33,482 nt of DNA from an uncultured Verrucomicrobia subdivision 3 bacterium (lineage in GTDB: Bacteria > Verrucomicrobiota > Verrucomicrobiia > Limisphaerales > UBA8199), in the NCBI GenBank assembly GCA_903913865.1, contig CAIWMU010000030.1, positions 1-33,482 on the forward strand. The letters are read 5' to 3'. The position numbers and the translations under genes were made by a program. Below are positions 1-33,482 of the stretch, in pieces (the first letter of the stretch is position 1; each line of letters starts with the position of its first letter). Under the pieces are notes generated by a model. The model did no database searches. It was not told the origin of the DNA and was given only the letters and a program-made list of their open reading frames with translations.

Positions 1-212
1 CGTCCATAGAGATGCCATTACCAAGGTCCTTGTACAAGTTACAATCGTGTGACAATTGCGTCACAATCCTGCGCGTCCTTCATCCACCCCACTTCATGCC
101 CCTCTCAGAAGTCCCGTCCAAAGTCAAAATGAGAACTGCTGGTGGATAGCACAGATAGGAGTCGCATGTGGCCAAAAGTGGCATGATGCCGCTTCCTGAG
201 TCAATGCCTTAG
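1..212. other. Intergenic DNA with no gene seen
   Basis: No credible reading frame, RNA gene or promoter was recognised. The only structure noticed is the dyad at 48-65 and the short inverted repeat at 180-190. Confidence 0.5.
48..65. promoter_or_regulatory. Dyad-symmetric site, possible operator
   Basis: Half-sites TGTGAC and GTCACA are perfect inverted repeats separated by 6 bases. The half-sites resemble a Crp/Fnr-family operator, but TGTGA and TCACA are 8 bases apart where Crp has 6, so the regulator cannot be named. It lies about 250 bp upstream of the first gene, and the gene beyond the left window edge is unknown. It may be a chance dyad. Confidence 0.2.
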
Positions 213-269
213 AAAGGGGTCAGTCCTCACTTTTGACAGTTACTGTCAAAAGTGAGGACTGACCCCTTT
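213..269. repeat. 57-bp near-perfect palindrome, REP-like repeat
   Basis: Two 28-base arms (213-240 and 242-269) are exact reverse complements around a single T at 241. The arms begin AAAGGGGTCAGTCCTCAC and end TTTTGACAGT. From memory, repeats with a GGGGTCAG...TTTTGACA arm are scattered through many environmental genomes and are associated with IS200-like Y1 transposases (RAYT, TnpA_REP); this could not be checked here. No transposase is in the window. The element ends about 44 bases before the chosen start of the next gene, so it could also act as a strong RNA hairpin in its leader. A smaller inverted repeat (GGCAT/ATGCC) lies at 180-190. Confidence 0.75.
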
Positions 270-312
270 GGGGAATTGATTTGGGCGCGGGATGGGCCAT
301 ATTGGCATCCAT

Positions 313-3300
313 ATGCGAATGCAACAAACAAGCCGGGCTGTTGGTTTACTGGTCCTGGCCATCATTTCTTTTGGGTTTCGTTTGATCGGGGCAGAGGAGG
401 GATACCAGGGCCAGAAGTGGGCCCTTCTGGAACCGAAAGCGGTTCTTGAGGCGGCGGGGACGATCACCACGACCAACTATCCGGATTGTGACGAAGCGAT
501 GGTGGAAGGCCGGTTGGTCCGGGTTTATCGGGCTGATGGAACGGGGGAGGCGCAGGATGAGGTTTATACGAAGGTTTTGACCGAGAAGGGGAAGCGGAAC
601 AACCGAACGATATCACTGTCCTTCATGCTTCCCTATTCAACGGTGAAGGTGGAGACCCTGGAAGTGATCAGCCCGAAGGGTGAGGTGATCACGGTGGATC
701 TGGCGGCGAATTCCAAAGAGAGCATCGATGACAGCCAGATGTCGATGAACATTTACGATCCGAACATGCGGGTGCTTCGGGTGAACATACCCCGGTTGGA
801 GCCTGGTGATGTGATCCACTCCATCACTCGGACGACGACGCTCCGTTCCATCATTCCCGGGGAATTTGCGGAGTGGAACGTGTTTGAGGGAGGGGGCTAC
901 ATCCGGCACGTCTCTTATGAGGTTCACGCCCCGAAGGACAAACCGTTGAGTCGTATCATTTTGCGGGATGAAGTGCCGGGGACTGTGAAGTATTCATCCA
1001 AGCCTGACGAGGCTGATGGGAAGTTTCATCACTGGGAGGCGACAAATATCCCACGAATGTTTCAGGAGCCGGGCATGCCGTCAGGGGAGGAGGTCCTGCA
1101 GAGGTTGATCGTGAGCACGACACCCGACTGGCCCGCGGTATCCAAATGGTATTGGGAGGTTTCCAAGCCGCACCTTGAGGCCACGACCCCGGACATGCAA
1201 CTGGCGGTGGACAAGCTTGTTGCCGGAGCAAAGACCGATCTGGACAAGGTCAAAAGTGTTTTTTACGACGTGTCCAAAAGCATTCGTTACATGGGGTTGA
1301 CCCCCGAGAAGGACCGTCCCGGATTTGAGCCTCACGATGTGAAGCTGACGTTCGAGAAGAAGTATGGTGTGTGCCGAGACAAGGCCGCGCTGCTGGTTTC
1401 CATGCTCCGGGCTGCAGGGTTGAAAGCCTATCCGGTGCTGATCAATGTCGGGTCGAAGAAGGATCCGGACATTGCAGAGCCGTTTTTCAATCACGCGATC
1501 GTTGCGGTGGAACTGAAGGATCGTGAATACACGTTGATGGATCCGACGGACGAGAACACCAAGGACCTGCTTCCAGCTTCCGAGTGCAATCAGAGCTATC
1601 TGGTTTGCCGTCCTGAGGGTGAGAACATCCGGGTCAGCCCGGTGCGCCCGCCCGAGGAGAACATGATGAAGGTGAAGACGGAGGCGACCCTGACGGCGAC
1701 CGGACTTCTGGAGGCCAAATCCCAACTGGACTTTGAAGGGATCAACGACAACAGCTATCGCGAGGCGTTCGTCCGGATGAAACCTGACGACAAGCGCCGG
1801 TTTTTTGAGCGGGCAATCAAGCGGACCATGCCCGGCGCCACTTTGAAGGCATTAAAGCTCACCCCGGAGAACATGCTCGATACATCCGTGCCGGTTCGGG
1901 CTGAATTGGAATACACCGCTGATGGCATGACCGTGGCGGGCAATGGCAAGGCGATCGTCTCCCTCCCGTGGATTGGAAAGGGGATGGGGGTCGTGCAGTT
2001 CATTCTCGGCGGGGCCGGACTGGAGAAGCGGAAATATCCACTCCAGACACATGTGGCTTGCGGCCTGCGGGAGGACATGGTGGTGAAATTGGGTGAGGGG
2101 TTTGCCGGAATGGTTTCGAAGCCCACCTTCAGTCCTTCATCTGACGCATGCCTTCACTATGAACAGCAAGTCGAACATCAGGGACAGACCCTGGTGGCCT
2201 CCCGGGAACTGAAGCTGAAGGTTGTTCAGTTTTCCCCGGAGCAATACCTGAAGCTGCGGAAGACTCTGGAGTTGCTCGAATACGACCAGCGCAAGGCGCC
2301 GGTGATGTCCGTGGCGGAGAACATCGTTGCAGCGCCCATTGTGCGGGCGGCTGGCAGTGGCGGAGTGGTGGATTCGAATGCCCGGGTGATCGAGTCGCGC
2401 AAGTCTCTGAATGTGAAGGATTCGCACACCGCGGTTTACCACGCGAAGTATTCAAAGGAGGTTCTCACCTACAGCGGCAAGAAGCGGGAAGCGGAGCTGA
2501 AGATTGATTTCAACCCGGCCTGCCAGGAAGTGAAGTTGATCAGTGCGGTTGTCATTTCGAAGGGCGGCAAACGCCAGGAGATCGCCAAGGATGAGATCAA
2601 CATCATGGATGCGGGTTGGAATGCTTCCGCCAAGCGCTACACCGGCGGCAAAGTGCTCGTCGCCAACCTGCCCGGAGTGGAGATCGGATCAGTCATTGAT
2701 GTGGAGTTTGAGGTCTCAACCCATGACCGGTTGTTTGTCTCGGCCTTCGAGCCGTTCCAGGTGGCGGATGTTCTGGACAAGAAGACACTTGAGTTGACCG
2801 TGGCCCCGGGGTTGAAGGTCGAAAGGCTCGTGACCGGGAAGACGGGCGGCTTGAAGGAAACCACGGGCGAAAACAGCTGGACCTGGAGGGCGGAGTCCGT
2901 TCCAGCACTGCCGGATGAGTCCCAGACTCCCCCGGAGTGGATTTACCTGCCGGGTGTTGCTTACTTTGTCGGCGATCTGCGTCCGGCCGTCAGGGATCTT
3001 CACGACACCCTCCTGGACCGTTCCGGAAAGAGTGAGAAGGCGGCGGTTCTGGCACGCCAACTGGCGGGTGGAGGCAAATCGAAACAGGAAGGGCTCAAGG
3101 CAATACGGGACTATGTGGTGAAGAACATCCGGCTGGCCGGCCCTTCCTTCCTGGAGTTGCCCCTAAAGGAACTTTCGTCGGCCGATACCACGCTGCAGGA
3201 TGGTTATGGTCATATCGCGGACCGTGCGATTCTGTTTCATGCGATGTTGGGTGCGGCCGGATTTGAGCCTGCGTTCGTCATGGCCTGCGGCCTGCCCCCG

Positions 3301-4161
3301 GTGAACAGCATCAGTAACATTCTGGCCTCATTCCCCATGCCTTACGCATTCTCAATGCCGCTGGTGAAGGTGGCGGTGGAGGGGGAAAATTACTATTTTA
3401 ACGATACAGATCAGTATTCCAAGCTGGGATCCACCCAGTTTGATGGAAGATTGGCGGCATCCCTGCCTGATATGCGGTTGGAGATGGTCCAGGCAATCAA
3501 GGGTTGCGAGGACAAGTCAGAGACGACCTATGCCCTGGCCCCGAGCGACAACGGGAAGACGAAGATTGAGGTGACCCGGCGCTATTTTGGATCGTTGTAC
3601 AACGGGAAAAACCGGTATTTCTCCGAGTTGCCCCCTGAGGAACGCAGGCGGTATTATCAGGAGTTGGTTGCCAGCGTGGCTCAGGGTGCCCGCCCGCAGA
3701 GCGAGTTGGTGACTCAATTTGATGTGTATCCCGGGGTGGAGCGGTTTTCCGTCGAAGTGGACAAATACACCGTGGTGGATGGCCGCTATATTTATTTCGA
3801 TCTTCCCTACCGGCCGAGCCTGTTCCCGATTGGGGCGGATCAGCGGACGCTTCCATTGATGGTTTCCAGGGAAGGTCAGAGGAGCGTGCGGGCGGAGGTG
3901 GAGTTTCCCGCTTCCTACAAGAAAATTGCCATTGCCCCCAAGAGTGGTGAGTTGAAAGGTCCGGCCGGGAGCGGTAGTGCGCGGATCACCTCCGGTTCCG
4001 AAGGTGGGAAGTATGTGATCACCTACGATCTTGAGACCTCGCCGGCGATTATTGAACCGGCTGATTATCCGGAAATGTTGAAGCTGGAAGCGACCCTCGG
4101 CAACCGGTCTTCCCGGGTATTTCTGCTGGAAGGTGGGCCCGGGGAGGCCAATCCCCGGTAG
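313..4161 (+). CDS. Exported tandem DUF3857/transglutaminase-like protein
   Basis: Large protein (1282 aa from the ATG at 313) with a hydrophobic leader at about residues 8-22, so probably exported. It holds two copies of the same unit: a DUF3857 beta-rich domain (about 40-260 and 690-850) followed by a transglutaminase-like domain (about 300-430 and 920-1040). The first transglutaminase domain shows a papain-like triad: Cys354 in GVCRDKAA, His394 in FFNHAIV and Asp410 in LMDPTD. In the second, the aligned segment YGHIADRA has Ile968 in place of Cys, and the His position is also lost; Asp1031 remains. In this family only the fold is known; the substrate is not. ATGs at 292 and 319 are alternative starts; 313 gives a normal leader, but none has a clear ribosome site. 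It is followed by two small hairpins and stands alone. Confidence 0.85.
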   Translation: MRMQQTSRAVGLLVLAIISFGFRLIGAEEGYQGQKWALLEPKAVLEAAGTITTTNYPDCDEAMVEGRLVRVYRADGTGEAQDEVYTKVLTEKGKRNNRTISLSFMLPYSTVKVETLEVISPKGEVITVDLAANSKESIDDSQMSMNIYDPNMRVLRVNIPRLEPGDVIHSITRTTTLRSIIPGEFAEWNVFEGGGYIRHVSYEVHAPKDKPLSRIILRDEVPGTVKYSSKPDEADGKFHHWEATNIPRMFQEPGMPSGEEVLQRLIVSTTPDWPAVSKWYWEVSKPHLEATTPDMQLAVDKLVAGAKTDLDKVKSVFYDVSKSIRYMGLTPEKDRPGFEPHDVKLTFEKKYGVCRDKAALLVSMLRAAGLKAYPVLINVGSKKDPDIAEPFFNHAIVAVELKDREYTLMDPTDENTKDLLPASECNQSYLVCRPEGENIRVSPVRPPEENMMKVKTEATLTATGLLEAKSQLDFEGINDNSYREAFVRMKPDDKRRFFERAIKRTMPGATLKALKLTPENMLDTSVPVRAELEYTADGMTVAGNGKAIVSLPWIGKGMGVVQFILGGAGLEKRKYPLQTHVACGLREDMVVKLGEGFAGMVSKPTFSPSSDACLHYEQQVEHQGQTLVASRELKLKVVQFSPEQYLKLRKTLELLEYDQRKAPVMSVAENIVAAPIVRAAGSGGVVDSNARVIESRKSLNVKDSHTAVYHAKYSKEVLTYSGKKREAELKIDFNPACQEVKLISAVVISKGGKRQEIAKDEINIMDAGWNASAKRYTGGKVLVANLPGVEIGSVIDVEFEVSTHDRLFVSAFEPFQVADVLDKKTLELTVAPGLKVERLVTGKTGGLKETTGENSWTWRAESVPALPDESQTPPEWIYLPGVAYFVGDLRPAVRDLHDTLLDRSGKSEKAAVLARQLAGGGKSKQEGLKAIRDYVVKNIRLAGPSFLELPLKELSSADTTLQDGYGHIADRAILFHAMLGAAGFEPAFVMACGLPPVNSISNILASFPMPYAFSMPLVKVAVEGENYYFNDTDQYSKLGSTQFDGRLAASLPDMRLEMVQAIKGCEDKSETTYALAPSDNGKTKIEVTRRYFGSLYNGKNRYFSELPPEERRRYYQELVASVAQGARPQSELVTQFDVYPGVERFSVEVDKYTVVDGRYIYFDLPYRPSLFPIGADQRTLPLMVSREGQRSVRAEVEFPASYKKIAIAPKSGELKGPAGSGSARITSGSEGGKYVITYDLETSPAIIEPADYPEMLKLEATLGNRSSRVFLLEGGPGEANPR

Positions 4162-4224
4162 CCGGATTTTACCGGCGCGTGCGGGGAGCGCCCTGCACCT
4201 TCACAAGTCGTTGAAGGTGTGCAG
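4161..4224 (+). terminator. Two adjacent hairpins after the DUF3857 gene
   Basis: GCCGG/CCGGC pair across ATTTTA (4161-4176). A second hairpin (4193-4224) pairs CTGCACCTTCA with TGAAGGTGTGCAG with one bulged base. There is no following T-run, so if it terminates transcription it does not have the classical intrinsic form. Confidence 0.35.
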
Positions 4225-4366
4225 CACAACGCACAGCGAAAGCGGGGATTATGTTGTTGCACGAAGCTGTGGCAATATGGCTTTATGATGGACAATGTTC
4301 GGGGGGAGTGACTTGAAATTTCCCCTGAAGAACAGCCACTTGTGGCACATTTAAGGCAGAGAAGAG

Positions 4367-4645
4367 ATGAAACGCAGGAGAATGGTGGTAAAGTATACGG
4401 GAAATGTGCAGGGAGTGGGGTTCCGTCATGCGGTGAAGACCGTGGCGACAGGATATGAGGTCGTTGGAACGGTCAGGAATCTTCCGGATGGCGGAGTGGA
4501 GATGATTGCCGAGGGCAGGAGCGAGGAGTTGATCGCGTTTCGCGAGGCCATTCCTGATGCGGGCCTTAGACATTTTATTAGGAACGAGGATGTGAGTTGG
4601 GGCGATGCCGCCAACGAGCTTCGAGGATTTGAAATAGCAAGGTAG
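4367..4645 (+). CDS. acyP: Acylphosphatase
   Basis: Small cytoplasmic enzyme (92 aa, the usual family length) that hydrolyses the carboxyl-phosphate bond of acylphosphates such as acetyl phosphate or 1,3-bisphosphoglycerate. The signature GNVQGVGFR holds the phosphate-binding loop with catalytic Arg20. The second signature, VRNLPDGGVEM, carries the catalytic Asn38. The start is preceded by a purine-rich GAGAAGAG stretch. A short GCCAC/GTGGC hairpin lies 20 bases upstream (4335-4346). The next gene starts 6 bases after its stop, so the two are probably cotranscribed. The C-terminal part diverges from the typical family ending but has no frame break. Confidence 0.92.
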   Translation: MKRRRMVVKYTGNVQGVGFRHAVKTVATGYEVVGTVRNLPDGGVEMIAEGRSEELIAFREAIPDAGLRHFIRNEDVSWGDAANELRGFEIAR

Positions 4646-4651
4646 TAACAA

Positions 4652-5374
4652 ATGAAGTTTGCGATCATAGCGGACATACACGCCAATCTGGACGCGTTCC
4701 AGGTGGTGTTGGAAGACATAAAGCAGCAGAAGTGCACCCACTATGCCTGTTTGGGGGATGTTGTTGGATACAACGCCAATCCCAAGGAATGTCTGGATAT
4801 TGTCCGGAGCATGGGGATGCCCTGTGTCAAAGGCAACCACGATGAATACTGCTCCTCCGAGGAGGAACTGGAGGGGTTCAACCCGGCGGCAGCCGAGGCA
4901 GTGAATTGGACCCGGAAACAGTTGAGCCTTGAGGACCGCCAATGGCTGCGGGACCTGAAGTATTCCCGAATGGTGACCAATTTCACGATCGTTCATGCCA
5001 CGCTGGATGGGCCTCAAAGGTGGGGATATGTGTTCGACAAACTGGCTGCGGCAGCGAGCTTCACCTACCAGAACACGTCCATCTGCTTTTTTGGCCACAC
5101 ACATGTTCCGGTCGCGTTCATCCGCGATTCGATGGTGCGTGGTGGAACCTACTCCAAGTTCAAAATGGAGGCGGGCAAGAAATATTTTGTCAATGTCGGT
5201 GCCGTTGGCCAACCCCGCGACAACAACCCGAAGGCGGGCTATGTGGTTTACGATGTGGATGAGGGGACCGTGGAACTGCGGAGGATCGACTACGACATTG
5301 CGGCGGCGCAAAAGAAAATTCTGGATGCCGGCCTTCCTCCCCGGCTTGCTGAGCGGCTTGCCTACGGCCGGTGA
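4652..5374 (+). CDS. Calcineurin-like metallophosphoesterase
   Basis: 240-aa soluble phosphoesterase of the YfcE/MJ0936-like group, with two-metal binding motifs in order: ADIHAN (Asp8, His10), GDVVGY (Asp36), GNHDEY (Asn62, His63), a VHA motif near residue 115 and FFGHTHVPV near 147. These are the full ligand set of the family, so it should be active. Likely substrates are phosphodiesters or phosphomonoesters, but the natural one cannot be told from sequence. It lies 6 bases after the acylphosphatase gene and 30 bases before the apparent glycosyltransferase start, suggesting a three-gene operon. Confidence 0.9.
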   Translation: MKFAIIADIHANLDAFQVVLEDIKQQKCTHYACLGDVVGYNANPKECLDIVRSMGMPCVKGNHDEYCSSEEELEGFNPAAAEAVNWTRKQLSLEDRQWLRDLKYSRMVTNFTIVHATLDGPQRWGYVFDKLAAAASFTYQNTSICFFGHTHVPVAFIRDSMVRGGTYSKFKMEAGKKYFVNVGAVGQPRDNNPKAGYVVYDVDEGTVELRRIDYDIAAAQKKILDAGLPPRLAERLAYGR

Positions 5375-5404
5375 CGGCGGCGGGCGCAAACGGATTGGCC
5401 GGCC

Positions 5405-6433
5405 CTGAAAATTCTCATTCTCAAACCCAGTTCACTGGGGGATGTCATACAGGCACTCCCGGTGTTGCGGCTGATCAAGCTGCACAGGCCGGACAGCCGT
5501 GTCTATTGGTGGGTCGAAAACGGCCTTGCACCCCTTCTTGAAGATGATCCGGATCTTGCCGGGATCATCCGTTTTCACCGCAAAGGATGGGCACGTCCCC
5601 GGAATTGGAGCCATGTGTTCCGGGACATCCTCTGGATGCGGGAACAGCGTTTTGACTGGGTGATCGATCTGCAGAGTCTTGCGCGGAGCGGTGCGTTTGC
5701 ATGGCTGGCCAACGGTGCATTGACGGTGGGTCTGGATGAAACACGGGAGGGGGCCCGTGGATTTTACGACCTTGCGGCACGGCGTCAGACATGGCACACC
5801 CACGCTGTGGACTGGTATCTGAGTGTGCTGCCACTTCTGGGGGTGCCTGTTCATAGTCGATTCGACTGGATTCCCTCCCGTGGCGCCTGTGCGGCAAGCC
5901 TGCGGCAACGGTGGCCCGATCTGGATGGCACCCCGTGGGTGATTGTGCAACCGGGAGCCCGGTGGCTCAACAAGCGGTGGCCTGCCGGGCACTACAGCCG
6001 GTTTGTAAGCGAACTGGCCATGCAGAGACCTTCGGCCCGCTTTGCCGTTCTTGGCAGCGGGGAGGATCGGCCTATGGGAGAGGCCATTGCCCGGTCATTG
6101 CCCGGAAAGGTGCTGGATTTGACGGGCAGGCTAAGCCTGCCCGAGATGGTGGAATGGCTGAGGGCAGCCTCGTTGATGGTGACGAACGACACAGGGCCAA
6201 TGCATGTCGGGGCGGCGCTGGGAATCCCCCTGATCGGTCTGTTCGGCCCCACAGAACCGTTTCGCACCGGCCCTTATGGGCAGGTGCAAAACACGTTGCG
6301 ACTGGATCTGCCGTGCGTTCCCTGCATGGGATCACGCTGCAAAATTGCACGACCGATGGAGTGCCTGACCGCCCTCCCGGTGGAGGGTGTGGTCAGGCGC
6401 GCGTGTGAACTGCTTCCATCCTTCAGGACATGA
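5405..6433 (+). CDS. Glycosyltransferase family 9 (heptosyltransferase-like)
   Basis: About 342 aa. It resembles the ADP-heptose:LPS heptosyltransferases, which add sugars to the lipopolysaccharide core at the inner face of the cytoplasmic membrane. The N-terminus [18 protein letters not shown] is the family's conserved first strand and glycine loop. Further motifs are [13 protein letters not shown] and the nucleotide-sugar site [17 protein letters not shown] followed by [15 protein letters not shown]. The family normally starts with Met directly before KILI; here that codon is CTG (5405). No ATG, GTG or TTG lies between the upstream in-frame stop (5372) and this point. The first conventional start is GTG 5462, which would remove the conserved loop. 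The 3' end overlaps the convergent araA gene by 11 bases. Confidence 0.85.
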
Positions 6434-7928
6434 ATCCGTGGCGGAGTCCGTAGAAAAGCTCCGCTGACCGCAACTGCTGCTTGTAGTCGCGGATTTTGGT
6501 ATCACGGTCAATCACCACCAGTTCAATATCGGCGATTTCCGCGAAATCCTCCAGCATCTCGGTCGTTACAGCCTGGCTGAATCCGGTGTGGTGCGCACCA
6601 CCCGCGAGGATCCAGGCCTGGGCGGAGACCGCGAGATTCGGCTCCGGTATCCAGACCGCGCGGGCCACGGGCAGCTTCGGCAGGGGCTTGGGCGGCTTCA
6701 CCACTTTGACCTCGTTCACGAGGAGGCGGAAGCGGTTGCCCATGTCGATCAGGGAGGCATTCAGGGCGGGACCAGCGGGGGTGTCGAACACCAGGCGGAC
6801 CGGGTCGGCCTTGCCGCCGATTCCCAGCGGGTGAGCCTCGATGGAGGGTTTTCCAGCGGCGATCGTGGGGCAGATCTCCAGCATGTGTGCCCCGAGGACC
6901 TGCATACCGTTTGGATCCAGATGGTAGGTGTAATCCTCCATGAAGGAGGTTCCGCCCTTCATCCCGGAGGCCATGACCTTCATGGCGCGAACCAGTGCGC
7001 TTGTCTTCCAATCCCCTTCCGCACCGAATCCATAGCCTTCGGCCATCAACCGCTGCACCGCGACGCCGGGCAGCTGGACAAGTCCGTGGAGGTCCTCGAA
7101 CGAATCGGTAAACCCTTTGAATCCGCCCTCCTGCAGGAAGGTCCGCATGCCGATTTCGATCCGCGCGGCTTCACGCAGGGAGTTTGATCCGGATTTCCTG
7201 AGTTCGGCGGAAACCTTGTAGGCCGAGGCATATTCGGCCACGAGCGCGTCGATCTCGGCATCGGTGACCGCCCTGACCTTGTTGACGAGGTCTCCGACTC
7301 CATAGCCATTGACAGAATAACCAAAGCGCATCTGTGCGGAGACCTTGTCCCCCTCGGTCACGGCGACTTCGCGCATGTTGTCCCCGAACCTGCAGAACCG
7401 TGCACCCTGCCAGTCGGCCCAGGCGGCAGCGGCGCGGCACCAGGCACCGATCCTGCCCCACACCGAGGCATCCTTCCAGAAGCCGACAACCACTTTGCGG
7501 TTCATTCGCATGCGGCTCATGATGAACCCGTGCTCACGGTCGCCGTGGGCGGCCTGGTTCAGGTTCATGAAATCCATGTCGATCTTTGACCAGGGGATGT
7601 CGCGATTGTGCTGGGTGTGGAGGTGGAGGAGCGGCTTGCGGAGCTGCTTGAGGCCGTTGATCCACATCTTTGAGGGGGAGAAGGTATGGCACCAGGTGAT
7701 CAGACCCAGACATGCCGGAGTATTGTTTGCCTCCTGGCAGAGGGCGGTTGCGGCTTCCGGTCGGATGATGACCGGCTTGAAAACGATCCGCACCGGAATC
7801 TCAGGTGCGGCTCCGAGTGTGGTCGCGACCTCCTGGGCGTTGGCGGCCACCTGGCTGAGGGCTTCCGGTCCATACATGTGCTGGCTGCCTGTGACGAACC
7901 AGACTTCAAATTGTTTGAGATCGATCAT
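6423..7928 (-). CDS. araA: L-arabinose isomerase
   Basis: 501 aa, matching the roughly 500 aa of the family. It converts L-arabinose to L-ribulose (EC 5.3.1.4), the first step of arabinose catabolism, in the cytoplasm with Mn2+. The N-terminus [14 protein letters not shown] is typical. The metal/catalytic residues correspond to Glu304 (GAEGDWK), Glu331 ([10 protein letters not shown]), His348 (GAHMLE) and His446-447 (GGAHHTGFS). An upstream ATG at 7970 is in frame, but ATG 7928 has AGGAAA at good spacing and starts at the conserved [11 protein letters not shown]. No araB or araD is in the window. It lies 111 bases downstream of menG and may have its own promoter. It ends overlapping the glycosyltransferase gene tail to tail. 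Confidence 0.96.
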
Positions 7929-8039
7929 AATAATTTCCTGAATTAACGGATTTGGCCCACCGTTTTCCACGATGGGACTTGTTTTATGCGAACCGGATTA
8001 TCAGGCAAGAACAGGCCTGAGGACAACACTTTCTGAGGA

Positions 8040-8750
8040 TCAGGTCTGCGGTCGCACACCGTGGTTGATGGTCATCACGCCACCCATGAAGGAGACAATC
8101 CCGATGCGGTCCAGCCCGATCCGCCTCATCTCCTCTTCCACCCCCCGCTGGGCGGGGTAATGCTTTAAAGATTCGAGGATGTAGGCGTAGGCGGAGGATT
8201 GGCGGCAAAAAACCAGCCCGAGCAGAGGCACGACGAGCCGAAGGTAGCTGAAATAGAGGCCTCGCCAGATGGGGTTCTCCGGCTTGCCAAATTCCAGCAC
8301 CAGAATGCGCCCGCCTGGTCTGGCCACCCGGGCCATCTCGCGCAACCCGGTGCGCCAATCTGTCAGATTGCGGAGCCCGTAACCAACCGTCACGGCCTCG
8401 AACGTGGCGTCGGGGAAAGGGAGTTGCTGGGCATCGCCCTGAAGGAAGGTGGTGCCTGCCATCCCCCTCTGGCGGGCGACTTGAAGCATTTCAGGACTGA
8501 AATCCAGCCCGGTGGCTTTCGCTCCGGCCCGGGCGAGACCGCAGGTGATGTCCCCGGTGCCGCAGCAGACATCCAGGGCGGGGCTGCCGGGGGTGATGCG
8601 GGCGAGTTGGATGACGCGCCTCTTCCAGTAGCGGTGCAGCCCAAAGCTCTGGAGGTCGTTGATGAGGTCGTAGCGGTGGGCGATGCGTGCGAACAACTCG
8701 TTCACACGGGATGCACGCTGCACGCCAGGCTTGTAAAACTCGTTCGCCAT
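8040..8750 (-). CDS. menG: Demethylmenaquinone/ubiquinone C-methyltransferase
   Basis: 236-aa SAM-dependent methyltransferase of the UbiE/MenG family, which methylates demethylmenaquinone (or the equivalent ubiquinone precursor) at the cytoplasmic face of the membrane. The family pattern is clear: N-terminal RIAHRYDLINDLQSFGLHRYWK, SAM loop LDVCCGTGDITCGLA, GLDFSPEML, VGYGLRNLTD and the ARPGGRILVLEFGKP segment. Which quinone is made cannot be seen; menaquinone is the likely one if the host is a verrucomicrobium. It starts 9 bases after the stop of the GH-like gene, so it is probably cotranscribed with it. That is an unusual partner, as other menaquinone genes are absent here. Confidence 0.93.
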   Translation of the reverse strand: MANEFYKPGVQRASRVNELFARIAHRYDLINDLQSFGLHRYWKRRVIQLARITPGSPALDVCCGTGDITCGLARAGAKATGLDFSPEMLQVARQRGMAGTTFLQGDAQQLPFPDATFEAVTVGYGLRNLTDWRTGLREMARVARPGGRILVLEFGKPENPIWRGLYFSYLRLVVPLLGLVFCRQSSAYAYILESLKHYPAQRGVEEEMRRIGLDRIGIVSFMGGVMTINHGVRPQT

Positions 8751-8759
8751 GGGGACCGG

Positions 8760-10928
8760 TCAGAATTCGAACTCCAACTCACAGGGCCGGGCCTGATGCG
8801 GGACCTTCACCCGCAGCAACTGTTGGTCCGCAGAATAAAGGTAGTCGCTGTGAGACTGGCCATCCAGACGGATGGATCTCGGCGGCTTCGGGCTGCGGAG
8901 CAGGAGGATGCCCTGCGTCCCACCGACCCCTTCAGTCACGACTCTAAGGCTGCCCTTTTTACCCGGAAATTCCAGGCTGCGACCCGCGCTGGCGAGGACC
9001 TTTGTGGCGGGTCCGCCGACAGCGTTGAGATCCAGTAGCAGATAGCGGGATCCGGGGGTGAGGGAAACGTGGCGCGTGAGACTCAGGGTTGAGTCGAACA
9101 GATTGATGAACTTTCCATCCAACTGCTTTGCGGTATCGGTTGTGGATTCATCCATCCCCGCCGCCACGATATAAGGTCCGCGACGCAGGATCAGGTAGTT
9201 GGTTTCCCGCCACTTGATGCCCATCCTGGCAGAAACAGTTTTCACGACATCGATCAAGGTGGTGTCCCCGGTTTTTGAACGGGCCAGTGCGATGGGGCTC
9301 TGGCGGATCCAGGCCACGCAGCCCTTGCCTGAGGGCACTATCTGACCCGATGCGAGTGCGCTGCTTTCCCCAACCCCGAGTTGTTGGAAGAGATGCTCAC
9401 GCGGGATGGATTTGGATGTGCCGGAATTGTTCCACCACTCCCGCACACGGTTGTAAGGGTCGGAATCGTCATCCACAAAGACCAGGGCACCGCCACGTTT
9501 GACCCACTGTGCGAGGGATGCGTGGACATCCGGGGAGAGCGGTTTCTGGCCCTGATAGGTCAGGAGCAGCACCCGCAAACCGTCCAGATATTTGGGGATC
9601 GTGAGATTTTCAAGCTGCAGCGGCATGACGGGGGATCCCCGCTTGAGCAGGGGCAGGGCCAGGCCGAAAAAATTTCCAAAGTGCGTATCGCCCGGCTCCG
9701 GATCGCCGCGCTGGAACATGAGGGACTCGCTGGCCAGCACGCCTATTCCAGCGGTGCCGCAGTCCCACTCAACCCGCTTCTGATCCATGTCATGCATGGC
9801 ATTCATCACGGTCTGGAGTTCTGTTGCATACGCGGGCGGGATGCCCTCCCGTTCGCTTCGCTTTGCCTGTTTAGGATATTTTCCGGCGAAGATCCGTTCC
9901 GGCCACGGGGCGACCTCGTAGCGGGAGACGTCGCTCTGGAACATGGATGCAGTGAGGGTGGATTCCCAATTGCGCTGGTAATCACCCCAGTCATGGTCCG
10001 GGTTGTCCTCGACCGGATCATTCAGATACCAGACACGGCGTCCCGTGGAGCGGACAAGGTTCTGCATCATGCCATATTCGAGGAAAGCGGACTCGAAGGT
10101 GCGCTCGGCCACGCGGCCCCGGTATTGGTTGGGGGTGCGGGCGGTTCCGGTCCAGACCTGGGCGATGTAGCCATCACAACCGTTGAGTCGTGCGAGGCTG
10201 GACTCCGGACTGACGATGCGCCACTGGGCGTAGTTTAGCAGGCTGTGGGTGGGAACGTAGCAGCGGACATGCTTGCCGGTCTTCTTATTGAAATCCTGGA
10301 TGTGATCAAACACCTGCTGCAAGGCGCGGCGATAGAGGAAGTATTTGAGCTTGGAGGCCCGCCACTGGGCATCCACGGAGGTGTGCGGCGCCAGCCAATC
10401 CTCGCCATAATAGGTCTTCCACTCCCGCTTGAAGCCCTCGGAATAGCCGCCCCGAACCCAGAATTCCGGCTCCTCAAGATGGATCGCTTCCGCACCGGCC
10501 TCCAGCGCGCGCTGCACGCCAACACTCAGGAACCTGCCGTAGTTGGTGCCCGGGCACATGTAGTAAACATCCCCGCCGTGGCTGATCTTTTTGCCATCCC
10601 GTTCTGTCTGGGCCTCATCCTCGTGATTGATCCCATCAAACCGGGCGTAGAGGTAATCCTGGTAATTCCCCCAGGCGACCCCTGTCATGACATGGATGCG
10701 GTAGCCGTGCTCACGCCATGATTCGATTCGCTTCGGGAGGCCGGGATCGATGCCATAAACAATGGCCACATCGGATCGCAGGTTGCTTGAGGGACTCCAT
10801 GGCTGGGAGGTTTGGAAGCAGGTTCGTTCCTCAGGCTGGCCGGGGTCCTGGGCGAACGGGGAGGACCCCGCCAGGATCGAAACAGGGAGCGCACCGAGCA
10901 GAATCGAGCAGCAGACGCGTTTTGACAT
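8760..10928 (-). CDS. Secreted glycoside-hydrolase-like protein, function unknown
   Basis: 722 aa with a signal peptide (about residues 1-26, ending SSPFAQ). Residues 50-400 read like a TIM-barrel hydrolase. Strand-like AIVYGID and RIHVMTGVAW segments are followed by EAIHLEEPEFW (acidic residues 152, 153, 155), the place where a barrel enzyme would carry its catalytic acid. Residues about 425-480 (DGLRVLLLTYQGQ, then QWVKRGGALVFVDDD) resemble the glutamine-amidotransferase-like fold found after the barrel in GH42-type proteins. I do not recognise a specific family, and substrate is unknown. The ATG at 10928 shares one base with the truA stop; an ATG at 10934 is an alternative. Tight junctions on both sides (truA, menG) indicate one transcription unit. 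Confidence 0.7.
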   Translation of the reverse strand: MSKRVCCSILLGALPVSILAGSSPFAQDPGQPEERTCFQTSQPWSPSSNLRSDVAIVYGIDPGLPKRIESWREHGYRIHVMTGVAWGNYQDYLYARFDGINHEDEAQTERDGKKISHGGDVYYMCPGTNYGRFLSVGVQRALEAGAEAIHLEEPEFWVRGGYSEGFKREWKTYYGEDWLAPHTSVDAQWRASKLKYFLYRRALQQVFDHIQDFNKKTGKHVRCYVPTHSLLNYAQWRIVSPESSLARLNGCDGYIAQVWTGTARTPNQYRGRVAERTFESAFLEYGMMQNLVRSTGRRVWYLNDPVEDNPDHDWGDYQRNWESTLTASMFQSDVSRYEVAPWPERIFAGKYPKQAKRSEREGIPPAYATELQTVMNAMHDMDQKRVEWDCGTAGIGVLASESLMFQRGDPEPGDTHFGNFFGLALPLLKRGSPVMPLQLENLTIPKYLDGLRVLLLTYQGQKPLSPDVHASLAQWVKRGGALVFVDDDSDPYNRVREWWNNSGTSKSIPREHLFQQLGVGESSALASGQIVPSGKGCVAWIRQSPIALARSKTGDTTLIDVVKTVSARMGIKWRETNYLILRRGPYIVAAGMDESTTDTAKQLDGKFINLFDSTLSLTRHVSLTPGSRYLLLDLNAVGGPATKVLASAGRSLEFPGKKGSLRVVTEGVGGTQGILLLRSPKPPRSIRLDGQSHSDYLYSADQQLLRVKVPHQARPCELEFEF

Positions 10929-11734
10929 CAGCATTGAATGGCAGAGTCGGCCCCCGGGTTCAAGTTAGATGCTCCTTTTTTTGGATATCGGACTTTCCAG
11001 AGCGCCAATCCGGCGGCCGGGGCGCTCATTCCGGCGCTACTGCGGATCTTGCTCTCCAGCATCCCGCGCACATCATCGGGTTGGAATTTGCCCTGGCCGA
11101 CCTGCACCAGGGTGCCGACGATGCCCCGGCACATTCTGTAGAGGAACCCGTCCCCTTCAATGATGAAGGTCAAAAGGGGCCCGGCGGCCTGAATTTTGCA
11201 CCGGGTCAGGGTGCGGACGGTGGTGGCCTTTGTGTAGCCGGGATTGGCAGAGAAGCATTGGAAATCGTGTTTTCCGGGGAGGTGGACGGCCGCCTGCCGC
11301 ATCGAGGCGAGGTTGAGTTTGCGTGGAACGTGCCATGCGGAGTGCCTGAGGAGCGGATTCATGGCACGGTGGTTCCAGACGAAATACCTGTATTGCTTGC
11401 CCACCGCATCGAACCGGGCGTGGAAGGAGGCGTGGGCGCGGGTGGCGGCCATGATCCGGATATCGGGCGGGATCCAGGCGTTGAGGGCGAGGGAAAGTTT
11501 CTGAGCGGACATGCTCCCCTCGGCCCGGGGAACTTCGAAATGGGCAACCATCCCAAGCGCGTGCACCCCGGTATCCGTGCGGCTGGAACTGTGGAGACGG
11601 GGCTTGCTGGGAAACAGGCGGGCGAGACCCTCCTCGACCTTCTCCTGCACGCCTGTGCCGATTTTCTGGATCTGCCATCCCTGATAGGCGGTGCCATCGT
11701 AGGCGATGGTGAGTTTGTATTTTAATGTATCCAC
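10928..11734 (-). CDS. truA: tRNA pseudouridine synthase A
   Basis: 268 aa from GTG 11734, close to the usual 270. It isomerises uridines 38-40 in the anticodon arm of tRNAs. The N-terminus KYKLTIAYDGTAYQGWQ, the catalytic loop SSSRTDTGVHALG (Asp54) and the GKQYRYFVWN and GDGFLYRMCRGIVGTLVQVG segments are diagnostic. An in-frame ATG at 11815 would add 27 mostly proline-rich residues of no family resemblance and reach towards the divergent gene, so GTG 11734 is preferred; it has no clear ribosome site. It is the first gene of the leftward group and overlaps the next start. Confidence 0.94.
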   Translation of the reverse strand: MDTLKYKLTIAYDGTAYQGWQIQKIGTGVQEKVEEGLARLFPSKPRLHSSSRTDTGVHALGMVAHFEVPRAEGSMSAQKLSLALNAWIPPDIRIMAATRAHASFHARFDAVGKQYRYFVWNHRAMNPLLRHSAWHVPRKLNLASMRQAAVHLPGKHDFQCFSANPGYTKATTVRTLTRCKIQAAGPLLTFIIEGDGFLYRMCRGIVGTLVQVGQGKFQPDDVRGMLESKIRSSAGMSAPAAGLALWKVRYPKKGASNLNPGADSAIQC

Positions 11735-11892
11735 TTCGCGTGGAGGATTGTGGGGTGGGAGTGTCCTGACGCAAAGCGGAAAAGTGGGGGGGCAGGGGGG
11801 TGCCAGAGGCTTCAAAAAACAAACGGAATGTTATTGACCCAACCGCGGGTTCTATGAGGGAATATAGGGTCCCCAAACGGGGTGGAAATCAG

Positions 11893-14800
11893 ATGCCGAA
11901 AACTTTGCCAAAGAATGGGAACGCCGCACGCGGAGTGCAGCGATCCAAGTATGATGCGCACCATACGGTCCTATCAAAGACCTATGGTGCTCTGGCTGAT
12001 TTGCGGCGTGAACTGGCTGACACAGGGAGCGCGGTGGCTGAGCGGACGGAGTTGCTGAACACCTTTGCGAGTTGCGCCGATTCTCAGCGGGCATGGCTGC
12101 TGCTGGAGGATTACTTCGAAAAGCTGGCTCTCTCCCGCAAGGATTTTCCAAGTGCGGACTGGTGGCCGCGGTTGCTCGGCGCGGAGGGAAAAGGCCGGCT
12201 GGAGGAGGTGGCGTTTCTATTCCTGAGGGCCAAGCGATCGCTCCCCACGGAGCTGGTCCGCCATGCCAATCTGGACAGGTTCCAGCAGGTGGAGCAGGCG
12301 GCCCAGGAGCAGCAGGTCATCCAGCACCTTGAGAATTGGATTTCCCCGCCGCGTCCGGCCCACCTTGAGGCGCCCCGGGCGTCGTTGCGGGTTTTTTGCA
12401 GGTTGGAGCCGGTCTTTGATGGATCGAGCCGCCATAATCTGGTGGTGCAGTTTCTTGTCACCCGCCCGCGCACAGGGGAGCGGATGAAGCACATTGCCGA
12501 GATGCTGGACCTCGTCACCCGTGCCGCGCATGAGCAGGAGCAGTTTCCGGCAGGGGATTGGGAGTTTGTGATGTGGTTGGCCGATCAGTTTACCGGCCCT
12601 CCCGAAGGAATGGACATACTCCGGCTCTCGCAGATGGATTTGCTCCAGTGGCTGGCCCGGTGGGGGGATACGGACCGGCTGGAACTGATGGATGAGGCGG
12701 GGGTCATTTCCGGGCCTCTCAGGTTCCGCGGGCAGGTCGCTGAATTGACCCCCTGTCTTGGGGATGTTGATGGGGAGCTTTCCTTTACTCACACGCTGGA
12801 TGTCTCCGGCGGGGGATCTGTTCCGCTCAAGGATGTGCGGTTCTTCGGGATGCGTCCGCCCATAGTTCTGGTGGGGAATGAGTGTTACCTGTTGCGCGAT
12901 GCCCCGCCGACCGAATTGATGGATCATTGGGGAACCCAGCCGGCGGTTCCTGTGCGCAAGCTCAGCCATCGGTTGTTGATGCACCTGCGAAAGCGCCCGT
13001 CAGGGCGCGGGGGCGACTGGGCACAGCTCTGCATCACCCACTCCGCAACGCCCCACTTCACTTTTGAGCTGATGGAGGACACTGTCCGCCTGCGTCTGCT
13101 GGCCCGGAGCGAGCGGGATCAGAGCATGTGGATCTGGAACGGCCATGAGTGGATGCCCGAGGGGGGAAGATTGGAGGGGGACAAACCTCAGATTCTCGAC
13201 GATCCCCGACTGGAGCCCATGACGCGGTGGCTCCGAAAGCTGGACTGGTTCACACCCGAGTCTGGATTGTGGGTTGGAGACGCCAACGAGATGTTTCTGG
13301 GGGCGCTTGCGGAAGCCTGGCCAGACCGGCCCAGGGAGGCTGAATATTTCGGGAATCCCGGCTTCCAGCGGTTGTTTCTCTCCCCGCGCCGTCTCCGGCC
13401 CAAGATCATCGTCAAAGGCAGTGGGATTGACTGGCTCTCCGTTTCGGCGGAATGGGAGCAGGAGGGGCTCAAGCTTACCGTTGCGGATCTGGACCGCCTG
13501 CAGAGTGCCACCGGCAAATTCGTCAAGCTGCCGGATGCCGGATGGGTGGAGTTGGATGCCAATGCGGTTCAGGCCGCCCATGAAACCATGGCGGAACTGG
13601 GTGTGGATGGACTCAGTCCCACAGGCCAGAAAATTGGCCTGGAACAGATCGCACACCTGAGCGAGGAGGGATTGCAGAGGTTTGTGGATTCCCCCCAGGC
13701 CCAGGCGTTGCGGGAGCGGCTCAAGGATTTCAAGGGCATTTCCGGGACCGATCTTCCGGAGGGCATCCAGGCTGAGTTAAGGCCCTACCAGAAAAGCGGT
13801 TTCGATTTTCTATGCCATCTCACCCGGGTCAAACTCGGGGGGATTCTTGCGGATGACATGGGGCTGGGGAAGACGTTGCAGACTCTGGGATGGTTGGCCT
13901 GGCTCAAGGCGTGGCATTCGAAGAATCCAAAGCCGTGCCTGGTCATCTGCCCGGCATCGGTTCTTCATAATTGGCGGCGTGAGGCATCCCGTTTCACCCC
14001 TTCCATGAGGGTTCTTGTCCTTGAGAGCGGCGCAGCCCGGCACAACCTGCGCAAACAGATCCCCCAGCACGACATCATTGTGACGAACTACGCCATCCTG
14101 CGGCGTGACCTTGGGGAGTTGCAGAAATTCGGGTTCCGTGCGGTGATTTTGGATGAGGCCCAGTTCATCAAGAACCCCGGCGCTCAGGTGACCCAGTCCG
14201 TGAAGCAGCTCAAATCCGAGCACCGGCTGGCACTTACCGGGACGCCTCTAGAGAACCGGTTGCTCGATTTGTGGAGCATTGTTGATTTCATCCAACCGGG
14301 ATATCTGGGCACGCAGGAGCAGTTCATTGAGATTTATGAGCCGCACGGTGAGAATGCGGAATCGGCCCAGTCAATCGCGCGCAAGCGCCTCTCTGCCAAG
14401 TTGCGTCCCCTCATGCTGCGCCGGCTCAAGCGGCACGTGGCGAAGGATTTGCCGGATCGTATCGAGCAGCGACGGGACTGCCAGCTCGGCGAGGAACAGC
14501 GGAAGCTTTATCTGGCGGAGTTGCGCCGCAGCCGGGAGCAGGTGATGAAGACCGTTGCGGAAAAAGGTATCAACAAGAGCAAAATGCATGTGCTCGCTGC
14601 GTTGACCCGCCTACGCCAGATCTGCTGCCATCCCAGACTGGTCGGGAGCGACACCCAATCCGGAAAAACAGAGACCCTCTTCGAACTGCTCGAAACCCTG
14701 GTTGCTGAAGGTCAGAAGGTATTGGTGTTCAGCCAGTTCGTCCAAATGCTGGAGTTGCTCCAGCAGGAGTGCCAGATCCGTCAGATCAAGACCCACATCC

Positions 14801-15168
14801 TAACGGGGCAGACCAAGGATCGGCAGGAGGTGGTGAACCAGTTCCAAAACGATACCAGTCCCGCAGTTTTTCTCCTCAGCCTCAGGGCTGCGGGCACGGG
14901 GCTCAATCTGACGACTGCCAGCTATGTGATACTCTATGATCCATGGTGGAATCCAGCGGTCGAGGCGCAGGCAATTGACCGCTCGCACCGGATCGGCCAG
15001 ACGCAGACGGTGAATGCCTACCGGCTCATCTCCCCCGGAACGGTTGAGGAAAAGATCTGGGAATTGCAGCAGAGCAAGGCGCAGGCAATCTCCGATGTGC
15101 TCGGTGAGGAGGGCTTTGCCCGGAGCCTCTCAAAGGCGGATTTGGAATACCTCTTCTCCGAAGAGTGA
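11893..15168 (+). CDS. SNF2-family DNA-dependent ATPase (helicase superfamily 2)
   Basis: 1091 aa. The C-terminal half is a complete SNF2 motor: LRPYQKSGFDFL, Walker A DMGLGKTLQT (Lys660), Walker B ILDEAQ (Asp754-Gln757), LTGTPLENRL, SLRAAGTGLNL, and motif VI in QAIDRSHRIGQ. Such bacterial proteins are dsDNA translocases of the RapA/HepA-like class that remodel protein-DNA complexes. The first 640 residues match no domain I can name and probably form the SNF2-associated region that sets specificity. An ATG at 11800 is in frame, but ATG 11893 has GGTGGA six bases upstream and is preferred. It diverges from truA. No methylase or nuclease neighbour suggests a defence role. Confidence 0.92.
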   Translation: MPKTLPKNGNAARGVQRSKYDAHHTVLSKTYGALADLRRELADTGSAVAERTELLNTFASCADSQRAWLLLEDYFEKLALSRKDFPSADWWPRLLGAEGKGRLEEVAFLFLRAKRSLPTELVRHANLDRFQQVEQAAQEQQVIQHLENWISPPRPAHLEAPRASLRVFCRLEPVFDGSSRHNLVVQFLVTRPRTGERMKHIAEMLDLVTRAAHEQEQFPAGDWEFVMWLADQFTGPPEGMDILRLSQMDLLQWLARWGDTDRLELMDEAGVISGPLRFRGQVAELTPCLGDVDGELSFTHTLDVSGGGSVPLKDVRFFGMRPPIVLVGNECYLLRDAPPTELMDHWGTQPAVPVRKLSHRLLMHLRKRPSGRGGDWAQLCITHSATPHFTFELMEDTVRLRLLARSERDQSMWIWNGHEWMPEGGRLEGDKPQILDDPRLEPMTRWLRKLDWFTPESGLWVGDANEMFLGALAEAWPDRPREAEYFGNPGFQRLFLSPRRLRPKIIVKGSGIDWLSVSAEWEQEGLKLTVADLDRLQSATGKFVKLPDAGWVELDANAVQAAHETMAELGVDGLSPTGQKIGLEQIAHLSEEGLQRFVDSPQAQALRERLKDFKGISGTDLPEGIQAELRPYQKSGFDFLCHLTRVKLGGILADDMGLGKTLQTLGWLAWLKAWHSKNPKPCLVICPASVLHNWRREASRFTPSMRVLVLESGAARHNLRKQIPQHDIIVTNYAILRRDLGELQKFGFRAVILDEAQFIKNPGAQVTQSVKQLKSEHRLALTGTPLENRLLDLWSIVDFIQPGYLGTQEQFIEIYEPHGENAESAQSIARKRLSAKLRPLMLRRLKRHVAKDLPDRIEQRRDCQLGEEQRKLYLAELRRSREQVMKTVAEKGINKSKMHVLAALTRLRQICCHPRLVGSDTQSGKTETLFELLETLVAEGQKVLVFSQFVQMLELLQQECQIRQIKTHILTGQTKDRQEVVNQFQNDTSPAVFLLSLRAAGTGLNLTTASYVILYDPWWNPAVEAQAIDRSHRIGQTQTVNAYRLISPGTVEEKIWELQQSKAQAISDVLGEEGFARSLSKADLEYLFSEE

Positions 15169-15478
15169 GATCCCGGCCGGGCTCAGCGGTGACGTTGCGC
15201 CTTGTCGAAGTCCGGTTGGAGCGGGATAGAGCTGGAGCCATCCTTTCGAGGCGGCGTGGGCCCGGGCCCTCCAACGGCACATCCTCAAAGTCCGTTTTTT
15301 TGTTGAACTGTAATAAAACGGGACACTTTTCCGTCCCGGTCCTTCCCACAGGTTTGATGCTACTCATCAGAGGTTCCCCTGTATTCGTGGAGGATTCAGG
15401 CTGTTCTTCATCTTCGCGGTGTGAGTCGTTGCTTGAGGGACTCTCTGGCATGGCGGGTGCTCATTCGATTCTGGATTT
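15169..15478. other. 310-bp intergenic region with small hairpins
   Basis: No credible gene. It contains a 12-base palindrome GGGCCCGGGCCC at 15258-15269 and a CGGGAC/GTCCCG hairpin at 15319-15338 with no T-run after it. An open frame across 15165-15482 has no recognisable protein features and was not called. Any promoter for the pseudopilin genes would lie here, but no convincing -35/-10 pair was found. Confidence 0.5.
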
Positions 15479-15934
15479 ATGACTATCTTGGCCATTCACA
15501 GGCGGAACCAGCGGGCTTTCACGCTCGTGGAGGTGGTCATTTCATTGGCCCTCGCTGTGTTGGTTTACGGGGGTATTCTCAAGGGCTACGTCATCATCAC
15601 CGACCAGGCTGAGTGGAGTTGCTATTCCCTGGCGGCGCAATCCCTGGCCATGCAGGGGGTGGAGCAGAGCCGCAGCGCGAAGTGGGATCCCCAATCCTGG
15701 CCCCCCACTGATGAACTGGGAACCACCAACTACCGTACGGTGGAGCAGTTGGATGTGCCCATATCAGGCAACCCGGTTTTTGCGACCAACTACATCAGCG
15801 TTTCGATGGTGAATACGAATCCCCCCCTCCGGATGCTCCGCACGGATTGTATCTGGTACCTCCCCTCCCGGGGGGTCAAGACTCGGGGGCCATTCACCAA
15901 TACGGTGGTCACCCTTCGTTGCTCAGACCAATGA
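15479..15934 (+). CDS. Minor pseudopilin with type IV prepilin leader
   Basis: 151 aa. It has a short basic leader and a prepilin-peptidase site A13|F14 in RAFTLVEVVISLALAV, with the conserved Glu at position +5 (Glu18) and a hydrophobic helix to about residue 34. The rest is a small globular domain that resembles PilV/GspI minor pseudopilins only in general form. Minor pseudopilins cap or prime type IV pili and type II secretion pseudopili. The downstream pseudopilin overlaps it by 4 bases (ATGA), showing translational coupling. No pilus or secretion ATPase is nearby, so the machine it serves must be encoded elsewhere. Confidence 0.8.
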   Translation: MTILAIHRRNQRAFTLVEVVISLALAVLVYGGILKGYVIITDQAEWSCYSLAAQSLAMQGVEQSRSAKWDPQSWPPTDELGTTNYRTVEQLDVPISGNPVFATNYISVSMVNTNPPLRMLRTDCIWYLPSRGVKTRGPFTNTVVTLRCSDQ

Positions 15935-16539
15935 AATTCTACAACCCAGGATTCAGGCCCTCCTCCCGGGCGCTGCGCGCATTCACCCTCACCGAGGTTC
16001 TGACCAGCATGACCTTGTTTGGTCTGGTCGTTATTTGTGTGATCAGTTCCCATCTCATGGGCCTGAAGATGTTCAACATCGCCGCCACCAAACTCAGTGC
16101 AAGCAACGGTGCCCGCTCTGCCTTGAACCGCCTTCGTGATGATATCCGTCTGGGCAAACTGCTTGATGTCGGGGTGCGCACGGGCACCAATTTTGACAGC
16201 CTCAAGACCACTGGAGTGCAGAGGGGAAACGCCCTGAAAATATGCGCCACAACGGACACAAACAAATTCATTCTCTACTATCTGGACGAATCGAAGGGCA
16301 AGCTCATGCGTTCTGTGAGCAACCAAACCCAGGTGATATCCACGTATATAACCAACAAGATCATCTTTTCCGCTGAAGATTATCTGGGCAACGTGCTCAC
16401 GAACGACCTGAACTGCCATGTCATCAAGATGGTTCTCGAGTTCTACCAGTGGGAATTTCCAACCGCCTCCGCCGGGTCAGGGGGGTATTACGACTACTAC
16501 CGCCTCCAGACCCGGATCAGCCGCCGGAGCATTGAGTAG
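15931..16539 (+). CDS. PulJ/PilW-like minor pseudopilin
   Basis: 202 aa from ATG 15931, which overlaps the preceding stop codon (ATGA). The prepilin site is A17|F18 in RAFTLTEVLTSMTLFGLVV with Glu22 at +5, followed by a transmembrane helix to about residue 38. Next comes an amphipathic segment (LSASNGARSALNRLRDDI) typical of PulJ/PilW proteins. An open frame extends to 15847, but it would place 28 unrelated residues before a normal prepilin leader. It is encoded 24 bases before the PilX-like gene, in the same transcription unit. Confidence 0.82.
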   Translation: MKFYNPGFRPSSRALRAFTLTEVLTSMTLFGLVVICVISSHLMGLKMFNIAATKLSASNGARSALNRLRDDIRLGKLLDVGVRTGTNFDSLKTTGVQRGNALKICATTDTNKFILYYLDESKGKLMRSVSNQTQVISTYITNKIIFSAEDYLGNVLTNDLNCHVIKMVLEFYQWEFPTASAGSGGYYDYYRLQTRISRRSIE

Positions 16540-16563
16540 GCCCCACCACATTCACCCCCTGCC

Positions 16564-18297
16564 ATGAAAACCAAATCGTCAGCTCCAAAGCACGAAGCCT
16601 ACGGCATCTGGCTCGTTCTGGTCATGACTGCGGTCAGCATCTCCCTCTTTGCCGGCGCTGCTAAGTGGACGGCGCAATCCATCGCCGTCAATGAGCGCAA
16701 CAACACCTACAACAAGACCGTTGCGGCCGCCGAGGCGGCCACTGAAGTTGTCCTTTCCTACATGTCCCGGGATTTCCTCAACCAATCCTACAGCCCGAGC
16801 CGCATGGACTATTATGGACACCAGATCCCCACCGGAGACTGGGCATCCGATTACGAATTCAGGGACAATCATGACCATATCAACCACACTCAGGTAAGCA
16901 GCACATCCACAATGCGGGTGACAAATCTCACTTCCCAGTTCGCCGGGTTGTATGGTCTTGCTTATGGCTGCCAGATCAAGGGGCGTGCCAGATCCATCAA
17001 CAGCCGCTACGACATTTCCGCCACTGTACAACAGGATTTCCAACTCGCCTCCATCCCGGTGTTTCAATTCGCGATTTTCTATGCGATGGATCTCGAGGTG
17101 CATCCCGGTCCGGCCATGGTGATCACGGGAAAAGTGCATGGAAATGCCAATATCTACACCCGACCAGGCGCCACTCTTGATTACAAGGACGACGTGGGCG
17201 CCACGGGGCGTATTTACACCAATCGCCATCCGAGTGATCCCACGGCGCCCTCCAGTGGCACCCTCAAATTCTGGAAGCAGAAAACAGATGGCGTCAGCTG
17301 CCTCACCCTGCCCATCGCGAGCAACAACAGTCCGGCGGCGGTACGCGGTATTCTGGAATTGCCGCCCTTTGGCGAGAACCCCCTCTCAAACGACGGGCAG
17401 GAACGTTATTACAACAAGTGCGACCTCATCGTCATGGTGACACAGACAAACATCAGCGTCAAAACCGGGTTGTGGGATGGCTGGGATTCGGTGACGCCTG
17501 ATTTGAATCCAGGCAAGACAAACGCCAGCTTCTCTTTTATTTCAACCAACAGTAGCTTTTACGATGCCCGCGAGGGCAAGCTCACACTGCTCACTGAGTT
17601 GGATGTTGGCAAGTTGGGCACCTGGATGACGAATTCAGCCACAGGTGCATCAGTCAACAGTGATGCAATATATAAGACCGGGCATAGTCTGGCTTCGGTC
17701 TACATTTATGACGCCCGCAATTCAGGATCCAAGCTCCCTGCAGTCCGGCTCATCAATGGCCAATACCTGCCCCCGAGCGGGTTGACAGTTGCCACCCGCC
17801 TGCCGCTTTATGTCAAGGGCCATTTCAATGCGCCTGATACCACTGTGGGGCAGACCAACACGGCATCAACCAAGCCATCATCCCTGCTTGGTGATGCCAT
17901 TACCCTCTTGTCCTCCAGTTGGAACGACGCGAGCGGGTCCAACAGCCTTTCGACCCGCACCCCAGTCAACACCACCGTCAATGCCGCTTTCCTCGCCGGG
18001 ATCGTCCAGACCACCAACGCCTCCGGCACGAAGCATTATAGCGGTGGTGTGGAGAACTTCCCGCGTTTCCTCGAAAACTGGAGTAGCGGCACGTTGACAT
18101 ACAACGGGTCGATGGTGGTCATGTTTCCGAGCCAGTTTGCCACCAACTGGTGGATCACCCCCGGAACCTATTACAACGCACCGACCCGTAAGTGGGCTTT
18201 CGACCTCAATTTTCTCGATTACAACAAGCTGCCACCAGCCACTCCGCAGGTGCGAAAGTTGGTGCGAAGTGGATGGAGTGTGGTCTCGGGTACCTGA
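16564..18297 (+). CDS. PilX-like surface or pilus-associated protein
   Basis: 577 aa. The N-terminus (residues 13-33, GIWLVLVMTAVSISLFAGAA) is a membrane helix, followed by ERNNTYNKTVAAAEAATEVV. This matches the layout of PilX/GspK-type N-termini, where an AAEAA motif follows the helix. The remaining 500 residues are rich in Asn, Thr and Ser with repeated beta-strand-like stretches and look extracellular. No catalytic motif is visible. It follows two minor pseudopilins by 24 bases, so it is likely the large tip or adhesin-like subunit of the same pseudopilus; this is an inference. Orthodox PilX proteins are much shorter (about 200 aa). Confidence 0.65.
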   Translation: MKTKSSAPKHEAYGIWLVLVMTAVSISLFAGAAKWTAQSIAVNERNNTYNKTVAAAEAATEVVLSYMSRDFLNQSYSPSRMDYYGHQIPTGDWASDYEFRDNHDHINHTQVSSTSTMRVTNLTSQFAGLYGLAYGCQIKGRARSINSRYDISATVQQDFQLASIPVFQFAIFYAMDLEVHPGPAMVITGKVHGNANIYTRPGATLDYKDDVGATGRIYTNRHPSDPTAPSSGTLKFWKQKTDGVSCLTLPIASNNSPAAVRGILELPPFGENPLSNDGQERYYNKCDLIVMVTQTNISVKTGLWDGWDSVTPDLNPGKTNASFSFISTNSSFYDAREGKLTLLTELDVGKLGTWMTNSATGASVNSDAIYKTGHSLASVYIYDARNSGSKLPAVRLINGQYLPPSGLTVATRLPLYVKGHFNAPDTTVGQTNTASTKPSSLLGDAITLLSSSWNDASGSNSLSTRTPVNTTVNAAFLAGIVQTTNASGTKHYSGGVENFPRFLENWSSGTLTYNGSMVVMFPSQFATNWWITPGTYYNAPTRKWAFDLNFLDYNKLPPATPQVRKLVRSGWSVVSGT

Positions 18298-18440
18298 TTT
18301 TGCCGGTGGGCTGATCCACGATCCGGCTCAAGTCAGGTTGTGAGTTCGAGAGCGGTTGCCCCAGTGACATCAGGTTCGGGCAGGATTCATGGACCCCCGG
18401 GGCGCTGCGGTTGGTTTGCTGGCCTGCAGAACCGTCCTTT

Positions 18441-19142
18441 CTAAACGCCGCCGCTCTTGTCGAGCAGGGCGATCTTCTGCCAGATCTTCTGGGAGAGTTC
18501 CGTGGTCAGATCCTCCACATCATCCACGGCATCAAGCACGACCGGATCCTCAAGACTCTGGGAATAAAGCGCGGCGATCTTGCCGATGATGGAGAGCATC
18601 TCGCTGCAATAATCAAGGTAGCGGCCCAGTTCAAAGGGGTTGAGTGAGCGGCGTGGAGAGGAGGCCGTCTGCGCCCAGGAGGTGCCTCCCGCCCCCGGAT
18701 CCTTGGTGAGCTGGTGCATGTCCACGATGTGCGCCATGGCCCGGAGTTCATGAATCGAGGCCAGCGCCCGGTTCCGCTTGATGCGTGACTCCCATGTCAG
18801 CAGGAAAATGACTGAGGCGCCTATGAAAAAGATGCAACTGAGACCGGCATCCAAAACCTGAATGAAGGTCGCCATCTCATGGAGATCAGAAACGCGCAGT
18901 GTGGCAAAGAGCAGTCCCAAAACGAACAGGATCACAACCACGAGCAGAAAGACACCCAGCCTGAGCGGAATATGGGGTTTTTGTATCCAGGTCAACCGGT
19001 CCAGAGTTTCATCCGCGACTTTTGAAACCTCATCACCCAGCTTGCTCAGGCCCGAGAGGGGAAACCTTTCCCCAATCCGGCTTTGGAGCAGCCGGGCTGT
19101 GGCCACAATTTTGTGGGCATCAAGTCTCCTGTACATGGTCAT
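18441..19142 (-). CDS. Two-TM membrane protein of unknown function
   Basis: 233 aa from ATG 19142, which has GGAAG five bases upstream; the frame opens further to 19196. An N-terminal soluble part (1-58, beginning MYRRLDAHKIVATARLLQ) is followed by two membrane helices at about 61-81 and 97-116. A cytoplasmic C-terminal region follows, containing AMAHIVDMHQLTKDP and a helical tail with several Asp/Glu pairs. The DMHQLTKDP stretch looks like a conserved family motif, but I cannot attach a name. No enzyme motif is visible. It lies downstream of the outer-membrane barrel gene, probably as a separate unit because a terminator-like hairpin lies between them. Confidence 0.7.
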   Translation of the reverse strand: MTMYRRLDAHKIVATARLLQSRIGERFPLSGLSKLGDEVSKVADETLDRLTWIQKPHIPLRLGVFLLVVVILFVLGLLFATLRVSDLHEMATFIQVLDAGLSCIFFIGASVIFLLTWESRIKRNRALASIHELRAMAHIVDMHQLTKDPGAGGTSWAQTASSPRRSLNPFELGRYLDYCSEMLSIIGKIAALYSQSLEDPVVLDAVDDVEDLTTELSQKIWQKIALLDKSGGV

Positions 19143-19205
19143 TGCTGCTTCCAGAATGGCAGGGAAACAGGCGTGTATCACGTCTTTTGAACACAAAAGT
19201 GTCTG

Positions 19206-19223
19206 AAAACCGCAAGCCTGCGG
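19206..19223 (-). terminator. Terminator-like hairpin after barrel gene
   Basis: On the minus strand, CCGCA and TGCGG pair across a 4-base loop and are followed by TTTT (19206-19209). The stem is only five pairs, so termination would be weak. It lies about 50 bases after the barrel gene's stop. Confidence 0.4.
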
Positions 19224-19275
19224 ATCCCCGGCCAGAGTGACCGGACGCGGGGTTCAGCGGGGTGGATGGCCCCCA

Positions 19276-20178
19276 CTAATAGCGGAATGTGAGCCCTATG
19301 AACGGATTGATATCATCGGCAGAGCGGGTCACCCCGATGTTGACTCCTGCATCCAATTGCAGGTTTGCCGTGAGCCCGTAAGTCAGGCCCAGATCCACGG
19401 TTCCAACCCAAGGGCTGCCTGCTTCATCGCTGACCGAGCTGAAGAACTCTGCATACCCGGCCAGCGGGCCTGCAATATCGTGGGAGAGGGTGACACTATG
19501 GACGAATTCCGGATGATTGCCGCCACCCTCAGTGTCGCGGACGACGTTCAGCTGGGTCATCAGCCCCATCCCCCAACCGGCTGGCAGATCCACCGCCAAA
19601 GGAATGATCAGGCCCCCCTCCACTGATTTGTTGCCAAGATGGTCCTGATTGGAGGGGATCTTAACAAATGGCATGATGGCCAGAGCCGTTTTCCCTCCAT
19701 CATTCCCCCACAGATTGAATTTGAACCGGGGTGTGATATCACCAAATCCGGACTGGTGGAGGGTGGCGTGGTTGAGCCGATCTTCGGTGGTGACCTTATT
19801 CCAAGTCTCGACGATGAACTGCAGATCCAGATTATGGAGGATGCCGAGCCTGAGATTCAGGGGTGCCACAGAGTAACTGGAAACACGGGTGTCTCCGCCG
19901 GCGGAGGTATCCCTGTCGTGCGTGTAGTTCACCAGATCCATTTCAAGTTGGACGTGGCCGGCATCGACGGTGAAGGGCCCTTCCGTCTTGTCCGGTCGAT
20001 CGCTGGCCATCTCCCTCAACAATTCATCCGGCGTTGGATTGAAGAGGTTGAATGAACTCTTGTCGACGGGATTGGCCGATTCACTCCCGGCAGTTGCGCA
20101 AGAACCGGGCTGCACGATGCCCAACAGCAGGGACAAAGGCAGGGCGGCAAACGGTAACATTCCTCCTGTATCTCTCAT
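19276..20178 (-). CDS. Outer-membrane beta-barrel (phenol MetA-like) protein
   Basis: 300 aa from ATG 20178, which has AAAGGAGC at ideal spacing; upstream in-frame ATGs are less likely. A signal peptide covers about residues 1-28 (MLPFAALPLSLLLGIVQPGSCA). The mature protein shows RPDKTEGPFTVDAGHVQLE, alternating strands such as LNLRLGILHNLDLQFI, GFGDITPRFKFNLWG, and a C-terminal INPFIGLTFRY ending in Tyr, all typical of outer-membrane barrels. The pattern fits the 'MetA-pathway of phenol degradation' putative transporter family (PF13557). Its cargo is unknown; the name of that family does not prove a role in phenol use. The gene follows the response regulator by 111 bases in the same direction. 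Confidence 0.8.
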   Translation of the reverse strand: MRDTGGMLPFAALPLSLLLGIVQPGSCATAGSESANPVDKSSFNLFNPTPDELLREMASDRPDKTEGPFTVDAGHVQLEMDLVNYTHDRDTSAGGDTRVSSYSVAPLNLRLGILHNLDLQFIVETWNKVTTEDRLNHATLHQSGFGDITPRFKFNLWGNDGGKTALAIMPFVKIPSNQDHLGNKSVEGGLIIPLAVDLPAGWGMGLMTQLNVVRDTEGGGNHPEFVHSVTLSHDIAGPLAGYAEFFSSVSDEAGSPWVGTVDLGLTYGLTANLQLDAGVNIGVTRSADDINPFIGLTFRY

Positions 20179-20289
20179 GATTGCTCCTTTCAACCAAATT
20201 CCCGAAAAAGGCAGTTCTCCCGTGCTGTTTCCGGCAAAGCGATGCAGGGCTTTCACCAGCACGTCAGTCCCCAGCTGCCCCAGCCAACC

Positions 20290-20919
20290 TCACTCAAGCA
20301 AATTGTGCTGGCAGACGTAGCGGGTCAGGTCAACATTGCTGGAAATTTGGAGCTTTTCGGAAATGCGTGCACGGTAGGTGGCTATGGTCTTTTCGCTCAA
20401 GCCCATCTCAGCCGCAACCTCCTTGAGGGTTTGTCCCGAGGCCACATGCCGCAGAACCTGAAGTTCGCGACCGGAAAGTGTTTCGTGGAGTGGGCGGACA
20501 TCAGCAGTGCCAATAACTGTCGCGAAGTGCTCTGCGAGTGATGGCGGCACATAACGTCCCCCTGCGATGACCTTGCTGATTGCTGCAAGCAGTTCGTCGG
20601 GACCGATGGATTTATTCAGATAACCGGATGCCCCGGATTTGAAGGCTCTGACCGCAAACTCTTTTTCCGAGTAGCAGCTGAGGATTATGACAGGGGTCTG
20701 GGCGCGGACCTTCTTGGACTCCTCCAAAACCTCAAAACCGCTTCTGCCGGGCATGTTGATGTCCAGCAGGATGAGATCCCATTCCTCAGCCATGAGCAGG
20801 GCTATGGCCTCAGGCGTTGTTGCCGCCTGGCCGAAGGTCACGTCAGGATAGGCCGACTTGATAATTTCGCAAATCCCACGGCGAACCACCACATGATCGT
20901 CTGCTATTAGGATGCGCAT
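20290..20919 (-). CDS. NarL/LuxR-type response regulator, orphan
   Basis: 209 aa: a receiver domain (1-120) and a LuxR-type helix-turn-helix (about 145-208). Receiver residues are complete: acidic pair Asp7-Asp8 (ILIADDH), phosphoacceptor Asp53 (LILLDINMPG), Ser81 and Lys103 (GYLNKSIGP). The DNA-binding part reads LSGRELQVLRHVASGQTLKE, then AAEMGLSEKTIATYRARI. ATG 20922 directly precedes the chosen ATG 20919; neither has a strong ribosome site. No histidine kinase is adjacent, so its partner is unknown. Position between a prepilin gene and an outer-membrane barrel gene suggests, but does not show, that it regulates the barrel gene. Confidence 0.93.
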   Translation of the reverse strand: MRILIADDHVVVRRGICEIIKSAYPDVTFGQAATTPEAIALLMAEEWDLILLDINMPGRSGFEVLEESKKVRAQTPVIILSCYSEKEFAVRAFKSGASGYLNKSIGPDELLAAISKVIAGGRYVPPSLAEHFATVIGTADVRPLHETLSGRELQVLRHVASGQTLKEVAAEMGLSEKTIATYRARISEKLQISSNVDLTRYVCQHNLLE

Positions 20920-20950
20920 CATGAACTTGGTAATGTTTGACCGTCGTTTA

Positions 20951-21002
20951 CTGCTGCGGGATTCCAGCAGCGCCGGATGTCGGGCTCATACCCCCGATCC
21001 GG
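20951..21002 (-). terminator. Hairpins downstream of the H-X9-DG prepilin
   Basis: An imperfect stem pairs the CCGGATGTCGGG and CCCCGATCCGG segments (20973-21002, one bulge). A smaller CTGCTG/CAGCAG hairpin follows at 20951-20970. There is no T-run, so the terminator role is uncertain. They separate the prepilin stop (21028) from the response regulator start. Confidence 0.35.
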
Positions 21003-21027
21003 GACCTGAAACTTTCCTCCCGCAGGG

Positions 21028-21972
21028 TTAATAATTGAACATGTTGCGACCGGTGGAAATTTCCACATAGCCGGTTCTCTCCAAATACCAGGCGAAATCC
21101 TGACGACCGGCAGCGTCAAAAGCTTTGGTCGCCGGGTATGAAAACTGAACCCGGGGATACTTGGAGGAGTCGCTGCGCCACTTCTTGATCTCCGAGTGAC
21201 CATCGGCAAAGGAAAATCCGCAAGCTCCATTGTGGTAGCTGGCCGGGAGATCCTGCCAGGCCGTGGCAGTCGGATTGTTGATGAAATATCCATCGTTGAT
21301 GGAGTCCGGATGCTCGTCGATCATCAGCCAGGTCTTCGAGGGCTTCGGAATCATCGCCTGCTTCAGGAATTGGCGGTATTGCGTGAAGCCCCAATTCTGA
21401 CCAAACAGCGTGGGGTCACTCCCGACGCTGAACCGGCCGAAGATGGAGTTCATGGAGAGGCTGCGGTTGCGTTGCTTCCATCCCGCAGACGCTTGCGCCC
21501 CGCTCAGATACTTGTCAGCCGGGCACCTGTAGGCTCCAATGGCGCCGCTGGTGTATTTGCCCAGCACGCCGCTAACCACCCAATCGACGTTGGTATTGCT
21601 GCTATCAGCGACGCCGGCCCCGGCTCCGAATGTCATGACGTTGTTGACCCAGTTGTCGAATTTTTTCAGGTTGATCGCATCGATCGTCTCCTGCACCCCA
21701 TAATTGTTGGCGACCCGGTCGACGTAGTCCCCTGAGTAAAGGTGCCAGGCGATGGTGATCTGCTTGGTGTTGTTAAGGCACAGGATGCCCTGTGCCTTGG
21801 CCTTGGCGTTGCTGAGGGAGGGCAGCAGCATGGCGGCAAGGATGGCGATGATCGCGATCACCACCAACAGTTCGATCAGCGTGAAGCCGCCCTGACGACG
21901 GTCACGGATTGTGACAGGAGCAGATGGATTGTTCTGCCGGTGAGAAAATGAGATTGCTTGAACTATGCTCAT
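21028..21972 (-). CDS. Prepilin-type protein with H-X9-DG motif
   Basis: 314 aa from ATG 21972; the open frame reaches 22137, but the extra residues are not leader-like. After a 29-residue basic leader comes the prepilin site G29|F30 in [20 protein letters not shown], with Glu34 at +5. The C-terminal domain ends with a histidine, nine residues and DG ([21 protein letters not shown] region), the H-X9-DG signature of a large family expanded in Planctomycetes, Verrucomicrobia and Lentisphaerae. These are presumed major or minor pseudopilins; their roles are not established. It is monocistronic in appearance and divergent from the DUF885 gene. Confidence 0.92.
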
Positions 21973-22050
21973 AAGCCGCAGTATGCGTCCACCCTTCGAT
22001 GAATGCAAGCCGTTGTTCGTCAAGATTGCTTGTTGTGAGATTTTCGGCCT

Positions 22051-22088
22051 GAATCCGTCCCTGAAAGGGCTGCCGTTCGAACGGATTC
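22051..22088. promoter_or_regulatory. Nested inverted repeats in divergent intergenic region
   Basis: GAATCCGT (22051-22058) pairs exactly with ACGGATTC (22081-22088). Inside lie a CCCT/AGGG hairpin (22059-22069) and, overlapping the right arm, a perfect 12-base palindrome CCGTTCGAACGG (22073-22084). It lies between the divergent prepilin (start 21972) and DUF885 (start 22136) genes, where an operator could act on both. No regulator is known. Confidence 0.4.
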
Positions 22089-22135
22089 CTGCAATTCGAC
22101 TGGCAAAATAGTCCGTTTCAGGCGATTTCTGATAC

Positions 22136-23746
22136 ATGAATGACTCGGGGAAACAGTTTGACGGTATTTTGGACGATTATTTTGAGCGGTTGCTGGCCGA
22201 TGTTCCAACATTCGCCGTAGTCTCTGGAGGATTGGCGGAGGGAGAAGGCCGGTTGGGCAGGGCGGATGCAGCCTTTCATAAACGTCGCGAGGCTGCCCGA
22301 CAAAAGACCCTGCAGAGGCTCGATCAAATCTCCCCTGGAACCCTTTCGAAGGAGCAACATCTGGACAGACTCGCACTGAGGACCCAACTTCTGAGGGAGA
22401 CGGAGGATTTTTCCCGGAATCGGCACGAGATTGATCCCGGTGGTGCAGAGCAGATCCTTTCGATCCTGTTTCATGAACTGCAGCGGGCGGATGACGAGCC
22501 CGAGCGGGCTGCCGCCAACCTGCGTCGGCTGCTCAAGCAGGTTCCCGGGTTTCTGGAGGGGGCGGGCGAAACGCTCAAAACCCCTGAGCCGGTCTGGTTG
22601 AAAATCATGGAAGAGACCGTCTCCGGTGCCGAAAGCCTGCTTGGAGGGGTTCGGAAGGTTCTGGAAGCCTCCAATCCACGCCCTCAGGACGATGCGATGA
22701 TCGCATCCACCCAGAAGGCGCTCGAAGGTTACCGCGACCACGCATCCTCGCTCCCTCCTGCGCCGGATGGATCCTTTGCCCTGGGAGCGGCGGGGATGCA
22801 ACGACGTGTCCGGGACGAATTGGGCCTGGACTACACCCTGGGGCAAATCGAAGCGCTGGCTGTCGCGGAGGCGGATCGTGTTGGGGGACTGCTCCAGAAA
22901 GCCTGTGCGGCATTCGGTCGCAACAAATCGGCGGAGGAGATCATATCGACCCTTCGCTCTGAGTGGCATCCGGGCCAGCCCCTGTTGGAGCTCTACAGGA
23001 CTGAGACCACCCGGATCGCCTCAGCCTTCAAGCAGGCTGGTGCGGTGACCTTTCCGAAGGGGGATGAACTGGAGGTGAGACCTGTGCCGGAGTTCCTGCG
23101 GTCCCTGATCCCCACTGCGGCATACTCCCAGCCGGGGGCCTTCGCAAAGCGCCAGCGTGGGATCTTCTGGGTCAACGACCTGAGCCTCACGAAGGAGTCT
23201 GCTGCGGAGAAACTTGCCGAACAGCAGCAGCATTTCGGGATGTCCCTGACGTGCGCCCACGAAGCCTATCCCGGTCATCATCTGCAGTTTGTGACCGCCA
23301 ACCAGCACCCCCGCCGGTGGCGGAGGCTGTTTGCCCATGCTGTTTTTTATGAGGGGTGGACCCTCTGGTGCGAGCAGATGATGATGGATCTGCAGATCGA
23401 CTCCTCGCCGTGGCTTCCGGTCCAGCAATTGCATGATGCTCTCTGGCGATGCCATAGGATTCTGGTGGATCTCCGCCTCCAGACCGGCCGATATTCCCAT
23501 GCCCAGGCGACGCGCCACCTGCAGAAGCACATTGGCTTCACCCCAGCCCGCGCTTCGGCCGACGTAAACTGGTATACCGGCCAGCCGGGTGTCCCCATGA
23601 GTTACTGGCTGGGCCGGCTGGAAGTGGCCCGTCTGCATGCCAAGCTCGTTCAGGGTCGGGGCTGGGAGGTCCAGAGGTTCAATGATTGGCTCCTGAGCTT
23701 TGGCACAATTCCCCAGGCATGGATCGAAAAATACGGGCTGGATTGA
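22136..23746 (+). CDS. DUF885 family metallopeptidase-like protein
   Basis: 536 aa. The C-terminal half carries the family's HEAYPGHH motif (His375, Glu376, His381, His382) and a downstream YEGWTLWCE segment near residue 405, the two putative zinc-site elements of DUF885 proteins (PF05960). The N-terminal half is helical ([21 protein letters not shown], a typical start for the family). The family is thought to be peptidase-like; substrates are mostly unknown. Many relatives have a signal peptide or lipobox, but this one has neither, so it is probably cytoplasmic. Its stop is followed by a CCGGG/CCCGG hairpin with T-rich sequence, so it is probably transcribed alone. Confidence 0.88.
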
Positions 23747-23796
23747 TGAATTGACCTGCCATCAAACAGACGGGACGCCTCTCCGCAATCGCTGTG

Positions 23797-23828
23797 CCGG
23801 GTTTGAGCCCGGGTTTTGGTGGTTTTTG
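23797..23828 (+). terminator. Weak intrinsic terminator after DUF885 gene
   Basis: CCGGG (23797-23801) pairs with CCCGG (23808-23812) across a 6-base loop, followed by T-rich sequence TTTTGGTGGTTTTT. The short stem and interrupted T-run make this a tentative call. Confidence 0.35.
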
Positions 23829-23897
23829 GGCTCCAAATCCGGGCAAGTCCGGTTTCTGCAATTGTTGCGCCGCCTCAAAGCACGTAGAGTGTGCGAT

Positions 23898-23917
23898 CAC
23901 GGCTGCCGTCAGCCGTG
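23898..23917 (+). promoter_or_regulatory. 8-bp hairpin just upstream of the zinc-ribbon SDR start
   Basis: CACGGCTG and CAGCCGTG are exact inverted repeats around CCGT and end 14 bases before the ATG at 23932. A stem here would cover the place where a ribosome site would lie, and no Shine-Dalgarno sequence is visible between it and the start. It could lower or regulate translation; it could also be an operator. Confidence 0.35.
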
Positions 23918-23931
23918 CATGATTTGCAACG

Positions 23932-25464
23932 ATGACTACCGAAAACGTGCCTGAGCAATTGCGGGCCGCCATCCAGATTTTGGAGAGGGCGGCTTCCGAC
24001 CGCATGCTCCTTTCCCAGATTTCCCAGGAGGAATACTCACGGTTGCTCAAGGCTGCCGGACAGGTTTTTCTGCCCGATCCGAGAGAACGCCGCCGGTTTG
24101 TGAAGTCCCGCATGCGGCAGAGGAAGGAGGAGAAGGAGCAGCGGACCCAGGGAGTGCTCAACCAGACGGGCATCAGGGAGTTGCGCCGCCGCCCTGTCTA
24201 TACAACACCCATGCCGCTGCCACCCCCATCCATCGAGCCCCAGGAAATCACCGATGATCCGGACTTTCGTGATGCCGTCGAGCCGCTGAACTGCTACATC
24301 TGCAAGCGGCAGTATTCCACCCTCCACCATTTTTACGACCAGCTCTGTCCCACCTGCGCGGATCTGAACTTCCACAAGCGGACGGAGTTGGCGGATCTGC
24401 GGGGGAGGGTGGCCCTGCTCACCGGGGGACGTGTCAAAATCGGTTATCAGACCGGCATCAAGCTTTTGCGGGCGGGTGCAGGGTTGATTGTGACCACCCG
24501 TTTTCCACGTGATTCTGCGGCCCGCTACGCCCGGGAACCGGACTTTGCTGAGTGGGGGCACCGCCTGGAGATCTTTGGGCTGGATCTTCGCCATACCCCC
24601 AGTGTCGAGGCGTTCTGCCGTCAGCTTAATGCCAACCACTCCCGTCTGGATTTCATCATCAACAACGCATGCCAGACGGTACGCCGCCCCCCCGGTTTCT
24701 ATGAGCATATGATGTCCCTTGAGCGGGCGTCGCTCAATTCCCTGCCGGAGCAGGCCCGTCGGCTTATTGGGGCGTATGAGGGGTTGCGCGGCTACCACAT
24801 CCTGCCGGAAGGCGGGGCTGAGGTATCGGTGCCGCAGCTGGTTTCCGATGTGGCAGGTCTTACCCATGCCGCCGAACTCTCTCAGGTGCCCCTGCTGCCG
24901 GAGGAGCTTGCCGCACAAAAGGGGCTCTTCCCCGAGGGCAGGCTGGATCAGGATCTGCAGCAGGTCGATTTGAGGGACCGCAACTCCTGGCGTCTTCAGC
25001 TGGACGAGGTTCCCTCAGTGGAGTTGCTGGAGGTGCAGCTGGTTAATGCGGTGGCCCCCTTCATCCTGAATGCGAGACTCAAGCCACTCATGCTCCGGTC
25101 CCCGGACCGTGACAAGCACATTGTCAATGTCTCCGCGATGGAGGGCCAGTTCTACCGCCGATACAAGACGACGCGGCATCCCCATACGAACATGGCAAAG
25201 GCAGCCCTCAACATGATGACCCGCACCTCTGCGGCTGATTATCAGGCCGATGGCATTCACATGAACGCTGTCGACACGGGCTGGGTGACGGATGAGGACG
25301 CATCGCCGATCGCCGAACGGAAGTTGCGCGAGCTTCAGTTTCATCCCCCTCTCGACATCGTGGACGGGGCAGCCCGAATTGTTGATCCCATCATCTCAGG
25401 GTTCAACACAGGCCAGCATGTTTGGGGAAAATTCTTGAAGGACTATCAGGAAACGGACTGGTAG
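23932..25464 (+). CDS. Zinc-ribbon/SDR fusion protein lacking catalytic Tyr
   Basis: 510 aa in three parts. Residues 1-110 are helical and highly charged ([14 protein letters not shown]). Residues 121-142 hold four cysteines, CYIC and CPTC (Cys121, 124, 139, 142), a likely zinc ribbon. Residues 155-500 are a Rossmann domain of the short-chain dehydrogenase class: TGGRVKIG cofactor loop (164-171), IINNAC (Asn244-Asn245-Ala246), NVSAMEG (Ser401), then [12 protein letters not shown], where the family YxxxK has Lys423 but Thr419 in place of Tyr. About 155 residues separate NNA and Ser, roughly three times the usual spacing. Cofactor binding is plausible; normal dehydrogenase chemistry is doubtful. 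Cytoplasmic, monocistronic, role unknown. Confidence 0.82.
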
Positions 25465-25489
25465 GTGGGGGCGGTTCTCCGCCTCCCCC

Positions 25490-25523
25490 CCAATAAACGA
25501 AAGTGCCCGCGCAAGGCGGGCAC
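25490..25523 (-). terminator. Intrinsic terminator of the EF-hand gene
   Basis: GTGCCCGC (25503-25510) and GCGGGCAC (25516-25523) form a perfect 8-bp stem with a 5-base loop. On the minus strand the stem is followed by TTTCGTTTAT. It lies about 45 bases after the EF-hand gene's stop, and between converging genes. Confidence 0.8.
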
Positions 25524-25568
25524 CTTCCCCGAAACCACCGAGAACCTCAGCCGGGTCCGGCGGGTGAT

Positions 25569-26072
25569 TTACTCACTGGTCGGACGGGCCTGGGGACCAC
25601 GGGGTCCACCCGGACCACGATGCCCTTGACCGGGACCCTGCCCGGGTTCATGCCCCATGGCCGGGGGTTGCACCTTGCCATCCTGAATGTCCTTGTGCAG
25701 GGCCGCCCGCTCCGTCTCGCTGAGTTGTCCATCCTTGTCGATGTCATACTTCTCCAACAATTCCTTCGGCAGTTGGGGCATGCCGCCCCGGCGGCCGCCG
25801 GCGAATTCATCCTGGGTGAGCTTGCCGTCACCGTTCTTGTCCAGGGTGGCCAGCGCGGCGGAGGCGTTGGCGATTTCCTGAGCATCGATCACTCCGTCAT
25901 GATTTGCATCCAGGGCCGCCATGATCGGCGGCGGACCGCCTGCGGGACCGCCCGGGCCCCGCATCTGGTGCCCGCCCGGGGGCGGGTTCTGGGGGGCTGC
26001 ATCCTGGGCCGTTGTTGAGGAGAATCCGCAGGCCAGTGTTCCGAGTATCGCGAGTAACAGTGTCTTTTTCAT
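25569..26072 (-). CDS. Secreted EF-hand calcium-binding protein
   Basis: 167 aa. A signal peptide covers about residues 1-23 (MKKTLLLAILGTLACGF...); Cys15 lacks a good lipobox. Three canonical EF-hand loops bind calcium: DANHDGVIDAQE (55-66), DKNGDGKLTQDE (78-89) and DIDKDGQLSETE (110-121). The two flanking regions are rich in Gly and Pro (30-50 and 140-165), giving flexible tails. Small exported EF-hand proteins of this kind are common in Verrucomicrobia and Planctomycetes, with no known specific function. The gene has its own intrinsic terminator downstream and a CCTGCC/GGCAGG hairpin (26094-26109) in its leader. Confidence 0.9.
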   Translation of the reverse strand: MKKTLLLAILGTLACGFSSTTAQDAAPQNPPPGGHQMRGPGGPAGGPPPIMAALDANHDGVIDAQEIANASAALATLDKNGDGKLTQDEFAGGRRGGMPQLPKELLEKYDIDKDGQLSETERAALHKDIQDGKVQPPAMGHEPGQGPGQGHRGPGGPRGPQARPTSE

Positions 26073-26093
26073 TTTGTTTTCTTTCTTTTGTGA

Positions 26094-26109
26094 CCTGCCG
26101 TTTGGCAGG
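26094..26109 (-). promoter_or_regulatory. Leader hairpin of the EF-hand gene
   Basis: CCTGCC and GGCAGG pair exactly around GTTT, about 21 bases upstream of the EF-hand start. The stretch between it and the ATG is A/G-rich on the coding strand, which may serve as a weak ribosome site. It might instead mark the end of the upstream gene's transcript, but lacks a T-run. Confidence 0.3.
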
Positions 26110-26255
26110 GTCGTTGTTTACTACGATCCAAGAATAAGCCCGAGCAAGTGAACCGCCGATGGGTTTGTGACGAATGGGGGCGAACCTGACACAAACCGGT
26201 GGTTTGGCGGGATGAACCTGTCAAAATGAGTGGCTCGGCCCCGGCAAAACGGCCT

Positions 26256-27335
26256 TCAGCGGGACTTTGCATCCCTGGTGAGGCCCATTTTTCCACGCTT
26301 TGCCGCATCGTAGTCACCAATAAATATCCACCAGTTGTTTAGTGGGAGTTCCTGGAATGCCAGGCCGTTTGCAGGGCCTGGAATGTGCTGCATCCAGTAA
26401 ACAAACCAACGGATGCTTGAGCCGCCCCAGCGCTGGCAGTTCATCCTGGTCCTGGAACCACTACCATCCGGTTTCCAGTCGTCCATGTCGGTTTCAATAT
26501 ACCGGGGGTTTGCCCAATCATAATCCTTTTCGCCGTTTGGGGGATAGTGGGCCCACCCGCATCCGGGATGGACGATCTTGCATGTGCCATCGCTGCCCAC
26601 GAAACGGCCCCAGAACAGGAGATCCGGCCACTGCTGTGCGGGGGTGTCATCCCGCCCATCCACGTGGTTCAAGACAGCCTCGATCTGATGAATGTGGTCC
26701 TCGACAGCCTCGGAAGCGCCCCGCTGGTAGTTGTAATGGTAAACCGTGTAGGTGCTTCCCAACACCGGCAGGTCATTGGGATCGCGGTCACTGTTGCTCA
26801 CATCCCCAAACGGGCTGGCCATGTTCGACTCCCAGAGGTCAACCTTCCCTCCATGATAGCCCCAGATCCAGACCTCCTTGACACCCTTCTGCTGGACCCA
26901 ATCCCGGATCCTTACGAGATCGAGAATGGCCCGGTAATCGGTCATCGGTTCCCGGTGTCCGGCTTTCGGGTAGGTGGGCACCGGGGCAAGAAACTCCAGG
27001 CTGCCAACGATGCTATAATGAATGCATGGTTGCGCGTTGGTGTTTGTGTAGCCCCGGTAGCGTGAGCCCTCCTGCAGGGCCTCAATGACCTCGAGAGTCT
27101 GACGCCGGGTTTTCTCCCGGGTCTCCTCCAGACTCGCCCCCCAATCCCCGGTTTGCCGGATGTCAATATTTGCGCCGTTGGTCGGAAAATAATGGATCAG
27201 CAGGACAGGCACGGTGAACACCCCTGCATCCGCCTTCCCCGCCACCCCTGCCTGACATCTTCCGCACTCCATCAGGGTGAACGCGAGCAGGACGGCCATG
27301 ACTCCCCAAAGCAAATAGGAACGAGCGATTATCAT
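26256..27335 (-). CDS. Secreted protein of unknown function
   Basis: 359 aa from ATG 27335, which has GGAGG at suitable spacing and begins a clear signal sequence (SYLLWGVMAVLLAFTLM); the open frame extends to 27497. I do not recognise a family. The mature protein is rich in Trp, Tyr, His and Asp, with segments VPVLLIHYFP, VWIWGYHGG, YHYNYQRGASEAVEDHIHQ, a Cys pair in GTCKIVHPGCGWAHYPPNG, and WGGSSIRWFVYWMQHIPG near the C-terminus. The WGYHGG and HPGCGWAHYPPN segments look like conserved active-site-like motifs, but no catalytic class can be assigned. It is divergent from the lipoprotein gene across a palindrome-bearing spacer. Confidence 0.75.
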   Translation of the reverse strand: MIIARSYLLWGVMAVLLAFTLMECGRCQAGVAGKADAGVFTVPVLLIHYFPTNGANIDIRQTGDWGASLEETREKTRRQTLEVIEALQEGSRYRGYTNTNAQPCIHYSIVGSLEFLAPVPTYPKAGHREPMTDYRAILDLVRIRDWVQQKGVKEVWIWGYHGGKVDLWESNMASPFGDVSNSDRDPNDLPVLGSTYTVYHYNYQRGASEAVEDHIHQIEAVLNHVDGRDDTPAQQWPDLLFWGRFVGSDGTCKIVHPGCGWAHYPPNGEKDYDWANPRYIETDMDDWKPDGSGSRTRMNCQRWGGSSIRWFVYWMQHIPGPANGLAFQELPLNNWWIFIGDYDAAKRGKMGLTRDAKSR

Positions 27336-27374
27336 TACCCCATCCTCCAGCACCCCGTCTGATTGGGCAAATCC

Positions 27375-27411
27375 ATTCGAATCGGGGCACCATGAATTCA
27401 TGGAATTCGAA
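27375..27411. promoter_or_regulatory. Palindrome cluster in divergent promoter region
   Basis: A perfect 14-base palindrome CCATGAATTCATGG (27390-27403) is flanked on each side by ATTCGAA (27375-27381 and 27405-27411). The arrangement is roughly symmetric and lies between the divergent secreted-protein (27335) and lipoprotein (27486) starts, so it could be an operator for one or both. Confidence 0.4.
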
Positions 27412-27485
27412 CATCGATTTCGTTGAACCTCGGACAAGTTTTTACGATTCACCTCCTTTTCGATGAAGAACCTATGCTGTGTTGC

Positions 27486-27947
27486 ATGAAAAATCAAAAA
27501 TCCGAGTGCCAGGGAATCAAATCCATCTCTTTTGGCCTGGTGCTGTTACTCTCAACCACGGGGCTTCTGCTGACCGGATGCAACAAGGCTGCAGTTCCTC
27601 CTCAAAAGCAGGAATCAGCCCCGGGCGCCAGTTCCGAACATGCAGGCACTTACAAGCTCCAGTCCATCAGCGGCAGCCAGTTGCCATGCAAGCCGCCGCA
27701 CGAGGGCGGTGCTCCGGAGGTTCAATCCGGATCGATCGTTCTGAATGCGGATGGCACTCTATCAAGCACCACAACATTCAAAATCCCATCCGGCCAGGTC
27801 ATGAATCGGGAGGTGCCGGGCACCTACACGCGTGAGGGGGCAAAATTCATCATGCGCTGGAAGGATGCTGGAATGACGACAGGAACACTGGAGGGGAGCA
27901 CGTTCACGATGGTCAACGAGGGCATGCCGTTCGTTTACAGCAAGTAG
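27486..27947 (+). CDS. Small lipoprotein with lipocalin-like domain
   Basis: 153 aa from ATG 27486; ATG 27474 is an alternative with a slightly better upstream purine stretch. The hydrophobic signal FGLVLLLSTTGLLLTGC ends in a clear lipobox (LTGC), so the mature protein is lipid-anchored. The remainder, starting AGTYKLQSISGSQLPC, is a short beta-rich domain with repeated Gly/Thr strands (GSIVLNADGTLSSTTTF, GTLEGSTFTMV), resembling lipocalin-like or META-like small domains that often bind ligands or have structural roles. No function can be given. A strong inverted repeat follows the stop. Confidence 0.78.
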   Translation: MKNQKSECQGIKSISFGLVLLLSTTGLLLTGCNKAAVPPQKQESAPGASSEHAGTYKLQSISGSQLPCKPPHEGGAPEVQSGSIVLNADGTLSSTTTFKIPSGQVMNREVPGTYTREGAKFIMRWKDAGMTTGTLEGSTFTMVNEGMPFVYSK

Positions 27948-27971
27948 CCATCCCAGGAGAAGGGGAGGTCA

Positions 27972-28005
27972 CATGCCGGGAAGGGATGGATCCGTTCCCG
28001 GCATG
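27972..28005. terminator. 11-bp inverted repeat between convergent genes
   Basis: CATGCCGGGAA (27972-27982) and TTCCCGGCATG (27995-28005) are exact reverse complements around a 12-base loop. It sits between the converging lipoprotein (end 27947) and NIPSNAP (end 28049) genes. It lacks a T-run on either side, so it may protect RNA ends rather than terminate alone. Confidence 0.5.
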
Positions 28006-28048
28006 GCTCGAAAGGGGCAGGGGGCTGTATGCAAGGCGCCCCAGGGCT

Positions 28049-28834
28049 TCAGATCTGCGAGTATTCAGCGGCGATAAGCGGCAGATTTGTGATATTGCTG
28101 AGGATTGCCTTGTCGGCATACTCCGGCATCCCGCTGATGCTTTTCCAATCCGGATGGGAGACGAACTTCTTCCATGCCTCCTTTTGCTCTTCCATGCTCT
28201 TGAAGGCGAGCATGTAGGTGAGGTTGGGCATTTTTGTGCCGATGATTGTCTGGCCGAAGAAGACCGGATTCAGGCCGGTCTTACGGAAGATTTTGATCTC
28301 CCCGGCATCGTTGAACATTTCGATCTTTTTCAGGCCAGTGACCACGCTGGGGCTCTCGTAGATGCGCAACTGGAACACCCGGCCGGGTGAGAGGACCGGG
28401 GTTTCCAGCTTCGGCATTCCCTCGAAAGCAATCATCACGGAGCTTTCCATCCGCTTGAACGCGGGTGCGCTTGCCGGTGCACCCAGAAAACCGGCGGCTG
28501 CCGAGGTGAATTCCCCATCCTGAGCCAGTCGCACGTTGAGCATCCCGACATCGTTAAGGGATGAAAAGCGCAGCAGGGCATACACCGGGCTGGGTCCCTC
28601 CGCCGGATAGAAAACGCCGACCGGCTTCATCCCCATCCGATTGAGAGCCGGAATGGCGGCCTCCTTGAGAAAGCCATCCACCTGCTTTTTTTGCTCAGGT
28701 GAGTCCACCTGAAACTGCATCAATTGATAAAAGTCCCGAGCCGACCCGTCGGCGGCGGATGCGGTGGAAGGGGATGTGGTGATGGCTGCCAGACCGGCAG
28801 CCCCGGATAGGGAGAGGAAGTTTCTACGATTCAT
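28049..28834 (-). CDS. NIPSNAP family protein with twin-arginine leader
   Basis: 261 aa. The leader MNRRNFLSLSGAAGLAA has the twin-arginine pattern (RRNFL), followed by a hydrophobic stretch and an ASA-A cleavage site near residue 28, so it is probably exported folded. The mature part is two similar ferredoxin-like NIPSNAP domains. The first is about residues 35-130 (DFYQLMQFQVDS..., PALNRMGMKPVGVFYP). The second is about 150-258 (RVFQLRIYESPS..., EIKIFRKTGLNPVFFG, then SHPDWKSISG). Such proteins are common in PVC bacteria; no specific activity is established. It follows the CDF gene by 71 bases with a hairpin between. Confidence 0.9.
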   Translation of the reverse strand: MNRRNFLSLSGAAGLAAITTSPSTASAADGSARDFYQLMQFQVDSPEQKKQVDGFLKEAAIPALNRMGMKPVGVFYPAEGPSPVYALLRFSSLNDVGMLNVRLAQDGEFTSAAAGFLGAPASAPAFKRMESSVMIAFEGMPKLETPVLSPGRVFQLRIYESPSVVTGLKKIEMFNDAGEIKIFRKTGLNPVFFGQTIIGTKMPNLTYMLAFKSMEEQKEAWKKFVSHPDWKSISGMPEYADKAILSNITNLPLIAAEYSQI

Positions 28835-28852
28835 GATGTTGATTGCAAACTA

Positions 28853-28882
28853 CCAGACCTCCGGACACCTGTCACCGTCTGG
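28853..28882 (-). promoter_or_regulatory. Two-tier hairpin upstream of the NIPSNAP gene
   Basis: CCAGAC (28853-28858) and GTCTGG (28877-28882) pair exactly. Between them GACA and TGTC form an inner stem. It lies about 18 bases before the NIPSNAP start, so it could affect its translation or be an operator. Confidence 0.35.
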
Positions 28883-28905
28883 ATGCAAGTTTTCGGAAAA
28901 GCTTT

Positions 28906-29865
28906 CTAGCCCCGGCCATCCTCCGGCCGCGATGGACGGTAGGGAGGGAGGCAGGGCTCTATGTGGACCAGCACGTCGTAAACCGTTGGAATGCCTGCGC
29001 GCACGTTATCCTTGATGGCATGGGCGATTTCATGGGAGCGCTTCACACTCATTTCGGGGTCGACCTGTGCGTGCAGATCCACGTAGTAGGCGTAGCCCAT
29101 CTTCCTGACAAAACACTTCTCGATGCACTCCACTCCGGAGGTTTCCTGTGCGAGGCGGCGCACGGAATCAACGATGTTGGGATTGGGTGATTGATCCATC
29201 AACTCGCCGAGAGCCTGGCGGAGGAGTCTCCATCCGTTCCAGGCAATCACCAGTGCGGCGACGAGGGCGGCGTAATCATCCGCAGCCTCATACCCCTTGC
29301 CACCGATCAGGGCCACCCCTATGCCGACCGCTGCCGCCGCCGAGGTGATTGCATCGCTCCGATGGTGCCAGGCGTCGGTGTGCATCGCGGTGCTACCCGC
29401 GGCATCCGATTCCCGCAGAACAAATCGGAAGAGCGTCTCTTTGATGATGATCACCACAAAGAGCACCGCCAGCGTGAAGGGTGCGGGTGCCTGGTGCGGC
29501 TGCCGGACCTCCTGCATGGCTGTCACACCGATCCAAACGGCGGCTGCCAGCAGCATGCATGAAACCAGCCCTGCGGCGATCGGTTCCGCCTTTCCGTGTC
29601 CATAGGGGTGATCCTCATCGGCAGGCTGGGCTGCAACGACAATTGCCCGCCAGACCACGATGGAGCTGAAAATGTCCGACAGGGATTCGACGGCATCCGC
29701 CACGAGTGCGTGGGAATGGCCCACGATCCCCGCAAACATCTTGGTGCCAGCCAGCACCGTGTTGAGGAGCAACCCGGAAAGGGTCACCTGCAAACAGCGC
29801 TTCAGCCGCTGGTTGGGTGCTTGATGGTTTGGGATTGTCAAATGGAGCCTTGATCGGGAATTCAA
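28906..29865 (-). CDS. Cation diffusion facilitator metal transporter
   Basis: 319 aa, inner-membrane exporter of Zn2+, Fe2+ or related divalent ions by proton antiport. The transport site is visible as HALVADAVESLSD (Asp57, with Asp61-equivalent Ser61 and Asp64) in helix 2 and HTDAWHHRSD (Asp164, His168, Asp171) in helix 5, plus the conserved HPYGHGKAE loop (86-94). The C-terminal cytoplasmic domain (about 220-305) has the family's YYVDLHAQVDPEMSV and AHAIKDNVRA. The best-fitting start is TTG 29865, three bases after the DUF1080 gene's stop; TTG 29841 is also possible. The tight spacing suggests cotranslation with the DUF1080 gene, an unexpected partner. Metal specificity cannot be told. Confidence 0.92.
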   Translation of the reverse strand: MNSRSRLHLTIPNHQAPNQRLKRCLQVTLSGLLLNTVLAGTKMFAGIVGHSHALVADAVESLSDIFSSIVVWRAIVVAAQPADEDHPYGHGKAEPIAAGLVSCMLLAAAVWIGVTAMQEVRQPHQAPAPFTLAVLFVVIIIKETLFRFVLRESDAAGSTAMHTDAWHHRSDAITSAAAAVGIGVALIGGKGYEAADDYAALVAALVIAWNGWRLLRQALGELMDQSPNPNIVDSVRRLAQETSGVECIEKCFVRKMGYAYYVDLHAQVDPEMSVKRSHEIAHAIKDNVRAGIPTVYDVLVHIEPCLPPYRPSRPEDGRG

Positions 29866-29868
29866 CTG

Positions 29869-30504
29869 CTAGCGCCCGGCGCCGGGAGCCAGTTCGGTGA
29901 TCCGCACGTTCCGGAATTTCACGACGGCATGTGCATCATGGTTTTGCAGGCCAATATAACCGCTCAGGGATCGGTCCGACTCATGATCCACGATCTTCTC
30001 AGTGTTCATCTCCACCTGAATACGCTTCCCCTGGCAGGTGATTCGCACCATGTTCCATTCTCCGGGTTTCTTTGAGGCATTCCGGGTGGGAGCCACAAGG
30101 TCGTAGATTGAACCGACCCCGCCTTTGCTGGGGGGGGAATTGGGATCGGACAAAATCTGCATTTCGTAACCGGTGAAGGATGGGTTTTTTTCGAGAGCCG
30201 CGCGAAAATGGATGCCACTGTTCCCCCCGGCATTGATGGCGTATTCCAGCTCCAGAACGAAATTCCCATAGGGTTTGTCTGTGCGCAGCCAGGATCCACT
30301 CTTTTCGGGATTTGTGGTCCAATTCGTTCCGTTCCGGCCCACAAGTATACCATCCTCCACAGACCATTCCCCTCCATGCATCGGCACCCAGCCAGCCAGG
30401 TCATGGCCATTAAAAAGATCTTTCGTCGTCCCACACAGGGGGAGGTTCGCCAGAAGAAGCACCACGCATAGCAGCACACTCCGGCAGGTGGCAGATATAT
30501 TCAT
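29869..30504 (-). CDS. Exported DUF1080 (3-keto-disaccharide hydrolase) protein
   Basis: 211 aa with a signal peptide (about 1-25, SVLLCVVLLLANLPLCG). The rest is one concanavalin-like domain of PF06439: LFNGHDLAGWVP, EWSVEDGILVGRNG, NFVLELEYAINAGGNSGIHFR, GYEMQILSDPN, GEWNMVRITCQGKRI and a closing SGYIGLQNHDAHAVVKFRNVRI. Members of this family are exported and very numerous in Verrucomicrobia and Planctomycetes. At least some act on 3-keto-glycosides. Substrate here is unknown. A terminator-like hairpin lies between it and the upstream ABC permease gene, so it is probably a separate unit together with the CDF gene. Confidence 0.92.
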   Translation of the reverse strand: MNISATCRSVLLCVVLLLANLPLCGTTKDLFNGHDLAGWVPMHGGEWSVEDGILVGRNGTNWTTNPEKSGSWLRTDKPYGNFVLELEYAINAGGNSGIHFRAALEKNPSFTGYEMQILSDPNSPPSKGGVGSIYDLVAPTRNASKKPGEWNMVRITCQGKRIQVEMNTEKIVDHESDRSLSGYIGLQNHDAHAVVKFRNVRITELAPGAGR

Positions 30505-30558
30505 ACCATCCAGCTACCAGAACCGTCCCTGAAACTCAATGATTTCACGTTTCAGACC

Positions 30559-30580
30559 AAAAAAAGATGGCCCGCCCATC
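30559..30580 (-). terminator. Intrinsic terminator at the permease stop codon
   Basis: On the minus strand GATGG and CCATC pair across a 5-base loop (30566-30580) and are followed by seven Ts (30559-30565). The stem overlaps the permease stop codon (30579-30581). The short stem but clean T-run makes it a reasonable terminator. Confidence 0.6.
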
Positions 30581-31586
30581 AGGATCGCCCCCTGCGCTGG
30601 GTGAGCACCGCCGCGATGATGATGATACCGGTCAGGACGAGACGGCCCGCCTCGGGCACCGCGTTGATGCTCAGAATCTTGTCCAGATAGCCGATGGTCA
30701 ACACCCCCAGAAGAGTCAACCCCATGCCGCCCCGTCCACCCATCAGGCTGGTGCCGCCGATCACAACCATCGCAATCGCTATCAGCTCATACCCGGCCCC
30801 CGCTTCGGGGTCCCCCTGCTGTTCCTGTGCCGCCTGGCAGATACCGGCAACCGCTGCAAACAAACCCGAAACCGCATAGGCCAGAATCTTGCTTCCAACC
30901 ACGGGGACCCCGGTCAGGCGGGAGGCCTCCTCATTGCCGCCGATGGCGTAGAGATAGCGGCCCCAGCGATGCCGTGAAAGCGCAAGCCAGGCTGCCCCGA
31001 AGCAGACCAGGAAAATCACGGTGACCATCGAGATGTTCCCCCCCAGCAACCGTGTGTCGATGCTCCTGAACAGGGCTGGAACAGGGACATATTCATACGC
31101 CCCGGACGCTGTTTTCACGGCTGTCGAAATCTTGAGCCCCCCCGACACATATTTCGCAATACCCCGTGCCAGAACCATCATCGAGAGTGTCGCGATGAAT
31201 GGTTGCACACGCAGACCGGCTGTCACCACCCCGGAAACTCCCCCGCAGGTCAGCCCCACCACAAGGCAAGCCACGACAACCATCCACCCCGGCCAACCCG
31301 CATGAAGTGCCAGCTTCGCGCAGCAGACAGCCCCCAGTCCCACCATGCTTCCCACGGCAAGATCAATCCCTCCGGAAACAATCACGAGAGTCAATCCACA
31401 GGCAAGAATCCCGTAAACGGATGCCTGTCGGAGTGCATCGCGGTGCGTCCCCGCCTTGAAAAAAGCGCCATCCGCATTGAAAACAGCACCCGCGACGAGC
31501 ACGAGCAGGAGGGCCAGGGCGGCACGCCCGCCGGGGCTGCGGAAAAACCGCCTGAGAAAACCGGATTGCGATTCGTTTGTGTTCAT
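30579..31586 (-). CDS. Ribose-type ABC transporter permease
   Basis: 335 aa, polytopic inner-membrane protein of the BPD_transp_2/RbsC family. Hydrophobic segments run throughout, with the family signature around VSGGIDLAVGSMVGLGAV (near residue 72) and GTSLMGGRGGMGLTLLGVL near the C-terminus. It would form the channel for uptake of a monosaccharide or related small molecule, driven by the ATPase encoded just upstream. Its ATG overlaps the ATPase stop by four bases (ATGA), so the two are translated together. No substrate-binding protein lies downstream. The name rbsC is not assigned because the substrate is unknown. Confidence 0.93.
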   Translation of the reverse strand: MNTNESQSGFLRRFFRSPGGRAALALLLVLVAGAVFNADGAFFKAGTHRDALRQASVYGILACGLTLVIVSGGIDLAVGSMVGLGAVCCAKLALHAGWPGWMVVVACLVVGLTCGGVSGVVTAGLRVQPFIATLSMMVLARGIAKYVSGGLKISTAVKTASGAYEYVPVPALFRSIDTRLLGGNISMVTVIFLVCFGAAWLALSRHRWGRYLYAIGGNEEASRLTGVPVVGSKILAYAVSGLFAAVAGICQAAQEQQGDPEAGAGYELIAIAMVVIGGTSLMGGRGGMGLTLLGVLTIGYLDKILSINAVPEAGRLVLTGIIIIAAVLTQRRGRS

Positions 31587-33133
31587 CGTGATTGGGTTGC
31601 GGGGCTGAATACGTGCTGGCCCATGGCAGCCGCCAGCACCGCCTCCGGGGTGGCATTGGGCCGGTCAAGGTGGGTCGTCACCTCCCCACGGTGCAGGACA
31701 TAGACGCGGTCACTCAAGCCAAGCAACTCCGGCATCTCCGAACTGATCAGCAGGATGCCGATCCCCGCAGCTGTCCACTCTGACATGAGTTGGTAAATTT
31801 CCCTCTTTGCAGCCACATCGATGCCACGGGTCGGTTCATCGAGGAGAAGCAGCCGGGGCTTTGTCTGCCACCATTTCGCGAGTGCCACCTTCTGCTGGTT
31901 CCCGCCTGAGAGCAGACCTGTCTCCATATCCAGTGAGGCGGCACGCAGCTTCATCGCCCCGGCAGTCTCCCTGCTCGCCTGCGACTCGGCACCGCTCCGG
32001 CGCCAACCCCAGGGGGACAGCCCACGCAGGGCGGCGAGGGTGGAGTTTGCTGTGATCGACAGGGGGAGAATCAGCCCCGACGCCTTCCGGTCATTCGTGA
32101 GTAGGCCCATGCCGTTTTGAATGGCCTGCCCCGGGGTGTGGATTGAAACCGGCTGGCCCTCCAGCCGGATGCCACCACTGGTGTTCCGGCCATAGGCCCC
32201 GAACAAACCGAGCAACAGATCACTCGCACCCGAACCTTGCAAGCCGCCAATGCCCACCACCTCCCCGACCCGCAGTGTCAGGGAAGCGTTCCTCACCGTC
32301 GCACCCTGCCGATCCCCATCAGGAAAGACGCTAAACTGCTCGACCCGGAGCAACTCCCGCCCGGCACAACTCGGACGGGACGGTATTTGCTCGGTGATTT
32401 CCCTCCCCACCATCCATTGGATCAGCTTTTCTGCCGGCAGGTCCGAGGCCTTTTCCGTGCCAACGTGGCGTCCATCCCTCAGCACGGTGATGCGGTCCGC
32501 GATCCGCTCGATTTCCTCCATCCTGTGTGTGATGTAAACAATCCCGCATCCCCCGGCCTTCAACCGGGCGATCCGCTCAAAAAAACGGTCCACTTCCGGG
32601 CTGCTGAGTGCGCTTGTGGGTTCATCCATCACGATGACGCGTGCGTTTTGATTCAGCGCCTTGGCGATTTCGATCATCTGCTGGACCGCGATGGGGAAAT
32701 CCTCCACGGGGCGACGGACATCCAGATCAAGCCCCACCCGGCTGATCGCCTGGCGTGCCTGCTCGATCTGCGTGCTCCGGTTGACCCATCCCCCCGCAGA
32801 GACCGGCAAATCTCCCAAAAACAGGTTGTCGGCAACGGACATGGAGCCGATCAAGGAAAGTTCCTGATGAATCACCGCGATGCCCAAGCGCGCCGCCTCC
32901 GTCGGGGAGCGGGGTCTCACCGCACGCCCCCCAATCTCAAGGATTCCCTCGAAGTCGGTGTGGATTCCCCCAAGAATTTTTATCAATGTGCTTTTGCCAG
33001 CCCCATTTTCCCCGGCCAGCACATGCACCTCACCGCTCAGGATCTCGAATTGCACATCCCGCAATACCGGGACCGGGCCAAAATCCTTGCAGATCCCGAC
33101 CATCCTGACCAGTGGGACAGAGGATGTGCTCAT
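31583..33133 (-). CDS. Ribose-type ABC transporter ATPase (two ABC domains)
   Basis: 516 aa from ATG 33133; the open frame reaches 33253, but the extra residues are not conserved. The first ABC domain has Walker A GENGAGKST (Lys47), signature region FPIAVQQMIEIAKAL and Walker B VIVMDEPTSAL. The second has the degenerate P-loop GLQGSGASDLLLGLFG normal for RbsA/MglA/XylG proteins, a full LSGGNQQKVALAKW signature and LLLLDEPTRGIDVAAKREIY. It powers uptake through the RbsC-type permease whose start codon it overlaps. No binding protein is in the window; it may lie beyond the right edge or elsewhere. Confidence 0.94.
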   Translation of the reverse strand: MSTSSVPLVRMVGICKDFGPVPVLRDVQFEILSGEVHVLAGENGAGKSTLIKILGGIHTDFEGILEIGGRAVRPRSPTEAARLGIAVIHQELSLIGSMSVADNLFLGDLPVSAGGWVNRSTQIEQARQAISRVGLDLDVRRPVEDFPIAVQQMIEIAKALNQNARVIVMDEPTSALSSPEVDRFFERIARLKAGGCGIVYITHRMEEIERIADRITVLRDGRHVGTEKASDLPAEKLIQWMVGREITEQIPSRPSCAGRELLRVEQFSVFPDGDRQGATVRNASLTLRVGEVVGIGGLQGSGASDLLLGLFGAYGRNTSGGIRLEGQPVSIHTPGQAIQNGMGLLTNDRKASGLILPLSITANSTLAALRGLSPWGWRRSGAESQASRETAGAMKLRAASLDMETGLLSGGNQQKVALAKWWQTKPRLLLLDEPTRGIDVAAKREIYQLMSEWTAAGIGILLISSEMPELLGLSDRVYVLHRGEVTTHLDRPNATPEAVLAAAMGQHVFSPATQSR

Positions 33134-33482
33134 CAGTTTCTGAATCCTGTCCCTTTCAACGCCAGCTCCCGGAGTTGATTTCAGACCTGCACTCGCATCG
33201 GATCGGTGGGCGGGCAAGCCTCCGCAGAAGCGGTCCGGGCTGTCCTGATCCACAGATTACAGAGTTGTGCATGTCGGTGCTGCTGATATGCCAAAAATCC
33301 ACAGGTCTGCAAAGTCCAAACAGGTCGGGGCCACATGGAATTATGGCTGATTCATGAAGTTGAGAGTGCTGAAGAATGACGGGCAGTGAGAAGAGAGAAT
33401 GCTCTTTTTGACTGTTTGGCTGACATGAAGTCGTAGAAGCCGGTGACGGTGGCCCTGCGTGGGTTGGTGCATTTTCGAATCC
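33134..33482. other. Right-edge region upstream of the ABC ATPase
   Basis: Likely holds the promoter of the ABC transporter genes, but no convincing -35/-10 pair was found. The last 131 bases (33352-33482) are open on the minus strand, ending in a TGA at 33352-33354 and reading ...ATVTGFYDFMSAKQSKRAFS... before the stop. This could be the C-terminal end of a gene that starts beyond the window, but no family is recognised. Confidence 0.3.

Follow-up and report, generated by a model that had tools for sequence, protein, structure and literature searches.

In classical SDRs the catalytic serine lies thirteen residues before the catalytic tyrosine. In some SDR enzymes this tyrosine has moved, giving Yx6K in FabI and FabL and Yx8K in FabV, and the motif of the divergent SDRs FabI and FabL is written as Yx6K or Yx2(x)Mx3K (PMC9260719). 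The ketoreductase SimC7 functions without a catalytic tyrosine (PMC5039031), and NmrA and HSCARG are SDR-like proteins which act as NADP sensors (PMC3793261).

The gene considered here lies in the window, the whole stretch of 33,482 nucleotides that was analysed. It belongs to a widespread bacterial family in which a fixed four-cysteine module is joined to an SDR domain with a changed active site, an architecture already recognised in a sequence-only reading of this DNA. The open reading frame and the residues picked out in that reading (C121, C124, C139 and C142, NNA at 244–246, Ser401, Thr419 and Lys423) are all correctly placed. Two Pfam models match above cut-off, adh_short at 160–250 and adh_short_C2 at 364–462, the halves of the SDR domain being parted by an insertion. 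The distance from NNA to the serine strand is 156 residues here, compared with approximately 52 in the consensus of 13 classical SDRs; the insertion thus amounts to some 105 residues, close to the figure of about 100 first proposed. Its first part is variable and its end is conserved (D339, D346, N351, W353). Neither Pfam nor NCBIfam holds a dedicated model for the family. None of the listed NCBIfam models comes near its cut-off with the 510-residue protein, and Pfam searches with the finger, the N-terminus and the insertion separately gave nothing above cut-off. The features of the gene are collected in Table 1.

Table 1. Features of the SDR-family gene and its downstream flank (window positions; residue numbers refer to the protein).
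Feature	Position	Strand	Basis or remark
Whole gene, 510 aa	23932..25464	+	helical N-domain, C4 finger and SDR domain with ~105-residue insertion; homologues full-length
Residues 1–112, mostly helical, charged, fast-evolving; helices 6–22, 32–46, 50–78	23932..24267	+	model of residues 1–156
C4 finger CX2C-X14-CX2C (C121, C124, C139, C142)	24292..24357	+	fixed in all homologues covering the region
TGGRVKIG (164–171), altered SDR glycine motif with Lys169	24421..24444	+	R167 and G171 112/112; K169 111/112
NNA motif (244–246) followed by near-invariant QTxRR, residues 244–253	24661..24690	+	112-homologue alignment
Insertion, ~105 residues, between NNA and alpha-E	24712..25005 (approximate limits)	+	conservation alignment
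Asn372, tetrad Asn position	25045..25047	+	111/112; placed by HMM alignment
Ser401-Ala402; canonical catalytic Ser column = 402	25132..25137	+	ungapped alignments
E404...K412...H416-x2-T419-x3-K423, putative replacement active-site set	25141..25200	+	E404, K412, H416, T419 and K423 each 112/112
12-pair stem-loop, candidate terminator, between the gene and the EF-hand gene	25499..25527	.	such sites no more numerous than in shuffles

The product of this gene has a Rossmann SDR fold, as seen with Pfam, Foldseek and VIA-align. Foldseek matches many classical SDRs with E-values down to 1.6e-9, and VIA-align superposes about 190–230 residues on classical SDRs with Z scores of 20–22 and an rmsd of 2.4–4.9 Å. 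The fold matches shown are SDRs, mostly classical, with no NmrA-like protein among them; 3lf2, whose title refers to an atypical catalytic centre, is one of the SDR matches. The full-length AlphaFold model (mean pLDDT 73, pTM 0.65) predicts the SDR core with confidence but does poorly at 87–114, 288–310, 331–353 and 404–415. The last of these is the active-site loop, where pLDDT falls below 50 and where the placement of Tyr408 or Tyr411 would be read.

Conservation was counted in 112 homologues from several phyla, each position being scored where it is covered. The four cysteines, Thr419 and Lys423 are fixed in every homologue covering them, and a canonical YxxxK, which would have counted against the sequence-only reading, is found in none of the 112. 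A second sampling, which partly re-found the same genes, returned the same motifs; in one read (L164) the pattern search caught the wrong stretch. An HMM built on 13 classical SDRs encoded in the collected loci aligns Thr419 with the catalytic tyrosine, ungapped to Lys423, and the best PDB match does the same, bearing out the original assignment of this residue to the tyrosine position of YxxxK. The PDB entry 3cxr and an hhalign comparison with only two SDRs align His418 with the tyrosine, with one inserted residue. Residue 418 is His in 108 homologues and Asn in 4, whilst Thr419 is present in all 112.

The catalytic serine had been assigned to Ser401, which is one residue too early. NVSAMEG stands opposite NLSSVAA, NICSMMS and NISSVAG without gaps, so that the serine column falls on residue 402, and in 3cxr the catalytic serine stands against Ala402. 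Of the 112 homologues, 111 have Ala at this position and one (L120) has Ser. Two members of the tetrad, Ser and Tyr, are thus lost, whilst Asn372 and Lys423 are retained. Alongside the set listed in Table 1, Pro417, Asn420, Arg252 and Gln248 are present in all 112 homologues and Arg251 in 111, and the spacings from K412 to K423 and from S401 to K423 are invariable across the family. Of the regions compared, residues 398–432 show the strongest conservation, with a mean entropy of 0.37 bits and 20 invariant columns out of 35 (other regions, 0.82–2.16 bits); the 26-residue stretch 398–423 ranks 8th of 485 such segments by conservation. The near-perfect conservation of the replacing residues suggests an enzyme that still works, by an unusual mechanism, and not a broken one.

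On the cofactor side, the motifs had been described as good. The Rossmann domain is indeed of SDR type, but its glycine motif has Lys169 in place of the second Gly of TGxxxGxG in 111 of 112 homologues, so that the family departs from the classical cofactor motif; the Gly is kept in L120 alone. Arg190, directly after strand beta-2, is invariant. Together with Arg167 and Lys169 of the glycine loop it is consistent with binding of the 2'-phosphate of NADPH, as established for SDRs, and a preference of the family protein for NADP may be expected.

The N-terminal region is the least conserved of the regions compared (mean entropy 2.16 bits). Folded alone, residues 1–156 give a model (mean pLDDT 88, pTM 0.42) in which helices are followed by the finger, and in the predicted structures the second CxxC of the finger opens a helix at 140–155. 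This layout resembles that of treble-clef fingers. The module, earlier termed a zinc ribbon, does have four fixed cysteines and is probably zinc-binding, but 'short C4 finger' describes it better, a helix starting at its second CxxC. With residues 1–156, Foldseek gave no match below 0.001, and the best VIA matches (Z 2.4 for CsfB and 2.0 for a ClpX model) span residues 107–156 only; the structure search thus placed the four-cysteine part in no finger class and says little about the N-terminal helices. The finger and helices are more likely to be a structural, oligomerising or partner-binding part than to contribute to the chemistry.

A pattern scan of GTDB gave at least 590 confirmed relatives. 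The 80 which were kept, mostly 61–76% identical, come from Verrucomicrobiota, Gemmatimonadota, Pseudomonadota (mostly Rhodanobacteraceae and Lysobacteraceae), Acidobacteriota, Actinomycetota and Myxococcota. A second, divergent clade of approximately 41–50% identity is found in Streptomyces, Tsukamurella, Deinococcus and other Actinomycetota-side genomes, and also in a single genome on the Acidobacteria side and a single one from the window's class. The family is patchily distributed, occurring in 1–9% of sampled genomes per phylum; these figures include overlapping repeat samplings of the same phylum, and the threshold was not the same throughout. It was present in 4 of 194 genomes of the window's phylum, in 18 of 198 and 22 of 246 genomes of the phylum of an Actinomycetota locus, in 2 of 249 for the phylum of a Dyella locus and in 6 of 149 and 11 of 247 for that of an Acidobacteria locus. 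In a profile search with a limit of 1e-45 no listed member is weaker than approximately 1e-90, and the family therefore looks sharply bounded. No phage match was found for it.

A FastTree phylogeny places the window protein among Verrucomicrobiota (support 96). The window's own genome holds a second copy (L082; contig C127, 148351–149889), 70% identical and in an open frame of 781 aa, which falls elsewhere in the tree with weak support. A second family copy is also found in a genome reached via a Gemmatimonas locus (G198, contig C41, 37779–38984); it matches residues 110–510 within a 707-aa open frame, and its N-terminus may differ. The most divergent member, L120, with Gly at the Lys169 position and Ser at 402, yet with HPHTNMAK present, may preserve an older state; its position in the tree is unsure owing to a very long branch.

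Directly upstream of the gene, and on its strand, is a DUF885 gene (22136–23746, +); downstream lies a convergent EF-hand gene. DUF885 is not conserved beside the family elsewhere, and a comparison of the 80 close loci and some 22 others, most of them from the divergent clade, turned up no conserved neighbour. Of the neighbour clusters, the two largest proved to be the family itself, in rows shifted by one length of the gene, and an overlapping ORF on the antisense strand. On a Tsukamurella plasmid (L090) a family member adjoins a nucleoside hydrolase gene, a single case. Elsewhere in the window, approximately 3.4 kb downstream, lies a gene for a CDF cation efflux transporter with a zinc-transporter dimerisation domain (28906–29865, −), which nothing links to the finger protein; a 413-aa ORF (26256–27497, −) has no Pfam match at 0.001.

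As to function, we favour an enzyme with a rebuilt site over a pure sensor. There is, in our estimate, an even chance that the protein is an NADP(H)-dependent SDR oxidoreductase with rebuilt acid–base machinery. In such an enzyme Asn372 and Lys423 would still hold the cofactor ribose and the relay, Ala402 and Thr419 would stand in for Ser and Tyr, and the proton would come from another invariant residue, most likely His416, with the help of Lys412 or Glu404. His416 lies seven residues before Lys423, as does the tyrosine of FabI and FabL, and this spacing, along with its conservation, makes it the likeliest donor; the spacing also suggests that it lies in the pocket. The SDR enzymes named at the outset, in which the tyrosine is displaced or missing, serve as precedents. 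A basic pocket formed by R251, R252, K412 and H416 would point to an anionic substrate. Against an enzyme, Ser and Tyr are both lost, which is more than in FabL-type cases, and the loci compared offer no conserved neighbour naming a pathway.

The sequence-only reading had taken the changed site, together with the metal-binding module and the charged N-terminal region, to suggest a role in NAD(P) sensing or binding. The protein would then be a sensor or scaffold which binds the cofactor without turnover, its finger and N-terminal helices signalling to a partner protein or nucleic acid in the manner of NmrA/HSCARG-type regulators. Replacement of both the Ser and the Tyr columns speaks for such a protein, the finger and helical domain are extra to the SDR fold, and NAD(P)-sensing SDR regulators have precedents (PMC3793261). 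Loss of the tyrosine is, however, insufficient in itself to carry this conclusion. A sensor requires the cofactor site, yet here the residues predicted to lie on the substrate side (E404, K412, H416, R251 and R252) are conserved to the same degree as the cofactor motifs, whereas the N-terminal region, which might contact a partner, varies most, and no linked regulator gene was seen in the loci compared. The fixed polar set (E404, K412, H416, T419, N420, K423, R251 and R252) would fit catalysis at least as well as sensing, and we consider a sensor rather unlikely.

A further reading keeps a catalytic tyrosine. Tyr408, within a shifted YxxxK (Y408-RRY-K412), would fold back into the active site in the clade of the window protein, where all 82 close homologues have both Tyr408 and Lys412. 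Tyrosine stands at 408 in 91 of the 112 homologues, but the divergent clade, which retains the rest of the set including Lys412, mostly has Ser, Gly or Ala here, besides Asn and Thr; residue 411 is mostly Phe, and Tyr411 is not kept family-wide. This lack of conservation in the divergent clade makes a replacement tyrosine unlikely. Tyr408 is moreover only 7 residues past Ser401, in the non-helical segment of low pLDDT, whilst Lys423 is the helix lysine aligned with the SDR lysine, and we judge this reading improbable. Still less probable is substrate-assisted reduction, in which the substrate donates the proton and an acid–base residue is unneeded, as in SimC7, which still reduces its substrate without Tyr and Lys (PMC5039031), for SimC7 keeps the Ser and has Ile and His in place of Tyr and Lys, the reverse of the pattern here, and such a mechanism would not explain why so many polar side chains near the site are invariant.

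If the rebuilt-site enzyme is taken further, this may be a widespread SDR family in which the Ser–Tyr pair has been swapped for a His-based acid–base site (HxxTxxxK), with a metal finger that links activity to a partner, to metal or to redox state; we offer this as a speculative and somewhat doubtful extension. Public plasmid records label family members simply as 'SDR family NAD(P)-dependent oxidoreductase', a name suggestive of ordinary chemistry, for which the sequence gives no support. An enzyme of this kind would be a natural example of an SDR active site that has been remade with neither Ser nor Tyr and is held constant across phyla, whilst a sensor would be a common regulator of which no study was found; neither a zinc-finger SDR nor an SDR family with Thr in place of Tyr came to light in a search of the open-access literature. 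Under either reading the invariant residues are direct targets for mutagenesis.

A number of parallels and differences can be set out against the described systems. The family shares with classical SDRs (FabG, gluconate 5-dehydrogenase, tropinone reductase; Z 20–22) the Rossmann fold, the NNA motif and the tetrad Asn and Lys. Unlike them, it has no catalytic Tyr or Ser, and it carries a Lys in the glycine motif, an insertion of approximately 105 residues and an N-terminal finger with helices. As in FabL and FabI, the candidate donor lies seven residues before the Lys (H416-x6-K423), but the family has His for Tyr, Thr419 at the Met position and extra domains; it also departs from the Gx5SxA cofactor motif of FabI, having G165-x5-Gly171 and no Ser. 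SimC7 keeps the Ser and is without the Lys, whereas the family keeps the Lys and is without the Ser. No sequence link was found to NmrA and HSCARG, whose role had first been proposed for it; set against these sensors, the family retains the Lys and Asn of the active site, and conservation is far higher in its active-site stretch than in its N-terminal domain.
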